A stretch of DNA of 64,000 nt from Micromonospora lutea (GTDB lineage: Bacteria; Actinomycetota; Actinomycetes; Mycobacteriales; Micromonosporaceae): positions 62,001 to 126,000 of the forward strand of contig NZ_BOPB01000014.1 of the NCBI RefSeq assembly GCF_016863535.1, written 5' to 3'. Position 1 is the stretch's first letter. Each line of letters opens with the position of its first letter. The notes below the pieces were generated by a model. That model was given only the letters and a program-made list of their open reading frames with translations. It was not told the DNA's origin and ran no database searches. A program made the translations under genes and the position numbers. This document shows, piece by piece, positions 1 through 64,000 of the stretch.

Positions 1-968
1 CGTTGATCCGGCAGCAGGTGCTCCGACTGCCCAACGTCAAGACCGTCACCGCGCGGACGACCGGGCTGGTGTTCGACGGTCCCGTGACCACCGGTGTCCG
101 ATGCGACGTCGGCGGTTCAACCGGTGTCGAACACGCCGATCTGGTGGTGGATGCCATGGGGCGTTCCAGCCGCCTGTCCGACTGGCTGGCGGAGACCGGG
201 TGGGAACGGCCACCGCTGCGGCGGATGACGGTGAACCTGAACTACGCGACCGCCCTGTTCCGACGCCACGAGGCGAACCCTGAACACGCGGTGGTGATGG
301 CGCTGCACAGCCCCACGAGGTCGGTGGACGTCGCCGGTGCCGCCTTCTTCGCCATCGAGGACGGTCGGTGGATGGCCATGATGGCCGGGTACGGGGAGAA
401 CCGTCCCGGCCGTACCGCCGAGGATTTCGTCCGTCGGTTGCGGGAGCAGTTCCCGCCGGAGTTCGCCGTGGTCGCCGACAGCGAGCTTCTCGGCGACGTG
501 CAGACCTACCGGCACGCCGACAGCCGACGTCGGGACTTCCCCGCGTTGACCAGGTTGCCGGCCCGGTTGGTGAGCGTCGGTGACGCGGTCGCTTCGTTCA
601 ATCCGGTCTACGGGCAGGGCATCACCGCCGCCGTCCTGCATGCGGCCTGCCTGGCCAGATATCTGCGCTCCGGCCCGGATCTGGATCTGCCGGCCCGCCA
701 CTTCTTCGCCCTCCAGAAGGTCGTGGTCGACGCGGCCTGGTCGATATCGACCTCGGCGGACCTGGCGTTGCCGCACGTCAATGGTCCTTACCCGCGTGGC
801 TACCGGTTCTCCAGCTGGGTGAGCCGGCAGATCGTCGCGGCGACCGTCACCGACGTGGTCACCGCACGGCGGTTCAACGAGGTGGTCTCGATGCGGAAGC
901 ACCCGAGTTCGCTGGCCGCGCCGAAGGTGATCCTCGACGCCCTGCGCGCCAACCGACGCGCCCACTGA
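1..968 (+). CDS. FAD-dependent monooxygenase/oxidoreductase, C-terminal part (5' truncated by window)
   Basis: The reading frame is already open at the window edge, so the true start and the N-terminal dinucleotide-binding fold lie outside. About 321 residues are visible. A segment reading DLVVDAMGRSSRLSDWL resembles the second FAD contact of group A flavoprotein monooxygenases and geranylgeranyl-reductase-like proteins. Near residue 195, SVGDAVASFNPVYGQGIT is the classic GD motif that binds the ribityl chain of FAD, followed by the conserved P-x-x-GQG stretch. The protein is probably a soluble flavoprotein acting on a small organic substrate. The substrate cannot be told. A LuxR- or TetR-type partner is not visible on this side. 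The stop is at 966-968, and about 215 bases follow before the metal exporter. Confidence 0.8.
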   Translation, partial: LIRQQVLRLPNVKTVTARTTGLVFDGPVTTGVRCDVGGSTGVEHADLVVDAMGRSSRLSDWLAETGWERPPLRRMTVNLNYATALFRRHEANPEHAVVMALHSPTRSVDVAGAAFFAIEDGRWMAMMAGYGENRPGRTAEDFVRRLREQFPPEFAVVADSELLGDVQTYRHADSRRRDFPALTRLPARLVSVGDAVASFNPVYGQGITAAVLHAACLARYLRSGPDLDLPARHFFALQKVVVDAAWSISTSADLALPHVNGPYPRGYRFSSWVSRQIVAATVTDVVTARRFNEVVSMRKHPSSLAAPKVILDALRANRRAH

Positions 969-1120
969 CGGGCGGGGTCGGCCTGGTCATCGCCGGCGTC
1001 GTCTTGCTCAACTCCGACGGCGGGCGCTGACCATCCCCTGAACCGGCCTGCCCTGGGACGGGCGGGTCAGCCGCTGTGCCCGGGGCCGAGGCGGACGGCG
1101 TCCCCGCACGACACCGCAAG

Positions 1121-1152
1121 ACTATTGCACTTATGGCAATGTCAGCATATGT
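1121..1152 (+). promoter_or_regulatory. Candidate metal-responsive operator/promoter of the CDF exporter
   Basis: The interrupted dyad ATTGC-N7-GCAAT (1124-1140) is followed by TCAGCATATGTTCG. TTGCAC (1125-1130) and TATGTT (1147-1152) can be read as -35 and -10 boxes 16 bases apart. AT-rich interrupted dyads of this kind, often with CATATG-like cores, are bound by ArsR/SmtB repressors in front of actinobacterial CDF genes. No ArsR gene is visible nearby, so the regulator is an inference. Confidence 0.4.
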
Positions 1153-1183
1153 TCGTGGTGAGGGCGGACGGAAGGGGCGCGGG

Positions 1184-2098
1184 GTGGGTGCCGGGCACGA
1201 TCACGGGCAGCAGGTCGCTCGGGCGGGGGAGAAGTACCGTGGGCGGCTGTGGGCCGCGTTCGTCCTGCTGGCGGTCTTCATGCTGGCCGAGGCGGTCGGC
1301 GCGTGGGTGACCGGTTCCCTGGCTCTGCTGTCGGACGCCGGGCACATGTTCACCGATGTGCTGGGCATCGGCATGGCGCTCGCCGCGATCACCGCGGCGA
1401 GCCGGGCCTCCCGCGACGGTCAACGCACCTTCGGCCTGTACCGGATGGAGGTCCTGGCGGCGCTGGCCAACGCGGTGCTGCTCTCCGGGGTCGCCGTCTA
1501 CGTGCTGGTGGAGGCGCTGCGGCGGCTCGACGACCCGCCGGAGGTGCTGGTCGGCCCGATGCTGGTGGTGGCTGTGGGTGGGCTGGTCGCCAACGTGGTC
1601 GCCTTTCTGCTGCTGCGCGCCGGGTCGACGGAGAGCCTGAACGTGCGCGGCGCCTACCTGGAGGTCCTCGGAGACCTGTTCGCCTCGGTCGGCGTGCTCG
1701 TCGCGGCCGGGGTGATCGCGCTGACCGACTGGTGGTACGCGGACCCGCTCGTCGCCGTCGGAGTGGCCCTGTTCATCCTGCCCCGCACCTACCGTCTTGC
1801 CCGCGCCGCGCTGCGGGTCCTGGTGCAGGCCGCGCCGCCGCACCTGGACGTCACCGAGGTGCGCGACGGTCTGCGCGGGCTGGACGGTGTCGCCGACGTG
1901 CACGACCTGCACGTGTGGACCCTGACCTCGGGCATGGAGGTGGCCTCGGCGCATCTCACCCTGGCAGCCGGCGCGGACCTGGCCCAGGTGCTGGCGACCG
2001 CCCGGCACCTGCTGCACGATCGCTTCAGCATCGAGCACGCCACGCTGCAGGTCGAGCCACGAGACGCCGAAGGTGTCTGCGGCGGCGCCCACTGGTGA
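1184..2098 (+). CDS. CDF-family divalent metal cation exporter (CzcD/ZitB-like)
   Basis: This is a 304-residue cation diffusion facilitator that would export Zn2+ or a related divalent ion across the plasma membrane in exchange for protons. The GTG at 1184 was chosen because GGAAGGGG sits six bases before it and because the protein then begins with the typical MGAGHDHG. Open frame continues upstream but overlaps the likely promoter. TM2 carries SDAGHMFTD (His54, Asp58 of the metal site). Six hydrophobic segments are followed by a cytoplasmic domain with VHDLHVWTLTSGM, typical of the family. In TM5 the usual HxxxD reads EVLGD, so one metal ligand is Glu instead of His. The gene is convergent with the SDR gene, with three bases between their stops. 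Confidence 0.88.
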   Translation: MGAGHDHGQQVARAGEKYRGRLWAAFVLLAVFMLAEAVGAWVTGSLALLSDAGHMFTDVLGIGMALAAITAASRASRDGQRTFGLYRMEVLAALANAVLLSGVAVYVLVEALRRLDDPPEVLVGPMLVVAVGGLVANVVAFLLLRAGSTESLNVRGAYLEVLGDLFASVGVLVAAGVIALTDWWYADPLVAVGVALFILPRTYRLARAALRVLVQAAPPHLDVTEVRDGLRGLDGVADVHDLHVWTLTSGMEVASAHLTLAAGADLAQVLATARHLLHDRFSIEHATLQVEPRDAEGVCGGAHW

Positions 2099-2101
2099 GC
2101 C

Positions 2102-2929
2102 TCAGCGCAGCTGGACCACGTTGCCGGTGACCAGCCGCCCGCTCTCCCCGGCGAGGAAGACGATCACCTCGGCGACCTCCTCGGGCTCGGCCACCCGCAG
2201 CAGGTGCGGGTCGTCGTCGACGGCGGCGCGTACCTCCTCGGTGACCCAGCCGGTGTCGGTGACCGGCGGGTGCACGGCGTTGGCGGTGATGCCGAACGGC
2301 GCGAGTTCGCGTGCCGCGGAGAGGGTGTAGTTGACCAGGGCCGCCTTCGCGGCACCGTAGGAGACCTCTTCGGGAAATCCGTCGCCGCCACCCGAGGTGA
2401 GGCTGACGACGCGTCCCCAGCCGCGCTGCGCGGCGACGTTGCGGCGGGCGAATTCGGCGATCAGCAGGGCGCCCGCGCGGGCGTCCACGGCGAACTGGGT
2501 GTCGAAGGATTCGGCGCTCACGGGGCGCAACGTGCGGCCGTGCCGGTCCACGGCGGCGGGCTTGAAGGTGTCCGCCAACCAGCCGCTGGCGTTGTTCACC
2601 AGGATGTCGACAGTGCCCAGCTCGCGTTCGGCGATGTCGAACAGCCGGGCCGGGACCGCCGGGTCCGCCAGGTCAGCCTCGACCGGGACCACCCGACCGC
2701 CGACCGCACGGACCCGCTCGACCACCTCGGTCGCGTCGCCGGCCCGGTTGCGTCGGTACGTGTCGGGGATGCCGGGGTCGGCTGGGTCGGCCAACCGCAG
2801 ATAGCTGACCAGCACCGCAGCGCCGAGGCGGGCCAGTGCGACGGCGGTGGCCGCGCCGATGCCGTGGTTGGCCCCGGTGACGAGGGCGACCCGACCGGTC
2901 AGGTCGTCGGCAGCTGCTGTGGGGAACAC
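2102..2929 (-). CDS. SDR-family NAD(P)-dependent oxidoreductase
   Basis: This 275-residue short-chain dehydrogenase/reductase has the classical layout. The cofactor motif TGANHGIG lies near residue 20. NNAS follows strand beta-4. The active-site serine is in SLTSGGGDGF, and YGAAK supplies the catalytic Tyr and Lys. Length and motifs fit 3-oxoacyl-ACP-reductase-like enzymes, but SDR substrates cannot be read from sequence. The stretch between the Gly motif and NNAS is longer than usual, with an insert around residues 45-65 (DPADPGIPDTYRRN) also seen in some actinobacterial SDRs. The start is GTG with a distant purine-rich GGAGAG. The gene probably forms its own unit, since its downstream neighbour is convergent. 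Confidence 0.85.
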   Translation of the reverse strand: MFPTAAADDLTGRVALVTGANHGIGAATAVALARLGAAVLVSYLRLADPADPGIPDTYRRNRAGDATEVVERVRAVGGRVVPVEADLADPAVPARLFDIAERELGTVDILVNNASGWLADTFKPAAVDRHGRTLRPVSAESFDTQFAVDARAGALLIAEFARRNVAAQRGWGRVVSLTSGGGDGFPEEVSYGAAKAALVNYTLSAARELAPFGITANAVHPPVTDTGWVTEEVRAAVDDDPHLLRVAEPEEVAEVIVFLAGESGRLVTGNVVQLR

Positions 2930-3057
2930 CTGGTGGACTCTCCGCTCGACACGCCGGACCAGTTTTGTCGGATGGCGACCCTACCGGAAGGGGTGAGCGT
3001 GGCGCCCGGCAGTTTCCGGCCGACAGCGCAGCGGTGAACTGCCGGCCGGAACCGGGG

Positions 3058-3438
3058 TCACGGGGCGGGCACGACCTCCTGCCCCAGAGGCCAGATCGCC
3101 GCCGGGACGAGCTTGAAGTTCGCCACGCCGAACGGGATGCCGATGATGGTCAGGCAGAGGCTCACCCCCGCGACGATGTGCGTGAGCGCCAGCCACCAGC
3201 CGGCCAGCAGCACCCAGATGACGTTGGCGATACCCGAGGCCACCCCGGCGCCGGGCTTGGGCACCAGGGTCCGGCCGAAGGGCCACAGCGAGTACGACGC
3301 CAGGCGCAGCGACGCGACGCCGAACGGAATGGTGACGACGAGCACGAAACAGATCAGGGCGGCGATGCCGTAGCCGACCGCCAGCACCAGGCCACCGCCG
3401 AAGATGAGCCAGAGCACGTTCAGCAGGAATCGGATCAT
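3058..3438 (-). CDS. YccF-domain (DUF307) inner-membrane protein
   Basis: A 126-residue integral membrane protein made of two tandem copies of the YccF domain. Each copy carries a hydrophobic segment followed by a TIPFGVA or IGIPFGVAN motif and an aromatic LWPFG or IWPLG turn. This internal duplication is diagnostic of the family, whose biochemical role is unknown. The ATG at 3438 (MIRFLLNVLW) is preferred because homologues begin at this point. A GTG nine codons upstream is possible but would add only a short charged stretch. The gene lies downstream of the cellulase on the same strand, with 66 bases between, so it may be read through from it or carry its own promoter. Confidence 0.85.
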   Translation of the reverse strand: MIRFLLNVLWLIFGGGLVLAVGYGIAALICFVLVVTIPFGVASLRLASYSLWPFGRTLVPKPGAGVASGIANVIWVLLAGWWLALTHIVAGVSLCLTIIGIPFGVANFKLVPAAIWPLGQEVVPAP

Positions 3439-3503
3439 GAACCCATGATGACCGCTGCGCGCCACCGGCCACCTGTCGGGAGGCGGCCGGTGGCGCGGGC
3501 GGG

Positions 3504-5621
3504 TCAGCCGGTGACCCCGGTGACGGTGCTGCCGGACCGGGTGACGCGGTAGGTCACCTGCGCGCCGCTCCAGAAGTGGAAGGTGAGGGTGACCGCTGCG
3601 CCGTCGCGTACCTCACCGAAGAAGGTGTCGGTCAAGGTGATCCGGTTACCCGGGTAGTCGGGGGCGAAGGCCACGTCGAACTCCTTGTACGACGTCCAGT
3701 CGTGTGGTCCGGCGTTGCTGCCGTCGGCGTACCTCGCCTCCATGGTGGCGAGCTGGTCACCCCGGAACTGGGTCGGGATGGCGAAGGCGCCGGTCGACCC
3801 GGTGGCGTTGGACAGGACCGGGGTGTCGTAGGTGATCACATCGATCCGCCAGGGCACGCCGGCCGAGAAGCGGGCCTGGAGGCTGGCGTTGACCCCGTAC
3901 GCCCGGTTGCCGACCAGTCGGGTCAGCGCGCTCGCGGTGATGGTGAGCTGGTTGCCGGAGATCGTGTAGTCGGTGCCCTGGGTCAGGTTGGTGCTGCCCT
4001 GGCGCAACCCGGAGAAGGTGGTGCCGTTCAGGTTCAGGGTCAGCGACTTGGCGGTGATCGAGCCGGTACGTGGCACGTACACCTGGTCGGACGACGCGGT
4101 GCCGGAACGGGTCGTCCAGCTCGACCTGATCTGGGCCCACAGCTCCGGATCCTTCCACTGGAAGGCGACCCGGTCGAAGTGCTGGCCGTTGTCCCAGAGC
4201 TGGGTGGTGATCCGCTTGGTCCGCGCGTAGTGGCCGAGGAACTCGAAGAACTTCAGCTTCTCGCCCTGCTGGATGGTGCCGGTGTGCCGGTCGAAGCCGA
4301 GCAGCCCGTACTCACCGATGACGACCGGGATGTTGCGGGTGACGAAGGCGTTGTGGACCCGGTCGAACGCGTCGGTCAGATCCTGCTGGGTGGTGGCGTC
4401 GAAGCGGGTGCCGCCGGCGACGTTCACGCTGAACGGCCAGTACCCGTAGAAGTGCACGGTGGCGATCAGGTTGCGGTCGTTCAGTTGGTTGATCGTCGTG
4501 CTCAGCTCGTTGATCCGGGCCTGGTCGGAGGAGGTGTGCAGGGTCGGCAGGACCAGCATCCGGGTGGCGTTGTTGCCGCCGGAGGCGCGCACGATCCGGT
4601 GGAAGTTGACGTTCAACTCGTGGAGCAGCTGCGCGTTCTGGGCGTCGCCGGAGCTGTTGGCGAACTGCGGCTCGTTGACGCTCTCGAAGTGCAGCTTCGG
4701 TGAGTGGTCCCGGAACGCGGCGGCGATCTGGGTCCAGAGCGCGTTGTAGCGGTTGAGCACCGTGGTCCGGTTCGTCGGCATCTCGTGGATCCACTGCCAC
4801 GAGTCGTGATGCAGGTTGATCATCACGTAGAAGCCGTCGTTCAGAGCCCAACCGACGACCTCCTTGACGCGGTTCAGCCACGCCGCGTCGATGGTGTACG
4901 ACGGTGCGGGTCCGTGGTGGTTGCTCCAGGTCACCGGGATGCGGATGCTGTTGAAGCCCTGGGCGCGGATGGCGTCCAGCTGCGCTTCGGTGACGCGCGG
5001 ATTGCCCCACGCGGTCTCGTCGGCACCGACCGCGTCGAAGGTGTTGCCGAGGTTCCACCCGGGCTGCATCGCCGCCACGTACGCCATCGGGTCACCGGCC
5101 GGCGGCGGGGTGGTCGGTGGCGGGGTGCTGGGCGGCGGGGTGCTCGGCGGTGGTGGGGTGGTGGCCGGCGGCGGGGTGGTGCCGACGCTGCCGGTGCAGG
5201 TGACGCCGTTGAGCGCGAACGTGGTCGGCGCGGTGTTGCTGCCGGACCAGGAGCCGTTGAAGCCGAACGACGCGGTCTGGTTGGTGCCCAGCGCGGCGTT
5301 GTAACCGACGTTGCTGGCGGTGACGTCGTTGCCGGACGAGGTGACCGTGGCGTTCCAGGCCTGGGTGACCCGCTGCCCCGAGGGGAACGTCCAGGTCAGT
5401 CGCCAGCCGTTGAGCGGGTCGCCGAGGTTGGTCAGGTCGACGTTGGCGGTGAACCCGCCCGGCCACTGGCTGGCAGCGGAGTACGTCACCCGACAGCCGG
5501 CCGCCGCGTGAGCGGTGCCGGCGTTGATCAGACCGGCCCCGGCCAGTAGCGCGGCGATGCTGCTGGCGACCAGGCCGAATCGCCAACGTGTCCTGCGTAG
5601 TGTGCCCTTCAGCCCAGCCAT
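3504..5621 (-). CDS. Secreted multimodular cellulase/xyloglucanase: CBM2, GH5, C-terminal X2/CBM46-like modules
   Basis: This 705-residue secreted glycoside hydrolase would cut beta-1,4-glucans or xyloglucan outside the cell. The ATG at 5621 has GGAG at the right distance and starts a signal peptide that ends near AHA-A (residue 39-41). Residues 43-143 form a CBM2 cellulose-binding domain with conserved tryptophans. Residues 148-176 are a Pro/Thr linker. The GH5 domain spans about 178-505, with the acid/base Glu317 in SVNEPQ and the nucleophile Glu437 in VVIGEYG. The last 190 residues look like an immunoglobulin-like X2 module plus a CBM46-like module, as in GH5 subfamily 4 enzymes. A promoter with a nested inverted repeat lies just upstream. 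The subfamily assignment is inferred, the GH5 call is firm. Confidence 0.92.
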   Translation of the reverse strand: MAGLKGTLRRTRWRFGLVASSIAALLAGAGLINAGTAHAAAGCRVTYSAASQWPGGFTANVDLTNLGDPLNGWRLTWTFPSGQRVTQAWNATVTSSGNDVTASNVGYNAALGTNQTASFGFNGSWSGSNTAPTTFALNGVTCTGSVGTTPPPATTPPPPSTPPPSTPPPTTPPPAGDPMAYVAAMQPGWNLGNTFDAVGADETAWGNPRVTEAQLDAIRAQGFNSIRIPVTWSNHHGPAPSYTIDAAWLNRVKEVVGWALNDGFYVMINLHHDSWQWIHEMPTNRTTVLNRYNALWTQIAAAFRDHSPKLHFESVNEPQFANSSGDAQNAQLLHELNVNFHRIVRASGGNNATRMLVLPTLHTSSDQARINELSTTINQLNDRNLIATVHFYGYWPFSVNVAGGTRFDATTQQDLTDAFDRVHNAFVTRNIPVVIGEYGLLGFDRHTGTIQQGEKLKFFEFLGHYARTKRITTQLWDNGQHFDRVAFQWKDPELWAQIRSSWTTRSGTASSDQVYVPRTGSITAKSLTLNLNGTTFSGLRQGSTNLTQGTDYTISGNQLTITASALTRLVGNRAYGVNASLQARFSAGVPWRIDVITYDTPVLSNATGSTGAFAIPTQFRGDQLATMEARYADGSNAGPHDWTSYKEFDVAFAPDYPGNRITLTDTFFGEVRDGAAVTLTFHFWSGAQVTYRVTRSGSTVTGVTG

Positions 5622-5701
5622 GACGCTCCTCGCATGGTGATGGTGTCGACGGGTGGCCGGCCGGGCGTCGCCGGGCCACCGGAAACATCCGGCCGGCTCG
5701 C

Positions 5702-5731
5702 ACCTTAAGTTGGGATCATCAACTTTGTCAA
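5702..5731 (-). promoter_or_regulatory. Cellulase promoter with operator occupying the -35/-10 spacer
   Basis: On the minus strand a consensus TTGACA (-35, 5726-5731) is followed after exactly 18 bases by TAAGGT (-10, 5702-5707). The spacer is filled by the inverted repeat AAGTTG-N7-CAACTT (5707-5725). A protein bound there would block RNA polymerase, so carbon-source-dependent repression is likely. The repeat is not the CebR-type box with GAGCGCTC core. ROK- or LacI-family repressors are possible binders; neither is encoded in this window. Confidence 0.65.
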
Positions 5732-5943
5732 TCGACGTGGCGCTATATGAATGGTCTCTGTCCAGGTGGCGCGGGTGGTCTCGCAGAGAGGTGGCTGACC
5801 CGGCGTACCGGCGGCGGTGGGAAACGTGGGATCGAGCGGATCGGCGGCGGCCCGCTCGCCGCCGCCGGGACTCCGGCACCCCGGGCGGTGAATGAGCACG
5901 CCTCGGTGGGGTAGTCGGCGGCGTGGCGGCGGGGAAGGTCGAC

Positions 5944-7131
5944 GTGGGTCAGGCGAGTCATGCCCTCGGGGGGGCCAAGAGCCGGTTCGCCTCGGTCGTC
6001 CAACGCTTCAGCCGGCGGATCGGCTGGCGGGAGCGACGCCGGAGCCTGGAGCTTTACGCGATCCTCGCCGTGCAGGCCGGGGTGGCCGCAGCGGTCGCCT
6101 GGACGTTGGCGCACGAACTGCTGGGCCATGCGTCACCGGTCTTCGCCCCCAGCGCCGCTGTCGGCACGATCGCCGCGGCGATCGGCCGGCGGACCCGACG
6201 CACCCTGGAACTGCTGGTCGGTGTGCTCGCCGGGCTTTTGGTGGGCGACGCCCTGATCATGGTGATCGGCACCGGTCCGTGGCAGATCGCCACCGTGGTC
6301 ACGCTTGCCATCCTGCTCGCGCTCACCATGAGCCGGGGTGGGCAGGTCGTCACCCAGGCCGGGGGTACGGCGGTGCTGATCGCCACCCTCGCGCCGATTC
6401 AGCGTGGACTGGAGCTGCCGCGGATCATCGACGCGGTCATCGGCGCGATCTCCGCCGTGGTGGTGGTGGCCGTGCTGCCGGCCAACCCGTCGCGCATCAT
6501 CCAGCGGGCCGCCCGTCCGCTCTTCGCCGCCCTGATCGAGCATCTGCACGCCGCCGCGGACGGAATGGCAGACGGCGACGCTGCGGCGGTGGCCCGGGCC
6601 CGGGACAGACTGAACGATCTCGGTCCGCAACTCGCGCTGCTCAACGACGCGGCCTCCGGCGCGCAGGAGGCGGTGGCGATCTCACCGGCCCGCTGGCACC
6701 GGCGACGCGAGTTCGAGCACTACCGCCGTGGTATCCGCTATCTCGACCCGGCTATCAGGGCCGGCCAGGAGATGGTGCGCCGGGCGGCCACCGCCGCGCA
6801 CGACGGCGAGCCGATGCCGCGCGGGCTGGCGTCGGCGGTGCACTACTTCGGCGACGCGCTCGCGTTGTTGCAGGTCGAGGTGGAGAGCGCGCAGCACACG
6901 GACCGCTCCGAGCAGTTGATCCTCAAAGCGGTCGACCGGGCCGCCGAGGCGTACCACGACGGGGTCGGCTTCTCCGGCAGCGTGGTGGTGGCCCAGATCC
7001 GCACCGTCGCCACCGACCTGCTGCGCAGCCTGGGCTGTCACGACGAGGAGGCGGTCGCCGTGATCCGGCGACGCTTCGAGCAGAGGCGCGACGAGTTGAG
7101 GCAGCCGCCGGCCGAGCGGCAGGCGGCGTGA
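5944..7131 (+). CDS. FUSC/aromatic-acid-exporter (ArAE)-like membrane protein
   Basis: A 395-residue protein whose first half (about residues 35-190) has five or six hydrophobic helices and whose second half is a soluble helical domain rich in Arg and Glu. This is the layout of the FUSC/ArAE family, in which half-size proteins export aromatic acids or other toxic organic anions. The GTG at 5944 is chosen because GGGGAAGG lies five bases upstream. A GTG seven codons earlier (5923) is possible but less well placed. There is no periplasmic-adaptor gene nearby, as expected in a Gram-positive cell. The gene is convergent with the lipoprotein pair, with ten bases between. The substrate is unknown. 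Confidence 0.75.
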   Translation: MGQASHALGGAKSRFASVVQRFSRRIGWRERRRSLELYAILAVQAGVAAAVAWTLAHELLGHASPVFAPSAAVGTIAAAIGRRTRRTLELLVGVLAGLLVGDALIMVIGTGPWQIATVVTLAILLALTMSRGGQVVTQAGGTAVLIATLAPIQRGLELPRIIDAVIGAISAVVVVAVLPANPSRIIQRAARPLFAALIEHLHAAADGMADGDAAAVARARDRLNDLGPQLALLNDAASGAQEAVAISPARWHRRREFEHYRRGIRYLDPAIRAGQEMVRRAATAAHDGEPMPRGLASAVHYFGDALALLQVEVESAQHTDRSEQLILKAVDRAAEAYHDGVGFSGSVVVAQIRTVATDLLRSLGCHDEEAVAVIRRRFEQRRDELRQPPAERQAA

Positions 7132-7141
7132 CCAGGGCGGG

Positions 7142-7660
7142 TCAGAGCCGCCCGGCCACCGTCCGCGCCAACTCGGTCAGTGGCTTGCGGTATCTGGCCG
7201 GGTCGTCCAGCCGCACCAGTCGGATGGCCACCCAGACTCCGGCGGCGTTGACGAAGACCGCGCCATCCTCCAGGTACGCCTCGTCACCCACGCCCGCCAG
7301 TGTCTCGAACTCGTGATCGAGATCGCGGTCGATGTCGAGGATCTTCTTGGCCCCGTCGCCGACGTAGATCTCCACCTGGGCCAACGGACCCGACGCCGGC
7401 CCGGAGTACGTGCAGGTGTCGCGAACCGGCACCGGATCCTCCAGCGGAGTGTCCGCCAGCTTCTCGGCGTCCGCCTTGGGCACCAGCGCGCAGGCGTCGA
7501 GCTGCGGCACCTCGGTCGACGGCTCAGTCTCCTGGGTGGGTGGCGTCGGCTCCGCCACCTCGACCGGTGGTGGTGGCGCGGTCGCGGGGTCGGCGCTGCC
7601 GCCGCAGGCGGAGAGTACGGCGACAGCGGCGGCCGTCGCGACGAACCTCAGGTACCTCAC
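7142..7660 (-). CDS. DUF3558-like secreted lipoprotein (downstream copy)
   Basis: A 172-residue lipoprotein. The signal peptide ends in the lipobox LSAC (Cys near residue 19), followed by a Pro/Thr/Glu-rich tether and a compact domain. That domain starts DACALVPKADAEKLA, keeps a second cysteine in DTCTYSG, and includes GVGDEAYLEDGAVFV. This pattern fits DUF3558-type lipoproteins, which are common in actinobacteria and of unknown function. The two domain cysteines probably form a disulfide outside the cell. The GTG start has GAGGAG six bases upstream. It follows a related lipoprotein gene after 25 bases on the same strand, so the two are likely co-transcribed. Confidence 0.75.
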   Translation of the reverse strand: MRYLRFVATAAAVAVLSACGGSADPATAPPPPVEVAEPTPPTQETEPSTEVPQLDACALVPKADAEKLADTPLEDPVPVRDTCTYSGPASGPLAQVEIYVGDGAKKILDIDRDLDHEFETLAGVGDEAYLEDGAVFVNAAGVWVAIRLVRLDDPARYRKPLTELARTVAGRL

Positions 7661-7685
7661 GGCCGTCTCCTCGAAGGCGGGGTGG

Positions 7686-8204
7686 TCATCGGGGCAGGGC
7701 GTCGAGCAGTCGGCGCAGCGCCTGCTCGTACCCGTCTGGCTGGGCGCCGAGGCGCTCGAAGCTGCTCAGCGTCACGGTGAAACTGCCGACGTTCCCGACC
7801 AGCACCGCCTCGGCACCGATGTCCTTGACCGCCAGGTAGCCCTTCCCGCCGTCGTCGAGATCCGTCACCGTCTGGTAGGTCTGCGCGGCCTGCTCGCGCT
7901 GGTAGTCGTAGGTCGTCTCGCCGGCCACCCGGGAGGCGGTGGTCACGGTAAGCACCGCCACTCCCTTCCCGTCGCCGAAGCTGCAGTTGCCGTCGTCGAC
8001 CATCGGCTGGCCGACCAACTCGGAGATCTGGGTCGCGCTGAACGGGCAGGCCGGAGCTTCCGCACCGGCACCGTCGGCGGGCAGGTCCAGGTCAGCCTCA
8101 GTGTCCACGGCGGGGCCGGGCTCCGGCGGTGCGGGTTCGCCACTGTCGCAGCCGGTCAACGCGAGCGCGGCCACGAGCACCGTGGGCAGGATCAGTCGAC
8201 GCAC
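7686..8204 (-). CDS. DUF3558-like secreted lipoprotein (upstream copy)
   Basis: A 172-residue lipoprotein with the signal and lipobox ALTGC (Cys near residue 19), an acidic Pro-rich tether, and a domain with ACPFSATQISELVG, NCSFGDGKG and a late segment DIGAEAVLVGNVGSFTVTL. The same order of elements occurs in the next gene downstream, including two domain cysteines and nearly identical total length. The pair therefore looks like an old tandem duplication that has diverged strongly. The likely location is the outer face of the membrane. The start is GTG with AAGGGA about nine bases upstream. The molecular role is unknown. Confidence 0.72.
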   Translation of the reverse strand: MRRLILPTVLVAALALTGCDSGEPAPPEPGPAVDTEADLDLPADGAGAEAPACPFSATQISELVGQPMVDDGNCSFGDGKGVAVLTVTTASRVAGETTYDYQREQAAQTYQTVTDLDDGGKGYLAVKDIGAEAVLVGNVGSFTVTLSSFERLGAQPDGYEQALRRLLDALPR

Positions 8205-8324
8205 GGTTCGATCCCTTCTGGCTCCCGGCTTCGAACAGGCCAGGCCGATGCACTTCGGAGCCGGTACGTCGGGGTGACGTCTCGACGCTACGACCGCACC
8301 GCCGGGAAGGAATCCGGCTTTTCC

Positions 8325-11129
8325 CTAACCTTTGACCGCGCCGGTTGGCGCACCGACCGTCGCTGCCGGGAAGCGAGGTACCCGCTCGTCGGGTCCACCG
8401 ACCCGGGCCAGCGCCGCACTCAGTTCCGCGCGGCGGGAGATGCCCAGCTTCCGGTAGACCCGGGACAGATTGGTCTCCACGGTCTTCGGGCTGACGAACA
8501 ACTCGTCGGCGATGGCCCGACTGGTCCGCCCCTGCGCGGCGAGCCGGGCGACCCGCTCCTCGGTGGCGGTGAGATCCGACGACGCGGGCGGCCGTCCGCC
8601 GAGCCGGGCGGCCTCGGCCCGTGCCCGAGCGGCGAAGACCGTCGCGCCCAGGGCGTCGAACTCGACCGCAGCGGCGGTCAACGCTTCCCTGGCCGGGCGC
8701 TTACGGCGGGACCGGCGGTGCACCACACCCTCGATCAGCAGGCATCTGGCCCGTTCCAGCGGGAGGACCTCCGGCGGCACGGCGGCACGCGCGGCCGCGA
8801 GGTCGCCCAGGGCGGCGGACGGGTCGACGCCACCGGCGCTGTCCAGCAGGACGCGGCTGCGTGCCAGGCCCAGCAGCGTCCACGGACGGGCGAACCGCCG
8901 GTTGCGCTCCGTCAGCCGAGCCAGGGCGGTGCGCGCCGTCGCCAGGTCACCGGCGCCCACGCAGCCCTCAATCCAGTCGGGTTCGAAGCGCTGTGCCAGC
9001 GGCTCGACCAGGCCCACCCGGTCGACAAGCGCGGCGAGCCGGCCGTACCCGGCCGCGGCGTCGGCCATGCGACCGGCACAGAGCGCCACGAACGCTCCCA
9101 GTTGCAGGTGGATACGCCGACACCAGTCGTCGTCGAGCCGCTCACCGAGCCGCAGCCCCGTCTCGGCCACCCGCTGTGCCACATCGAGCCGGCCCCGCAG
9201 CGCGTCGAGCAGCCCAGCCAACCAGATCTCCGCGGTCGCCTCGGTACCCAGCAACTCGCCGAGTTCCCGGGCCGCCGCGATGTGCTGCTCGGCGACCGTC
9301 CACCGCCCCGCGAGCAGTTCGGTCTCGCCGAGGTGCTTGAGTAGCTCGTACTGCGAGGGCTCGTCTGACCGACTGGCTGCCAGGTCCAGCAGCCTGCCCA
9401 GCCGTCGCCGGGCCCGGGCCGGATCGTCGATCGACTTCCACCAGATCGCCGGGATCGTGCCGGCGAGCCACGACGGCTCCGCACCCTCCATCTCCAGCGC
9501 CCGGTCGAGCAACTCGACGCGGGGCGGTTCGCCGGCGCGTACCTCGTTGTAGAACAGGTGCAGCAGCGCCGCGGCGAGCAGCGCGCGGTCCCCACCGGCA
9601 CCGGTGAGCAGGGCGATGGCTGCCTCAGCGTGCGCCCGCGCCGGGTCCGGCAGGTCGACGAAGAGCGCCAGGTGCGCGTGGATCCGGCCGGCCAGAGGGG
9701 AATCCGGTCGGGTTGCCGCCAACGCCCGGCCGGCCGCCTCGACGGCGGTGCCGCCCGACTCGTCGGCGCTCCACGCGACCACGGCGCGCAGCAGCAACGC
9801 CTCGGCGCGTACCTCGCCGTCGAACCCGGCGGCCACCGCCTCGGCGGCGACTCGTGCCCCGGGATGGTCCCCGCAACCGAACCGGCAGCGGGCCGCCGCC
9901 AGCATCCGCTGACCACGGCCGGCCTCATCATCGGACGGCGTGAGCCGCGCCGCCGACTCGTACAGGTTCGCGGCGGCCTCCGGCGCGCCCCGCGCGTGCT
10001 GTCGGGCGGCGGCCGCGGCGAGCGCATCGGCCACCACGGGATCCGCCGTGGTGGTGCACAGCGCCAGGTGCCGAACCCGTTCGTCCGGATCGGCGACCAC
10101 CTCAGCCAGCCGACGATGCAGGCCGCGCCGGACGCCGGGTGGGATGCCGGCGCGGACCGCGGCCGCGTAGACCGGATGGGTGAACTCCACGCGCGCCGCC
10201 CCGACCAGGAGCAGGCCGGCCTCCTCGGCGGCGTCGAACGCGGCGGGGGAAATCCCCGCTGCGGTCAGGTCACGCAGCAGAGGTACGCCGAGCAGGGCCG
10301 CCAGCCGCACGGCGTCGCGGCAGCGGGCCGGCAACGCGGCGAGCACCTCGCCGAGGAGCTGGTGCATGGACGAGGCGACCGGCAGGTCCTGCGCCGGTTC
10401 CGGTGGCTGCGGTAGACGCTGTACCGCGCGAGCCACCTCGATGGCGACCAACGGGTTACCGGCGGCCTCGCGGGCGATCCGGGCCAGCAGAGATCGACTC
10501 AAACTGGTACCTACCCGTTCCCGCAGCAGGTGGTGCAGGGCACCCACTCCCAGCGGAGCCAACGGCAGCCGGGTCAGCTGGCCGGGACCGGCGTCGAGTC
10601 CGAGCGGCGCGACCCGCGGCGTCGACGTGTTGTCGGTGCGGCAGCTGACCAGGGTGGACAGCTCGGGCCCGACCCGGCGTAGGGCGAACCGCAGCGCCCG
10701 TTCGCTCGGTCGGTCCAGCCACGGCGAGTCGTCCACGGCGACGAGCACCGGCCGGCCGGCGGTGAGCGCCGCCTCCAGCAGCGAGCGGGTGGCGGCACCG
10801 ACCACCCGCTCGTCGACGGTCTCGTCGCTGTCCCGGGTGAGCAGCACCACCTCGGCGGCGACGCGCTGCGGGCGCGGCAGGTCCACCACCAGGCCCGCCA
10901 GTGGGCGGAGCAGGTCGGCGAGGGCGGCGAAGGGCAGCTCGGTCTCGCACTCGGCCGGCGCGCAGGTCAGCACCGACCAGCCGGCCCGCGTCGCCTCGGC
11001 GACCAGTTCCCGGAGCAACGTCGTCTTGCCGATGCCGGCGGGGCCCTCCAACAGCACCGAACCCGGCTCGCGCAGTGCGCGCCAGCCCTGGTCGAACACC
11101 CCGTCCCGGCCGACGAGCGTACGCCGCAT
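8325..11129 (-). CDS. Large LuxR-family ATP-binding transcriptional regulator (LAL/MalT-like)
   Basis: A 934-residue regulator. The N-terminal AAA/STAND module has Walker A in GPAGIGKTT (residues 29-37) and Walker B in VLVAVDD (128-134). The middle is a long alpha-helical, TPR-like region of about 450 residues. The C-terminal GerE/LuxR helix-turn-helix begins at LTATEERVARLAAQGRTSR and contains the typical SPKTVETNLSRVYRKL recognition helix. Such proteins bind ATP and an inducer and then activate transcription, often of sugar-use or secondary-metabolite genes. No biosynthetic cluster is visible beside it, so its targets are unknown. It lies 84 bases downstream of the AraC-type gene on the same strand and could be co-transcribed with it. 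Confidence 0.88.
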   Translation of the reverse strand: MRRTLVGRDGVFDQGWRALREPGSVLLEGPAGIGKTTLLRELVAEATRAGWSVLTCAPAECETELPFAALADLLRPLAGLVVDLPRPQRVAAEVVLLTRDSDETVDERVVGAATRSLLEAALTAGRPVLVAVDDSPWLDRPSERALRFALRRVGPELSTLVSCRTDNTSTPRVAPLGLDAGPGQLTRLPLAPLGVGALHHLLRERVGTSLSRSLLARIAREAAGNPLVAIEVARAVQRLPQPPEPAQDLPVASSMHQLLGEVLAALPARCRDAVRLAALLGVPLLRDLTAAGISPAAFDAAEEAGLLLVGAARVEFTHPVYAAAVRAGIPPGVRRGLHRRLAEVVADPDERVRHLALCTTTADPVVADALAAAAARQHARGAPEAAANLYESAARLTPSDDEAGRGQRMLAAARCRFGCGDHPGARVAAEAVAAGFDGEVRAEALLLRAVVAWSADESGGTAVEAAGRALAATRPDSPLAGRIHAHLALFVDLPDPARAHAEAAIALLTGAGGDRALLAAALLHLFYNEVRAGEPPRVELLDRALEMEGAEPSWLAGTIPAIWWKSIDDPARARRRLGRLLDLAASRSDEPSQYELLKHLGETELLAGRWTVAEQHIAAARELGELLGTEATAEIWLAGLLDALRGRLDVAQRVAETGLRLGERLDDDWCRRIHLQLGAFVALCAGRMADAAAGYGRLAALVDRVGLVEPLAQRFEPDWIEGCVGAGDLATARTALARLTERNRRFARPWTLLGLARSRVLLDSAGGVDPSAALGDLAAARAAVPPEVLPLERARCLLIEGVVHRRSRRKRPAREALTAAAVEFDALGATVFAARARAEAARLGGRPPASSDLTATEERVARLAAQGRTSRAIADELFVSPKTVETNLSRVYRKLGISRRAELSAALARVGGPDERVPRFPAATVGAPTGAVKG

Positions 11130-11213
11130 GGGGCAATTCTGGCACCGGTGACGGGGCGTCGGACATCCTGCGGACGGCGGACCAGTTCCACCGGCGGTCG
11201 GTCAGGACGGTCC

Positions 11214-12182
11214 TCAGGCGTGCAGGGTGCGACTGGGCGGAAATCCGTAGGTGGCGTGGTAGCGCGCGGTGAACCGACTGTGGCTGAGGAACCCCCACCG
11301 TGAGGCGATCGCCGAGACGGTTTCCCGGCGTGGGTCGGCCTGCATCAGGTCGCGGTGGGCCCGGTCGAGCCGGACCCGGCGCAGGTGGGCCATCGGGGTG
11401 GTGTCGAGGTGGCGGCGGAACGCCAGTTGCAGGGTCCGCAGCGAGACCTGGGCTGCGGCGGCGATGTCGGCGGCACCGATGTCGCGATCGGCGTACTCCT
11501 CGATGAACGCCGTCGCCCGACGCAGCGTCGCGGTGGTCATGGCGCGCCGGTCGGTGACGGAAGGCCAGTTGGCGGTGGTGTTGGGGAAGACCGCCAGCGC
11601 CGAGGCGGCCAGCATCCGGGCGGCGCTGGCGATGACCAGCGGCTCGCGGTACGCGTACGGGTTGCTGAGCACGACATGGTTGAGGTAGCTGGTGGTGTGT
11701 CGCCACAATCGGGCCAGCGCCGGTGAGACGGGAGCCATGCCGGTGAACTGGATGCCCTTCACCGGGTCGGCGGCGGCACCGCCGGTCACTCGGTCCAGGA
11801 TGGACAGGTTGAGCAGACATGTGGTGACCTTGCCCGGCAGCCAGCGCAGCGAGCAGGGCACGCCGGGAAGGGCGACGAGGAAGATCTCACCGGGCCCGTA
11901 TCGGCCGTCCCCCTCGGCGCAGAAGCGGCTGACATGTCCGTCGACGACCTCGCAGATCACCAGGGCACTCGGCGGTCCGACATCGATATCGAGACGGGTG
12001 GACTGGTCCAACGTCTCCAACCAGAACGAGCCCGCGTCCACCCGGTGGTGTCGGAACCGGTAGCGGTTGTCGGCGGCCTCGCGGACGGTGAACCCGGTGC
12101 GGTAGGCGTCGGCCAGGAAGTCGTGGATCGTCTCCGGGTCGCAGCTGTCGAACCGGTGGGTGGTCGGAACCTTCGTCTTCAA
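11214..12182 (-). CDS. AraC-family transcriptional regulator
   Basis: The C-terminal ~100 residues form two helix-turn-helix motifs. The first includes IGAADIAAAAQVSLRTLQLAF and is shown here only by its limits AADIAA and RTLQLAF. The second contains SAIASRWGFLSHSRFTARY, ending FPPSRTL. The N-terminal ~200 residues match the AraC_binding_2-type sensor domain (THRFDSCDPETIHDFLADAY). The start is uncertain. The TTG at 12182 is chosen because GGAG lies five bases upstream and because related proteins begin just before the FDxxDPE segment. In-frame GTG 12302, ATG 12335 and an upstream ATG at 12458 would add low-complexity residues. The ligand and targets are unknown. Confidence 0.85.
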   Translation of the reverse strand: MKTKVPTTHRFDSCDPETIHDFLADAYRTGFTVREAADNRYRFRHHRVDAGSFWLETLDQSTRLDIDVGPPSALVICEVVDGHVSRFCAEGDGRYGPGEIFLVALPGVPCSLRWLPGKVTTCLLNLSILDRVTGGAAADPVKGIQFTGMAPVSPALARLWRHTTSYLNHVVLSNPYAYREPLVIASAARMLAASALAVFPNTTANWPSVTDRRAMTTATLRRATAFIEEYADRDIGAADIAAAAQVSLRTLQLAFRRHLDTTPMAHLRRVRLDRAHRDLMQADPRRETVSAIASRWGFLSHSRFTARYHATYGFPPSRTLHA

Positions 12183-12511
12183 TACGTCTCCATCGACCTG
12201 GACGGAGGGCGCTTCGTTACGCCGGGCGAGGCCCGACGGGACGTTGTGGATCCGGAGAGCGGTAGGACATGCGAAGCCAGGATTCCCATTGATGGTATCC
12301 ACAAAGGAAGGACTCCCATGAATTTTTCGTGGCATATCCGTCGCGTCGGCGGGATCTCGCTCGTTGCCGAAGTCAGGGGAGCTTCGTTTTCGGGCTAATC
12401 GGCACGCTCCGCCGTGCGCGCGCCGGGCTAGCCGACGACCGTCCGTAGCCATGATCATGCGAAGGGTGTCGAACGAGGGGTAGCTGATCGACTAACGGAT
12501 GAAGGGGTGAA
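12183..12511. other. Divergent intergenic region, no clear gene
   Basis: This stretch of about 330 bases separates the AraC-type gene from the Cys-motif protein gene, which diverge. It is noticeably richer in A/T than the flanks (for example around 12290-12335). In-frame extension of the AraC gene crosses part of it but looks non-coding in composition. A purine-rich GAAGGGG at 12501-12507 serves the next gene. I see no confident promoter boxes or repeats. Confidence 0.5.
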
Positions 12512-13171
12512 TTGTTGGACACGAAGGATCCGACTGACATCGTCCGACTGGCGACGGCTGAGGCACTCCGGCGGATCGCCGGGGAGAGAATGCTGAACGG
12601 CATCGTGGGATCCCGCATGTCCGCCCTGGGCGGCGGTCTGCGGGACGTGCTCCGCTGCGCCCTGGTGGCGCAGCGGGTGGCGGCACCGACGCGACTGATC
12701 GCGCTCTGTCGCGACCTGGCCCTCGGGCCCGACGCCTTCGACCTGCTGGGTCACCATCTGCTGGGTGCGCTGGTGGGCTATCGCCCGGGGCCGGACGCCC
12801 TGGTCCGGGTGGGCGGCGCGCTCGGTCTGGCACGCCGGGAGCTGTTCACCCAACCGCATCCGACGCCGGGCGGCTCACACCGGGCCTCCGCCCGGGTCGG
12901 CAGCCGCAACAGCGCCGCCGTTCGTTACCGCTCCACCAAGCCACCGGAGCATCTGCCCTCGCCGCCAAACTGGACGTGCACCGGCTGCGGGCAGGAATGG
13001 CCGTGCGCGATCAAACAGAGTCAACTGCTCGCGGAGTTCGGCGGGGCCCGCGCCGCGCTCGCGGTCTACCTGGGCTCCTGTCTGCTTGCCGCGACCCGGG
13101 ACCTACCTGGCCTGCCGCTGGCCCGGGCACGTAACCGCTTCCTCGGCTGGCTGCCACGCCGGCCGTTCTGA
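12512..13171 (+). CDS. Hypothetical protein with C-terminal CxxCxxxWPC motif domain
   Basis: A 219-residue protein of unknown function. Residues 1-125 are mostly helical and show no recognised motif. Residues 125-150 look disordered. The last 70 residues start WTCTGCGQEWPC, a small Cys cluster that could bind zinc, and continue as an amphipathic helical domain ending RFLGWLPRRPF. This C-terminal domain resembles one found in Micromonosporaceae proteins of about 70-90 residues that are often labelled only as hypothetical; here it is fused to a longer N-terminal part. The start is TTG (12512, or the next codon 12515) after GAAGGGG. The gene diverges from the AraC-type regulator, which may control it. 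Confidence 0.7.
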   Translation: MLDTKDPTDIVRLATAEALRRIAGERMLNGIVGSRMSALGGGLRDVLRCALVAQRVAAPTRLIALCRDLALGPDAFDLLGHHLLGALVGYRPGPDALVRVGGALGLARRELFTQPHPTPGGSHRASARVGSRNSAAVRYRSTKPPEHLPSPPNWTCTGCGQEWPCAIKQSQLLAEFGGARAALAVYLGSCLLAATRDLPGLPLARARNRFLGWLPRRPF

Positions 13172-13176
13172 GCAGA

Positions 13177-13210
13177 CCCGCCCGCCGCCGGCCGTCGGCC
13201 GGCGGGCGGG
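13177..13210 (+). terminator. GC-rich hairpin terminator
   Basis: CCCGCCCGCC and GGCCGGCGGGCGGG can pair into a long GC stem with a three-base bulge just after the stop of the Cys-motif gene. There is no U tract, as is usual for actinobacterial terminators. Confidence 0.6.
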
Positions 13211-13333
13211 CTCAGGTCACGCCTGATGCCGACGTGGTCGGGTCTGCCGGGGCACTGTCGTGCCCGGCTTCCTCGGCCGCCCGGCCTGGGCAGCGGCGAG
13301 CCTGGTGGAACAGGATCCAACGCAGACGGCTGA

Positions 13334-15049
13334 TCAGTTCGCCGCGGGCTCCGGCGCACGGTCGGCGTCGTTCGGGGTTGGTGCCGTCGTGTCAGCCTCG
13401 TCGGGCTGCTGGTTCGCCGCCTGGCCGGCGAACCAGTCGATGCCGCCCGGCCCACCGGCTGCCACCGCCGCCGCCGCGCGAGCCACCGGGTCCATCATGG
13501 GACGTGCGCCGTGCTCCGGGGCGCCATCAGTCTCGCCCGAGCCCGGCTGGCCTGGCCGCCCGGTCTGGCGGTCCCGGCCCGCCGGATCGGCGGCGTCCGT
13601 ACGCTCCGTCTCCGACCCGGCTCGGTCAGCGTCCCCCTCCCCGCTGGTGGCCGCCTCCTCGGTCTGACCGCCCGCCGTCGAGGTCACCTCGCCACCGCCC
13701 ACCAGGGCCGGGTCGCCACCGGCCCGGGTGATCCCGGCACGGGCGGCCACCATCGGGTACTCGGCGGTCTCGCTGCCACCGGCCGCCGCGGCCATCACCG
13801 CCGCGGCCGCCAGATCCGCGACCCGCTTGGCCTCGCGCTGCACCCGTGCCCGGGTCTCCTTGGCGTGCCGCTCGGCGGCCTCGGCCGCCCGGCGCGCCTC
13901 GTCGAGTCGCTGGCGCTCCGCCACGAGTTCGCGGCTGGTCTCCTCCAGCAGCTGCCGTAGCCGGGTCAGCTCGGCCTCGGTGGCGTCCTTTGCGCCGCGG
14001 GCCTCGTCCAGCTGCTGCTCGGCGTCGTCCAACTGTTCGTGCAGCTGAGCCAGTGCCTGACGCTGCTCCCCGACCTCCAACTGGACGGCGTGCAGCTGTT
14101 CGTCGGCTGCCGCGGCCTGCTCGTCGCTGAGCTTGCGGACCTCGGCCGCCTGCTCGTCGGCGCGCTTGCGGATCTCCGCGGAGTACTGCTGGGCGTCGGC
14201 GATCATCGAGCTGACCCGCTGCTCAGCGGCGGCCCGCTGCGCGGCCAGCTCACGCTCGACGGCGGCGCGCTGCTCGGCCAGGTCCTCCTCGGCCGCGGCC
14301 CGCCGTTCGGCCATCTCCTCCTCGACCGTGGCTCGCCACTGCGCCAGCTCCTGCTGGCTCTTCGACCGGGCCGCCTGGATTTCCTGGTGAATCTGGGTAC
14401 GCGCCGAACTGGTCAACGCCTCTGCCGCCGAGCGGGCCTGTTCGACCTGCTGACGGCACTGCTCGCTGACCCGCTGCGCCTCCTGCTGGGCACGCTCGTG
14501 CGCGGCCTCCCCATCGGCGCGCAGCTTGTCGGCCCGCTCGCGGGCCTCGGCCAGCTCCGCGTCAGCAGCCGCCCGCAGTTCCTCGTACGTCTTCTCGTGT
14601 TCGGCCCGCCGGCCGGCCAACTCCTCCTCGAGGTCGGCCAGCGCCTTGACAGTGCGATCCCGCGCGTTGGCGAGCGTCTTCTCCGCCTCCGCCTGGAGCT
14701 TCGTGGCCCGCTGAGTGTGGGTTTCGATGATCGAGGCGGCCTGCTTCTCGGCCAGGTCCAGGATCTGGCCGACCATCGGGCCCACGTCCTGGAAGGTGGC
14801 CTTGTCCACTTGCGCCGGTCGTTGCCGCAGCTCGGCGACCTCACCCTGGAGCGCCTGGAGCTTTCCGGTCAGTTCCCGCGCGTGTGCCGCGGCCCGGTCC
14901 CGTTCCGCTGATATCGCGGCGAGCCGACCATCGACCTGTTCGACGTAACGCTCGACCTGCCGTTTGTCGAATCCACGCAGGGCGACCTCGAAGTTCGGCC
15001 GCGAGGCCAGGTCGTCGCGGACTGCGAACGGCTCCTCGCCGATGGACAT
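13334..15049 (-). CDS. DivIVA-domain long coiled-coil protein
   Basis: A 571-residue cytoplasmic protein. Residues 17-60 match the DivIVA N-terminal membrane-targeting domain (FEVALRGFDKRQVERYVEQV). From about residue 40 to 420 the sequence is almost unbroken heptad coiled coil, extremely rich in Ala, Glu, Arg and Gln. The remaining 150 residues are acidic, Gly/Pro-rich and probably disordered. The build recalls Scy/FilP/DivIVA-type polarity and growth-scaffold proteins of mycelial actinomycetes, but a specific orthologue cannot be fixed. ATG 15049 has GGAGGG upstream; extending further would add unrelated low-complexity residues. It diverges from the iron-uptake operon with about 310 bases between. 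Confidence 0.85.
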   Translation of the reverse strand: MSIGEEPFAVRDDLASRPNFEVALRGFDKRQVERYVEQVDGRLAAISAERDRAAAHARELTGKLQALQGEVAELRQRPAQVDKATFQDVGPMVGQILDLAEKQAASIIETHTQRATKLQAEAEKTLANARDRTVKALADLEEELAGRRAEHEKTYEELRAAADAELAEARERADKLRADGEAAHERAQQEAQRVSEQCRQQVEQARSAAEALTSSARTQIHQEIQAARSKSQQELAQWRATVEEEMAERRAAAEEDLAEQRAAVERELAAQRAAAEQRVSSMIADAQQYSAEIRKRADEQAAEVRKLSDEQAAAADEQLHAVQLEVGEQRQALAQLHEQLDDAEQQLDEARGAKDATEAELTRLRQLLEETSRELVAERQRLDEARRAAEAAERHAKETRARVQREAKRVADLAAAAVMAAAAGGSETAEYPMVAARAGITRAGGDPALVGGGEVTSTAGGQTEEAATSGEGDADRAGSETERTDAADPAGRDRQTGRPGQPGSGETDGAPEHGARPMMDPVARAAAAVAAGGPGGIDWFAGQAANQQPDEADTTAPTPNDADRAPEPAAN

Positions 15050-15325
15050 GCCGCACCCTCCGTCGGATCGGTGAACGCCACGCCGGCCGGCCGGCGGCGG
15101 ATGACGCGCAACGTTACCGCTGCTCCGGCTGCTCTGTCCTCCCACCCCGGTACGGTTTTCGGCCCGCCTGGCGGGTGGCTCCGCATCGACGTCCCGCCGA
15201 TCGGGTGTGGGCTCCTCGGGGTGGTGCGCGGGTGGAATCGGCCAGCCGGCGGTGCGAGGGATAGACCCTGGTCACAAGGGAGTGGTGTGCGACGGCACGG
15301 TGGAAAAGTGAGACCGCCCCGCGTC

Positions 15326-15359
15326 TTGACAGGTACTTAGGTTAGGTTAACCTAACCGC
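15326..15359 (+). promoter_or_regulatory. Iron box (IdeR/DtxR-type) over the promoter of the siderophore-uptake operon
   Basis: Bases 15337-15355 read TTAGGTTAGGTTAACCTAA, an 18/19 match to the IdeR/DtxR consensus. The perfect palindrome of 18 bases is at 15340-15357. TTGACA (15326-15331) and TAACCT (15348-15353) form a promoter with a 16-base spacer, so the iron box covers the -10. Transcription would start at about 15360, which is the A of the ATG. Fe2+-loaded repressor should shut the operon in iron-replete cells. Confidence 0.9.
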
Positions 15360-16193
15360 ATGTCGAGCGTACCGACGTTGAACGACGCCGAGCAGAGCCT
15401 ACGCGGTGTTGACCTGTGCCTGGGCTACCACGGCACGACTGTGGTGCACGACGCCGCGATCACCCTGCGCCCCGGTGCGGTGACCGCTCTCGTCGGCCCC
15501 AACGGCAGTGGCAAGTCCACCCTGCTGCGGGCGTTGGCCCGACTGCACCCGCTCGACAACGGCAGTGTCCTCTTCGCTGACGGTATCGCCGCCGCGGGTC
15601 TGCCCGCCAAGGAGTACGCCCGCCGGGTCACGCTGCTCGCCCAGAGCCGGCCGATCCCGAACGGCGTCACCGTGCGTGACGTCGTCAGCTACGGCCGCCA
15701 CCCCTACCGGGGCCGGTGGCGCGCGGACGACCCGGACGGCCCGGCCGCCATCGCCCGCGCGATGGAGGTCACCGGCGTCAGCGCGATGGCCGGCCGACCG
15801 GTGGACGAACTCTCCGGAGGCGAACTACAGCGGGTCTGGCTGGCCACCTGCCTGGCCCAGGACACCCCGGTGCTGTTGCTCGACGAGCCCACCACCTTCC
15901 TCGACCTGCGGTACCAGATCGGGATCCTCGATCTGATGCGGGACCTCGCCGACGACCACGGCGTCGCGGTCGGCGTCGTGCTGCACGACCTCAACCAGGC
16001 CGCCGCGGTCGCCGACGAGGTGGTCCTGCTGCACTGCGGGCGGGTCCGCGCCACCGGCACCCCGGCCGAGGTCTTCACCGAGCACGACCTGACCGAGACC
16101 TACGGCATTCGGATCGAGGTCAGCACCGACCCGCTCAGCGGGCTGGTGACGACCCGTCCGGTGGGCCGACACCTGGCCCGAATCCCGGTCTGA
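15360..16193 (+). CDS. Iron-siderophore ABC transporter ATP-binding protein (FecE/FepC-like)
   Basis: A 277-residue cytoplasmic ATPase that powers ferric-siderophore import. It has Walker A GPNGSGKSTLL, the Q-loop segment LLAQSRPIPNGVTVRD, the signature LSGGELQRVWLA, Walker B VLLLDEPTTFLD and the switch His in VLHDLNQAA. These are typical of the FecE/FepC/FhuC subfamily. No Shine-Dalgarno sequence precedes the ATG. The predicted transcription start coincides with it, so the mRNA is probably leaderless. It is the first gene of the four-gene unit with the lipoprotein, permease and siderophore-interacting protein downstream. Confidence 0.93.
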   Translation: MSSVPTLNDAEQSLRGVDLCLGYHGTTVVHDAAITLRPGAVTALVGPNGSGKSTLLRALARLHPLDNGSVLFADGIAAAGLPAKEYARRVTLLAQSRPIPNGVTVRDVVSYGRHPYRGRWRADDPDGPAAIARAMEVTGVSAMAGRPVDELSGGELQRVWLATCLAQDTPVLLLDEPTTFLDLRYQIGILDLMRDLADDHGVAVGVVLHDLNQAAAVADEVVLLHCGRVRATGTPAEVFTEHDLTETYGIRIEVSTDPLSGLVTTRPVGRHLARIPV

Positions 16194-16232
16194 GCACAGA
16201 CCGGTCACGACACTCACCCGAGAAAGAACATC

Positions 16233-17216
16233 ATGTCCCGTACCCGTGTTACCGCCCTGGTGGCTGCCGCCACCGCGGTGCTGCTCGCCGCCTGTGGCAC
16301 CACCGAGAACACCACCGAGCCCGCCGCCTCCACTCCCGCTGCCAGCGGCCCGGTCACCGTCACCGACAGCCGGGGCAAGGAGATCAAGCTCGACGCGCCC
16401 GCGACCAAGGTGGTCGGCCTCGAATGGGGCGAGGTCGAGATGCTGGTCAGCCTCGGCGTCATGCCGGTCGGTGTCGCCGACCCCAAGGGGTACGCGACCT
16501 GGGTGAGCGCCGCCAAGCTCGACCCGGGCGTCAAGGACGTGGGCACGCGTGGTGAGCCGAGCGTCGACGCCATCGTGGCGCTGGAGCCCGACCTCGTGGT
16601 CATGGAGGACGACCGCGGCGCCAACGTGATCAGCCAGTTGGAGAAGTACGTCCCGGTCATCGTCACCAAGGGCAGCGACGCCTCGGACAATCTCGGCCGG
16701 ATGCGGACCGACCTGAACATGATCGCCGCCGCCGTGGGCAAGACCGCCGAGGCAGAGAAGCTGCTCGCGGACTTCGACGCCGCGATCGCCGACGGCAAGA
16801 AGAAGATCGCCGACGCCGGCGCCGCCGGCAAGCCGTTCGCCATCGCCGACGGTTGGAAGGAAGGCAGCACGGTCAGCATCCGGATGTTCGGCGAAGGCGC
16901 CCTGGTCTCCCAGATCGGCATCCAGCTCGGCCTCACCAACGCCTGGAAAGGCGAGACCGACCCGGCATGGGGCCTGGGCCAGACCGATGTCGAGGGCATG
17001 ACCGTCCTCTCCAGCCCGGACCTGCACTTCTTCTACAACGCCTCGGACGGGGTCGACGTCTTCGCCGACGGTCTGAACAGCAACGCCATCTGGAAGTCGC
17101 TGCCCTTCGTCAAGCAGGGCAACCTGCACCGGATGCCCGACGGGATCTGGACCTTCGGCGGGCCGCTCTCCGGCAAGCAGTACATCGACCAGTTCGTCAA
17201 CACCTACGCGGTGTGA
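16233..17216 (+). CDS. Iron-siderophore ABC transporter substrate-binding lipoprotein
   Basis: A 327-residue lipoprotein that binds a ferric siderophore outside the membrane. The signal peptide ends in the lipobox LLAACG (Cys at about residue 21), followed by a Thr/Ala-rich tether. The mature part has the FecB/FhuD-type two-lobed fold with the conserved VVGLEWGEVEMLVSLGV start, EPSVDAIVALEPDLVV, and LPFVKQGNLHRMP near the end. The long central helix joining the lobes lies around residues 155-185. AGAAAG a few bases before the ATG is the ribosome site. Its stop overlaps the start of the permease gene by four bases, so translation is coupled. Confidence 0.92.
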   Translation: MSRTRVTALVAAATAVLLAACGTTENTTEPAASTPAASGPVTVTDSRGKEIKLDAPATKVVGLEWGEVEMLVSLGVMPVGVADPKGYATWVSAAKLDPGVKDVGTRGEPSVDAIVALEPDLVVMEDDRGANVISQLEKYVPVIVTKGSDASDNLGRMRTDLNMIAAAVGKTAEAEKLLADFDAAIADGKKKIADAGAAGKPFAIADGWKEGSTVSIRMFGEGALVSQIGIQLGLTNAWKGETDPAWGLGQTDVEGMTVLSSPDLHFFYNASDGVDVFADGLNSNAIWKSLPFVKQGNLHRMPDGIWTFGGPLSGKQYIDQFVNTYAV

Positions 17217-19318
17217 CTTCCCTGTCCGCGCCCTCGCGTCCGGAGCCGGCTGTCCAGCCGGCTCCGGCCGAGCGCCCCTCGACTCCCCGCGTCGTCGGGG
17301 CATTCGTCGTCGCCACCGTGCTGCTGCTGGTCGTGGTGGCGGTGCACCTCACCCAGGGCACCTCGGCCGTGGGTGCGCTCGACCTGCTCCGCCTGCTCAC
17401 CGGCGGGGACGACGAGACCGCCCGGGTGTTCGTCGCCTCCCGGCTGCCCCGGTTGCTCGCCGGGCTGACCATCGGCGTCGCCCTCGGCTTCGCCGGCGCG
17501 GCACTGCAGTCGATCGCCCGTAACCCGCTCGCCTCCCCGGACACCCTCGCCGTCAACGCCGGTGCCCACCTGGCCATCGTCGCGGTCGCCGCGTTCGGCA
17601 TCGCGCTGCCCGCGTTGCCCGCCGGTGGCCTGGCCTTCTGCGGTGGCCTGGCCGCCGCCGGACTGGTGATGGCGATGTCCTCCGGTGGCCAGGCCGGCAC
17701 CACCCGGCTGATCCTCGCCGGCTCGGCCACCGCCCTGGCGCTCAGCTCGGTGACCATGCTGCTGCTCCTGCTCTTCGAGCAGGCCACCATCGGCCTGTTC
17801 GCCTGGGGCAACGGTTCCCTGGTGCAGAGCGACCTGCAGTCGCTCACCCAACTCGCGCCCGTGATCGTGATCGCCGTCGCGGCGCTCATGCTGCTCGGCC
17901 ATCGCCTCGACATTCTCGCCCTCGGCGACGACACGGCCACCGTGCTCGGCATCGACGTACGCCGTACCCGGCTGATCGTCACCGTGCTCGCCGTGCTGCT
18001 CTCCGCCGCGGCGGTCACCCTTACCGGCCCGGTCGGCTTCGTCGGGCTCTGCGCGCCGGTGATCGTCCGGCTGCTCGGCCCGCTGGTACCCGGAGTCCAC
18101 CGGCACCGGATTCTGCTGCCGCTGTCCGGCATGGCCGGCGTCGTCATCGTCCTCGGCTCCGATGTGCTGCTGCGGGCGATCATGGGTGGCCAGGCTGGAG
18201 TGGACATCCCCACCGGCGTGGTGACCACCCTGTTCGGTGCCGGGATCCTGATCTGGCTGGCCCGTCGACACCGCGACGCCGGCCCCACCCGCCGCCCGCC
18301 CGGCGGTCACGCGGCGGTGCGCTCCGCGAGGTTCCACCGCACCGTGGTGGCCGTCGCCGCCACGGTCACCGCCGGCGCGGTGCTGCTCGGCATGCTCGCC
18401 GGGGACACCTGGCTGCTGCTCGGCGACATCGTCAACTGGCTCAACGGCAGCACCGGACCGGCGTACACCTTCGTGCTGGACCAGCGGTGGCCGCGCGTCG
18501 CCGCGGCCTTGCTGGCCGGCGCGGCCCTGGCGGTCGCCGGCACCACCGTGCAGGCGGTCTGCCGTAATCCGTTGGCCGAGCCCGGCATTCTCGGCATCAC
18601 CGCCGGTGCCGGGCTGGGCGCGGTGGCGCTGCTCACCTTCGTGCCGCTGGCCAGCGTGTGGGCCGTCTCCGGTGTCGCCGGGCTCGGCGCCATGCTGGTC
18701 TTCGCCCTGGTGTACGGGGCGGCCTGGCGTGGCGGTCTGAGCTCCGACCGGCTGGTCCTGATCGGTTTCGGTGCCTGGCAGGGCGGCATGGCCATGATCA
18801 CCTTCATGATCGTCGCCTTCGATCCGTGGAACACCGGCAAGGCCCTCACCTGGCTCTCCGGCTCCACCTACGGGCGGACCGCGACCCAGGTGCTGCCGGT
18901 GGCGATAGCCCTGCTGGTGCTCACCCCGGCGGTGGTGGCCGCCCGGCGTGAGCTGGATCTGATGACGCTCGACGACGACACCCCCCGGGTGCTCGGCGTC
19001 CGTCTGGAACGGACCCGACTGATCGCGCTGGGCGCGGCGGCCCTGCTGACCTCCACGGCGGTCTCCGCCGTCGGCGTGATCGGTTTCGTCGGCCTGGTCG
19101 CACCGCACGCGGCCCGGGCCCTCGTCGGTGGCCGGCACACCCGGGTGCTCCCGGTGGCCGCCCTGCTCGGCGCGGGCCTGGTCAGTCTCGCCGACACCCT
19201 CGGCCGCACCGTGATCGCCCCGGCCCAGATCCCCGCCGGGCTGGTCACCGCGATGATCGGCACCCCTTACTTCGTCTGGTTGCTGTGGCGTTCACGCGCC
19301 GCCGCCCCGCCCCGGTAA
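17213..19318 (+). CDS. Fused double FecCD-type iron-siderophore ABC permease (FhuB-like)
   Basis: A 701-residue membrane protein formed by two complete FecCD permease halves in one chain, as in FhuB. Each half has about ten transmembrane helices. Paired motifs show the duplication: SIARNPLASPDTLAVNAGA and VCRNPLAEPGILGITAGA, then VGFVGLCAPVIVRLL and IGFVGLVAPHAARAL. The junction is near residue 355. The start GTG at 17213 lies within the stop region of the lipoprotein gene (GTGA overlap), which fixes the reading. One chain replaces the usual FecC and FecD heterodimer, so a single polypeptide would pair with the ATPase dimer. Confidence 0.92.
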   Translation: MTSLSAPSRPEPAVQPAPAERPSTPRVVGAFVVATVLLLVVVAVHLTQGTSAVGALDLLRLLTGGDDETARVFVASRLPRLLAGLTIGVALGFAGAALQSIARNPLASPDTLAVNAGAHLAIVAVAAFGIALPALPAGGLAFCGGLAAAGLVMAMSSGGQAGTTRLILAGSATALALSSVTMLLLLLFEQATIGLFAWGNGSLVQSDLQSLTQLAPVIVIAVAALMLLGHRLDILALGDDTATVLGIDVRRTRLIVTVLAVLLSAAAVTLTGPVGFVGLCAPVIVRLLGPLVPGVHRHRILLPLSGMAGVVIVLGSDVLLRAIMGGQAGVDIPTGVVTTLFGAGILIWLARRHRDAGPTRRPPGGHAAVRSARFHRTVVAVAATVTAGAVLLGMLAGDTWLLLGDIVNWLNGSTGPAYTFVLDQRWPRVAAALLAGAALAVAGTTVQAVCRNPLAEPGILGITAGAGLGAVALLTFVPLASVWAVSGVAGLGAMLVFALVYGAAWRGGLSSDRLVLIGFGAWQGGMAMITFMIVAFDPWNTGKALTWLSGSTYGRTATQVLPVAIALLVLTPAVVAARRELDLMTLDDDTPRVLGVRLERTRLIALGAAALLTSTAVSAVGVIGFVGLVAPHAARALVGGRHTRVLPVAALLGAGLVSLADTLGRTVIAPAQIPAGLVTAMIGTPYFVWLLWRSRAAAPPR

Positions 19319-19345
19319 ACGCACGACCCGACACGGAGAGGCACC

Positions 19346-20263
19346 ATGACTCAAACCCTGCCCGTCGCACCCTGGCGGCTGTTCGCCGTCGAGGTCCGCG
19401 CGGTACGTCGGCTCAGCCCGTCCTTCGTCCGGGTCACCTTCACCGGCCCGGACCTGGACCGCTTCGCCGACAACGGGTACGACCAGCGGATCAAGCTGGC
19501 GTTGCCGCTGCCGGGTCAGGTCGGTGTGCACCTGCCACAGGGGCCGGACTGGTACGCGCGGTGGCGGACACTGCCGGATCACGAACGCAACCCGATCCGG
19601 ACGTACACGGTGCGCGCCGTCCGGCCGTACCTGAGTGAGGTCGACGTCGACCTGGTGCTGCACGGCGACGGCGGGCCAGCGACCCGGTGGGCCCGGCGGG
19701 TCCGCCCCGGCGACGAGATCGCCATCGTGGGTCCGGACTCGGCGTACGGAGGTGACCATGGCGGGGTCGAGTTCCGGCCCCCGTCGACCGGGTGCCTGCT
19801 GCTGGCCGGTGACGAGACGGCGGTGCCGGCGATCAGTGGCATCTGCGAGCGGCTACCACTGGACGCGCGCGGCCGGGTGCTGCTGGAGGTGCCGCAGGCC
19901 GATGACGCCCTGTCGCTGATCACCCCACCCGGTGTCGAGGTGACCTGGCTGCCGCGGGGCGCCGGTGGGTACGGCAGCCGGCTCGTCGCCGCCGTCGCCG
20001 CGGCGGCGGACGACCTGCTCGCCAGCGCGTCGGTCGATGGCAGCGCGCCGGTTCCGCAGTTGGTCGACGAGGTGGACGTGGACCACGAGATCCTCTGGGA
20101 GGTGCCCGACGCGCCTCCGGCAGCACCGCTCTACGCCTGGCTGGCGGGAGAGGCCGGTGTCATCCGTACCCTTCGCCGGCACCTGGTCACCGAACGCGGC
20201 CTGGACCGGTGCGCGGTGGCGTTCATGGGCTACTGGCGTCAAGGCCGCGCCGACCCCTCCTGA
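19346..20263 (+). CDS. Siderophore-interacting protein (FAD-binding ferric-siderophore reductase)
   Basis: A 305-residue flavoprotein of the SIP family that releases iron from imported siderophores by reduction with NAD(P)H. The FAD-binding barrel carries NPIRTYTVRAVRP (R-x-Y-T motif). The C-terminal half has CLLLAGDETAVPAISGICE, typical of SIP and ViuB proteins, and ends with AVAFMGYWRQG, another hallmark. GGAGAGG precedes the ATG. The 27-base gap after the permease makes it the last gene of the iron-regulated operon. Reduction would happen in the cytoplasm. Confidence 0.93.
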   Translation: MTQTLPVAPWRLFAVEVRAVRRLSPSFVRVTFTGPDLDRFADNGYDQRIKLALPLPGQVGVHLPQGPDWYARWRTLPDHERNPIRTYTVRAVRPYLSEVDVDLVLHGDGGPATRWARRVRPGDEIAIVGPDSAYGGDHGGVEFRPPSTGCLLLAGDETAVPAISGICERLPLDARGRVLLEVPQADDALSLITPPGVEVTWLPRGAGGYGSRLVAAVAAAADDLLASASVDGSAPVPQLVDEVDVDHEILWEVPDAPPAAPLYAWLAGEAGVIRTLRRHLVTERGLDRCAVAFMGYWRQGRADPS

Positions 20264-20309
20264 AGCCGTTGTCGGCGACGTAGGTGTGAGATCGCGGGGG
20301 AGGGGGCGC

Positions 20310-20825
20310 TCAGGGCAGCGGGTGGGAGATGTTGCGGGCGTGGTCGGTCAGGGCGGCGGCGACGACCGTCGCCTCCAACGGCAGCATCTCCAGACAGCGG
20401 CGTACCGCAGCGGACATCAGCGCGTTCGGTACCCGCATGGACAGCGTGCAGTGCGGCACCCACCGACCCGGTCGGTAGTGCTCCATGAGCGTCACACCGC
20501 CCGCGACGAGCAGGTCGTACACCCGCCGATGGTGGGCCAGCAATTCCGGTGTGGGTACCGGACCCAACCAGAGCACCCGGCCGACGAACTGACCGGCGTG
20601 CTGGAACGACAACCGCAGCGGCGCCGCCACCGTGGTGCCGGCCAGCGCCGCCGTGACCTGCTCCGGTTCGAAGCGCGGCGCGACCGCGAGCGAGACGTGT
20701 GGTCGGTGCCGCTGCTCCAGCAGGGAGCGCATACTCTGCACCCCCTCGGCCTCCAGGGCCTCCCACAGCACCCGGATCCGCCGGGTGGCGACGGTGTCCA
20801 GATACAGCTCCAACGCGGCGACCAC
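20310..20825 (-). CDS. 2H phosphoesterase / 2'-5' RNA ligase-like protein
   Basis: A 171-residue protein with the two HxT/S motifs of the 2H phosphoesterase superfamily: RPHVSLAV (His43) and WVPHCTLSM (His125). These motifs form the active site of enzymes that make or hydrolyse 2',3'- or 2',5'-phosphodiester bonds in RNA or small nucleotides. The length fits the bacterial LigT-like group. The GTG start has no Shine-Dalgarno sequence. Just upstream on the minus strand TAGAAT ends six bases before the GTG, so the transcript may be leaderless. It is convergent with the iron operon. Confidence 0.82.
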   Translation of the reverse strand: MVAALELYLDTVATRRIRVLWEALEAEGVQSMRSLLEQRHRPHVSLAVAPRFEPEQVTAALAGTTVAAPLRLSFQHAGQFVGRVLWLGPVPTPELLAHHRRVYDLLVAGGVTLMEHYRPGRWVPHCTLSMRVPNALMSAAVRRCLEMLPLEATVVAAALTDHARNISHPLP

Positions 20826-20889
20826 TTGATCATTCTAGGGTGGTGTCCACCGGTTGCCGATCAGCCCGTTCGGCGGTCCACTGAATGAC

Positions 20890-21783
20890 ATGGGTGTCAT
20901 CAAGGTGGGCACGTCCTCGTGGGCGGACCGGACGCTGGTGCGCTCCGGCTGGTACCCGCGCGAGGTGAACAACCCGGCCGGCCGACTGGGCTACTACTCC
21001 GATCGGTTCGATCTGGTCGAGGTGGACACGTCGTACTACGCGGTGCCCGCACCGGAGACCGCGCAGGGCTGGGTCGACGCCACCCCCGACGGGTTCACCT
21101 TCAACGTCAAGGCGTTCAGCCTCTTCACCGGGCACCCGACCCCGGTGGCCACCCTGCCCGCCGATCTCCGTCCGACCGGTGGCCCAGCCCGGATCCGGCG
21201 GCGTGACCTGCCGACGGACGCGTACGACGAGCTGTGGAACCGGTTCCGGGCGGCGCTGGCACCGATCGCGGCGGCCGACCGTCTCGGTGCGGTGCTGTTG
21301 CAGTTCCCGCCGTGGCTGGCCCGCGGTGAGGCGGCCCGTCGACGGATCGCGGAGCTGGCGTCGCGGTGCCGGCCGTGGCGGGTCGCCGTCGAGCTGCGGC
21401 ACGCCTCCTGGTTCGAGGAGACGGCGGCGCTGGAGACCGTGGCCTTCCTGCGTGACCAGGGGTTGACCTTCTGCTGCGTGGACATGCCGCAGGGGCATCC
21501 GGACTCGGTGCCGCCGATCCCGGTCGCCACCGCCGACCTGGCGATGATCCGCTTCCATGGTCACAGCACCGCCTGGGCCAGCGGTGACAAGGAGGACCGG
21601 TTCCGATACGCCTATGGCGACGAGGAACTACGCCGCTGGTCCGAACTGCTGGTCGAGCTCGGCGGGCAGGTCGACGAGTTGCACGTGCTGTTCAACAACT
21701 GCTGCGCCGGCCAGGCCCAACGTGACGCGGAACGGCTGGCCGGCCTGTTCGAGGATGCGGCGCGGCGGACCGTACGGTCCTGA
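20890..21783 (+). CDS. DUF72 (YecE-like) protein
   Basis: A 297-residue member of the DUF72 family, which adopts a TIM-barrel fold with unknown activity. The start MGVIKVGTSSWADRTLV is the conserved N-terminus of the family, which is why ATG 20890 is chosen over an upstream frame extension. Further signs are GYYSDRFDLVEVDTSYYA, LQFPPWLA, VAVELRHASWFEE and RFHGHSTAWA, all in the family order. The C-terminal helix NNCCAGQAQRDA carries the typical NNC segment. The gene diverges from the 2H phosphoesterase across about 64 bases. The function is not known. Confidence 0.88.
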   Translation: MGVIKVGTSSWADRTLVRSGWYPREVNNPAGRLGYYSDRFDLVEVDTSYYAVPAPETAQGWVDATPDGFTFNVKAFSLFTGHPTPVATLPADLRPTGGPARIRRRDLPTDAYDELWNRFRAALAPIAAADRLGAVLLQFPPWLARGEAARRRIAELASRCRPWRVAVELRHASWFEETAALETVAFLRDQGLTFCCVDMPQGHPDSVPPIPVATADLAMIRFHGHSTAWASGDKEDRFRYAYGDEELRRWSELLVELGGQVDELHVLFNNCCAGQAQRDAERLAGLFEDAARRTVRS

Positions 21784-21799
21784 CCGGACGCCGCGCTGC

Positions 21800-22183
21800 T
21801 CAGCCGCGTCCGGTCCCCTCCGGGTGCATGCCGGTGGCCCCCTCCAGTGCGTTGTCCGGCAGGTCCCCACCAGCCTCGTCGTCGGGGAAGCTGCGCCGCG
21901 ACGGTGCCGGGTCCGGCGGCGCACCGGGTCCGGCCACCGGCGTACGCGTCGGCTCCACCGAACCGAACCCGTGCCGCCCGGCGGGCCGGTCCGGGTCACC
22001 GGCGAGGGTGCCGGCCGCGCGTCGTTCGCCGCGCCGTCCCTCCGGCACAGCGGTTTCCTCGCTGCCCTCGCCCATCGGGGAGTCCTCGCCGGCACCCCAC
22101 GGGGGGTCCGCGTCGAAGCCGTCCGTGGTCCCCCAGGGCGCGGCATCTTCGGGTGCCTGGTCAGGTCTGTTCCGGTCCCTCAT
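21800..22183 (-). CDS. Hypothetical low-complexity acidic protein
   Basis: A predicted protein of 127 residues starting MRDRNRPDQAPED, with GAGG-like sequence (GAGG, five bases upstream) as ribosome site. It is almost wholly Pro, Gly, Asp, Glu and Arg, without hydrophobic segments or cysteines, so it should be disordered and soluble. Short near-repeats such as DDGFDADPPWG occur. I do not recognise a family. It ends 16 bases from the convergent DUF72 gene. Strong G/C third positions in this frame support coding, but a low-complexity frame can mimic that. Confidence 0.5.
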   Translation of the reverse strand: MRDRNRPDQAPEDAAPWGTTDGFDADPPWGAGEDSPMGEGSEETAVPEGRRGERRAAGTLAGDPDRPAGRHGFGSVEPTRTPVAGPGAPPDPAPSRRSFPDDEAGGDLPDNALEGATGMHPEGTGRG

Positions 22184-22274
22184 GGCCACCTCGCTGATCG
22201 GTGCGCGGGCGTCGGTCCACGCGAGACCGACGCCCGGCACATGGGTGCGCCGGCGGTGGTGCAGCTCTCCGCCG

Positions 22275-22913
22275 TCAGCGGTCGGACATCGCCATCTGCC
22301 GGAACGCCTTGGCCGCCGCCATTCCGCCGGCGCCCTTGCCCATCGTCTTCGACATGGAGCCCAGACCACCGACGCGGCCGAGCATGCCGCGCAGCACCTG
22401 CCCGGGTTTCTGCTGCTCACCCATGTAGGCGGTGACCACGATCAGGGCGCCGGTCAGTGCCGGAATCGCCCATTGCAGCATCTTCAGCTGACGCTGGCAG
22501 GACGCCACGTGCGCCGGTGTCTGCTGGTTGGGTTCGGTGACCCCCTCGACCGACGGCTTGCCGGCCTTGGCCAGCCGCATCCCGAGCAGGCGGCTGTACC
22601 CGGTCACCGCCAGCGCGCCGACGGTCAACGCGGTCTTGATCGTGCTGGCCCGACCGACCCCGGCCTGTGCGGCCATGCGGGGGCTCTCCGTCACCAGTTC
22701 GCCGACCGCGCCAGCGAGGTGGGTGCCGATGGCCGCCGCATTGACCGGCGTCCACCGGTTCCAACCGGTCGACGCCACCGGAAGTCGTTCGGTCGAGTCG
22801 CCGATCCGGGCCGCGGCACCGTTGACGCCGAAGGCACCCATCAGGGAGCCACCGAACCAGGCCGCCAGGCCAAGGTCGTGCATCGAGCGTAGGGCGGTGT
22901 GGCTGTCAGACAT
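22275..22913 (-). CDS. Hypothetical membrane protein
   Basis: A 212-residue protein of no recognised function. It starts MSDSHTALRSMHDLGLAAWFGG, a conserved-looking N-terminus with the first hydrophobic segment at about 15-35. Further hydrophobic stretches lie near residues 60-75, 90-110 and 150-170. The C-terminus (about 175-212) is Gly- and Met-rich with GRVGGLGSMSKTMGKGAGG, and probably faces the cytoplasm. GGAAGGGG is six bases before the ATG, a strong ribosome site. It stands 91 bases upstream of the low-complexity gene on the same strand. Confidence 0.65.
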   Translation of the reverse strand: MSDSHTALRSMHDLGLAAWFGGSLMGAFGVNGAAARIGDSTERLPVASTGWNRWTPVNAAAIGTHLAGAVGELVTESPRMAAQAGVGRASTIKTALTVGALAVTGYSRLLGMRLAKAGKPSVEGVTEPNQQTPAHVASCQRQLKMLQWAIPALTGALIVVTAYMGEQQKPGQVLRGMLGRVGGLGSMSKTMGKGAGGMAAAKAFRQMAMSDR

Positions 22914-23010
22914 CTGGTCCCCTTCCACCGTGTTGGGCGCAGCGGCTTACCCACCCGCGGTCGCTCTAATCGCCGCGGCCCGGGCAGCGGACCCGCCCCC
23001 GGTCCGGCGC

Positions 23011-23907
23011 TCAGCGCCGGGCGAGCCGGGTCTCGGACCCGACCCGGGTCAGTTTCTCCGGGTTGCGGACGTAGTAGATGTCGGCGATGCCCGCCGTGCC
23101 GACCTGTACCGCCATCACGCCGTCGAGTTCACCGTCCAGGTGGACGACCAGGGCCGGGCTGCCGTTGAGCACCGTGGCGGCGGCGGTCAGCCGGCCCGGC
23201 ACCTTGCGGAGACCACCGAGGATCATGCGGGCCACCTTGTCGGCGCCGACGACCGGACGCGGCACGGCCTGCCGCATGCCGCCGCCGTCGGCGACCAGGA
23301 CGACCTCCGGGGCGAGCACGTCAAGGAGGGCCTGAAGGTCGCCGGTCTCGACCGCGCGCCGGAACGACTCCAGCGCCGCCCGAATCTCGCCCGGTGCGAC
23401 CACCTCACGGGGACGACGGGCGCTGACGTGCTGACGGGCCCGGTGCGCGATCTGGCGCACCGCCGCCGGGCTGCGGCCGACCGCGGCTGCGATCTCGTCG
23501 TAGCTGACGTCGAACGCGTCGCGCAGGACGAACACGGCACGTTCGGTCGGCGACAACGTCTCAAGGACGAACATCAGCGCCATCGAGACGCTTTCGGCGA
23601 GTTCGACGTCCTCGGCGACGTCCGGCGCGGTGAGCAGCGGCTCGGGCAACCACGATCCCACGTACGCCTCCTTGCGGCGACGCAACGTGCGCAGCCGGTT
23701 GAGTGCCTGCCGGGTGGTGATCCGGACCAGGTAGGAACGCTCGTCGCGCACCCGTCCCAGGTCGACGTCGACCCAGCGCAGCCAGGTCTCCTGAAGGACA
23801 TCCTCGGCGTCGGCAGCCGAGCCGAGCATCTCGTACGCGACGGTGAACAGCAGGTTGCGATGGGCGACGAAGGTTGCGGTCGCCGCGTCGGTGGCACGAT
23901 CACTCAC
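23011..23907 (-). CDS. sigJ: ECF41-type RNA polymerase sigma factor with SnoaL-like C-terminal domain (SigJ-like)
   Basis: A 298-residue extracytoplasmic-function sigma factor. Region 2 contains NLLFTVAYEMLGSAADAEDV, region 4 contains LSPTERAVFVLRDAFDVSYDE and SPAAVRQIAHRARQH. Between and after these lie the ECF41 signatures WLPEPL, DGGG and the near-terminal NPEKL, the last inside a ~110-residue SnoaL-like domain that replaces a separate anti-sigma factor. The canonical DGGGK reads DGGGM here. The GTG at 23907 begins SDRATDAATATFVAHR, as in relatives. Genes for carboxymuconolactone decarboxylases, oxidoreductases or epimerases usually sit beside ECF41 factors; here the oxidoreductase lies upstream on the same strand. 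Confidence 0.9.
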   Translation of the reverse strand: MSDRATDAATATFVAHRNLLFTVAYEMLGSAADAEDVLQETWLRWVDVDLGRVRDERSYLVRITTRQALNRLRTLRRRKEAYVGSWLPEPLLTAPDVAEDVELAESVSMALMFVLETLSPTERAVFVLRDAFDVSYDEIAAAVGRSPAAVRQIAHRARQHVSARRPREVVAPGEIRAALESFRRAVETGDLQALLDVLAPEVVLVADGGGMRQAVPRPVVGADKVARMILGGLRKVPGRLTAAATVLNGSPALVVHLDGELDGVMAVQVGTAGIADIYYVRNPEKLTRVGSETRLARR

Positions 23908-23943
23908 TGTCTCGGCCTCTCCTCCGTGCGGGCGCCGGTCCGG

Positions 23944-23977
23944 TCCACGGCACGGTCGGACCCGACCGTGCCGTGGA
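23944..23977 (-). terminator. Strong perfect hairpin between oxidoreductase and sigma genes
   Basis: CCACGGCACGGTCGG pairs perfectly with CCGACCGTGCCGTGG across two bases, extended by one further T-A pair, giving a 16-base-pair stem. It lies 11 bases past the oxidoreductase stop and before the sigma gene, so the two genes are probably transcribed separately or with attenuation. Confidence 0.8.
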
Positions 23978-23987
23978 GGGCGGCTGG

Positions 23988-25187
23988 TCAGACAGTTCGC
24001 TCCGCTGTGGTCGGTGACTCGCTGCCCCCGGCCCGCAGCAGTTGCCGGCGCGTGTCGTCGGTGAACGGCCAGCTGAACGAGCCGGGTCGGCGTGCCTCGC
24101 GCGCCAACTCCTTCACCATTGATCTGATGGCGTACTCCTTGATGGTGCCGGCGAGCCGGCCGCCGAGGTAGAACCGGTTCGCGGTGTCGTCCCGGCCGGC
24201 GAGCTGCGCGGTGGCGGTCCGACGGCCCAGCCCGATGCACTGGCCGAAGAACCCGATGTCGATCGGCTCGGGTTGGGCACCGGCGATCCGGCGGAGCACC
24301 GTATCGGCGGCGTGGGCGCCGAGCGGACGGGCGGACTGGCAGCTCATCCGCAACGGCCGGCCCGACGGTGCCACCGCGTCACCGGCCGCAACGATGTGCG
24401 TGTCGTCCACGCTGGTCAGCGTCTCGTCGGTGAGCAGGCGACCCAGTGCGTCGATGCTTAGCCCGCTGCGCGCGGCCAGGTCCGGAACACCGAGCCCGGC
24501 CGCCCAGATGGTCACCGTGCTGGCGATGTCGCGGCCGTCGGCGAGTCGCACGGCGTCGGGGGTCACCGCGGTCACCCGGGTGCCGGGGCCGTCGAGCACC
24601 GTCACCCCGAGTTCGGTCAGCCGCTTGGCGACCGACCGTCGGCCCCGGGGATGCAGGTACGGCCCGAGCGCGCCACCACAGACGAGGGTCACCGTACGGC
24701 CCGCCTCCGCCAGCTCAGCGGCGGTCTCGATACCTGTCGCACCGGCGCCGACCACCGTCACCGGGGCCGTCGAGGACGCGGCGGCGATGACCTTACCCAG
24801 TCGCTCCGCCTCCTCCAGGGTGGCGACCGGGTGGGCGTGTTCCGCCGCGCCGGGCACCTGCGGGGCACCGCTGTCACTGCCCACCGCATAGATCAGATAG
24901 TCGTAGTGGATGGTCCGGCCGGACGCCGTCGTGATGTGTCGCCCCGAGGCGTCGATCCCGGTCGCGGCATCGACCACGAGCCGGACGCGGTCGGCCAGGA
25001 CGCTCCGGTAGTCGACGACCGCATCGCTGGAACCGCCGACGACCTGGTGCAGGCGCAGCCGCTGGACGAAGCGTCGGCGTGGGTTGACCAGAGTCACCCG
25101 CACGTCGGCGCGCCGGGTCAGGCGGTTGGCGGCCATGACACCGGCGTACCCACCGCCGATGACGACCACGTTCGTGTGCTCAGTCAT
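23988..25187 (-). CDS. FAD-dependent NAD(P)H oxidoreductase (NDH-2-like), probable ECF41 target
   Basis: A 399-residue flavoprotein of the pyridine-nucleotide-disulfide class. The N-terminus VVVIGGGYAGVMAANRL is the FAD dinucleotide fold. VTVVGAGATGIETAAELAE is the second, NAD(P)H-binding fold. IVAAGDAVAPSG is the late FAD motif, and the C-terminal GRLAGTIKEYAIRSM resembles NADH dehydrogenase type II proteins. There is no redox-active CxxxxC pair, so it would pass electrons directly from flavin to a quinone or other acceptor. It carries an ECF41-like promoter upstream and its partner sigma gene downstream. Confidence 0.87.
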   Translation of the reverse strand: MTEHTNVVVIGGGYAGVMAANRLTRRADVRVTLVNPRRRFVQRLRLHQVVGGSSDAVVDYRSVLADRVRLVVDAATGIDASGRHITTASGRTIHYDYLIYAVGSDSGAPQVPGAAEHAHPVATLEEAERLGKVIAAASSTAPVTVVGAGATGIETAAELAEAGRTVTLVCGGALGPYLHPRGRRSVAKRLTELGVTVLDGPGTRVTAVTPDAVRLADGRDIASTVTIWAAGLGVPDLAARSGLSIDALGRLLTDETLTSVDDTHIVAAGDAVAPSGRPLRMSCQSARPLGAHAADTVLRRIAGAQPEPIDIGFFGQCIGLGRRTATAQLAGRDDTANRFYLGGRLAGTIKEYAIRSMVKELAREARRPGSFSWPFTDDTRRQLLRAGGSESPTTAERTV

Positions 25188-25219
25188 GGTGTCTCCTTCG
25201 CGTGAGGATTCGGCATCAG

Positions 25220-25246
25220 GACACCGGTGAGTCGATTTTTGTGATG
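25220..25246 (-). promoter_or_regulatory. Candidate ECF41-type promoter of the oxidoreductase gene
   Basis: On the minus strand CATCACA (25240-25246) and TGTC (25220-25223) are separated by 16 bases. The ECF41 consensus is TGTCACA-N16-CGTC, so five of seven and three of four positions agree with exact spacing. The predicted transcript would start about 25 bases before the ATG, where GAAGGAG is the ribosome site. Confidence 0.55.
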
Positions 25247-25384
25247 CGACGTGAGGCAGGTCACGTCACCAGGGGTGGATTGCCGGCTGCGGGGCGTGAC
25301 AAGCCGCGCGGTTCGGGCCCGGTCGCATCGACCGACCCTCCCAGGCTCGCCGCATGTCACACCCGACTGATCGCGGTCACGGCG

Positions 25385-25642
25385 ATGGTCAGCGCGGCGC
25401 TGCGGCGACCCGTCGAACCGGCGGCGGACCCGTCACCCCGGCGGCTCGCGCTGCGGATCGCGGGCCACGCGTCGGTCACCGTGGCGAGCGCGGCGTTGGT
25501 GCTGGCGCTGGCCGGGCTCTCCGGCGGTCGGATCGCCACCCTGGCGGCGGTACTGGTGGTGGTGCTGCACCTGCTACCGATGGCGGTGGCCCGGCTGGTG
25601 TTCCGGCGTCGCCGACGCCGTTCGGCCGAACCATCCGCCTGA
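25385..25642 (+). CDS. Small hypothetical membrane protein
   Basis: A possible 85-residue protein with one or two hydrophobic segments (SVTVASAALVLALAGLS and TLAAVLVVVLHLLPMAV) between an Arg/Pro-rich N-terminus and a strongly basic tail RRRRRRSAEPSA. The positive C-terminus predicts that end in the cytoplasm. The frame is open from 25202 (GTG), but the first 60 codons look non-coding and would overlap the oxidoreductase promoter, so ATG 25385 is preferred although its ribosome site is weak. No family is recognised. It is convergent with the hydrolase gene, seven bases away. Confidence 0.45.
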   Translation: MVSAALRRPVEPAADPSPRRLALRIAGHASVTVASAALVLALAGLSGGRIATLAAVLVVVLHLLPMAVARLVFRRRRRRSAEPSA

Positions 25643-25648
25643 GCGGAG

Positions 25649-26506
25649 TCAGCGTACCGGCAGGGTAGTGACGAAGTCGGCCACCCGCGCGGCCAGCGGC
25701 CCGGCGGCGCGTACCCAGGTGAAGTGGTCCAGGGTGGTGCCCGGCGCGCCGTAACGCTCGCGCTCGACGGGGGCCGCGGTCAGCTTCGCGCAGAGGCGGT
25801 CCAGTGTGGAATGCGGGGTGTACTGGTCGCCGTCGACGCTGATCGCCAGCACCGGCGTGCTGATCCGTCGCACCGCCGCCTCGGTGTCCACGCCGTCCAG
25901 CTCGGGAAAGCGTCCGGTGCGGGCGGTGTGTGCCCAGTCGCGGATCACCCCGCGCGCCTGCCGGCCCCCGAAGCCCCATCCGGGCCAGACCCCGAGCAGT
26001 CGGGCCGTGGCGGCGATGCCCTGGGTGTACGGCAGCACGCCGTACCGCCGCAGACCGGTGAAGTCGCGCCAGTAGGGGATGCCGACCGCGATCAGGGCCA
26101 ACCCGTCCACCTCGTGCTCGCCGTGCAGGGCCAGGTGCAGCACGGCGGCCTGCCCGCCGAGGGAGTGCCCCAGCACCACGGTGCGCCGGCCGTCCAGTCG
26201 TGGCTTCAGCGCCGTGCGTACCGCGCCGATGTCGGCGGCCAGTTCCGCGTAGCCGTACCGGCAGGTCCGGCTCGGCCGGGGGGTGCTCTGGCCGGTGCCC
26301 CGCAGGTCCGTCACGACCACGGCGAGCCCGGCGTCGCGTAGCGCGGCGGCGAACGGCCGGTAGTAGCGGGCCGGAACACCCATCGCCGGCGTGACCAGCA
26401 CCACCGGGGCGTCCGTCACGCCGTGGGGTTCCGGGTAGATCTGGACGCCGAGACTGGCACCGTCGACCTGGACGAACTCCTGCTGGTACTCCACCGTCGC
26501 AACCAC
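25649..26506 (-). CDS. Alpha/beta hydrolase
   Basis: A 285-residue serine hydrolase. The oxyanion region reads VTPAMGVPARYYRPFAAAL, and the nucleophile elbow is GHSLGGQAAV, with the serine near residue 114. The acid is probably the Asp in AISVDGDQYTPH, and the base the His in TLDHFTWVRA. The layout matches lipase- or esterase-like alpha/beta hydrolases with a cap region around residues 140-200. The protein has no signal peptide, so it is cytoplasmic. The GTG start has no good Shine-Dalgarno sequence. A TetR-like operator palindrome lies ten bases upstream, suggesting repression by an unlinked regulator. Confidence 0.85.
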   Translation of the reverse strand: MVATVEYQQEFVQVDGASLGVQIYPEPHGVTDAPVVLVTPAMGVPARYYRPFAAALRDAGLAVVVTDLRGTGQSTPRPSRTCRYGYAELAADIGAVRTALKPRLDGRRTVVLGHSLGGQAAVLHLALHGEHEVDGLALIAVGIPYWRDFTGLRRYGVLPYTQGIAATARLLGVWPGWGFGGRQARGVIRDWAHTARTGRFPELDGVDTEAAVRRISTPVLAISVDGDQYTPHSTLDRLCAKLTAAPVERERYGAPGTTLDHFTWVRAAGPLAARVADFVTTLPVR

Positions 26507-26515
26507 CCGACCAGG

Positions 26516-26529
26516 TTACCGGTCGGTAA
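26516..26529. promoter_or_regulatory. TetR-type operator palindrome
   Basis: TTACCG-GT-CGGTAA is a perfect six-base inverted repeat with a two-base centre, ten bases before the hydrolase start. TetR-family repressors commonly bind TTAC...GTAA dyads of this size. No regulator gene is adjacent. Confidence 0.5.
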
Positions 26530-26542
26530 GTAATGCTGGGGT

Positions 26543-26576
26543 GCCGCCCCGGCGATCACCGGCCCGCCGGGGCGGC
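26543..26576 (-). terminator. Hairpin terminator after the flavohemoprotein gene
   Basis: GCCGCCCCGGCG (26543-26554) pairs with CGCCGGGGCGGC (26565-26576) across a ten-base loop, just past the flavohemoprotein stop. The stem is all GC and lacks a U run. Confidence 0.65.
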
Positions 26577-26582
26577 GACGAC

Positions 26583-27803
26583 TCAGGCCGGCTCGCCGCG
26601 CAGCATGCCGGGACCGAACACCTCGTAGGCGATCCGTTCGACCGGCACTCCTCGGCGCAGCAGGCCACCCCGGACCGCGTTCATGAACGGCAACGGTCCG
26701 CACAGGTGCACGTGGGCGTCGGGGGAGAGGGGGATCAGCTCCGGATCGACCCAACCACCGCTCACCGTGGCGGTCTGAACCGGCGGTGCGGCGTCGCTGG
26801 TGTCCTCGTACCACAACGTGGTGTGCAGGTTGGGCAGCGCGGCGTGCAGTCGCGGCAGGTCACCGCGCAGGGCATGGGTCGCGCCGGCCCGGTCGGCGTG
26901 CACCAGGACCACCGGCCGGCGGGGCGCGGCGACCGCCAGATGCTCCAGCGCGGCCATCGCCGGGGTCAGTCCGATGCCGGCGCTCACCAGCAGCAGCGGT
27001 CCGTCTCCGGCGACCGCGCTGACCTCACCGAAGGCCGGGCTGAGCCGCAGCGTGTCACCGACGGCCACCCGCTCGTGCAGGAAGGTGGAGACCAGGCCGT
27101 CGGGCGCGCCGTCGATGCCGCGTAGCCGCTTGACGGCGATCCGCCAGTCGGCCGCGCCGGGGCGGCCGGTGAGGCTGTACTGCCGGATCTGCTGGCCGAG
27201 ACCGCCGTCGAGATCCACGGCGACGGAGGTGTACTGGCCGGGCACGAAGGTGGGCGCAGGGGTGCCGTCGGCCGGCGCGAGGGTGAACGACACCACCTCG
27301 CTGGTCTCCTGCCGGCGGGCCGTCACGCGCCACGGCCGCCACACCTGCTCGCCCTCCGCCAACCCGGCGGCCGCGTACAGCCGCGCCTCCCGGGCGACCA
27401 GCTCGCAGGCGAGCAGCCAGTAGACCTCGTCCCAGGCGGCGACGACCGGCGGGGTGACCGCGTCGCCGAGCACCTCACCGACGGCGGCGAGCAGGTTCCG
27501 ACCCACGATCGTGTACTGGGCCGGGGTGATGCCCAGCGACGCGTGCTTGTGGGCGATCCGGTCCAGCACCGGTCCCCAGGGCACGGCACTGGCACCGGTC
27601 AGGTGCTCGGCGTACGCGACCACGGCGGCGGCCAGCGCGGCCTGCTGCGCGCCGTTGGCCTGGTTGCCCCGGTTGAACAGGTCGAGCAGCTCGGGATGAG
27701 CCTCGAACATCCGCTGGTAGAACCGCCGCGTGATGGCCTCGCCGTGCGCGCGTACGGCGGGCAGGGTCGCCGTCACCACCGCTGCTGAGGACTGCGTGAG
27801 CAC
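26583..27803 (-). CDS. hmp: Flavohemoprotein, nitric oxide dioxygenase
   Basis: A 406-residue enzyme that turns NO and O2 into nitrate using NAD(P)H. Residues 1-140 form the globin domain, with the proximal haem His87 in RIAHKHASLGI and the distal Tyr in RRFYQRMF. The middle is a ferredoxin-reductase-like FAD domain (RQYSLTG). The C-terminal NAD domain has LLLVSAGIGLTPAMAALEH. The length and order are those of Hmp. GTG 27803 has AAGGAG seven bases upstream, and MLTQSSAAVV matches the usual N-terminus. Inverted repeats in the upstream 85 bases probably bind a nitrosative-stress regulator. It lies upstream of the alpha/beta hydrolase on the same strand but is separated by a hairpin. Confidence 0.92.
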   Translation of the reverse strand: MLTQSSAAVVTATLPAVRAHGEAITRRFYQRMFEAHPELLDLFNRGNQANGAQQAALAAAVVAYAEHLTGASAVPWGPVLDRIAHKHASLGITPAQYTIVGRNLLAAVGEVLGDAVTPPVVAAWDEVYWLLACELVAREARLYAAAGLAEGEQVWRPWRVTARRQETSEVVSFTLAPADGTPAPTFVPGQYTSVAVDLDGGLGQQIRQYSLTGRPGAADWRIAVKRLRGIDGAPDGLVSTFLHERVAVGDTLRLSPAFGEVSAVAGDGPLLLVSAGIGLTPAMAALEHLAVAAPRRPVVLVHADRAGATHALRGDLPRLHAALPNLHTTLWYEDTSDAAPPVQTATVSGGWVDPELIPLSPDAHVHLCGPLPFMNAVRGGLLRRGVPVERIAYEVFGPGMLRGEPA

Positions 27804-27820
27804 GATCGTTCTCCTTCTGG

Positions 27821-27889
27821 TTCGACCTTTCGACCGCTCGGGCACCATCACGAAACAGGAATCACAGATGGCTGTTTCAGGGTCGAAAG
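27821..27889 (-). promoter_or_regulatory. Candidate regulatory region of hmp with two inverted repeats
   Basis: GAAACAG-N13-CTGTTTC (27852-27878) is a perfect seven-base inverted repeat. CTTTCGACC (27827-27835) and GGTCGAAAG (27881-27889) form a second pair that brackets it, and a further TTCGACC stands at 27821. The arrangement does not match the published Streptomyces NsrR site that I know. The binding protein is unknown. Confidence 0.5.
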
Positions 27890-28000
27890 TCCCGGATGAC
27901 CGGTCGCAAACTTCACACCGGCATCCCGGCCTCGCGGGCTCACCGGCCCGCTGCGAACCAGGGTCGAGACGTCAGGTCGCATCCCCGGGAAACGCCAGAT

Positions 28001-28029
28001 GCCGCCCGGACCGGTGCGGTCCGGGCGGC
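28001..28029 (-). terminator. Hairpin terminator of the SGNH hydrolase gene
   Basis: GCCGCCCGGACCG pairs perfectly with CGGTCCGGGCGGC over a three-base loop, starting 11 bases past the stop codon. Confidence 0.8.
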
Positions 28030-28040
28030 CGGCGAATCGG

Positions 28041-29300
28041 TCAGGAAACGCTGATCGAGCCGTTCGAGGCGCGTACGCAGGCGACCGACGAGCGGGCTGC
28101 GGCGGTGGCCGCGCCGGAGAGGCACTGGCCCAGCACCTGGTGCCCGGCGGCGTTCGGGTGCCACGACTCCTGGCAGGTCTGGAAGTAGCTCACACAGGTG
28201 TTGGCGATCCGCTGGATGGCGATCTTGTCCTTGCCGGAGAGGCTGGTCACGAAGGTTCCGTTCGGCGGGTTGTCCATCAGCCGGATCGGGGTGGCCAGCG
28301 TGCCGGTCGGGCTGTTCGCGTTCTCACAGAGCCGGGCGCCGTCGAAGGCCCGCTGCACGTTGAGGTAGACCAGATCGGTGCCGGGGAACTCGGCGGCCAG
28401 CGTGTCCCGGGCGGAGCGCACGATGTTCCCGAGGCCCTGCGAGAACCGGTGACCGGGAGCGAGACTCGCCCGGTGGATCGGGCAACCGGCGGCGTACCGC
28501 TCGGCACCCAGCGCGCGGAACTTGTCCCGGGTGTCGTCCCGGCTGTCCTCGGAGTGGTAGGTCGGCGCCAGGTCCAGCGGCAGCGGGTTGGTGTAGTCCT
28601 GCAACACCACCCGGTGCTGGCCGTCGGCGTCCACCTCGCGCAGGGTGGTCAGGATCTGGCGTACGGCCGCCGTGGTCTCCGCCGTCGCGGCGCTGATCTG
28701 GGCGGCGGTGGCCAGGTCGGCATCGCTGCACGGCTTCTGCTCCACCGGCCCGTTCAGGTAGGCCCAGAACTCCCACCAGCCGGTCCAGGCGTCGGCGATG
28801 AACCGGTTGGCGCACTTCTCGGCGACCCCGCCGAAGGTGAACGAGCTGTTGTTCGAGCCGAGACCGATCAGCACCAGGTCGATGTCGTGGGTCTGGGCGA
28901 CCGCGCGGACCTGGTCGAGTTGGGCGGCGACCTGCCGGCCGTTCGCCCGGGCCGACGAGGCGGCGGCGATGTCGCGTGGCTGACCGCCGGAGCAGGCCAG
29001 ATTGAACCGGTCCTGGATGCCGGGCAGCGTCGCCTTGTGCAGCGAGGCGTTGGCCGAGCGGTGGCAGAAGAAGGCATCGCTGTTGGGCGCTGTCCATCCC
29101 GGGAATCCGCGGGCGACGCCGGTCGCGTCGACCACCGGCTGGTAGGCGCCGGCGCCCTCGCCGCTGATGAAGCTGTCACCGAGGGCCACCGCTGCGGTGG
29201 GTGGTGCGGCCGAGGCGGCGGGGGCCGCGAAGGCGGTGGAGAGGGTCGTCGCGGCGACGGCCAGGGCCATCGCGGCGGCGGTACGACGCAACGCGGACAT
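28041..29300 (-). CDS. Secreted SGNH/GDSL-family hydrolase
   Basis: A 419-residue exported esterase or lipase-like hydrolase. The ATG at 29300 has GGAG six bases upstream and begins a signal peptide with cleavage likely after ASA (about residue 31). Block I is VALGDSFISGEGA (catalytic Ser in GDS). The block III Asn is in IGLGSNNSSF, and the C-terminal WHPNAAGHQVLG gives the catalytic His with its acid. Six cysteines in the mature part suggest disulfides. These features match secreted actinobacterial SGNH hydrolases that act on lipids or acetylated polysaccharides; the substrate cannot be told. A perfect hairpin follows the stop. Confidence 0.88.
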   Translation of the reverse strand: MSALRRTAAAMALAVAATTLSTAFAAPAASAAPPTAAVALGDSFISGEGAGAYQPVVDATGVARGFPGWTAPNSDAFFCHRSANASLHKATLPGIQDRFNLACSGGQPRDIAAASSARANGRQVAAQLDQVRAVAQTHDIDLVLIGLGSNNSSFTFGGVAEKCANRFIADAWTGWWEFWAYLNGPVEQKPCSDADLATAAQISAATAETTAAVRQILTTLREVDADGQHRVVLQDYTNPLPLDLAPTYHSEDSRDDTRDKFRALGAERYAAGCPIHRASLAPGHRFSQGLGNIVRSARDTLAAEFPGTDLVYLNVQRAFDGARLCENANSPTGTLATPIRLMDNPPNGTFVTSLSGKDKIAIQRIANTCVSYFQTCQESWHPNAAGHQVLGQCLSGAATAAARSSVACVRASNGSISVS

Positions 29301-29649
29301 CGGCATCTCCATCCGTTCATGGAAATATGAAAGATCTTCTGGTGCGGTGATGAGATCACGCAGGTGTGACGAACGTCAACAGTGGGAAACACCCGTGGCA
29401 GGCGTGACCCGCGAGGTCGCGGAGGCTCGTGGTCACCCATCGCTCCAGCTCCCACCGCCGCCCGGGGCATAAGGCCGCCGACCGGGACGTTGACCCGCAG
29501 CAAGTCCGCCAGCAGCGGACTCGGCGTGCCGGCGGGTGTCCTGCACAGGTTGTCGGGGCGTACGGCTACGCTCGCTGCGGCGTGCCCGCGCCGGGCAGAA
29601 CGCCGACGGCGCGGGGGAGCACATCGCCAAGACCGGGGAGTACGACCAG
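29301..29649. other. Divergent intergenic region between SGNH hydrolase and parE
   Basis: About 350 bases without a supported gene. On the minus strand a TTGACG lies about 75 bases before the SGNH start, but no good -10 follows. The parE frame stays open through the right-hand half; the composition there (29536-29649) does not look like the conserved ParE N-terminus. GGGGAG at 29634-29640 is the parE ribosome site. No repeats were seen. Confidence 0.5.
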
Positions 29650-32600
29650 TTGACCGCAGAGCCTGACACCCTGTATGGGGCCGACGACCTCACGCACCTT
29701 GAGGGGCTGGACGCCGTCCGCAAGCGGCCCGGCATGTACATCGGCTCCACCGACAGCCGTGGCGTGGGTCACCTCGTCAACGAGATCCTCGACAACTCCA
29801 CCGACGAGGGTGTCGCCGGCCACGCCACCAACGTCGAGGTCTTCCTGCACGCCGACGGGTCGGTGCAGGTCGACGACAACGGCCGGGGCATCCCCACCGA
29901 CGTGCACGCCCGCTCCGGCATCTCGGGAGTCGAGCTGGTGCTCACCCGCCTGCACGCCGGAGGCAAGTTCGGCGGCTCCGGCTACAAGACCTCCGGCGGT
30001 CTGCACGGCGTCGGTGCCTCGGCGGTCAACGCCCTGTCCCGCCGCTTCGACGTCACCGTGCGCCGGGGCGGCAAGGTGCACGCCATGTCGTTCCGGCACG
30101 GTGTGCCGGGCATCTTCGACGGCGAGGGCCCGGACGCGCCGTTCACCCCCGGCCCCGGACTCCAGGTCGTCGGAGCCATGAAGCGTGGCCACCGCACCGG
30201 CACCTCGATCCGCTACTGGCACGACCCCCGCTACTTCGAGACCGGCGCCACGCTCGACCACGACGCCGTGCGGGCCAAGCTGCGCCACACCGCCTTCCTG
30301 GTGCCTGGCGTCGGCTACACGTTGCACGACCGCACCGCGGAACAGCCCACCGAAGAGCGCTTCCACTACCCCAACGGCCTCACCGACATGGTGGAGTTCC
30401 TCGCCCCGGCCGGCGATCGGCCCGTCTCCGGCACTCTCCTGGTCACCGGCGAGGGGACGTACCGGGAGAACGCCGCCGACGCCAACGGCGTCATGCAGTC
30501 CAACGTGCAGCGTCGAGCCGAGGTCGAGATCGCCTTTCGGTGGGGCACCGGCTACGAGCGCACCGTCGAGTGCTTCACCAACACCATCCGTAACGCTCAC
30601 GGCGGCACCCATCGCAAGGGCTTCGAACGGGCGTTGGCGCGTACCCTCGCCGACGCCGTGCGCAACACCCGGGGCCTGCTCAAGGCCAAGGAGGACGCGC
30701 CCACTCTCGACGACGTCCTGGAGGGCATGACGGCGGTGGTGCACGTCCGGGTGCCCGAGCCACAGTTCACCTCACAGACCAAGGACGAACTCTCCACCGC
30801 CGGCATCACCAAGGTGGTGCAGGGCCTGGTGGAACAGCACGTCAAGTCCTGGTTGGACGACCGCAAGACACGCACCGAGGCGCGGACCGTCCTGCAGAAG
30901 ATCGTCGACGCCTCCCGGGTCCGCCTCACCCAGAAGCAGCAAAAGGACGCGGCCCGCCGCAAGACCGCTCTCGAAGGCGCGGCCATGCCCGCCAAACTCG
31001 TCGACTGCCGCGCCACCGGGGTGGACCGCAGCGAGCTGTTCATCGTCGAGGGCGACAGCGCCCTGGGATGCTTTACGGGCGACACGAAGGTCGCGCTCGC
31101 TTCGGGCCGGAGCCGATCATTCGCGGAACTCGCCGATGACTGGCAGCAGGGCGTCACCCACTTTGGCTACACGACCAACAAGGCTGGCCGGGTCGTTGTC
31201 GCGCCACTTGTCGAGCCGCGGCTGACCAAGCGGAATGCGCCGCTGGTGCGGGTGACTCTGGACAACGGCGAGTCGGTCAGATGCACCCCGGACCACCTCT
31301 TCCGGCTACGTGACGGCTCCTACCGTCGGGCTGACGCCCTCATGCCCGGTGACTCCCTCATGCCGCTCTACCGCAGCCTGTCCAGCAAGACCGCCGGGCA
31401 GAAGCTGCACGGGTACGAGCGGGTTTGGATGAACGACAAGGATGAGTGGGTTTACACCCACTACCTCGCCGATGCCTGGAATCTCAGAAACGGCAGGGAC
31501 AGCGCCGCCAACGGCAAGGTCCGGCACCACATCGACATCGACAAGCGGAACAACGATCCGCGCAACATCAAGCGGATGACCTGGGCTGACCATTCCGCGT
31601 TGCATGCCGCGATGATGGGCGAGCACGTCCAAGCCGGGTGGCGTGAGTGGTTCGAGAACGGCGGCCGGGAGTTCAAATCGGCGATGCTCACCGCGCAGTG
31701 GCGCGACCCGGCCTTCCGAGAAGCGTGCCTGGCCCGGCTTTTCGCACTCAATGAGTCACCCGCCTTCCGGGCCAGGTTCGAGCAGGGCTTCCAGGACTGG
31801 TACGCCGCGCTCAGTGATGAAGAACGGCGTGCCTACGCCGACCGGATGCGAGAGCGGCAGGCGGGTTACTGGTCGGATCCGGCGCACCGGGCGGCCGCTG
31901 CGGAGCGGGCTCGGCGGTACTTCACCGATCCAGCTCGACGTGAGCAGTGGCGGCAGCGTTCCGTTCAGCAATGGCAGGACTCCGAGCTGCGCGCGTGGCG
32001 TTCGCGAAAGACGGTTGAGCAGTTCTCCGATCCAGCCGAACGCGATCGGCAACGCAACGCGGTCCTGACCTGGCATGAGGACAATCCGGAGTTCGGCGAG
32101 CGCCACTCTCGCCGGATGAGGCAGCGGATGTCCGATCCAAAGAACGATCACCTCTCCAAGGTGCAGGCCGGACGGATGCGCTACGTGGCGAACGTGCCGC
32201 GGGTGGATCGGGTGCGCCGTCAGCAGGAAGGGAGGCGGTTGGCGGCGCTGCGCCGACTCGCGCCGATGCTCGTGCTGCACGATGACGAACTCGCGGCGGC
32301 CTACGAGGCTGAGCGCTTGAAGTCCGCTCGAACCGGGCTGCGCTTCGACCGGCTCCTCAATCTCTATGACGGCGACTACGCCCGGCTTCGGGAGGCTGCT
32401 GCTCTGGTTAATCACCGGGTGGCTTCCGTCGAGCCGCTCGACGAGACGGCAGACGTCTATGACTTGACGGTCGAGGGCTACCACAACTTCGCATTGGAAG
32501 CCGGCGTCTTCGTGCACAACAGCGCCCGAGTCGCCCGTACCTCCGAGTATCAGGCGCTTCTTCCGATTCGCGGCAAGATCCTCAACGTGCAGAAGGCCAA

Positions 32601-33159
32601 CCTTCAGCAGGTGCTCGACAACGCCGAGTGCGCGGCGATCGTGCAGGTGCTCGGGGCCGGCTCCGGGCGCACGTTCGACCTGTCGGCGCTGCGCTACGGC
32701 CGGGTGCTCATCATGGCCGACGCCGACGTCGACGGGGCGCACATCCGTACGCTGCTGATCACGCTCTTCGCCCGCTACATGCGACCGTTGATCGAGGCCG
32801 GCCGGCTCTACGCCGCCATGCCGCCGCTACACAAGATCACCACGAAGGGGCGCAACCCGGAGACCGTCTACACCTACACCCAGGCGGAGATGGAGTCGAC
32901 GGTGCGCCGGTTTGAGAAGGCCGGCAAGCAGATCGTCACCCCGGTGCCCCGGTTCAAGGGTCTCGGTGAGATGGACGCCGAGGAGCTGTGGGAGACCACC
33001 ATGAACCCGGCCACCCGCGCGGTACGCCGGATCACCCTGGAGGACGTCGACGCCGCCGAGCGGATCCTCGAACTGCTGATGGGGGAGAAGGTCGAGCCGC
33101 GCCGGAAGTGGCTGATCGACTCCGCCGACCGGGTCGACCGTGACGCCATCGACGCCTGA
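29650..33159 (+). CDS. parE: DNA topoisomerase IV subunit B (ParE) precursor with intein
   Basis: An 1169-residue precursor; removal of the intein leaves 685 residues, the usual size for actinobacterial ParE. The N-extein holds the GHKL ATPase (EILDNSTDEGVAG, DNGRGIP, GLHGVGASAVNALS) and transducer. The TOPRIM domain starts at FIVEGDSALG. Here the chain is broken by the intein (precursor residues 474-957) and resumes SARVARTSEYQALLPIRGKI, then MADADVDGAHI, the metal-binding DxD. EGDSALG...ARTSEYQALLP is ParE-like rather than GyrB-like. The TTG at 29650 is chosen from the GGGGAG nine bases upstream and the MTAEPDTLYGADDL N-terminus. It forms an operon with parC, 31 bases downstream. It decatenates chromosomes as a ParC2ParE2 complex. 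Confidence 0.93.
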   Translation: MTAEPDTLYGADDLTHLEGLDAVRKRPGMYIGSTDSRGVGHLVNEILDNSTDEGVAGHATNVEVFLHADGSVQVDDNGRGIPTDVHARSGISGVELVLTRLHAGGKFGGSGYKTSGGLHGVGASAVNALSRRFDVTVRRGGKVHAMSFRHGVPGIFDGEGPDAPFTPGPGLQVVGAMKRGHRTGTSIRYWHDPRYFETGATLDHDAVRAKLRHTAFLVPGVGYTLHDRTAEQPTEERFHYPNGLTDMVEFLAPAGDRPVSGTLLVTGEGTYRENAADANGVMQSNVQRRAEVEIAFRWGTGYERTVECFTNTIRNAHGGTHRKGFERALARTLADAVRNTRGLLKAKEDAPTLDDVLEGMTAVVHVRVPEPQFTSQTKDELSTAGITKVVQGLVEQHVKSWLDDRKTRTEARTVLQKIVDASRVRLTQKQQKDAARRKTALEGAAMPAKLVDCRATGVDRSELFIVEGDSALGCFTGDTKVALASGRSRSFAELADDWQQGVTHFGYTTNKAGRVVVAPLVEPRLTKRNAPLVRVTLDNGESVRCTPDHLFRLRDGSYRRADALMPGDSLMPLYRSLSSKTAGQKLHGYERVWMNDKDEWVYTHYLADAWNLRNGRDSAANGKVRHHIDIDKRNNDPRNIKRMTWADHSALHAAMMGEHVQAGWREWFENGGREFKSAMLTAQWRDPAFREACLARLFALNESPAFRARFEQGFQDWYAALSDEERRAYADRMRERQAGYWSDPAHRAAAAERARRYFTDPARREQWRQRSVQQWQDSELRAWRSRKTVEQFSDPAERDRQRNAVLTWHEDNPEFGERHSRRMRQRMSDPKNDHLSKVQAGRMRYVANVPRVDRVRRQQEGRRLAALRRLAPMLVLHDDELAAAYEAERLKSARTGLRFDRLLNLYDGDYARLREAAALVNHRVASVEPLDETADVYDLTVEGYHNFALEAGVFVHNSARVARTSEYQALLPIRGKILNVQKANLQQVLDNAECAAIVQVLGAGSGRTFDLSALRYGRVLIMADADVDGAHIRTLLITLFARYMRPLIEAGRLYAAMPPLHKITTKGRNPETVYTYTQAEMESTVRRFEKAGKQIVTPVPRFKGLGEMDAEELWETTMNPATRAVRRITLEDVDAAERILELLMGEKVEPRRKWLIDSADRVDRDAIDA
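31069..32520 (+). mobile_element. In-frame intein with HNH homing endonuclease in ParE
   Basis: 484 residues inserted between EGDSALG and SARVARTS. Block A begins Cys1 (CFTGDTKVALASG). Block B has TPDHLF (TxxH). Block F is VYDLTVEGYHNF, and block G is GVFVHN with terminal Asn484, followed by Ser+1. All splicing residues are present. Between blocks B and F lies an HNH-type endonuclease: HHIDID at intein residues 153-158, then the NN-x-P-x-N segment and TWADHSALH. After it come four or five repeats of about 22 residues built on W-x-DP-x-x-R, like DNA-binding repeats of homing enzymes. Third-codon G/C is visibly lower than in the exteins. The start and end blocks resemble the cyanobacterial GyrB intein at the equivalent site, as I recall it. 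Confidence 0.95.
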
Positions 33160-33190
33160 CCCACGGGTCTTTCGGAAGGAAAGCTGAGCC

Positions 33191-35674
33191 ATGGCACGCC
33201 GCAAGGAGACGAAGGTCGACCATTCCGCGTTCGACCGGGCCGGCGCGCGGATCATCGACAACCCGCTGACCACCGAGGTGTCCGACTCCTACCTGGAGTA
33301 CGCCTTCTCCGTCATCCACTCCCGGGCGCTGCCCGACGCCCGCGACGGCCTCAAGCCGGTGCACCGGCGCATCCTCTACTCGATGCACGAGGCGGGGTTC
33401 CGGCCGGACCGGGCGTACGTCAAGTCGGCTCGGGTGGTCGGCGACGTGATGGGTCGCTACCACCCGCACGGTGACACCGCGATCTACGACGCGATGGTCC
33501 GGATGGCGCAGGACTTCTCGCTGAACGTCCCACTCATCGACGGGCATGGAAATTTTGGGTCTCAAGACGATGGACCGGCTGCGGCGCGTTACACCGAGGC
33601 TCGGATGTCGCGGGAGGCGATGCTGCTCGTCGGTGAGCTGGGCGAGGACACCGTCGACGTCGAGCCCAACTACGACGGCTCACTGACCCAGCCCACCGTG
33701 CTGCCGGCGGCCTTCCCGAACCTGCTGGTCAACGGTGCCGCCGGGATCGCGGTCGGAATGGCGACCAACATGATCCCGCACAACCTGGGCGAGGTCGTCT
33801 CGGCGGCCCGCTGGCTGATCCGGCACCCGAACGCCACCCTCGACAAGCTGATGGAGTTCGTGCCCGGCCCCGACCTGCCCACCGGCGGCATGCTGCTCGG
33901 CCTCGACGAGGTACGCCGGGCGTACGAGACGGGCCGTGGCGTGGTGCGGATGCGTGGCAAGGTGGAGATCGGGCCGCTGGAGGGCAGCCGGGGACGGCAG
34001 GCCATCACGGTGGTCGAGCTGCCGTACGGCGTCGGTGCCGAGAAGGTCATCGCCGCCATCACCAACGAGGTGACGAAGACCAAGCGGCTCACCGGGATCG
34101 CCGACGTGAAGGACCTGACCGACCGCGAGAGCGGCACCCGGCTGGTCGTCGAGTGCAAGGTCGGTGTGAACCCGCAGGCGCTGCTCGCCGACCTCTACCG
34201 GCTGACCCCGTTGGAGCAGTCCTTCGGCGTCAACAACCTGGTCCTCGTCGACGGGCAGCCGCGCACTCTGGGGCTCAAGGAGCTGCTGGAGGTGTTCCTG
34301 GCCCACCGCTACGAGGTGGTGACCCGGCGCAGCGCGTACCGCAGGCGTAAGCGGGAGGAGCGGCTGCACCTGGTCGACGGTCTGCTGATCGCCCTGCTCG
34401 ACATCGACAAGGTGGTGAAGCTGATCCGGGGCAGCGAGGACGCCCAGGCGGCCCGGAGCGGCCTGATGCGCCAGTTCAAGCTCTCCGAGATCCAGGCGAA
34501 CTACATCCTGGACACTCCGCTGCGCCGGTTGACGAAGTACGACCGGCTGGAGTTGGAGGCCGAGCAGCAGAAGCTGCGCGCTGAGATCGCCGAGCTGTCG
34601 ACCATCCTGGACGACGAGAACGTGCTGAAGAAGGTCGTCTCGGACGAGTTGGCCGCGGTGGTGAAACAGTTCGCCGAGCCCCGGCGTACGACGTTGGTCG
34701 ACGGCGACCTCAAGGAGGTGCTGGCGGCCTCCGCGCCGGCCGGGCCGCTGGAGGTGGCCGACGACCCGTGCCAGGTGATCCTGTCGGCGACCGGGCTGGT
34801 GGCGCGTACTGCGGCCGAGTCGGAGGAGGCCGCCGAGGGGCGTCGCCGGCACGGCCGGGTCAAGCACGACGCGGTACGCGCCGTGGTGCACTCCACCGCC
34901 CGGGGGCGGGTGTTGCTGGTGACCAGTGCCGGTCGGGCGTTCAAGGTGGAGGTGCTGCCGCTGCCGGTGCTGCCGGAGCAGGCCGGCACGGTGTCGTTGC
35001 GCGGCGGGATGTCGGCCGCCGAGTTGGTGCCGCTGGAGCCGGGGGAGACCGTGGTCGGCTTGGCGCCGCTGGGCGCCTCCGCCGAGGGCTCACCGGGTCT
35101 GGCGCTCGGCACCCGGCAGGGCGTGGTGAAGGTGTGTGCACCGGACTGGCCGGTGCGATCCGACGAGTTCGAGGTGATCGGGCTGCGCGACGGCGACGAG
35201 GTGGTCGGTGCGACCTGGCTGATCGACGGTGCCGAGACTCTCGCCTTTCTGACCAGCGCGGCCTCGCTGCTGCGGTTCCCCGCCGGGACGATCCGTCCGC
35301 AGGGGCTCAAGGGTGGCGGGATGGCGGGGATCGCCCTGTCGTCCGGGGCGCGGGTGGTGTTCTTCGGCGCGGTCCGCACCGACGATCCGGAGCACGGTGA
35401 GCCGATGGTGGTCACGTCGACCGGGGCGACGGTCAAGGTGACGCCGCTGTCGGCGTACCCGGTGAAGGGGCGGGCGACCGGCGGGGTGCGGGCCCACCGC
35501 TTCCTCAAGGGTGAGACCGACGTGATGGTCGGCTGGGTCGGTCCCCGGCCGGTGGGTTCGACGGCGAACGGCGAGGCGGTGGAGCTGCCGGCGGCCGATC
35601 CGCGCCGGGACGGTTCCGGCTTCGCCGTCATGCTCGGTCCGGCCGTGGTGGGTCACCAGATCGACCGCGAGTAG
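33191..35674 (+). CDS. parC: DNA topoisomerase IV subunit A (ParC)
   Basis: An 827-residue type IIA topoisomerase A subunit, which cuts and rejoins the DNA gate. The N-terminal winged-helix part shows the quinolone-determining region (HPHGDTAIYDAMVRMAQDFS) and the catalytic Tyr134 in AARYTEARMS. The tower and coiled-coil region (about 370-480) includes LSEIQANYILDTPLRRLT. The C-terminal beta-pinwheel (about 510-810) has degenerate repeats such as GRVLLVTSAGRAFKV, and lacks a clear GyrA box (QRRGGKG). Together with the ParE-like partner upstream this supports ParC over GyrA. AAGGAAAG precedes the ATG. Confidence 0.92.
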   Translation: MARRKETKVDHSAFDRAGARIIDNPLTTEVSDSYLEYAFSVIHSRALPDARDGLKPVHRRILYSMHEAGFRPDRAYVKSARVVGDVMGRYHPHGDTAIYDAMVRMAQDFSLNVPLIDGHGNFGSQDDGPAAARYTEARMSREAMLLVGELGEDTVDVEPNYDGSLTQPTVLPAAFPNLLVNGAAGIAVGMATNMIPHNLGEVVSAARWLIRHPNATLDKLMEFVPGPDLPTGGMLLGLDEVRRAYETGRGVVRMRGKVEIGPLEGSRGRQAITVVELPYGVGAEKVIAAITNEVTKTKRLTGIADVKDLTDRESGTRLVVECKVGVNPQALLADLYRLTPLEQSFGVNNLVLVDGQPRTLGLKELLEVFLAHRYEVVTRRSAYRRRKREERLHLVDGLLIALLDIDKVVKLIRGSEDAQAARSGLMRQFKLSEIQANYILDTPLRRLTKYDRLELEAEQQKLRAEIAELSTILDDENVLKKVVSDELAAVVKQFAEPRRTTLVDGDLKEVLAASAPAGPLEVADDPCQVILSATGLVARTAAESEEAAEGRRRHGRVKHDAVRAVVHSTARGRVLLVTSAGRAFKVEVLPLPVLPEQAGTVSLRGGMSAAELVPLEPGETVVGLAPLGASAEGSPGLALGTRQGVVKVCAPDWPVRSDEFEVIGLRDGDEVVGATWLIDGAETLAFLTSAASLLRFPAGTIRPQGLKGGGMAGIALSSGARVVFFGAVRTDDPEHGEPMVVTSTGATVKVTPLSAYPVKGRATGGVRAHRFLKGETDVMVGWVGPRPVGSTANGEAVELPAADPRRDGSGFAVMLGPAVVGHQIDRE

Positions 35675-35705
35675 GTAACACACGACATTCCATCGACAAC
35701 CGTCA

Positions 35706-35735
35706 TTGACGTATGACGTATTACGACGATACGTT
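35706..35735 (+). promoter_or_regulatory. Candidate promoter with inverted repeat before the lectin-esterase gene
   Basis: TTGACG (35706-35711) and TACGTT (35730-35735) are 18 bases apart. The inverted repeat ACGTAT (35709-35714) and ATACGT (35729-35734) brackets the spacer, an arrangement like the one in the cellulase promoter but with a different sequence. Transcription would start about 107 bases before the ATG. Confidence 0.4.
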
Positions 35736-35848
35736 GAGCCTTGCTCGCTGATGGCCCGACGTGTCGACACCACCATCCACAACGTCGGTGCCTGCGACAA
35801 CGCGCGTCCTTCCCGATCGCGTGTGGTCCTAGTCGAAGGAGTGGATCA

Positions 35849-37234
35849 ATGAATGGTGAGGTTCGTCCCGCCTCTCCTCCCAGACGTCGACGGCGGTCGG
35901 TCGTGGCGGCGGTCGGTGCGGCGGCCCTGGTGGCCGGCAGCCTCGTCGCGGTCAACGCGGCACCCGCAGCGGCGGCGACGGTGGACACCAACGCTTGGTA
36001 TGTGTTGGTCAATCGCAACAGTGGTAAGGCGTTGGATGTGTACGGTCTGGCGACCAATGATGGTGGGCGGATCAGTCAGTGGACGCGTAACGATGGTGCG
36101 AATCAGCAGTGGCAGTTTGTGGATTCCGGTGGTGGTTTTTACCGGTTGAGGTCTCGGCATTCGGGCAAGGTGCTGGATGTGTCGAACGCGTCGACGGCTG
36201 ATGGTGCGGCGGTCGTGCAGTGGTCTGATCACAATGGTGCGAATCAGCAGTTCCGGTTGGCTGACTCGGATGGTGGTCATGTTCGGTTGATCAGCCGGCA
36301 CAGCAGTAAGGTCGTGGAGGTGCAGGGCGCGTCGACCGCTGATGGTGCGAACGTCGTGCAGTACGCCGACTGGAACGGCGCCAATCAGCAGTGGCAACTG
36401 GCCCGGGTCGACGGAGGAGGCGGCCCCACGTCGCCGCCACCGACCGGTGAGCCGGGGGCGGGGTGCGGGCGGACGCCGACGCTGGGCAACGGTTCGCACA
36501 CGATCCAGAGCAACGGCAAGAGCCGGCAGTTCATCCTGCGGTTGCCGGCCAACTACAACAACAACACCCGCTACCGGTTGATGTTCGCGTTCCACTGGTT
36601 GGGGGGCACCGCCGGCGATGTCGCCTACGGCGGAGCCGACGGAGCCGCCTGGGCCTACTACGGCCAGCAGGAACAGTCGAACAACAGCGCCATCCTGGTC
36701 GCGCCCCAGGGGATCGGCAACGGTTGGGCCAATTCCGGTGGCGAGGATGTCACCTTCGTCGACGACATGATCCGTCGGATCGAGAGCGACCTCTGCGTGA
36801 ACACGGCACAGCGCTTCGCTCTCGGGTTCAGCTACGGCGGGGCCATGAGCTATGCGCTCGCCTGCGCCCGCGCGAACGTCTTCCGGGCGGTCGCGGTCTA
36901 CGGTGCTCCCCGGGAGCTCAGCGGATGCAGCGGCGGTACGCAGCCGGTCGCGTACTTCGGCATCCACGGCATCTCGGACAACATCACCAGCGGACGGTCG
37001 CTGCGCGACCGGTTCGTCCGCAACAACGGCTGCACGCCGCAGAACCCGCCGGAGCCGGCTGCCGGCAGCCGAACGCATGTCACCACCGTCTACTCGGGAT
37101 GCCGCGCCGGCTATCCGGTGCAGTGGGGCGCGTTCGACGGTGGCCACACCCCTGGTCCGGTTGACGGCGGCGGCGACAGTGGCGCCAGGACCTGGACCAA
37201 GGGCGAGGTCTGGCGGTTCTTCGCCCAGTTCTGA
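35849..37234 (+). CDS. Secreted esterase (feruloyl esterase/PHB depolymerase-like) with N-terminal ricin-type lectin domain
   Basis: A 461-residue secreted protein. GAAGGAG lies seven bases before the ATG. The signal peptide is long with RRRRR near residue 13 and cleavage likely after AAPAAAA (about 41). Residues 45-185 form a beta-trefoil lectin (CBM13/RICIN) with three QxW-type repeats, each ending in GANQQW or GANQQF. A short Gly/Pro linker leads to a CE1-like esterase: MFAFHWLGGTAGD is the oxyanion strand, GFSYGGAMSYALA the nucleophile elbow, and GGHTPGP near the end the catalytic His. It would deacylate plant polysaccharides or polyesters outside the cell. The lectin-coding DNA has markedly more T-ending codons than the esterase part. 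Confidence 0.88.
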   Translation: MNGEVRPASPPRRRRRSVVAAVGAAALVAGSLVAVNAAPAAAATVDTNAWYVLVNRNSGKALDVYGLATNDGGRISQWTRNDGANQQWQFVDSGGGFYRLRSRHSGKVLDVSNASTADGAAVVQWSDHNGANQQFRLADSDGGHVRLISRHSSKVVEVQGASTADGANVVQYADWNGANQQWQLARVDGGGGPTSPPPTGEPGAGCGRTPTLGNGSHTIQSNGKSRQFILRLPANYNNNTRYRLMFAFHWLGGTAGDVAYGGADGAAWAYYGQQEQSNNSAILVAPQGIGNGWANSGGEDVTFVDDMIRRIESDLCVNTAQRFALGFSYGGAMSYALACARANVFRAVAVYGAPRELSGCSGGTQPVAYFGIHGISDNITSGRSLRDRFVRNNGCTPQNPPEPAAGSRTHVTTVYSGCRAGYPVQWGAFDGGHTPGPVDGGGDSGARTWTKGEVWRFFAQF

Positions 37235-37243
37235 GTCGATGGT

Positions 37244-37273
37244 CGGAGTCCCCGGTCGAGGCCGGGGACTCCG
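37244..37273. terminator. Bidirectional hairpin terminator
   Basis: CGGAGTCCCCGG and CCGGGGACTCCG are perfect complements around a six-base loop, located between the convergent esterase and AlkB-like genes, so it can serve both. Confidence 0.8.
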
Positions 37274-37283
37274 ACGCGTGTGC

Positions 37284-37919
37284 TCAGGCGACGCCGGCTG
37301 GGCGGAACTGGACGCTGACCCGGGGGCCGACGGCGCGGGCGGTCTTGGGGACCGCGTGTTCCCAGGTGCGCTGGCAGGAGCCGCCCATCACCACCAGGTC
37401 ACCGTGGCCCAGCGGAAAACGCAGGCTGGCCCCGCCACCGCGTGGCCGCAGCAGTAGCTGACGGGGTGAGCCGAAGGAGACGATGGCGACCATGGTGTCG
37501 GTGTGGGCGGAGCGGCCCTGGGTGTCGCCGTGCCAGGCGACGCTGTCCCGGCCGTCGCGGTAGAGGCACATGCCGGCGGTGACGAAGGGTTCGCCCAGTT
37601 CGTCGGCGTAGTGGCGGGTCAGCGCCGTGCGAGCGGCGGCCAGTATCGGATGCGGTAGCGGTCGGCCGGCGCCGTACCAACTGAGCAGTCGGGGCACGTC
37701 GACCTCGGCGTCGTACATGGTGCGGCGTTCGGCCTGCCACGGCACCTCGCGCAGCAGCACGTCGAGCACCTGGTCGGAGCCGTGCACCCAGCCGGGCAGG
37801 TGGTCGACCCAGGCGCCCCGGCTCAGCATGTGCCGGCGCGGCTGCCCGACCAGCGGGCCGAGCGTGGGCGCCGCGTCGGTGACCTCCAGCATCGACGGCT
37901 GATACGTGAGCTGCGACAT
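37284..37919 (-). CDS. AlkB-like Fe(II)/2-oxoglutarate dioxygenase
   Basis: A 211-residue non-haem iron dioxygenase that would directly demethylate alkylated DNA bases (1-methyladenine, 3-methylcytosine). The iron site is His130 and Asp132 in VAWHGDTQG, plus His188 in RTWEHAVP. The 2-oxoglutarate arginine is in GPRVSVQFRP, and a second conserved Arg follows. The nucleotide-flipping region LLSWYGAGRPLPHP is typical of the compact actinobacterial AlkB group. It has no signal and is cytoplasmic. The ATG is at 37919. The gene stands alone, convergent with the esterase gene and bounded upstream by a gap with a decayed gene. Confidence 0.88.
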   Translation of the reverse strand: MSQLTYQPSMLEVTDAAPTLGPLVGQPRRHMLSRGAWVDHLPGWVHGSDQVLDVLLREVPWQAERRTMYDAEVDVPRLLSWYGAGRPLPHPILAAARTALTRHYADELGEPFVTAGMCLYRDGRDSVAWHGDTQGRSAHTDTMVAIVSFGSPRQLLLRPRGGGASLRFPLGHGDLVVMGGSCQRTWEHAVPKTARAVGPRVSVQFRPAGVA

Positions 37920-37996
37920 GGCCCCAGGCTAACAGGGTGTTAGCACACCTGTTCTATCGCCTCGCCGGCAACACCGACCGGGCCGCGCGGGGCCTG

Positions 37997-38150
37997 TCAC
38001 TGCACCGGGGTGCGCTCCGCGGCGACGTGTCGTAGCGCCGCCAGCACCGCGTCGACCACCCCGCTCCCGTCCACGCCCGTCCACCGCGGCCCAGGCACGG
38101 GCGGAGAGCGCCGCCCGGCGTGCCCCGCCACCCGGGTGGACGGACCTGAA
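37997..38150 (-). pseudogene. Remnant of a C-terminal coding region with a frameshift
   Basis: On the minus strand one frame reads GARRAALSARAWAAVDGRGR and, after one extra G in a run of four (38059-38062), a second frame reads VVDAVLAALRHVAAERTPVQ then a stop at 37997. Joining the two by dropping one base gives a continuous, protein-like stretch of about 50 residues. The pattern VDGRG-x-ERVVDAV recalls the C-terminus of PseG/UDP-sugar hydrolase or glycosyltransferase-like proteins, which would fit the neighbouring polysaccharide pyruvyl transferase, but identity is not established. The upstream body of the gene is missing. Sequencing error is an alternative reason for the frameshift. The remaining ~300-base gap between AlkB-like and pyruvyl transferase genes shows nothing else. 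Confidence 0.5.
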
Positions 38151-38222
38151 ACCTGACGTGACAGGCGACGGTTCAGTAATCGAACAGCCGGCCCGGATCA
38201 GATCAATGGTGCAGCACGCGGC

Positions 38223-39545
38223 TCACCGGTTGAGGATGCGGCGTACCGGTGCGGGCACGGCCTTCTTGATCCTGGTCCGGAACCGGTCGGGGCGCTGCTG
38301 GAGCTGCTCGCGGAGTTCGACCTCCCGGTCGTAGAGCCACTGGATCCGTTGCAGCAGCACCTCCGGCGCGGTCGCCAGCGTCGGCCGCACGGCCGGCGGG
38401 AACGTCGTCGCGCGGACCTGGGCGTCGAACGCCGCCGGGCTGTCCCCGTCGGCGAAGGCATTGGCCAGGTTGTGCTTGGCGAGGAAGCCAATCATGGTCT
38501 CGAACCGGGCCTTGTGCCCGTTGATCATGCCGGAGTAGTCGGCCTCGTCATACAACTGGGCGGCGTCGATGTCCTTCGGCACGTCCCGCATGACCCGGTG
38601 CGGGATGTCGAAGTACCGGGCCAGTTCCAGGGTGCGGGAGTCGTGGGCGAAGAGAAAGCCGGGGGTGCCGGCCAGCAACGAGACGATGGTGCCGTGGATG
38701 CGGGTACCGAAGTTGAAGTCGAAGCCGGTGAGGTAGTCGATCCACGTCCACGGATCGACGAACATCCGCACCTTGTCCTCGGTGAACAGCGGATGCGAGG
38801 TGTGCAGCGGGATCGGACTGGTCTTGCCCCGCTCCTCCGGTGCGTCGCCGTAGAGCAGCGTGCCCAGGGTCTTGAGGTCCTGGGGGAGGTAGCGCAGGTT
38901 GGGGTAACGCTGCTGGTGCGACTGGATGATCTTCGCCATCGACTTCACGTACGGCGAGACGGTCAACGCGATCCGGTCGTCCGTCCCGAGCGAGGGCTTG
39001 CGCTTCTCCACCGGCAGGGTGTCGCCGTGCAGGAACATCGACGGGCAACCGATCTCGTCGACGGCGGAGAACCCGAGCGTACGCAGGTAGCTCGCGGTGA
39101 TTTCGCCGCGTACCCCGATGCTGTGCGAGCGGTCGAGTACGGCGCGGCAGAAGCGGGTGACCGCCTCGTCGATCGGCCGCAGGTATTCCCGGTCGCCGTC
39201 GACGTTGGTCTGCACCCCGACGCCGAGCACCACCACGGGGATCTTCAACCGCTCGATGAGATTGGTCATCGCGTCGACCCGGTGTGCGTAGCTGCGTCGG
39301 AACGCGTTGGCCAGTGGTACGACGAAGACGTCGTACTGCTCGTTGATCCGGTCTGCGGCGCGCGGGTTGACCACGAACCGGTTGGAGGTGATCTCGACGC
39401 CCCGTGCGCCCAGCAGCTTGTGCGCGGCGTGACTGAACACGAGGTTGCCGACGTTGTCACCGATCAGGTTGCGCTCGAACGTCTCCTCCGGGGAGTTGAC
39501 CTCGAAGGGCTCCTTGCGGGCTCGCATCAGGATCCGCTGGTGCAT
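38223..39545 (-). CDS. Polysaccharide pyruvyl transferase family protein
   Basis: A 440-residue protein of the PS_pyruv_trans family, which attaches pyruvate ketals to surface polysaccharide sugars, or in related members modifies other glycans. Typical marks are NLIGDNVGNLVFSHAAHKLL near the N-terminus, VVVLGVGVQTN, GVRGEITASYLRTLG, and FDFNFGTRIHGTIVSLLAGTP with the conserved RxHG near residue 290. The C-terminal 40 residues are basic and may bind the membrane or partners. The ATG is at 39545. The gene lies alone on its strand next to an acyltransferase and a gene remnant, so the polysaccharide it serves is unclear. Confidence 0.82.
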   Translation of the reverse strand: MHQRILMRARKEPFEVNSPEETFERNLIGDNVGNLVFSHAAHKLLGARGVEITSNRFVVNPRAADRINEQYDVFVVPLANAFRRSYAHRVDAMTNLIERLKIPVVVLGVGVQTNVDGDREYLRPIDEAVTRFCRAVLDRSHSIGVRGEITASYLRTLGFSAVDEIGCPSMFLHGDTLPVEKRKPSLGTDDRIALTVSPYVKSMAKIIQSHQQRYPNLRYLPQDLKTLGTLLYGDAPEERGKTSPIPLHTSHPLFTEDKVRMFVDPWTWIDYLTGFDFNFGTRIHGTIVSLLAGTPGFLFAHDSRTLELARYFDIPHRVMRDVPKDIDAAQLYDEADYSGMINGHKARFETMIGFLAKHNLANAFADGDSPAAFDAQVRATTFPPAVRPTLATAPEVLLQRIQWLYDREVELREQLQQRPDRFRTRIKKAVPAPVRRILNR

Positions 39546-39789
39546 CGCTGGCTCTGCCTCTCATCGGTACGTCAGCCCACGCCCGCCAGCCGGCCAGGTA
39601 CCGGGGTGGGGATCCCGCACGGGTCTGGGAATAGTAGGCCACGAGGCCGACGGCTGACACATGGTGGTGGTTCCGAGAGATCTGACCTGGTTCAGGGTGA
39701 AGTGCCGTGAAGACCCCTTCCGGGCGGCCGTTCGGGTGTGACACCCATCGCGTTCCAGGTGGAAACGGGCCAATCGATAAAGTGCCCGG

Positions 39790-41091
39790 ATGACCAGCAC
39801 CACCACCGCCACCGCCGTCGAGCGGCCTACCCCTGGGGCCGGCCGGGGGCAGGCCAGTCTCCTGCCGTCGCTGACCGGCCTGCGGTGGGTCGCCGCGATG
39901 CTGGTCTTCGGTTTCCACGCCGGCACCATGCGCATCGTCGCCGACCCCGGCCCGCAGGCGGTGGTGGGCGAGATCTTCACTCTGGGCCTGTCCGGGGTGC
40001 AGTTCTTCTTCATCCTCAGCGGCTTCGTGCTGGTCTGGTCCGCGCGTCCCGGTGCCTCCCGACGCCGGTTCTGGCGACGCCGGTTCGCCAAGATCTACCC
40101 CAACCACGTGGTGCTGTGGGCGCTGGCCATGCTGGCGATGCTCTGGTTCGCCGACCCGATCAATCCGGTGGCCGCGCTGGAGAACCTCTTCCTGGTGCAG
40201 GCCTGGGATCCCCGGCCCGGCCACTTCTACAGCATCAACAACGTCAGTTGGTCGCTCTCCTGCGAGATGTTCTTCTACCTGTGTCTGCCGCTGGTGCTGC
40301 CGGCGGTGCGGCGGGCCCGGCCGTGGATGCTGTGGGCCGTGGTGGTCGCGGTACCGCTGCTGATCCTGGCGCTCTGGCCCGGGCAGGTGCTGGTGCCGGA
40401 GCAGGATCGGTGGTGGTTCGCCCAGGTCTTCCCGCTGGTCCGCTCGCTGGAGTTCTGGATGGGTGTGGCCGCGGCCGAGCTCATGCTGCGCGGCCACTGG
40501 CGGGGGCCACGGCTGCCGCTGGCCAGCGTCATCTTCGTGGTGACCTGGGTGGCGGCCTCCCAGTGGATCCGGGCCGAGCTCTGGGCGGCGCTGTTGTCGG
40601 CGGCGTACGTCCTGGTGATCACCGCGGCGGCCGACGCGGACGTGCACGGGCGGCGCTCGCCGCTGCGTTCCCGCGCGATGGTCTGGCTCGGCGAGGTCTC
40701 GTTCGCCTTCTACCTGGTGCACGTCTTTGTGATCATGACGATCCTGCGGTTGACCGGTGACTGGGGGACAGGTCTGCCCGGTTGGTGGGGCCCGCTCGCA
40801 GTGATCGGGTTCTTGCTGCTCACGCTGGGGCTGGCCGCTCTGTTGCGCCGGTACGTGGAACAGCCGATGATGCGTCTCCTGGCCCCATCGAGACCGTCGA
40901 GACCGTCGAGACCGTCGCGATCGGAGGTGTCGGCCGGCGCGGCGCAGTCGGCCGAGCCGGGCGGCGTGACGCGTGCGGATGAATCCGGGAAAACTGCCGC
41001 CGGCGGGCTGCCCCGTCAACGGACCCCGGGTGGTGGCACGGATTCCGACGAGGTCGCGGAGCCGAACCGGTCCATCCAACCAGGACAGTGA
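39790..41091 (+). CDS. Acyltransferase 3 family membrane protein
   Basis: A 433-residue integral membrane acyltransferase (OafA/NodX type) that transfers acetyl or other acyl groups to sugars. PSLTGLRWVAAMLVFGFHAG carries the catalytic-type R and H. FFILSGFVLVWS and SWSLSCEMFFYL are further family motifs. Ten or so hydrophobic helices fill residues 20-355. The final 75 residues are soluble, disordered and contain a nine-base tandem repeat (40886-40918) encoding RPS three times. The ATG at 39790 follows no clear ribosome site. It diverges from the pyruvyl transferase, so both may modify the same glycan. Confidence 0.87.
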   Translation: MTSTTTATAVERPTPGAGRGQASLLPSLTGLRWVAAMLVFGFHAGTMRIVADPGPQAVVGEIFTLGLSGVQFFFILSGFVLVWSARPGASRRRFWRRRFAKIYPNHVVLWALAMLAMLWFADPINPVAALENLFLVQAWDPRPGHFYSINNVSWSLSCEMFFYLCLPLVLPAVRRARPWMLWAVVVAVPLLILALWPGQVLVPEQDRWWFAQVFPLVRSLEFWMGVAAAELMLRGHWRGPRLPLASVIFVVTWVAASQWIRAELWAALLSAAYVLVITAAADADVHGRRSPLRSRAMVWLGEVSFAFYLVHVFVIMTILRLTGDWGTGLPGWWGPLAVIGFLLLTLGLAALLRRYVEQPMMRLLAPSRPSRPSRPSRSEVSAGAAQSAEPGGVTRADESGKTAAGGLPRQRTPGGGTDSDEVAEPNRSIQPGQ

Positions 41092-41200
41092 ACCAAGGGT
41101 GTCCTGACCTGCGGTTATCGGCATTTGTGGCGACGCGCCGGGCAGCACGACACGCCCGATGACTGGTGCGTCCCGGCGGTCGTGGCGGTAGCGTGACGAT

Positions 41201-41692
41201 GTGCTTGCCGTCGCGCCCACCCGTCCCCTGTGGTGGTTGGCGCGCTGGGCCGCGCGGCTGCTGACCGGGCTCGTGGTCGCTGCCGCCTTCACCCTCGGCG
41301 CCTGGGCCCTGCCCGGCGAGGCGGGCCCGGCCGATCGGCTCGCCGCTGCGGCACCGACCTCGCTGGTCCAGGCTGCCTCGCCACCGGCAACCGCTGACTG
41401 GAAGCCGGCCGGTTCCTCCGACCTGGCCGCCCTCCTCGGCCAGGGCACCGGCCTCGACCTGGCCGCCTCCGTCGACGCGGCCGGCCCCGACCTGGTTGGT
41501 TCCGCGACGCCGACCGTGCGCGACGCCGGTGACCCCGCCGCCGACCCGGGCGGGGCGTCCGCAGCGCAGCCGGTCACCTCCGCCGCCCGGTCCGGGTTGG
41601 CGGCGCTGGGCAGCGTCGCCGCAGATGTCACTCCGGGGCCGTCCGCCGGGATCTCGGACGTCCGGGTCGCCCGCGCCCCACCGCACGCCTGA
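41201..41692 (+). CDS. Hypothetical membrane-anchored or secreted protein
   Basis: A 163-residue predicted protein without known family. A hydrophobic segment at residues 10-35 (LLTGLVVAAAFTLGAWALPG) can act as signal anchor or signal peptide. The rest is Ala/Gly/Asp/Pro-rich and likely disordered outside the cell. The start GTG (41201) has weak purine content upstream. Confidence rests on the clear membrane segment and third-position G/C. It precedes another membrane-anchored hypothetical gene on the same strand by 155 bases. Confidence 0.5.
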   Translation: MLAVAPTRPLWWLARWAARLLTGLVVAAAFTLGAWALPGEAGPADRLAAAAPTSLVQAASPPATADWKPAGSSDLAALLGQGTGLDLAASVDAAGPDLVGSATPTVRDAGDPAADPGGASAAQPVTSAARSGLAALGSVAADVTPGPSAGISDVRVARAPPHA

Positions 41693-41847
41693 CCCGGGCG
41701 ACCTTCCGTCGCGTCCGCACGCTTGGCGCCGCATCCGCGCCGAGCACCCTGCCAACCCGCCGCCGCTCGCTGCGGCGTCGAGGCTCGCCATGACGATCCG
41801 CTGCCGGTACGACACCGGCGTCGTACCGATCTCCCCGAGGTGCCGAC

Positions 41848-42606
41848 ATGGAGAAGACCGTTCTGTACCAGTTCCTGATCGAGGTGCCGCGCGCCGCCGC
41901 CATCTGGTCGGTCCTGCTGGTGCTCGCCCTGGGCGTACTCACCGTGCTGGTCGCGCGCCCCGAGCCGACCGGGCCGGTGGAGAAACCCGCCGACCAGGAT
42001 GCGGCCCGCGCCGCGAACGAGGAGGCCGACCTGCGCCGGTACGCCGGGGAGGTGGCGGTCGCAGCAGCCGGCGCGGCGCAGAACGCCGAGCGACGGCGGG
42101 CCGCGTGGCGGACCGCCCAGACGGATCTCGACCGGGTCTGGGCCGCGTACGACGAGGCGGAGTCCGCCGCCCGTCGGCTGGCCGGCGTCGCCGGACTACC
42201 GACCCCGCGCACTGGCCGCACCCCGGCCGAGTACGCGGCCCGGGAGCGCTGGCTGCGCCGTGCCGCGATGGCGGCGCACTGGCGTGGTGACCTGACCGCC
42301 CGGCAGCTCAGCGACGTGCTGGCGGGCCGGTCCGGCTGGGATCCCCGCCGCCATCCGGCCGAGCAGGAGGTGGTCCTCGCCCGGGTGGTACGCGACAACC
42401 GCCTGGCTGCCTACCGGTCGGCCGCCGCCCGGGAGCGTGACCTGTGGCGGGCCGCGGAATTGGCCACCGAGGCGGCCCGCGCCCTCTCTGCCGAGGCGTA
42501 CGCGGCCGCCGAGCGCCTCCGACCGGACCGGCTGCCCGCTCCCGGCCGGGTTGCCGTCGGGCGACCCGGGCCGGTGGTGCGCTGGCGGCCGGCTCGACTG
42601 GGCTGA
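41848..42606 (+). CDS. Hypothetical membrane-anchored coiled-coil protein
   Basis: A 252-residue protein with one N-terminal transmembrane helix (about 16-38, IWSVLLVLALGVLTVLVA) and a long Ala/Arg/Glu-rich helical, probably coiled-coil domain (50-230) on the cytoplasmic side, given the positive charges after the helix. GAGGTGCC lies just before the ATG. No family is recognised. The neighbouring c-di-AMP riboswitch lies in its 3' flank but has its own promoter, so no joint control is evident. Confidence 0.65.
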   Translation: MEKTVLYQFLIEVPRAAAIWSVLLVLALGVLTVLVARPEPTGPVEKPADQDAARAANEEADLRRYAGEVAVAAAGAAQNAERRRAAWRTAQTDLDRVWAAYDEAESAARRLAGVAGLPTPRTGRTPAEYAARERWLRRAAMAAHWRGDLTARQLSDVLAGRSGWDPRRHPAEQEVVLARVVRDNRLAAYRSAAARERDLWRAAELATEAARALSAEAYAAAERLRPDRLPAPGRVAVGRPGPVVRWRPARLG

Positions 42607-42814
42607 AATTCCGTGAGCTGGCTCACATCCGTCGAAAATTCGGTCACTCTTCGTAGTTGAGCCGATTGCCGCAGCAAACCCCGCCGGCATTGTGGACGAC
42701 CGTCCGGTTGTGACCCGAAGGCGACGGGAATTCCGTCGGTCCCATTGAGCGACGCCAGTTCCCCGACACCCGAAAATTGCTTCACTGGATCATGTTTACG
42801 CAGGTCAGGTCGGG

Positions 42815-42843
42815 TTGGTTTTAAGTTGACCGGCCAGTAGTGT
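42815..42843 (+). promoter_or_regulatory. Candidate promoter of the riboswitch-led transcript
   Basis: TTGGTT (42815-42820) and TAGTGT (42838-42843) are 17 bases apart. Transcription would begin near 42850, giving a leader of about 410 bases before the peptidase gene. The 200 bases before it (42607-42814) are comparatively AT-rich and hold nothing else that I recognise. Confidence 0.45.
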
Positions 42844-42904
42844 CAGCGCGTCCGGTGCGGTAACCGATCGCAAGAGGCGACGCCGTACCGACCCGCTCAA
42901 TCGT

Positions 42905-43028
42905 GAACTCACGAACCGGGGACCCACTGCACCACTGGGGTGAATCCGCGAGCCTCGGCCCGCGGTAGGGCGTCTTCCCGCCCGAATCCGTCAGCTAACC
43001 CGGTCGGCGGTGATGGAAGGAGTTCCAA
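42905..43028 (+). promoter_or_regulatory. Cyclic-di-AMP riboswitch (ydaO-yuaA type)
   Basis: The conserved blocks of the actinobacterial ydaO class occur in order: ACCGGGGACCCA (about 42915), CTGGGGTGAATCCGCG (about 42934), CCGTCAGCTAACCCGGTCGG (42989-43008) and GGAAGGAG at the end (43016-43023). The pattern matches riboswitch leaders ahead of resuscitation-promoting factors and other wall hydrolases in streptomycetes, where c-di-AMP turns expression off. The downstream gene is a secreted peptidase, as expected for the regulon. Confidence 0.88.
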
Positions 43029-43259
43029 CCCTCGTGCGGTTCGACATGATCCCCCCTTCTCCCCGCCTCCACGGCATCGCGGTGCCCGTGCTCGCCGGTC
43101 CTGCCGCTGCGAGCTGACCCCGGTCACCGCCACCGCCCGGGTTTCCGGGCGTACCCCTGAACGGTCTGTCCCGCTCACCCCGGGCGGTCGTCGGCGTCCT
43201 GACGCCGGCCTGGCCGCCAGAGCGGTGTGCCGTTCTCCCCTCAGTCCGTGGAGGAATCC
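43029..43259 (+). other. Long expression platform / leader after the riboswitch
   Basis: About 230 bases separate the aptamer from the peptidase start. They contain a small hairpin CGCCCGG-GTTT-CCGGGCG (43134-43151) and a second CGGCGTC-CT-GACGCCG near 43190, either of which could act as terminator or pause. A run of pyrimidines (about 43050-43070) stands early in the stretch. No convincing ORF is seen. Confidence 0.5.
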
Positions 43260-44129
43260 GTGAAGCACACCCTCTCTCGCCGGCTCCGCCGGCTGACCAC
43301 CGAACGTCCGTACCAGATCGTCGCCGGCTCCGCCGCCGCGCTCGTGCTGGCCACCGGCACCGGCGTCGCTCTCGCCGGCACCGGGAACACCCCGGCCCCC
43401 ACGCAGACCACGACCGCCGCCGTGGAGCTGCTCGGTGAACCCACGGTGACGCCGAGCCAGGACCGGATCGAGGTAGCGCCGTCGACCGCCGCGCCGAGCA
43501 GCGCGGCACCGAGCAGTGCCGCACCGGCCCGCACCACCCCGTCGCCGTCGCCGTCACCGAAGCCCAGCTCGGCCGCCCCGGACCCGGACCAGACCGTCAA
43601 GAAGGCGGCACCGAAGCCACCGGCGTCGAAGATTCTCGCGTACGACCACCAGGCCCAGATCAACGGCTACTACTGCGGTCCCGCCGCGGTACGCAACGCG
43701 CTCAGCGCCGCCGGCCTGGCCCGCAGCCAGGACGCCCTGGCCAGCCAGCTCGGCACCACGTTCGCCGGCACCAACTCGGCCGAGGACACCACCCGCGTCC
43801 TCAACGCCGTCGTCAAGGGCGACCCGTACGAGACCACGATGATCCGTGGCGGTGCGGCCACCCCGGCTCAGATGGACCAGCTCCAGGCGGATGTCGTCAC
43901 CGCCGTCAGCGACGGCCGAGGTGTCGTGGTGAACGTCGCCGGCAGCGCCACTGACACCAACGGACGCTGGCACTCCTTCCCCGGCGGACACTACGTCGCC
44001 GTGGTCGGCTACAAGGACTCCGGCCGAATGGTGAAGATCGCCGACTCGGCCGACGCCTCGTACCCCTCGTACTGGCTCAGCACCATCGACCTCGCCAACT
44101 GGGCCGCCACCCGCGGCTACTCGGCCTGA
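43260..44129 (+). CDS. Secreted C39-like cysteine peptidase
   Basis: A 289-residue exported protein. GGAGG lies five to six bases before GTG 43260. The N-terminus is basic, followed by a hydrophobic segment (20-40) that is a signal peptide or anchor. A Ser/Pro/Ala/Thr-rich wall-spanning region occupies residues 45-120. The C-terminal domain has NGYYCGPAAV (catalytic Cys139), GGHYVAVVGY (His244) and IADSA (Asp262), the C39/papain-like triad of peptidases. It may cut wall peptides or other secreted proteins. The gene is preceded by a c-di-AMP riboswitch and followed by a strong terminator. Confidence 0.85.
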   Translation: MKHTLSRRLRRLTTERPYQIVAGSAAALVLATGTGVALAGTGNTPAPTQTTTAAVELLGEPTVTPSQDRIEVAPSTAAPSSAAPSSAAPARTTPSPSPSPKPSSAAPDPDQTVKKAAPKPPASKILAYDHQAQINGYYCGPAAVRNALSAAGLARSQDALASQLGTTFAGTNSAEDTTRVLNAVVKGDPYETTMIRGGAATPAQMDQLQADVVTAVSDGRGVVVNVAGSATDTNGRWHSFPGGHYVAVVGYKDSGRMVKIADSADASYPSYWLSTIDLANWAATRGYSA

Positions 44130-44150
44130 TCACGCCGGTCCCACGGCGAA

Positions 44151-44184
44151 CGGAAGCCCTCGGCCAGCAGGCCGAGGGCTTCCG
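44151..44184 (+). terminator. Perfect 15-bp hairpin terminator after the C39 gene
   Basis: CGGAAGCCCTCGGCC pairs without mismatch to GGCCGAGGGCTTCCG over an AGCA loop, 22 bases after the stop codon. Confidence 0.88.
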
Positions 44185-44291
44185 TGTCGGGTACGTCAGG
44201 CGTGCGCTCTTCACCCCACTGCACAGCCTGGACGCGCCGCCCCACCACACCAGCGTCCCGCCCGCCGCCCGGCATGAGCAGACGAGACGCG

Positions 44292-44340
44292 AGATCTTGG
44301 ACAGTTTCCGTTCGCACCGAACGGAAACTGTCCAAGATCT
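44292..44340. repeat. Perfect 23-bp inverted repeat (49-base dyad) in an intergenic region
   Basis: Left arm 44292-44314 starts AGATCTTGGACAG and ends CCGTTCG. The right arm 44318-44340 is its exact complement, separated by CAC. It lies 108 bases past the terminator of the C39 gene and 195 bases before the methyltransferase. It is too perfect to be chance and too far from a stop codon to be an ordinary terminator. It could be a dispersed intergenic palindrome, a mobile miniature element or a protein-binding cruciform. The rest of the 44130-44535 gap shows only the terminator and a G-rich tract. Confidence 0.9.
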
Positions 44341-44436
44341 AGGAGAATCGGCCGGATGCGGAGGGATCGGTGAGGGCTGGGGCGATGGGTGGCGGTCTGG
44401 CGTGATGGTGGGAGCGGCCAAGCGTGGGCGGCGAGT

Positions 44437-44473
44437 GGGTATGGGTGGGTGTGGTGAGTGGGGTGGCGGGTCG
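44437..44473 (+). other. G-rich tract able to form a G-quadruplex
   Basis: The plus strand has runs GGG (44437), GGG (44443), GGG (44447), a GTGGTGAGT spacer and GGGG (about 44460), then GGCGGG and CGGG. Four or more runs with short loops fit a G-quadruplex. It is about 65 bases before the methyltransferase start, in a strongly G-skewed stretch of about 110 bases. Confidence 0.45.
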
Positions 44474-44535
44474 GGTGGTGCGACGATCACCTGTGACATC
44501 GAGCGCGACGTCTGACACGTGTGCGAGGGGACATC

Positions 44536-45345
44536 ATGGGGGACCGGGAACCGTACGCGGGGCTGGCCACGACGTTCGACACGGCCGCGGAGCTGTACGA
44601 GCAGGCCCGACCGGGCTATCCGGAGCGGTTGTTCGCCGACCTGGCCGCGACGACCGGCCTGACGAGCGGGCCGGCCAGCGTGCTGGAGATCGGCACCGGC
44701 ACCGGCCAGGCCACCCGTGGCCTGCTGGCGCGCGGCTGGCAGGTGGTCAGCCTGGAGCCGGGACGGGAACTGGCCACTGTGGCGCGTCGCGTACTCGCCG
44801 GCCGTGGTGACGTCCGCGTCGTGGTGTCACCCTTCGAACGGTGGGAGCCGGGCGACCTGGCGCCGTTCGACGTCGTCTTCGCCGCGACGTCGTGGCACTG
44901 GCTGGATCCGGCTGTCGCCTACCGCCGGGCCGCCGAACTGCTGCGCCCCGGCGGGCACCTGGCGATCGTCGCCACCGAGCACGTCTCGCCACCCGACGGC
45001 GACGACTTCTTCCGGCAGGTCGAGCGGATCTACGACGAGGTCGGCCTGGGCGACGGGCAGGGCGGGCCGAAGCCGCCCGAGACGATCGCGGCCCCCGACG
45101 TGGTGGCGATGGCGGGCTGTGGGTTTTTCGCCCGCCCGACCGTGCACCGTTACGTCTGGAGCCGCGACTACACGACCGAGGAGTACCTGAACCTGCTCTC
45201 CACGTACTCCAATCACATCGCCGCCGCGCCCTGGCAGCGGCGGACGCTGTTCGACGGGATCCGGGAGATGATCGCCGCACGCCCGACCGCGACGGTACGC
45301 AAGCACTACCTGAACACCCTTCAGATCGCGGTACGCCTCGACTGA
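44536..45345 (+). CDS. Class I SAM-dependent methyltransferase
   Basis: A 269-residue soluble methyltransferase with the Rossmann-like core. Motif I is VLEIGTGTGQ, motif II lies in VVSLEPGRELATVARR (acidic residue near the end of strand 2), and motif IV is PFDVVFAATSWHWLDP. The WHWLDP turn is typical of trans-aconitate- and UbiE-like small-molecule methyltransferases. ATG 44536 is chosen because GAGGGG lies five bases before it; a GTG at 44521 is in frame. Nothing nearby points to the substrate. It is convergent with the TagF-like gene. Confidence 0.85.
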   Translation: MGDREPYAGLATTFDTAAELYEQARPGYPERLFADLAATTGLTSGPASVLEIGTGTGQATRGLLARGWQVVSLEPGRELATVARRVLAGRGDVRVVVSPFERWEPGDLAPFDVVFAATSWHWLDPAVAYRRAAELLRPGGHLAIVATEHVSPPDGDDFFRQVERIYDEVGLGDGQGGPKPPETIAAPDVVAMAGCGFFARPTVHRYVWSRDYTTEEYLNLLSTYSNHIAAAPWQRRTLFDGIREMIAARPTATVRKHYLNTLQIAVRLD

Positions 45346-45442
45346 CGGCTCTGAGCATCAGCCACCGATGGCATGCCCCGGCCGGCTACACCTTCGCCAT
45401 CGTCAAGGCGGATCACCGCGGGATCGCCGTGCCCTGACGACC

Positions 45443-47140
45443 TCAGGTGGTCCGGGTCAGGGGTGCGTCGGCCGCGGCCCGTGGCGTCGGTGCGTTCCAG
45501 GCCGGATCCAGTTCCCGCCGGGCGGCGGCCAGGAACCCCTCGGCGTACGAGGCGGTGGGGAAGTCGCCCAGGTAGCGACGGCGGGTGGCCCAACGGGCCT
45601 CGGCGAGCGGATCGGTGTCGAGCAGCCGGGTCAGCACGTCGTCCAGGTTGGCCATGTCCCGACGCAGCACGTAGCCGGCGGCGGCCAGCGGGAACCGCTC
45701 GACGAAGCGGTCCCCGTCGGTGCCCATGTCGGTCACCGCGTAGGGCTTGCCCGAGTAGAGCCAGTCGGAGACCACGCCGGAAACGTCGGAGACCAACGCG
45801 TCGGCACGGTTGACCGAGTCGGTCAGGGTGAGCCGGCTCGCCGGGGCACCGTAGAGGTGCGCCCGGCCGGTGCGGGCGCGGTCGGCGGCGAGCAGGTCGT
45901 GCAGCCGAGCCAGTTGCCGCGCCGAGGCCGGGTTCTGCGCGGTGTAGGGGTGGGCTCGCAGGATGACCGTGGCGCCCCGGTCCAGCAGCCGCCGCAGCAG
46001 CGTCTCCGCCACCGGCAGCGAGCAGTAGTCGGCGTCGGCGTTGTGCCCGGTCCAGGTGGGGGTGTAGAGCACCGTCGGGTTGGCCAGGCCCAGTGCCGGC
46101 CGCGGGCGTACCTCGATCGCCTCGACCTGGGGGCGGCCGACCACCACGAACTTCTCGGCGGGGATGTGGATCCCGGCCCGGGCGTACCGCTCGATGGCCG
46201 CGTCACCGGCGACGAAGATCCGGTCGAAGATCGCCGAGACGGGGTTGGCGCTGGGCGCCTTGTCGCTGTCGCCGTGATGCAACTGCACGTGGGTGAGCTG
46301 CGTGAACCTGATGCAGTGACTGTTCTTCGCACCGTGGTTGACGTAGAACGCCACCCGCAGGCTCGGCACCAGCACCTCGTCCATGCTCCGCGTGGTGGCG
46401 CAGTAGACCACCGGAGCGGAGGTGGCCGCCGCGACGGGGGCCAGGAACCCTGGCTCCCGCACCATCACCACGAAGGGTCGACCGATCCGTTCCAGGTACG
46501 GCAGCCACATGGTGACCTGGTACTCGGAGCCGGGCGGGGCGGAGAAGTGCAGGACGAACTCGGGCTGGAGTCGGCGCAGTGCCCGGGCCACGGCCGATCC
46601 GGTGGGGGAGGGCCGGAACCGCCGCCGGGCCAGGTCGAGGGCGGCCGTTCCGCCGGCCACGCCGACCACCAGCGTCGCCGCCAGGGCCAGTGCCGCCGGC
46701 AGGCCCGCCAGGGCGGCCAGCGCCAGCAGAGCGAGCAGTACGGCCACAGCGTCGCCGAGAAGCGTCGTGACCTGCGGCACCCAGGTGCGTACCGGCAGGT
46801 TGGCGGCGCGGATCTCCAAGTCTCCGGCCTGGCGTAGCGGGCCGGTGACCAGGACCAGGCCCAGCAGCACCAGGGCGGTGAGGGCCAGGGCCGGGTCGAA
46901 GCCGGTGTCGAGTTGCCGGGCGTAGCCGATCAGCACCCCGGCCGCGATGAGGGTGGTCTCCGCGATGTTGTCGGCGCCCGGTCGCACCCGGCGTTCCCAG
47001 ACGGTGGCGGCAAGCGCGGCCACGGCCAGGCAGAGCCCCCAGGTGGTCGCGCCGGTAAGGGCGACCACCAGGAACGCCAGGACCGCGCCCCCGGTGGTCA
47101 GGCCCCGGGCGGTCAACTTGTGGACCAGCTCACCACGCAT
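45443..47140 (-). CDS. TagF-like CDP-glycerol/CDP-ribitol glycerophosphotransferase family protein (minus-strand copy)
   Basis: A 565-residue membrane-linked polymerase. The first ~170 residues hold several hydrophobic helices, and the remainder is the TagF/TagB-type transferase that adds polyol-phosphate units. Conserved motifs are HHGDSDKAPSANP (catalytic His region), RYARAGIHIPAEKFVVVG, VLYTPTWTGHN, LRAHPYTAQN and VSDVSGVVSDWLYSGKP. A closely similar protein is encoded at 54218-55975. The start is ATG 47140, 38 bases after the stop of the upstream cytidylyltransferase gene, so the two are probably in one operon. The C-terminal 20 residues are Ala/Pro-rich. Confidence 0.85.
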   Translation of the reverse strand: MRGELVHKLTARGLTTGGAVLAFLVVALTGATTWGLCLAVAALAATVWERRVRPGADNIAETTLIAAGVLIGYARQLDTGFDPALALTALVLLGLVLVTGPLRQAGDLEIRAANLPVRTWVPQVTTLLGDAVAVLLALLALAALAGLPAALALAATLVVGVAGGTAALDLARRRFRPSPTGSAVARALRRLQPEFVLHFSAPPGSEYQVTMWLPYLERIGRPFVVMVREPGFLAPVAAATSAPVVYCATTRSMDEVLVPSLRVAFYVNHGAKNSHCIRFTQLTHVQLHHGDSDKAPSANPVSAIFDRIFVAGDAAIERYARAGIHIPAEKFVVVGRPQVEAIEVRPRPALGLANPTVLYTPTWTGHNADADYCSLPVAETLLRRLLDRGATVILRAHPYTAQNPASARQLARLHDLLAADRARTGRAHLYGAPASRLTLTDSVNRADALVSDVSGVVSDWLYSGKPYAVTDMGTDGDRFVERFPLAAAGYVLRRDMANLDDVLTRLLDTDPLAEARWATRRRYLGDFPTASYAEGFLAAARRELDPAWNAPTPRAAADAPLTRTT

Positions 47141-47178
47141 CTCGGTGTCGCTTTCGCGGGTCGTGTCGGTGGGACGTC

Positions 47179-48684
47179 TCAGCCGACCGGAGCGGCGCTG
47201 GCAGATCGGTCGGTCTGGGTGGGTACGGCGACGGCGACCGGTGCCTCACCCGGTGGCCGCCGGACGTCGATCACCTGGCCGGTGAGGTCCGAGATCAGCA
47301 CGTCCAGCGACGACTGGGCGACAGTCTCGGCGGCGAGCAGCGTGTGCTCGGGTTCCGCGCCGAAGGCTTTCGTCCGCATCGGGGTGGCGGTCCGCTCCGG
47401 GTTGATGATGTTGACGCGTACGCCGGACTCCGCCCACTCGTCCGCGAGCGCCTGGGTGAGATTGACCAGGGCGGCCTTGGTGGCCGAGTAGAGCGCGTAG
47501 TCGGCCCGCCCGCGGGTGTACGAGCTGGAGGTGTAGAGCAGTAGCTGGCCCTTGGTCTGCTGCAGGTAGGGCAGGGCCTGCCGGGCGACGGTGACCGGCC
47601 CGACGAAGTTGACCTGCAACACCCGGTCGATGGTTTCCTGGTCCATCTCGGCCAGCGCGCCCTTCTCCAGGATCCCGGCGGTGACCACGACGTGGTCGAT
47701 GCGGCCGGTGGCCTCGAAGGCGGTCCGCAACGCGGCCTCGACGTCCTCCGGGCGTTCCACGTGGGTGCCGGTGCTGGAGCGGCTGAACGGGAAGACCTGG
47801 GCGCCGTAGCTGCGGGCCAGTTCCGTCAGGTCGTGACCGATGCCGTAGCTTCCGCCGAAGACGACGATCGTGCGGCCGGAGACCTCCTCGCTGTAGGCGC
47901 GGTGGTCGGTCAGCCGGGGCACCTTGGCGGCGGCCAACTGGAACAGCTTGTCGGCCAGGTGCACGTCGACCGGGTGGGTGACCTTGATGTTCTCGTCCGA
48001 GCCGTCGATCACCTTGATCGGGGTTTCGGGGAGGTAGCGCAGCACCACCCCACAGTCGTCGGTGGCGGCGAAGTTGGGGTCACCCTCGGCCCGGCGGTAC
48101 GCCTCGCGGATGGTGCCGGAGCGGAACGCCTGCGGGGTCTGACCCCGGCGCAGCGTGGCCCGCACGGGGATGTCGGTGATGCAGTCGTTCTCGTCGACCT
48201 GCACGATCGTGTCGGCCGAGGGGATGGCCACGTCGACGGCGGCGTAGGTCCACAGGGCGTTCACGCACTCGCGGACGATACGACCGCTGAGCAGCGGGCG
48301 CACCGCGTCGTGGAAGAGGATGTTGCAGTCGCCCTCGCCGACCGCGTCCAGGGCGACGCGGGTGGTGGCGTTGCGGGTGTCACCACCCTCGATCACCTTG
48401 GTGACCTTGCGGAAGCCGGCCTTGTCCACGATCTTCTGCGCTTCGGCGACGTGCCCGGTCGCCATCAGCACGATGATCTCGTCGATCTCGGGCGCGGCCT
48501 CGAAGACGGCCAGCGTGTGCTCGATGATCGGCTTGCCGGCGATCTTGAGCAGCTGCTTGGGAATGCCCAGGCCCAGCCGGGTGCCGGTGCCACCGGCCAG
48601 CACCACCGCCACCGTCCGTGAGGGTCGCCACGGCGCTCGCTCCGCCGGCGTAGTGCCCGGATCGGTGGTCTGGTCCTGCGTCAT
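47179..48684 (-). CDS. Bifunctional cytidylyltransferase-reductase (TarIJ/Bcs1-like) for CDP-polyol synthesis
   Basis: A 501-residue two-domain enzyme. Residues 20-245 are an IspD-type nucleotidyltransferase with LAGGTGTRLGLGIPKQLL, FHDAVRPLLS and RRGQTPQAFRS. Residues 260-485 are a short-chain reductase with FGGSYGIGHDL, VVTAGILEKG, and SSSYTRGRADYALYSATK (Tyr and Lys of the active site). The same order occurs in the Haemophilus Bcs1 enzyme, which reduces ribulose 5-phosphate and charges the ribitol 5-phosphate with CTP. The product would be CDP-ribitol or a similar polyol for a wall polymer. In many Firmicutes the two steps are separate TarI and TarJ proteins; TarJ there is a different reductase family. 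ATG 48684. Confidence 0.88.
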   Translation of the reverse strand: MTQDQTTDPGTTPAERAPWRPSRTVAVVLAGGTGTRLGLGIPKQLLKIAGKPIIEHTLAVFEAAPEIDEIIVLMATGHVAEAQKIVDKAGFRKVTKVIEGGDTRNATTRVALDAVGEGDCNILFHDAVRPLLSGRIVRECVNALWTYAAVDVAIPSADTIVQVDENDCITDIPVRATLRRGQTPQAFRSGTIREAYRRAEGDPNFAATDDCGVVLRYLPETPIKVIDGSDENIKVTHPVDVHLADKLFQLAAAKVPRLTDHRAYSEEVSGRTIVVFGGSYGIGHDLTELARSYGAQVFPFSRSSTGTHVERPEDVEAALRTAFEATGRIDHVVVTAGILEKGALAEMDQETIDRVLQVNFVGPVTVARQALPYLQQTKGQLLLYTSSSYTRGRADYALYSATKAALVNLTQALADEWAESGVRVNIINPERTATPMRTKAFGAEPEHTLLAAETVAQSSLDVLISDLTGQVIDVRRPPGEAPVAVAVPTQTDRSASAAPVG

Positions 48685-48774
48685 TGCGGGTCCTCGCTCT
48701 CGGGGGTGCATGACTGTGGTGAGTACGTGAAGGGAAGGTTCCGCCGACACGGCGACGGAGTGAACGATACTGCG

Positions 48775-48809
48775 CGGGCCGCGCCGCCCCAACGGGACAA
48801 CGCGGCCCG
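48775..48809 (-). terminator. GC stem between ABC ATPase and cytidylyltransferase genes
   Basis: CGGGCCGCG (48775-48783) pairs with CGCGGCCCG (48801-48809) over a 17-base loop, 24 bases past the ATPase stop. It may partly end transcription or protect the mRNA; the downstream gene may therefore have its own promoter in the 148-base gap. Confidence 0.45.
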
Positions 48810-48832
48810 GGACGCCGCACGTTCGCCCAACT

Positions 48833-49648
48833 CTACTTGCCGTTCGTAAATGCCTCGTAAGCCGCCAATACCTCGGCAGTCGGCCCGTCCATCCGGATTT
48901 CACCGGACTCCAGCCAGATGGTCCGTTCGCAGGTGTCGCGTACGGAGGAGAGCTGGTGGCTGACCAGGAACACCGTGCCGGCACTCTCCCGCAACTCCCG
49001 CACCCGCTGCTCACTGCGCTTGCGGAACGCCTTGTCCCCGGTGGCGAGGGCCTCGTCGATCAGCAGCACGTCGTGCTGCTTCGCCGCGGCGATGGAGAAG
49101 CGCAGTCGGGCCGACATGCCGGAGGAGTAGGTGCGCATCGGCAGCGAGGCGAAGTCACCCCGCTGGTTGATGCCGGAGAATTCGATGATCTCCGGGAGCT
49201 TGCGGCGTACCTCGGCCGGTGACATGCCCATGGCCAGACAGCCGAGCGTGACGTTGCGCTCACCCGGTAGGTCGTTGAGCAGGGCGGCGTTCACCCCCAG
49301 CAGCGAGGGCTGCCCCTGGGTGTAGACCGCGCCCCGCTCCACCGGCAGCAGCCCGGCGATGGCCCGCAGCAGGGTCGACTTACCGGAGCCGTTGGTGCCG
49401 ATCAGTCCGATGGCCTCGCCCCGGTACGCGGTGAAGGTGACCCCACGGACCGCGTTCACCACCCGCACGTTCGGCGCGGAGGTGCGGGTGACCATCCGCT
49501 TGAAGGCGGCCACCGGGCTGCTGTTGCCGGCGGCGCCCTTGTGCACCCGGTAGACGACGTGTGCGTCGTCGACCACCACGGTGGGGATCCGCTCCTGGAT
49601 CCGGGGGAGGGTCACCGTCACATCATTGGACATTTCCAGGTCAACCAC
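48833..49648 (-). CDS. tagH: ABC transporter ATP-binding protein for wall-polymer export (TagH-like)
   Basis: A 271-residue ATPase of the teichoic-acid/O-antigen polysaccharide-export type. Walker A is GTNGSGKSTLL, the signature is YSSGMSARLRFSIA (SSGM instead of SGGQ, characteristic of this subfamily), and Walker B is VLLIDEALATGD. The N-terminus has an extension with SPVAAFKRMV before the usual start, also typical. The GTG at 49648 overlaps the end of the permease gene by eight bases; an ATG five codons in (49633) is possible. Together with the permease it would flip a lipid-linked polymer across the membrane. Confidence 0.9.
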   Translation of the reverse strand: MVDLEMSNDVTVTLPRIQERIPTVVVDDAHVVYRVHKGAAGNSSPVAAFKRMVTRTSAPNVRVVNAVRGVTFTAYRGEAIGLIGTNGSGKSTLLRAIAGLLPVERGAVYTQGQPSLLGVNAALLNDLPGERNVTLGCLAMGMSPAEVRRKLPEIIEFSGINQRGDFASLPMRTYSSGMSARLRFSIAAAKQHDVLLIDEALATGDKAFRKRSEQRVRELRESAGTVFLVSHQLSSVRDTCERTIWLESGEIRMDGPTAEVLAAYEAFTNGK

Positions 49649-50537
49649 GGCCGTACTCCTGTTCGCCGCGCCAGAAGTAAAGGTAGCCGCCCACCCCTGC
49701 GAGGGCCGCCCAGCCGAGCGCGATCAGCCAGGTCAGCGGCAGCGAGTCGTTGAGCAGGTGAGTGTCCTCCAGCAGCGACATGCGGGCCAGCTCGATGTAG
49801 ATCAGCATCGGGTTGTACTGCACCACAGCGGTCGCCCAGCTCGGCAGGTTCTCGGCGAAGAGGTGGACGCTGTAGAGCACCCCGGAGCCGTACATCCAGG
49901 CCCGCAGCACGAAGGGCATGACCTGCTTGAGGTCGGTGGCCTTCGCACCCAGTCGGGCCACCGCCATGGTCAGCCCGGCGTTGAAGACCGTCTGGAGCAG
50001 CACCGCCGGCACCAGCATCAGCCACATCAGGGTGATCGGCTCACCGCTGACCACCACGATCGCCAGCAGCACCACGAGCGAGCCGACCAGTTGCTGGAAC
50101 TGGGTGGCGGTGATGGCCAGCGGCAGGCAGGCCCGGGGGAAGTGCAGGGCGCGGATCAGCCCGAGGTTGCCGCTGATTGCCTGGGTGCCCTGCTGCACGC
50201 TGACCTGGGTGAAGTTGAAGATGAACAGCCCGGTGGTCAGGTAGGCGATGAAGTTGGGGATGCCGCGGCTCTGTTCGAGCACCAGGCCGAAGATCAGGTA
50301 GTAGACCGCCGCGTTGGTCAGCGGGGTGAGCACCTGCCACAGCTGCCCGAGCCGGGCGTTGCTGAACGACGCGGTCAGCTTGGCGTGGGCGTACGCGGAG
50401 ATGAAGTGCCGGTAGCGCCACAGTTGGCCGCTGTAGCGGCCGATCGAGGGCCGCTCGCCGGCCACCCGCAGCCCGTGTCGGGCAGCCAGCTGGGCTGGGG
50501 TCAGGCCGGAGTCGGGGTCGGCCAGCAGGTTGGCCAT
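49641..50537 (-). CDS. tagG: ABC-2-type permease for wall-polymer export (TagG-like)
   Basis: A 298-residue membrane protein of the ABC-2 family with six transmembrane helices in residues 70-285. The first 45 residues (ADPDSGLTPAQLAARHGLRV) are soluble and probably cytoplasmic. Motifs such as RLGQLWQVLTPLTNAAVYYLIFG and FTQVSVQQGTQAISGN and the final short helix match O-antigen/teichoic-acid export permeases. It is the first gene of the minus-strand unit permease, ATPase, fused cytidylyltransferase, polymerase. It diverges from the TetR-type gene with 180 bases between. Confidence 0.9.
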   Translation of the reverse strand: MANLLADPDSGLTPAQLAARHGLRVAGERPSIGRYSGQLWRYRHFISAYAHAKLTASFSNARLGQLWQVLTPLTNAAVYYLIFGLVLEQSRGIPNFIAYLTTGLFIFNFTQVSVQQGTQAISGNLGLIRALHFPRACLPLAITATQFQQLVGSLVVLLAIVVVSGEPITLMWLMLVPAVLLQTVFNAGLTMAVARLGAKATDLKQVMPFVLRAWMYGSGVLYSVHLFAENLPSWATAVVQYNPMLIYIELARMSLLEDTHLLNDSLPLTWLIALGWAALAGVGGYLYFWRGEQEYGRG

Positions 50538-50694
50538 GGGGATGGGCGCTCCGATCTGTCGTGCCGGCGTTATGTGTCGCGACGAGAGAATCTAGCGTGG
50601 CCAGTGCGGGAGCGCCGCCCCCGGTCGCTGGCTGGACAGTAGTCCGAATTACGTCGGGACGCAACCGTACCGTCGTTGCGCTACGCTGTTCCCC

Positions 50695-50721
50695 GTGACA
50701 GTCGAGAAGAGTCCCAGGTGA
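50695..50721 (+). other. Short leader reading frame from an imperfect duplication at the TetR start
   Basis: GTGACAGTCGAGAAGAG (50695) and GTGACGGCCGAGAAGAG (50718) are near-identical copies 23 bases apart. The first copy opens an eight-codon frame whose TGA overlaps the GTG of the regulator gene (GTGA), so the two could be translationally coupled. It may also be a chance duplication of the start region. Confidence 0.4.
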
Positions 50722-51356
50722 CGGCCGAGAAGAGGCGCACACCAGCCGGGGCGGCGGTGCTCCGTGGTGAGATCACCACGGCCATCCGTCGTGCCCTCAT
50801 GCAGGAACTCGCCGCGGTCGGTTACGGCCGGCTCTCCATCGAGGCGGTGGCCCGCCGGGCCGGGGTCAGCAAGACCGCGGTCTACCGTCGGTGGAACTCC
50901 AAGCTCGACCTCGTGCTGGAGGTGGTGGCCGCCGCCGCGGGCGGTCGGCTGCCCGCGCTGGACACCGGCAGCCTGCGTGGTGACCTGTCACTGCTGTTCC
51001 AGGTGGTGGCGCACGCGCTGGGCCACCCGTTGGCCTCGCAGATCATCCCCGATCTGCTGGCCGAGGCGGCCCGTAACCCGACCATCGACGAAACCCTCCA
51101 ACGGGTGCTGCGGGCTCGGCAGCAGGAGGTCGCCGGCGAGTTGATCGCTCGGGCGGTGCGGCGCGGCGAACTTCCCGCCGACACCGACCCCGACGCGGCG
51201 GTCGACCTGATCGTCGGGCCGCTGTACTGGCGGATCGCGATCGCCCGCACCTCGATCTCCGACAGCTACCTGGAAACCCTGGTCGAGTCGGTGGCGCTGG
51301 CGCTCGGTGCCCAGGACACGGTGCCCCGACAGCGGTCAGTGCCGGGCCCTGGTTGA
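50718..51356 (+). CDS. TetR-family transcriptional regulator
   Basis: A 212-residue regulator. The N-terminal DNA-binding domain has TTAIRRALMQELAAVGYGRL, then AVARRAGVSKTAVYRRWNSK, a standard TetR helix-turn-helix. The C-terminal ligand domain (about 75-205) fits the TetR_C_11-like group. The start GTG at 50718 is preceded by AGAAGAG. It diverges from the permease gene of the polymer operon, so it may regulate that operon or itself; the ligand is unknown. Confidence 0.85.
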   Translation: MTAEKRRTPAGAAVLRGEITTAIRRALMQELAAVGYGRLSIEAVARRAGVSKTAVYRRWNSKLDLVLEVVAAAAGGRLPALDTGSLRGDLSLLFQVVAHALGHPLASQIIPDLLAEAARNPTIDETLQRVLRARQQEVAGELIARAVRRGELPADTDPDAAVDLIVGPLYWRIAIARTSISDSYLETLVESVALALGAQDTVPRQRSVPGPG

Positions 51357-51580
51357 ACACCGGTCGCCGTGGGTACGGCTGATCGGACCGGCCCCGGCCG
51401 GTCGCCGCACCGCGCGTCGGCTCGACTCGGCGACCCCGGGACGACTACTACTCTCGGTGTGGATCGTGCCGCAGGGCGCCGCCGCGCATGAGAAGTGCGT
51501 GGGCTCGACGGCTGTGCCGGAGTGAGAGTCGCCGCTGCGCAGTCCCGCCGTATCCAGCCCGTACGACGACAAGGACGCCC

Positions 51581-54022
51581 GTGTCGATGACCGACCAGAC
51601 CGTCGCCGTCGCCGCCCCCGAGCCGGCGCCGGCCGACGAGCCGACCGTCCCCGCGCCCGCCCGCCCCAGCCGGGCACGAGCGGTGGCGGGCCGGGTCCGG
51701 ACCGGCTTCGCCGCGATACCCGCCGTCCTGACCGACGGTGCGGTACTCGCGTTCGCGCTCTGGACGTTGCTCTACCACCTCGCGTTGCCGTTGGATCTCG
51801 CTCCGTCGCTGACGCTGCGGATCTGGCTGGTGACCGGCCCGGCACTGGCCCTGCTGGCCGTGGCGGCCCGACTCGCCCTGCGCTGGCGTCGACACCGTCG
51901 CGCCGCCCGGCCGAGCGTCCTCAGCTCTCCAGCGACCGACACCGTCGACGACACCGCGGCTGACGACGGCACGCCGGGCCGGGACATCGACGGCAGCGGC
52001 ACCGCGGCTGACGACGGCAGACCGGACCGGGACACCGCCGGCACGGCGACCGACACCGCCGGCACGGCACCTGTCGACGCGGCGGCGGACCAGCCGGACG
52101 CCGACGTCGCGACGGCGCAGCGGGGCGATGCTCCGGCGAGCGGCGCCGATGCGGCCCGGACATCGGACGCCGCGCAGCGCGACCCGGACGCGTCGGCGGC
52201 AGCCGGCGACAGCGCACCGGCGGCCCGCGCCGGACGAATGTCGGTGGCGCAGCGCTGGCTGACCGCGCTGGTCCTGCTGATCGGCACCGGTGCGGCGATC
52301 ACCGCAGGGGTGGCGGGCACCCCGGCCGGGGCCGGCCTGTCCTGGTGGCTGCCGGCCTCCGCCGGTGCGGTGGCGGCCGTGGGGGCGGTGCTGCTCACCT
52401 GGCGGATGTGGCGGGTCACCCCGCCGAGCACCCCGGCGGCACCGTCGCCGGGTGCCTGGCAGTCGGCGTACGCGCTGCTGATCGCCGGGGTGGCCGCGGT
52501 GGCCTCGCTCTACCTCGCCCGCAACACCCCCGACGACATCTACTACGTGGGACGGTCGGTGTGGGTGGCGGAACGGGACGTCGTACCGCTCAACGACTTC
52601 CTGTTCAGCGAGAATGTGCTGCCGCCGATGGCCTCGCAGCCCCCGGTCGCCAGCATCGAGGTGTTCGCTGGTGCGCTCGCCCGGTTCCTCTCCCTGCCGG
52701 CGGCCTCGGCGACCTGGTACGTGCTGTTGCCGATCATGGCCGTGCTCGCCGTGCTGGCGCTGTGGCGGTTGGTGCAGCGCTGGGCACCCCGGCGTCCGGT
52801 GCTCGCCTTCACCGTGGCCGTGGCGTTCCTCGCCCTGGTCTGTGGGCCGGACGCCGCCCTGGGCACCTTCCACCTGCCCCGGCTCTACCAGGGCAAGGGG
52901 ATGTTCGTCTCCGCGGTCGTCCCGCTGATGTGGCTCTACCTGACCCGCTGGTTCGACGACCGCTCCCGGCGTGCCCTGGTGCTGATCGTCGCGCTGTCGA
53001 TCACCGCGATCGGGCTGACCACCACCGCCGCGATCATCCTGCCACTGCTGGTCGGCGGGGCCGCCCTGATGATGCTGCTGGTGGGGCGGTGGAAGTCGGC
53101 GCTGGTGGCGGGCGTCGCCGCCCTCGCGTACCCGGTCGGGGTGGTCGCCGTCGCCCAGTTGCTCGTCGGATCCGCCAGCGAGGCCGCAGCGGATGTCAAC
53201 GTCTGGGACGCCCAGCAGACCTACCGGCGCACGTTCGAGGTCGGCATCGTGGGCGTGATCGGTGGCCTGGCCCTGTGGTGCGGCCCGTTGCTGGCCCGCC
53301 GCCGCACCCCGGCCCTGCTCGCGGCCGGCGGTGCTTTCACGCTCAGTGTGCTGCTGCTGCCGGGGGTCCTGGAGTGGCTCGGTGCGGTCACCGGCATCTC
53401 GGTGGTGCTGTGGCGGGTGCCGTGGCTGCTCGCGCTGCCGGCGCTGATCGGCCTGCTGTGCACCGTCTGGTTGCCGACCCGGCTGCGCAGCGTGCGAGCG
53501 CTGGTCGGGGTGGTGCTCGCCGGGGCGATGGTGGCCTCGTTCGCCATCTACGCCACCCCGATGTGGTCCGAGCGCAGCTGGGTGCAGGTGCACACCGAGC
53601 CCGCCTGGAAGATCCCGGAGCAGCGGCTGGGCATCGCGCAGTGGATCACCAGTCTCGACCGTCCGGACGGACTGTTGCTCGCGCCGGCGACCACCATGCG
53701 CGCCATGCCGATGGTGACCACCCGGGTGCGGGTGGTCCTGCCCCGCGACTTCTATCTGGTGGAGTACGACCTGGAATCCCAGTTCGCCCAGGATCGGCTG
53801 CTGCTGACCCGGTTCGCCAACAGCGGCGCGGCCGAAGGGCGGCCGACCCGCGAGCAGGTGGCCGGGGCGTTGGAGCGGCTGGACGTGGGAACGATCTGTG
53901 TGTACAGCGGAAACCGCTTCGCTCGTCGGACAGCCCAACGGTTGGGTTACACCGAGTTCGCCGAGCGGCCCCCGCCCGTACCCGACCAGCCCGGTGCCGT
54001 CACCTGCCTGCGTCGCGACTGA
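51581..54022 (+). CDS. Large multi-pass membrane protein (DUF6077-like), possible glycosyltransferase
   Basis: A 813-residue protein. Residues 1-55 are soluble and Pro/Ala-rich. Two hydrophobic helices (about 60-120) are followed by a 110-residue acidic, Asp/Ala/Thr-rich stretch with tandem near-repeats (such as DDGTPGRD and DDGRPDRD), and then about ten more helices in residues 240-660. The last 150 residues form a soluble domain outside the membrane. The pattern resembles polytopic GT-C-like glycosyltransferases, but no catalytic motif is certain. GTG 51581 has AAGGA five bases upstream. It sits between the TetR gene and a TagF-like gene on the same strand, so a role in assembling the wall polymer is likely. 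Confidence 0.7.
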   Translation: MSMTDQTVAVAAPEPAPADEPTVPAPARPSRARAVAGRVRTGFAAIPAVLTDGAVLAFALWTLLYHLALPLDLAPSLTLRIWLVTGPALALLAVAARLALRWRRHRRAARPSVLSSPATDTVDDTAADDGTPGRDIDGSGTAADDGRPDRDTAGTATDTAGTAPVDAAADQPDADVATAQRGDAPASGADAARTSDAAQRDPDASAAAGDSAPAARAGRMSVAQRWLTALVLLIGTGAAITAGVAGTPAGAGLSWWLPASAGAVAAVGAVLLTWRMWRVTPPSTPAAPSPGAWQSAYALLIAGVAAVASLYLARNTPDDIYYVGRSVWVAERDVVPLNDFLFSENVLPPMASQPPVASIEVFAGALARFLSLPAASATWYVLLPIMAVLAVLALWRLVQRWAPRRPVLAFTVAVAFLALVCGPDAALGTFHLPRLYQGKGMFVSAVVPLMWLYLTRWFDDRSRRALVLIVALSITAIGLTTTAAIILPLLVGGAALMMLLVGRWKSALVAGVAALAYPVGVVAVAQLLVGSASEAAADVNVWDAQQTYRRTFEVGIVGVIGGLALWCGPLLARRRTPALLAAGGAFTLSVLLLPGVLEWLGAVTGISVVLWRVPWLLALPALIGLLCTVWLPTRLRSVRALVGVVLAGAMVASFAIYATPMWSERSWVQVHTEPAWKIPEQRLGIAQWITSLDRPDGLLLAPATTMRAMPMVTTRVRVVLPRDFYLVEYDLESQFAQDRLLLTRFANSGAAEGRPTREQVAGALERLDVGTICVYSGNRFARRTAQRLGYTEFAERPPPVPDQPGAVTCLRRD

Positions 54023-54217
54023 CCAGGGCGGAACGTCGGCACGGCCGGTTTCGCCCGGCCCGGGGCGCTCGTCCCGTCCCGGCGGCTGGTGGTTTGGGGG
54101 AAAGATGCCGGATACCCGAGCGTTGTCCCGGAGGCGATTCGCGTTAAGGTCGCAGCTACGCTGGCGGCCGTCGAGGCGTATCCAGCCGGTCATCGATCTC
54201 TTTAGGGAGCGTTCTCG

Positions 54218-55975
54218 TTGTTCGGCACGTTGACTGCACGCGTCGGGGTCGCCGCGCGTGGCGCCCTGCTGGTGGCGTCCTACCTGATCCTGCTGGCCGC
54301 CGCCGCGCTCGGCTGGGTCGGTCTCTTCGCGGTGGCCGGCCTGGCGGCGGTCCTGGGGGAGTTCGCCATCGAGCGGTGGTCGCCGGCCACCATGACCCTG
54401 CTCCAGAAGGTCGGCATCAACCGGGTCTACCGCCAACTGGGTCGGGACCTGTCGGTCGTGCTGCTGGTGGCCGCCGAGGTGCCGCTGATCGACAGCGAGT
54501 TGACGCTGCTGCTCCTGCTGCCGGCCGCCGTGTGGGTGATCGCGGTCTTCGCCGGCGCGTTCAACCGGATGATCGACCGGCGTAACCCCATCTCGGCCCT
54601 GGTGCGCAACATCGACCTGGGGCCGCTGTCCGCGGCGCCCCGCCCGCCGCAGTGGGCCACCCGTTTCGTCGGCGACCGGTTGCCCTGGGTCAACGTGCTG
54701 CTGATTCCGGGTGCGGTCGTCACGGCCGTGGCCGGCGAGGTGGCGCCGATCTACCTGGCCGGGGCGGTGGCCGTCGGGCTGGCCGCGCTGATCGGCGGTA
54801 CGGTCGCGGTGACCTGGCTGCGCGGACGGGGCGCGGGGCAGAGCCCGCAGCTGCCCGCCGTGCAACGGTGGCTCGATCGCGACCGCCCGGAGGTGGCGCT
54901 CTACTTTGCCGGTCCGGCCAAGGACGTCTACCAGGCCAACATGTGGCTGGCGCCGATCGAGGCGCTCGGTCGGCCTGCGGTGGTGCTGATGCGCAGCAAA
55001 GAGGCGTTCACCGAACTGGCCGACACCCGGCTGCCGGTGGTCTGCGTACCGGCCGCACCGGACTTCATGAACCTCGACAAGAGCAGCATCCGGACCACCC
55101 TGTACGCGGCGAACGTCGGCCCGAACATCCACATGCTGCGCGAGCCCGGCATGAAGCACGTCTTCGTCGGCCACGGCGACAGCGACAAGGCGGCCAGCGT
55201 CAACCCGTACAGCAAGGTCTACGACGAGGTGTGGGTCGCCGGGCTGGCCGGTCGGGAGCGGTACGCCCGCGCCGGGGTGGGCGTGCTCGACGCCGACATC
55301 GTGGAGATCGGCCGCCCGCAACTGGCCGGCGTGCACACCTTCGGCTCGGAGTCGGTCAAGCGGCCCTTCACCGTGCTCTACGCGCCGACCTGGGAGGGCT
55401 GGCTCGACGACGACCCGTACCACACCTCGCTGGTGCTGATGGGTGACCGGATCATCGCCGGGCTGCTGGCCGTCCAGCCGGCGGTGCGCGTGGTCTACAA
55501 GCCGCACCCGTTGACCGGCACCCGCTCGAAGCAGGCCAAGGCGGTGCACGAGCGGATCGTGGCGAGGATCCGTGCGGCCGGCGGCGACGTCGACGCGAGC
55601 AGCCTGGACGGACCGGGGCACCGGGTCGTCACCGGGCGGGTGCCCGCGCTGTTCGACTGCTTCAACCAGACCGACCTGCTGGTCAGCGACGTGTCCAGCG
55701 TGGTGTCCGACTTCGTGCAGAGCCAGCGGCCGTACGTGGTGGCCAACCCCGCCGGGCTGCCCGAGGACGAGTTCCGTCGTTCCTTCCCGACCTCGCGGGC
55801 GGCGTACCTGCTGGCCGCCGACTGCGGGGAACTGGAGAAGATCGTGGCGGTGACCCGGGCCGGCGACGACCCGATGACCGAAGCCCGCCGGGAGCTGAAG
55901 ACCTACCTGCTCGGCCCGGCCGACGCCAACCCGATGGACCGGTTCGCCGAGGAGATCGGCCGGCTCTGCCGCTGA
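54218..55975 (+). CDS. TagF-like CDP-glycerol/CDP-ribitol glycerophosphotransferase family protein (plus-strand copy)
   Basis: A 585-residue paralogue of the product of 45443-47140. The membrane part covers residues 1-205, and the catalytic part has VGHGDSDKAASVNPYSKVYD, VGVLDADIVEIGRPQL, VLYAPTWEGWLDDDPY, YKPHPLTGTRSKQ and VSDVSSVVSDFVQSQRP. It would transfer polyol phosphate from a CDP-polyol to the growing polymer. TTG 54218 has GGGAG eight bases upstream. The gene follows the large membrane protein gene after 195 bases and ends with a perfect hairpin. Confidence 0.85.
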   Translation: MFGTLTARVGVAARGALLVASYLILLAAAALGWVGLFAVAGLAAVLGEFAIERWSPATMTLLQKVGINRVYRQLGRDLSVVLLVAAEVPLIDSELTLLLLLPAAVWVIAVFAGAFNRMIDRRNPISALVRNIDLGPLSAAPRPPQWATRFVGDRLPWVNVLLIPGAVVTAVAGEVAPIYLAGAVAVGLAALIGGTVAVTWLRGRGAGQSPQLPAVQRWLDRDRPEVALYFAGPAKDVYQANMWLAPIEALGRPAVVLMRSKEAFTELADTRLPVVCVPAAPDFMNLDKSSIRTTLYAANVGPNIHMLREPGMKHVFVGHGDSDKAASVNPYSKVYDEVWVAGLAGRERYARAGVGVLDADIVEIGRPQLAGVHTFGSESVKRPFTVLYAPTWEGWLDDDPYHTSLVLMGDRIIAGLLAVQPAVRVVYKPHPLTGTRSKQAKAVHERIVARIRAAGGDVDASSLDGPGHRVVTGRVPALFDCFNQTDLLVSDVSSVVSDFVQSQRPYVVANPAGLPEDEFRRSFPTSRAAYLLAADCGELEKIVAVTRAGDDPMTEARRELKTYLLGPADANPMDRFAEEIGRLCR

Positions 55976-55987
55976 CCGACGCGGCAC

Positions 55988-56018
55988 GCGCCCGGGACGA
56001 CAGCCTCGTCCCGGGCGC
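55988..56018 (+). terminator. Perfect 13-bp hairpin terminator
   Basis: GCGCCCGGGACGA pairs with TCGTCCCGGGCGC over CAGCC, 12 bases past the stop of the plus-strand TagF-like gene. Confidence 0.85.
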
Positions 56019-56110
56019 TCGCCGTCGAAACGGTTTTGTCTCGGTACCGGACCCGGTCCGCCGCTCCGGCGGGCATGCTCGAAGGGCAGGCCGCCGGCGA
56101 GGGGATGGGC

Positions 56111-56422
56111 ATGGAGAGCTACCACGAGGACTGGACCGACAGCCAGCGCGCGCTCTACGACGAGTGCTATCGCGCCGGTGCGGACTGGGCCGACGACCCG
56201 GACACGCCGTCCGAGGACGTGCAACACGTGATCAACCTGGCGGAGGCCGACGACGACACCCTCGCCGATGCCGAGATCGACTTCGCGCCGCTGATCGACG
56301 CGGTCACCGAGGCCACCGGTGAGGTCGTCACCACCGTGCCGGCCAGCCACGACGACCCCGGGTTCAAGGGGTTCGTGGACGGGGTGCGGGACGGCACCGC
56401 CGAGGAGACCTTCGGGCTCTGA
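56111..56422 (+). CDS. Small acidic hypothetical protein
   Basis: A 103-residue soluble protein, strongly acidic (DDDTLADAEIDFAPL), with two Trp and one Cys in the first third and no membrane segment. The start MESYHEDWTDSQRALYDECY at 56111 has GAGGGG six bases before it. An upstream frame extension exists but would cross the terminator region. I recognise no family. Clear third-position G/C and a good ribosome site support coding. Confidence 0.65.
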   Translation: MESYHEDWTDSQRALYDECYRAGADWADDPDTPSEDVQHVINLAEADDDTLADAEIDFAPLIDAVTEATGEVVTTVPASHDDPGFKGFVDGVRDGTAEETFGL

Positions 56423-56525
56423 GGTCCCGAACCACCGCCCCCCGGGCCTGTCCCTCCGTCCGGTCGTCTGCCACCATCTGGTCAACGCACTGGTGCGGGT
56501 TTGCAGACCGAACGGGGGAGGCCGG

Positions 56526-57182
56526 GTGCGCATCCTGCTGGTCGAGGACGACCGACGGGTGGCCGGCGCGCTGTTGTCGGCCCTGACCCGACGCGGATAC
56601 GAGGTGGAGCACGCCGCCACCGTCGCCGCCGCGCTCTCCGCCGCCCCCTGTGACCTGGTCCTGCTCGACCTCACGCTGCCCGACGGAGACGGCACCGACC
56701 TGTGCCGACAGTTGCGGCGGCGCAGCAGTCAGCTCGGCATCATCGCCGTGACCGCCCGTGGCGAGGAGCGCGACCGGGTGCTCGGCCTGCGACTCGGCGC
56801 GGACGACTACGTGGTGAAGCCCTTCTCGATGGTGGAACTCCAGGCCCGCATCGAGGCGGTGCTGCGCCGGGCCTCGCACGCCGCGCCGGAGCGCAACCTG
56901 ATCGAGGTCGGCCCGGTGTACATCGACGTGGCGGCCCGTACCGTCGCCGTGGCCGGTCGGCCGGTGTCGCTGACCCGCAAGGAGTTCGACGTCCTGCTTT
57001 CCCTGGCCCGGCAACCCGGCGTCGCGGTGCCCCGTGACCGGATCCTGCTCGACGCCTGGGGCACCACGTTCACCGATCGCCACACGGTCGAGGTGCACGT
57101 CGGTTCGCTGCGCGGCAAACTCGGCGACCCGCGCCTGGTGGAGACCGTCCGCGGCGTCGGATACCGGCTCCGGGACGAGTGA
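56526..57182 (+). CDS. OmpR-family two-component response regulator
   Basis: A 218-residue regulator. The receiver domain has Asp7/Asp8 in VEDDRRVAG, the phosphorylated Asp48 in LVLLDLTLPDGD, Thr76 and Lys98 in DYVVKPF. The C-terminal winged helix (about 125-218) has LTRKEFDVLLSLARQPG and GTTFTDRHTVEVHVGSLRGK. GTG 56526 has GGGGGAGG a few bases upstream. It is followed nine bases later by its histidine kinase, so the two form an operon. Confidence 0.93.
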   Translation: MRILLVEDDRRVAGALLSALTRRGYEVEHAATVAAALSAAPCDLVLLDLTLPDGDGTDLCRQLRRRSSQLGIIAVTARGEERDRVLGLRLGADDYVVKPFSMVELQARIEAVLRRASHAAPERNLIEVGPVYIDVAARTVAVAGRPVSLTRKEFDVLLSLARQPGVAVPRDRILLDAWGTTFTDRHTVEVHVGSLRGKLGDPRLVETVRGVGYRLRDE

Positions 57183-57191
57183 GGAGCCCGG

Positions 57192-58586
57192 GTGCGACGG
57201 CGGCTGGTGATCAGCTATCTGCTGCTGATGGTGCTGGTGGTGGTGGCGCTGGGCACGCCGTTGGCGGTGACCCTGACCACCCGGGAGACCGACCGGGTAC
57301 GGGCGGACCGGCTCGCTGACGCCACCCGCTTCGCGTCGCTGGCCGGGCCGGCGTTGCGCGACGGCACACCCGGCCCACTCGACCACGAGCTGGGCAGCTA
57401 CGACGAGCTGTACGGCATCGGCGCGGCGGTGGTGGACCGGGATCGGCGGGAGGTGGTGACCTCGGCGAGCTGGCAGGCGGCCCCGGGCACCCGAGAGGCG
57501 CTGGACGTCGCGCTGTCCGGGCAGCAGACCAGCGGACCGGACTCGGTCTGGCCGTGGGTGGACCGGCCGATCGTGGTGGCGGTGCCGATCAACGACGGCG
57601 GTGAGGTCCTCGGTGCGGTGGTCACCGCCACCCCCACCGACGGGGTCCGGCGGACCGTCGCCACCTGGTGGACGCTGGTCGCCGCCCTGGGTCTGCTCGC
57701 CGTGCTGGCCTGTGTGCTCACCGCGTTCGGACTGGCCGGGTGGGTGCTGCGCCCGGTCACCGAGCTGGACGCGGTCACCCACGAGATCGCCGAGGGCGAC
57801 CGTGGCGCCCGCGTGCAACACCGGCTGGGGCCGCCGGAGCTGCGTCGCCTGGCGAAGAGCTTCAACCACATGGCGGATGTGGTCTCCGACGTGATGGACC
57901 GGCAGCGCGCGTTCGTCGCGCACGCCAGCCACCAGCTCCGCAACCCGTTGACCGCGCTGCGGCTCCGGGTGGAGGAACTGGGGCCGAGCGTCAGCGACGA
58001 GCAGGGGCGGGCCGAGCACCAGCTGGCGTTGGAGGAGACCGACCGGCTCGCGCTGCTCCTCGACGCGTTGCTCACCCTCGCCCGCGCGGAACGCCACGAG
58101 AACCAGCGGGTCACCGTCGACGCGACAGCCGCGGCCGTGTCCCGGGTGGCGGCCTGGGACCCCCTGGCCCGCCACCGGTCGGTCACGCTACGTCTGGCCG
58201 CCGATCCGGGGCCGGTGTACGCCCGTACCGTGCCGACCGCCATCGACCAGGCGTTGGATGCGCTGATCGACAATGCGGTGAAGTTCAGCGGCGCGGGCGG
58301 CGAGGTGACGGTGACCGTCGCGGCCCGCGACGGCGGGACGACCCTGGAGGTACGCGACACCGGCCCGGGGATGACCAGCAGCCAGCTCGGCCGGGCCACC
58401 GAACGGTTCTGGCGGGCGCCGGAGGTGCAGAACGTCGACGGGGCCGGACTGGGCCTGACCATCGCCGCGGTGCTTGTCGACGCCTCCGACGGCCGGCTCG
58501 CCATGCAGCCGAACTCGCCTCGTGGCCTGGTCGCCACCCTGTGGTTCCCGCAGCCGACCGAGACCTCCGCGCAGCGGTCCGACTGA
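57192..58586 (+). CDS. Sensor histidine kinase
   Basis: A 464-residue membrane kinase. TM1 (residues 5-28) and TM2 (about 157-183) enclose an extracytoplasmic sensor of about 125 residues with GSYDELYGIGAAVVDRDRR, which looks like a small PAS/Cache-type fold. HAMP follows (184-236). The phospho-acceptor is His247 in AHASHQLRNPLTAL. The ATPase has N box NAVKFSGAGGEV, GPGMTSSQLG and GLGLTIAAVLV. The start is GTG 57192. The gene partner is the OmpR-type regulator; the TAXI lipoprotein gene is convergent with seven bases between. Confidence 0.92.
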   Translation: MRRRLVISYLLLMVLVVVALGTPLAVTLTTRETDRVRADRLADATRFASLAGPALRDGTPGPLDHELGSYDELYGIGAAVVDRDRREVVTSASWQAAPGTREALDVALSGQQTSGPDSVWPWVDRPIVVAVPINDGGEVLGAVVTATPTDGVRRTVATWWTLVAALGLLAVLACVLTAFGLAGWVLRPVTELDAVTHEIAEGDRGARVQHRLGPPELRRLAKSFNHMADVVSDVMDRQRAFVAHASHQLRNPLTALRLRVEELGPSVSDEQGRAEHQLALEETDRLALLLDALLTLARAERHENQRVTVDATAAAVSRVAAWDPLARHRSVTLRLAADPGPVYARTVPTAIDQALDALIDNAVKFSGAGGEVTVTVAARDGGTTLEVRDTGPGMTSSQLGRATERFWRAPEVQNVDGAGLGLTIAAVLVDASDGRLAMQPNSPRGLVATLWFPQPTETSAQRSD

Positions 58587-58593
58587 CCAGCCG

Positions 58594-59556
58594 TCAGGGC
58601 TTGCTGGCGCGGTAGTAGTCGACGGCGCCCGGGTGCAGGGGCAGCGGGGAGGTGGCGATGGCCGAGCGGGGGCTCATCCGACCGGCCGCCGGGTGCGCGG
58701 CGGCCAGTTCGGAGCGGCGCTCCATCAGCAGCCGGGTCACCTGACGGACCAGCGACTCCGGCAGGCTGGCCCGCACCACCAGGTAGTTCGGGTTGGCCAC
58801 GGTGGTGACCGGGTCGACGCCGTACACCGAGCGGGGGATGTCCCGTGGCACGTACACCTCGGGGTTGCCGCGGCGCAGCGGCGTGGCCCACTCGCCGAGG
58901 TCGACGATGCGGGCGGGGGTGTCCTGGGCGAACTGGGCGACCGCGCGTACCGGCAGCCCACCCGAGAAGAAGAAGGCGTCGATCCGCCCGTCGCGCAGCG
59001 CGGCCACCGAATCGTCCAGGCCGAGCTGCTCCTGGCGAACCTGTGCGTCACCCAGGCCGGCCACGTGGAGCAGCCGGTCCACCGTGATTTTCGTCCCGGA
59101 GCCGGGTGCGCCGACCGAGACCCGCCGCCCGCGCAGGTCGTTCAGGCTCCGCACCGGGCTGTTCGCGGTGGTGACCAGGTGCAGCAGGTCGTCGTAGACC
59201 CGGGCGACCGCGACCACCGGCGGATCCGGACCCGGGTCGAGCCGCAGCACATCGGCCTGGGTGAAGCCGAGTTCGGCCTGCCCGGCGTTGAGCAGTTGCA
59301 CGTTCTCCGCGGAGGCCGCGGTGACCAGCACCTCCGCCCGCACCTCGGGCAGCTCGCGGTTGAGGATGGCCGCCAGCGACGCGCCGAAGGCGTAGTAGAC
59401 AGCGGTGGGGCTGCCGGTGGCGATGCGGATGACCACCGGCTCGTCCGGATCGTCCCGACAGCCGCCGAGGCCGGGCAGGGCCAGCAGCACGGTCAGCGCC
59501 AACGCCACGCGGGCGCCGCGCCATCGCGCTCGGGCGAGATACCGGGTACGGCTCAC
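58594..59556 (-). CDS. TAXI-family TRAP-type solute-binding lipoprotein (orphan)
   Basis: A 320-residue lipoprotein with signal and lipobox GLGGC (Cys about 29). The mature part matches the TAXI subgroup of TRAP solute-binding proteins: IRIATGSPTAVYYAFGASLA, TAASAENVQLLNAGQAELGF, SVGAPGSGTKITVDRLL and DAFFFSGGLPV. These bind small dicarboxylates or amino-acid-like anions. No TRAP permease gene is in view, so either the permease is elsewhere or the protein acts as a sensor partner. GTG 59556 is used; an in-frame GTG three codons upstream is possible. It faces the histidine kinase gene tail-to-tail. Confidence 0.85.
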   Translation of the reverse strand: MSRTRYLARARWRGARVALALTVLLALPGLGGCRDDPDEPVVIRIATGSPTAVYYAFGASLAAILNRELPEVRAEVLVTAASAENVQLLNAGQAELGFTQADVLRLDPGPDPPVVAVARVYDDLLHLVTTANSPVRSLNDLRGRRVSVGAPGSGTKITVDRLLHVAGLGDAQVRQEQLGLDDSVAALRDGRIDAFFFSGGLPVRAVAQFAQDTPARIVDLGEWATPLRRGNPEVYVPRDIPRSVYGVDPVTTVANPNYLVVRASLPESLVRQVTRLLMERRSELAAAHPAAGRMSPRSAIATSPLPLHPGAVDYYRASKP

Positions 59557-59638
59557 GGGCAGCACTGTGCGCCGCCGGACCCCTTGGGCGCAACCCCAGG
59601 GTGTGGCGGAGCGCGGTGCGGCCATGGTCGGCCGCCGG

Positions 59639-60355
59639 TCAGGCCACCGGGTGCGGCACCGCCTCCTCCGCCGCGTACCGCAGGATCCGGTCCCGGTGCG
59701 GGCCGTGGGCCACGCTGACCAGGAAGCAGCCGGCGTTCGGACGCAGCAGCGCCGGAACGTCGAGCAGCGCGGCACCGCGCACCAGCACCGCGCCGAGTTC
59801 CCGGTCGGTGATCCGCACGCCGAGGATGTGCCGCCGGACGTGGCGACCACCGGCCAGCAGCGCGGCCCGCCAGGCGGCGGCGGCCAGCCGGGTGCGCCAC
59901 AGCCGCCGCGCTGTCGAGGCACCCGGCACCGGTCCGCCGAGCAGTTCCCGCCGGCCGCGCCGCCAGCCGTTCTCCACGATCGCCGCGTACGTCGACCGGT
60001 GCTCCAGCCCGACGTGCAGCCGGTGCAGCTCGTACCGGCGGCGCAGCCCACCGACGGTCACCTCGTGCTGGACCGGGATGTCGAGGCGATCGAGCAGTTG
60101 CCGGGTCCGCCGCGCCGCCTCCTCCCGGTTGAACTCGATCGTCGACGGCCGGACGGGCTGCTGCCCGACCGGCCGATGCCCGTGGGCGGCCGGCGGCGGC
60201 ATGCAGCGCAGCAGACAGGCCGTCTCGAACGCGTCGGCCAGGGTCGTCCAGTCCAGCGGCGGTGGCGACGGCGGCCGGAGCGACGGCGCGGTGCGGGACG
60301 CCGGCGGGGCCGGTGATGGACGGGACCGGTCGAGCAGGATCGGTTCGGCAGTCAC
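59639..60355 (-). CDS. Hypothetical protein, Arg-rich soluble
   Basis: A 238-residue predicted cytoplasmic protein of no recognised family. The first 35 residues are Pro/Ser-rich and disordered. The remainder is rich in Arg and Leu (for example RRRYELHRLHVGLEHRS, ITDRELGAVLVRGAALLD), with Cys pairs LLRC and GCFL. The GTG start at 60355 has GAGGAGG upstream. It lies 82 bases upstream of the TAXI gene on the same strand, a gap that could carry its own promoter. It may be a helical regulatory or scaffolding protein; this is a guess. Confidence 0.55.
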   Translation of the reverse strand: MTAEPILLDRSRPSPAPPASRTAPSLRPPSPPPLDWTTLADAFETACLLRCMPPPAAHGHRPVGQQPVRPSTIEFNREEAARRTRQLLDRLDIPVQHEVTVGGLRRRYELHRLHVGLEHRSTYAAIVENGWRRGRRELLGGPVPGASTARRLWRTRLAAAAWRAALLAGGRHVRRHILGVRITDRELGAVLVRGAALLDVPALLRPNAGCFLVSVAHGPHRDRILRYAAEEAVPHPVA

Positions 60356-60454
60356 CGGAGGGCCTCCTCGTCGCGTCGGGTCCCCTTTACGGTGACCGCC
60401 GACACCGATCGGTGGTACCGATCCGGCCCAGCCTTGAGGAAATCTTGCGTCTGG

Positions 60455-61249
60455 CTACAACTCCGAAACGATCACGTCGACCTGGCGTGGCCGGCCGGGG
60501 CCGGTGTCCTCCTCGCACACGGTGTACTTCAGGTCCCGCAGCGTCGTGACCAGTGCGTCAGCGGTACGCGGCCGGGCACCAGCGAGCAGCAGATCCCGGA
60601 CCAACCGACCCTTCGTGGCCTTGTTGAAGTGGCTGACCACGGAACGCACCGGCACGCCGTCGACCTCCCGTTCGTGCAGCACCCGCACGGTCACCGTGCG
60701 CTCGGCCAACTCGCCGCGCGGCGTCCAGACCGCGGCGTACGCCCCGGAACGCAGGTCCAGCACCGGGCCGCGGCCGGCTGCCTCGGTCAGCGCGGCCCCC
60801 AGTTCCTGACGCCACAGCGCCGGCAGGGCGCCGATGCCGGGCAGCCGGGCCCCGATCGGACAGCGGTACGGCGGAATCCGGTCGGTCAGCCGGACCGCTC
60901 CCCACAGGCCGGAGCTGACCAGCACCTGCCGGCTGGCCGCCCGCCGTGCCGCCGTCGGGAGGCTGGCCAGGTCGAGGGCCTCGTAGAGCACGCCGGTGTA
61001 GATCCGGCTGGCGGGCGCGGTGGCGGCCTGCCGCAGCCGGGCGTTGCGCCGCAACTCGCCGTGCTGGCCGGAACCGAGACCGAGCGCGGTCAGCGCCGTT
61101 TCCGGCGGCCCGGCGCTGAGGGCGAGCAGTGCCGACAGCACCTCCTCCCGCACCGGGTTCAGGCCCGGCAGGGACAGTCGGTCCAGATCCAGTCGGCGGC
61201 CCGAGCCCGCCTCGGCCTTGCCCTCCGAGGGCGGCAGCAGGATGAGCAT
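60455..61249 (-). CDS. yaaA: YaaA-family protein (DUF328), peroxide-stress linked
   Basis: A 264-residue protein of the YaaA family, whose E. coli member lowers free iron during hydrogen peroxide stress. The start MLILLPPSEGKA is the family signature N-terminus and fixes ATG 61249. Further marks are YTGVLYEALDL, VLVSSGLWGAVRLTDRIPPY, GPVLDLRSGAYAAVW, and VVSHFNKATKGRLVRDLL near the C-terminus. It has no cysteines in the motif regions. It follows the membrane glycosyltransferase-like gene after eight bases and is probably co-transcribed with it. Confidence 0.9.
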   Translation of the reverse strand: MLILLPPSEGKAEAGSGRRLDLDRLSLPGLNPVREEVLSALLALSAGPPETALTALGLGSGQHGELRRNARLRQAATAPASRIYTGVLYEALDLASLPTAARRAASRQVLVSSGLWGAVRLTDRIPPYRCPIGARLPGIGALPALWRQELGAALTEAAGRGPVLDLRSGAYAAVWTPRGELAERTVTVRVLHEREVDGVPVRSVVSHFNKATKGRLVRDLLLAGARPRTADALVTTLRDLKYTVCEEDTGPGRPRQVDVIVSEL

Positions 61250-61257
61250 GGGTGACT

Positions 61258-62883
61258 CTAACGCCACGGGCGCAGCGGCTCCGGCGGGTGGTACACCCGG
61301 AACCCGCCAATCTCGGTGAGCAGCGCCGCACCGGCCCGGTCGCCGAGCATCTCCCGCAGCCGCCGGTCCGCCGGGGCGTCGGCCGCCAGCACGTACCCGG
61401 GCCGCTGCGCCCGGGCCAGCCGCCACCAGTACGCCGGATAGCGGTTCTGCCCGGGGTGCAGATTGCCGTCGAGCACCCCGCAGATCACCTCCTCAGCGGT
61501 GTTGAAGACCAGCCGGTTGCAGGTCCAGTACTCGCCGTACACCTCGCGCAGGCCGGCCGCGCGTACCGTGTCGGCCAACTGGCGGGCCTGTCGTTCCTCG
61601 ATGCGCCCCGGAGTCGCACCGGAGGTGGCGAAGAGCACCGTCACCACCAGCGAACTCGCCGCCAGCGCACCCAGCACGGCGGTGGAGGCGGCACCGGCCA
61701 CCCGGCCCGCCACGCCGGCCGTGCCCCGTCGGGCGGCCACCGCCGCCACCCAGAGCGGCCAGAGCACCGCCGGCAGCGACAGTTGCAGCACCGACAGGTA
61801 GCGGGCGTTGCCCAGGGGGTCGGTCGCCGCCAGCGGACTGCGTACGTACGCCAGCAGGGTCAGCGCCGCGCCGACGAGCAGCGCGAGGTGCACGACGGGG
61901 CCGACCCGGTCGCCACGCCCGGTCGCCCGCCGGTACGCGAGCCCGGCGAGCGTGGCCGCCACCACCAGCAGCACCGGGTAGAGCAGACCGAACCACGTCT
62001 GCCAGCGGGCGCAGCCGTCGACCGGGCAGAGCCCGGCGGCCAGCGGCACGCCGTCCAGCAGCCCCCCACCGAGCCGCTGCGACCAGGGCGGGACCGGGCC
62101 GTCCTCGCCGCTGACACCCCGCAACACCGACAGGGAGTCCTGCCCGGGCGGGGCGACCAGGTTGTCCCGGATCATCGGGGCGAGCCCGACGACGACACCG
62201 ACGACCAGCAGCAGACCCGCCCAGCCGAGCAGTTCCCGGCGCAGCGCCCACAGCAGCGCCAGCCCGGCCACCGCCAGGTACGGAACGATCAGCCAGTCCG
62301 ACCAGAGCGCCACTCCGGCGAGCAGCCCGAAGCCGCCCACGGCCAGTCCCCGGCGCGCTGTCGTGCCTCGGGCCAGCGCCACCACGACCAGCAGCATCGC
62401 CAGCACCGCCACCTTGACCTCCGGTCGCCCGCCGACCGTGGTCACCTGGTCCCGGACGACCCGTTCGGAGCCGAGGGCGAGCAGCCCGACGATCAGGGCG
62501 GCGAACCACGGCGAGCCGATCCGCCGGGTCAACCGGTGGATCAGCCAGAGGAACAGCGCGTAGAGGGCGAGCACCGGCAGCCGCAGCGCCGGCCAGCTCG
62601 GCCCGGTCACCGCGAGCAGCGGTGCGGCCAGGTACGACTCCAGGGTGCCCATGTACCGCTGGCCGTAGAGGAAGATCGGCTGTTCGCGCCCCTGTGCGAT
62701 GTGCAGTGCGGCCAGCCCGAAGGTCGCCTCGTCGCTGTTGGACACGGGCACCGTGGTCAGCACCAGCACCAGCCGGTAACCGACACCGATCACCCCGAAC
62801 AGCAGGGCGACCAGCGCCGGTCGGTCGAGCCGTGGCCGCCACCGCCCGCGCTGCTGCTCTGGTTCCGCTGCCGCTTGTGGCAC
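61258..62883 (-). CDS. Multi-pass membrane protein, GT39-like glycosyltransferase
   Basis: A 541-residue membrane protein. It has about ten or eleven hydrophobic helices between residues 22 and 440 and a final soluble domain of about 100 residues. Helix 1 is followed by VPVSNSDEATFGLAALHIAQ, with the acidic pair near a membrane loop typical of GT-C/GT39-type sugar transferases that use polyprenyl-phosphate sugars. GQRYMGTLESYLAAPLL is another family-like segment. GTG 62883 is chosen because GGGGGCGAG lies upstream; GTG 62922 is also in frame. The acceptor is unknown. It ends eight bases before the yaaA start. Confidence 0.75.
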   Translation of the reverse strand: MPQAAAEPEQQRGRWRPRLDRPALVALLFGVIGVGYRLVLVLTTVPVSNSDEATFGLAALHIAQGREQPIFLYGQRYMGTLESYLAAPLLAVTGPSWPALRLPVLALYALFLWLIHRLTRRIGSPWFAALIVGLLALGSERVVRDQVTTVGGRPEVKVAVLAMLLVVVALARGTTARRGLAVGGFGLLAGVALWSDWLIVPYLAVAGLALLWALRRELLGWAGLLLVVGVVVGLAPMIRDNLVAPPGQDSLSVLRGVSGEDGPVPPWSQRLGGGLLDGVPLAAGLCPVDGCARWQTWFGLLYPVLLVVAATLAGLAYRRATGRGDRVGPVVHLALLVGAALTLLAYVRSPLAATDPLGNARYLSVLQLSLPAVLWPLWVAAVAARRGTAGVAGRVAGAASTAVLGALAASSLVVTVLFATSGATPGRIEERQARQLADTVRAAGLREVYGEYWTCNRLVFNTAEEVICGVLDGNLHPGQNRYPAYWWRLARAQRPGYVLAADAPADRRLREMLGDRAGAALLTEIGGFRVYHPPEPLRPWR

Positions 62884-62997
62884 GACCTCGCCCCCGTCGC
62901 CGTCCCGACCGGAGTGTGTCACGGCGGTGACGTTGCACGTGGCGGTTCGGCTCAGCTCGCGTGGCCGAGGTGGCTGGTCTGTGGCAGGGTTGCATTC

Positions 62998-64000
62998 GTG
63001 CCACCCACTCCCGCTGGCCAGCTGGCCGTACCGAACCTGCACCGGGCCGCGCGGATCGAGGACGCCGTGCACGCCCTGGTCGAACGCCGGCTGCGGCGGA
63101 CCGGCTGGCGGACCAACATCATCGCGTACACCGGTTACGGAGCGCCCGGTTGGGTACGGGTGATGTGTCGGGTGCTGTTGGGGCGGCCCGACACTCGTCA
63201 GCGGGGTCGGCTGGACAAGGTCCGAGGCTGGCGCAGCTTCACCACCCTGCCGGCCAAGCACGTCACCGTGACCATCGAGACCGGCGGGGTGATCCACGAG
63301 GCACAGGCCGACCGCAGTGGCTTCATCGACACCGTGGTCGAGGCGGGCCTGCCACCCGGCTGGGGTTCGGTGCGGCTGAGCATGCCCGACGCCGAGCCGG
63401 TGGAGGCGCCGGTGCGCATCCTCGACCCGGAGGTGCGGTTCGGCGTCCTCTCCGACATCGACGACACGGTCATGGTGACCGCGTTGCCCCGGCCGCTGCT
63501 CGCCGCGTGGAACACGTTCGTCCTCGACGAACACGCCCGCGCGGCGGTGCCCGGCATGGCGGTGCTCTACGAACGGCTGGTCACCGCCCACCCCGGCGCG
63601 CCGGTGTTCTACCTGTCCACCGGCGCGTGGAACGTCGCGCCGACGTTGACCCGGTTCCTGTCCCGGCACCTCTACCCGGCCGGGCCGCTGCTGCTCACCG
63701 ACTGGGGACCGACGCAGGACCGCTGGTTCCGCAGCGGCCGGGAACACAAGCGGGCCACCCTGGCTCGACTGGCCAAGGAGTTCCCCGACGTACGCTGGCT
63801 GCTCGTCGGCGACGACGGTCAGCACGACCAGGAGATCTACCGCGAGTTCGCGGTCGCCCATCCGGACAACGTCGCCGCGGTGGCGATCCGTCGGCTGTCG
63901 CCCGCCCAGTCGGTGCTCGCCGGTAGCCTGCCGCTCCCACACGGCGAGGACACCGAGGGGCCGGCGGGGCAGAAGTGGCTCTCCGCCCCCGACGGTGCCG
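62998..64000 (+). CDS. App1-type phosphatidate phosphatase-like protein (DUF2183), 3' truncated by window
   Basis: At least 334 codons are open and run off the window. The GTG at 62998 begins PPTPAGQLAVPNLHRAARIE. The catalytic core is FGVLSDIDDTVMVT, a DxDxT haloacid-dehalogenase motif, followed by VFYLSTGAWNVAPTL and LLVGDDGQHDQEIY. This set defines the App1 catalytic domain (DUF2183), which removes phosphate from phosphatidic acid or similar lipids. The N-terminal ~130 residues form the beta-rich domain seen in bacterial members. It diverges from the membrane transferase gene. The cofactor is expected to be Mg2+. Confidence 0.88.
   Translation, partial: MPPTPAGQLAVPNLHRAARIEDAVHALVERRLRRTGWRTNIIAYTGYGAPGWVRVMCRVLLGRPDTRQRGRLDKVRGWRSFTTLPAKHVTVTIETGGVIHEAQADRSGFIDTVVEAGLPPGWGSVRLSMPDAEPVEAPVRILDPEVRFGVLSDIDDTVMVTALPRPLLAAWNTFVLDEHARAAVPGMAVLYERLVTAHPGAPVFYLSTGAWNVAPTLTRFLSRHLYPAGPLLLTDWGPTQDRWFRSGREHKRATLARLAKEFPDVRWLLVGDDGQHDQEIYREFAVAHPDNVAAVAIRRLSPAQSVLAGSLPLPHGEDTEGPAGQKWLSAPDGA

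Follow-up and report, generated by a model that had tools for sequence, protein, structure and literature searches.

A short upstream reading frame as a possible link between a c-di-AMP riboswitch and a C39-type peptidase gene in Micromonospora

How can a c-di-AMP riboswitch control a gene that begins 235 bases beyond the end of the aptamer model? The question is raised by a locus of Micromonospora lutea that lies in the window, by which we mean the whole 64 kb stretch of DNA that was analysed. Two points need to be settled: (i) whether the aptamer is genuine and belongs to the transcript of the downstream gene, which encodes a secreted peptidase; and (ii) what occupies the interval between them. 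A preliminary description had put the interval at about 230 bases, in good agreement with the 235 measured here, and had read it as a single very long expression platform. The latter reading does not hold, because the 235 nt contain a short upstream open reading frame (uORF) placed on the Shine-Dalgarno sequence in the aptamer's own tail, and the pyrimidine run that had been assigned to the platform falls inside that uORF. We conclude that the c-di-AMP signal probably reaches the peptidase through translation of the uORF. The elements at the 5′ side of the locus are as follows.

42739-42749, plus strand: conserved block GTCCCATTGAG, upstream of the promoter
42794-42805, plus strand: conserved block GTTTACGCAGGT, adjoining the -35 box
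42815-42820, plus strand: -35 box, TTGGTT
42838-42843, plus strand: -10 box, TAGTGT
42884-43024, plus strand: c-di-AMP aptamer, RF00379
42974-42978, plus strand: aptamer loop CUUCC, candidate pseudoknot strand, complementary to GGAAG at 43015-43019 in the tail Shine-Dalgarno sequence
43015-43022, plus strand: GGAAGGAG, Shine-Dalgarno sequence in the aptamer's 3′ tail (SD1), predicted ribosome site of the uORF

A covariance search with RF00379 (c-di-AMP, ydaO/yuaA) gave a match at window positions 42884-43024 on the plus strand, with 89.2 bits against a gathering score of 38 (E 1.5e-19) and all 134 model positions covered. The score is thus above threshold over the full length of the model, and the assignment to the ydaO class in the preliminary description stands; the start it gave, 42905, does not, since the 5′ strand of P1 is lost there. 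No other family passed its own cut-off anywhere in the 64 kb, and the Mbox aptamer is among those that stayed below it. The 6.09 Mb genome has four RF00379 matches, this one included, versus eleven in each of two other genomes (G064 and G106), and a further genome carries two c-di-AMP aptamers on the same strand about 1.4 kb apart (G022:C17:46494-46635 and 48063-48199).

The aptamer is very probably inside the transcript, because a promoter ahead of it is conserved: a TTGGYN-N16..18-TAGTGT-like pattern is present in 109/114 leaders of the genus, with a spacer of 17 nt in 99 of the 109, as in the window. A generic sigma-70 scan of 42600-43400 called no promoter. Transcription would start a few bases 3′ of the -10 box, ahead of the aptamer. 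Cores of the two upstream blocks, CCCATTGAG for 42739-42749 and GTTTACGCAG for 42794-42805, each recur with at most one mismatch in 102/114 genus leaders, and the blocks are possible regulator sites. The block at 42794-42805 is absent, at up to two mismatches, from the 170 nt upstream of the genome's other three c-di-AMP aptamers.

The gene at the far end of the leader, and the sequence in front of it, can be described in two lines.

43246-43254, plus strand: CCGTGGAGG, Shine-Dalgarno region of the peptidase gene (SD2), strongly conserved and complementary to a segment of the uORF
43260-44129, plus strand: gene for a secreted C39-type cysteine peptidase, 289 aa, PF13529

Its start codon is the GTG at 43260, behind GTGGAGGA, and the product has an N-terminal hydrophobic segment, a Ser/Pro/Ala-rich linker and a C39 domain (Peptidase_C39_2, PF13529; 70.7 bits, cut-off 24, residues 130-264 of 289). 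One further Pfam family, Phytochelatin, appeared at E 0.001, below its own cut-off. Among homologues in the genus, motif inspection found the CGP cysteine in 114/114, the GGHY-type histidine in 111/114 and the Asp that follows in 113/114; we take the first two to be the catalytic Cys and His of Peptidase_C39_2. About 160 nt 3′ of the gene is a perfect inverted repeat (44292-44340; 23-bp stem, 3-nt loop), perhaps a terminator. Peptidoglycan is the probable substrate of the enzyme, to judge from its Pfam family, a match to a mycobacteriophage lysin A and a C39-like lysin domain of type N5. The lysin A match, the SkinnyPete endolysin, has a C39-like N-terminal domain, which may be of the N5 type, and shows 36.5% identity over 57% of the peptidase; 541 phage records were matched altogether. 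For the N5 domain of Bxz2 gp11, the available text of PMC3314691 gives a match to a C39-like peptidase and a predicted cut at D-Glu-mDAP in peptidoglycan. Compared with sequences from the PDB, the C39 domain of the window gave two matches only, at E about 0.08.

The pairing of this enzyme with a c-di-AMP riboswitch, which the preliminary description had pointed out, is conserved in the genus. At E <= 1e-60 the peptidase was matched in 97/101 genomes of the window's genus, at 100 places, and the aptamer core was recognized by a motif test at 98/98 of the places read (all of the 100 except that of G157 and the second one of G228). Across all 166 loci of the collection (L035-L200) the only ones without the core are L050 and L101, and L101 has 310 nt of upstream sequence. 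At the level of the family, RF00379 is found in 145/150 genomes, compared with 126/197 genomes sampled from the class, and a C39 domain match (E <= 0.001) in 83/150, compared with 10/197 for the class, three of them in the window's genus. The aptamer core lies upstream in 29/30 C39 loci among the family matches listed, the exception being L050, for which the contig gives only 655 nt before the C39 domain. Named relatives belong to Micromonospora, Verrucosispora and Salinispora, and more distant loci to Plantactinospora, Planosporangium and Dactylosporangium.

What aptamers of this kind usually control can be judged from other copies, in most of which the equivalent of SD1 serves the main gene. 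In 62/69 class loci, an ORF of at least 140 aa begins behind an SD-like tail sequence, close to where the aptamer model ends; in this count the long frames were not checked individually and the loci were not random (29 from the best class-search matches and 40 chosen from listed rows to span families, with L225 and L226 belonging to the window's own genus). Among the other seven, two have 126-127-aa ORFs that open at the tail SD (L251, L269), one has an open frame after the aptamer without an ATG, GTG or TTG start (L238), and four have short ORFs after the aptamer (L202, L205, L214, L210). In the family, an ORF of at least 120 aa sits at the tail SD in 32/34 loci (L001-L034), and the other two loci are C39 leaders. 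Two of the 32 are doubtful, namely L012, a C39 locus in which the short frame continues, and L021, where the ORF measures 125 aa. A Pfam scan of 94 proteins that start directly at an aptamer tail, from which L012 and L021 were excluded, returned NLPC_P60 for 52, M23 for 21, CHAP for 7, Transglycosylas for 3, SLT for 3 and C39_2 for 1; a C39 leader that carries a uORF cannot, by definition, be among the 94. These counts make direct tail-SD control of wall hydrolases the usual layout in the sample, and they bear out the earlier remark that C39 is an unusual target. Two of the other three c-di-AMP aptamers in the window's genome (L001 and L003) precede genes of 338 and 367 aa as read, without a Pfam match at E 0.001. 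Because the gene starts on the aptamer's tail SD in most copies examined, translational control is favoured in general; and since SD1 is elsewhere the usual ribosome site of the main gene, the aptamer's direct target is likely to be whichever frame begins there.

At the locus of the window, what starts at SD1 is the uORF.

43034-43117, plus strand: uORF with a GTG start, 27 codons plus TGA (VRFDMIPPSPRLHGIAVPVLAGPAAAS)
43066-43074, plus strand: CCTCCACGG, anti-SD inside the uORF (codons for RLHG), exact complement of 43246-43254
43134-43151, plus strand: GC hairpin CGCCCGG-GTTT-CCGGGCG, after the uORF, without a T tract

The GTG at 43034 follows SD1 by 11 nt and the end of the aptamer match by 9 nt, and the TGA occupies 43115-43117. 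The 166 loci reduce to 132 distinct leaders when identical ones are merged, and the genus is represented by 114 distinct leaders. L107, which bears the name Micromonospora pattaloongensis, coincides with L062, a locus assigned to another genus, and stays outside the 114. A uORF of 14-34 codons is present at SD1 in 110/114, starting with GTG in 106, ATG in 2 and TTG in 2. The four remaining leaders are L040, with 47 codons, L070 and L072, in which the frame runs into the main gene, and L199, in which it is the main gene. LHG occurs within the peptide in 94 genus leaders, and many of the peptides are Pro/Arg-rich.

Selection on the peptide sequence was considered as support for the uORF and rejected, since there is no third-position excess (pN/pS 0.99, with 1.02 and 0.90 in the other frames). 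Evidence of another kind comes from changes in length. Using landmark distances placed on a tree of the peptidase gene, with the core located in 103/110 uORF leaders, the distance from uORF start to core changed by multiples of three in 15/19 events, one of which (31 to 87) clearly stems from a misplaced core. The corresponding numbers for control intervals are 9/39 from core to hairpin, 1/22 from SD to start and 7/43 from hairpin to main SD, pooled 17/104 (Fisher p = 1.6e-7), although these controls are imperfect, in that the core-hairpin interval contains the uORF end and the SD-start interval has a spacing constraint of its own. The landmark test replaced an earlier one based on pairwise alignments after that had given a weak result, many alignment gaps being judged noise: multiples of three made up 2315/6295 gaps in the uORF versus 3742/17635 downstream, and 343/1120 versus 760/2493, no difference, when identical events were merged. 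We read the kept frame as selection on the uORF for being translated, and not for its peptide.

The second notable property of the uORF is its anti-SD. Over 113 leaders, the nine positions of the anti-SD:SD2 helix can pair in 63-72 of 72 distinct combinations, and the adjoining positions in only 6-9 of 72; the next two positions beyond, on one side, pair in 24/72 and 23/72. Because resemblance to a consensus was used to locate the anti-SD side, the high pairing percentage is partly built in, which is not true of the fall outside the nine positions; the SD of L188 is misplaced in this table. In 98/110 leaders the best duplex between uORF and SD2 uses the CTCCA core. Measured against shuffled uORFs in 60 non-redundant leaders, the duplex has a mean z of -2.6, with 43/60 below -2, and SD2 is predicted to pair mainly with the uORF (P > 0.5) in 54/60. 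The predicted mean cost of opening SD2 is 9.8 kcal/mol in the intact leader, 6.1 when the uORF is blocked (reduced in 58/60) and 6.7 when it is shuffled (reduced in 52/60). Blocking the uORF still leaves SD2 with a predicted mean pairing of 0.78, and the value drops below 0.5 in only 1/60 leaders. For the window's own leader the outcome depends on the stretch that is folded: one ending at 43262 forms the anti-SD:SD2 helix, and one that includes 40 nt of the coding sequence leaves P = 0.07 for pairing of SD2 with the uORF, SD2 being 0.91 paired overall and the uORF making a predicted difference of only about 1 kcal/mol to its opening. A consensus fold of the whole leader contained three pairs only. 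Several leaders have a degenerate anti-SD, among them L042, L045, L168 and, from Salinispora, L079 and L081.

The proposed pseudoknot between loop and tail of the aptamer was examined as well. Loop and tail were readable in 165/235 loci, and a run of at least five Watson-Crick pairs is available in 94/96 distinct loop/tail combinations of C39 leaders; in the available text of PMC5393176, the loop and tail letters of the crystallised ydaO RNA are likewise complementary, as judged from the printed sequence. Covariation does not exceed that of shuffles for the pseudoknot (5.15 vs 5.15), so that the pairing is not proven, nor for the anti-SD helix (95.7% vs 95.6%). Neither shows an excess because both sides barely vary.

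From the elements that can be read in the sequences themselves, namely the aptamer and its promoter, SD1, the uORF with its conserved frame and the conserved nine-nucleotide complementarity, a two-step translational relay that is OFF with c-di-AMP appears to be the best explanation, with chances that we consider slightly better than even. In the c-di-AMP-bound aptamer, the pseudoknot CUUCC 42974-42978:GGAAG 43015-43019 would cover SD1 and prevent initiation at the uORF. The core CCUCCACGG of the untranslated uORF would then pair with CCGUGGAGG around SD2, about 170 nt downstream, and silence the peptidase. At low c-di-AMP, SD1 would be free, ribosomes would pass through the uORF and keep the anti-SD helix open, and the peptidase would be made. 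The control of SD1 by a pseudoknot is modelled on the known ydaO fold and on a proposal for Corynebacterium glutamicum; the translation of the uORF, the opening of SD2 by ribosomes and the sign of the response are what we infer. Predicted folding partly backs the step in which the uORF hides SD2. A scheme of termination and reinitiation was set aside, as 142 nt lie between the uORF stop and the gene start.

Natural variants fit a relay that is able to revert to direct control. Two of them, L072 (M. qiuiae) and L070 (M. sonchi), lack the stretch from anti-SD to SD2, and their uORF continues in frame into the peptidase gene; anti-SD and SD2 would there form a local hairpin of 42 nt, predicted at -17.8 and -12.1 kcal/mol, respectively. 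L199 has its peptidase start directly at SD1 and shows no anti-SD. These three short leaders also bear on the small hairpins that had been put forward as the platform. The hairpin at 43134-43151 is conserved: in an alignment of 58 of the 60 leaders (L037 and L073 left out) 93.3% of its cells are paired and 5 carry changes on both sides, compared with 1.0 for shuffles. It was not seen in L070, L072 or L199, however, which suggests that it is dispensable, and since the first two species keep SD1, the uORF start, the anti-SD and SD2, a central role for it is improbable. Nor does the leader have the makings of an intrinsic-terminator platform, with no terminator-like site in 42600-43400 and the hairpin followed by TACCCC.

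Other mechanisms can be constructed from the same elements. In one of them, translation of the uORF would govern transcription: c-di-AMP would block SD1, leaving an untranslated C-rich leader open to Rho and to early termination. The stretch from uORF to SD2 is C-rich and G-poor (C/G 1.57 over 110 leaders, compared with 0.97 for the window), and Rho-dependent termination is reported for the pe20 Mbox leader of M. tuberculosis in the available text of PMC12810186. The gene itself is likewise C-rich over its first 150 nt (1.41), however, the C-rich stretch of the leader is lost in L070 and L072, the accessible part of PMC9960051 cites the rpfA switch of S. coelicolor as independent of Rho, and the exact anti-SD would be left unexplained, all of which makes the scheme unlikely. 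Very improbable, in our judgement, is transcription attenuation by leader hairpins, with the ligand favouring a terminator such as 43134-43151. Conservation of that hairpin, with some compensatory change, speaks for it, as does a review whose available text describes premature rpfA termination caused by c-di-AMP in Streptomyces (PMC10117811); yet the absence of a T tract and of the hairpin itself in the short leaders tells against it, and SD1, the uORF frame and the anti-SD would have no explanation.

It is also conceivable, though decidedly doubtful, that the anti-SD helix is real and independent of c-di-AMP, serving to keep the peptidase low or to sense some other stalling or slowing of ribosomes on the uORF, and that the aptamer affects the uORF only. 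The prediction that SD2 is mostly paired in either state would suit such an arrangement, and so would the Pro/Arg-rich peptides of many leaders; it sits poorly with an SD1 that is the aptamer's own tail and with a peptidase placed directly on SD1 where the uORF is absent (L199). Finally, the uORF might be a random frame in GC-rich DNA and the nine-nucleotide complementarity a coincidence. Open frames are common at this GC content (stops within the first 19 codons in 4 of 110 leaders for frame 0, 18 for frame +1 and 9 for frame +2), amino-acid selection was not detected and the alignment-based indel test was weak, but chance is hardly credible given that length changes keep the frame, that only four CCTCCACGG sites exist on both strands of the 64 kb (1.99 expected), two of them being this very pair, and that the anti-SD:SD2 hairpin is kept in L070 and L072. 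We return to the two-step relay as the preferred explanation.

The closest precedent for such a relay is the pe20 Mbox of M. tuberculosis, which has a similar plan and to which the leader of the window does not belong as a member. As described in the available text of PMC12810186, that leader places SD1 where the aptamer ends, followed by a uORF1 of poor conservation that contains an anti-SD and then by SD2, and the ligand is thought to sequester SD1. The likeness thus extends from SD1 at the aptamer end to a uORF whose anti-SD is complementary to SD2. The differences are that the ligand of the pe20 Mbox is Mg2+ and that of the aptamer class found in the window is c-di-AMP; that SD2 of the pe20 leader belongs to a conserved small protein encoded before pe20, and not to a secreted peptidase; that the pe20 anti-SD can also pair with SD1, whereas in the window only GGAG:CUCC, 4 bp, is visible between the two; and that Rho-dependent termination is on record for the pe20 leader, our leader being C-rich. 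When uORF1 lost its start codon, according to the same text, expression of uORF2 rose slightly, about 1.3-fold, an effect opposite in sign to what the relay predicts, and so the sign at our locus may differ from the model.

Other systems share parts of the arrangement. The C. glutamicum nlpC switch has a ydaO-type aptamer and a cell-wall peptidase target in common with the window; in the available text of PMC9960051 its authors conclude that repression is translational and suggest that a pseudoknot between aptamer CTCC and RBS GGAG blocks the RBS. The target there is of NlpC type and no uORF is described in that text, in contrast to the C39 enzyme and the uORF of the window. The S. coelicolor rpfA leader, an OFF switch, is likewise an actinobacterial ydaO-type leader before a secreted cell-wall hydrolase, in that case a lysozyme-like Rpf rather than a C39 peptidase (PMC10117811, PMC8079986, both from the text available); its mechanism is given as premature termination in the review (PMC10117811) and as apparent blocking of the RBS in the S. 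lividans paper (PMC8079986). The metE and ppe2 B12 riboswitches of M. tuberculosis also combine a riboswitch with a uORF that sets downstream translation, with B12 as ligand and, for PPE2, termination-reinitiation (PMC11260477, available text), as opposed to the 142-nt gap found here. A literature search over a limited collection returned no paper joining a c-di-AMP riboswitch with a uORF and none linking a c-di-AMP riboswitch, a C39 peptidase and Micromonospora; a paper on new RNA motifs that contains both c-di-AMP and uORF mentions c-di-AMP, in its available text, only for another motif (PMC8632094). Within the same limits, no earlier paper was found that places a C39 peptidase in the c-di-AMP regulon, as the preliminary description had supposed.

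How far the relay extends is indicated by other lineages. C39 leaders of other genera in the family (L051-L064, L108, L109, L111, L114) mostly have short ORFs after the tail SD; the main start, where found, is some 350-520 nt after the aptamer core, and AGP or ASP forms the C terminus of several short peptides, others sharing Pro-rich N termini. In the nine readable leaders of these 18 there is no consistent anti-SD in the uORF, and the relay may therefore not extend beyond Micromonospora, taken broadly. Elsewhere in the class, three loci of one family (L202, L205 and L214, family f14) have an aptamer followed by a 29-codon uORF that is alike in all three, and some 250 nt after the uORF a CHAP-like frame, represented in L202 by an 89-aa piece with a CHAP score of 24.2 bits, just below the cut-off of 26. 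No ATG, GTG or TTG start with a good SD was seen for this frame, which could begin at an ATT behind AGGAG.

We give about even odds to a more general proposition, that c-di-AMP riboswitches may act at a distance, with the aptamer gating a mini-ORF that mainly carries ribosomes over an anti-SD and so relays the signal to a cell-wall peptidase; the species with short leaders would then illustrate the interconversion of relay and direct control, and L202, L205 and L214 may offer a parallel with a CHAP-like gene.

The action of actinobacterial c-di-AMP riboswitches is disputed in the literature as available to us, between termination or RBS blocking for S. coelicolor and translation for C. glutamicum nlpC. 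We note that there is now a branch in which a uORF stands between the switch and the enzyme, and that each step of the proposed relay is accessible to simple mutation tests. Micromonospora is an antibiotic-producing genus, and with this locus a C39 peptidase that has relatives among phage lysin domains joins its likely c-di-AMP wall regulon.
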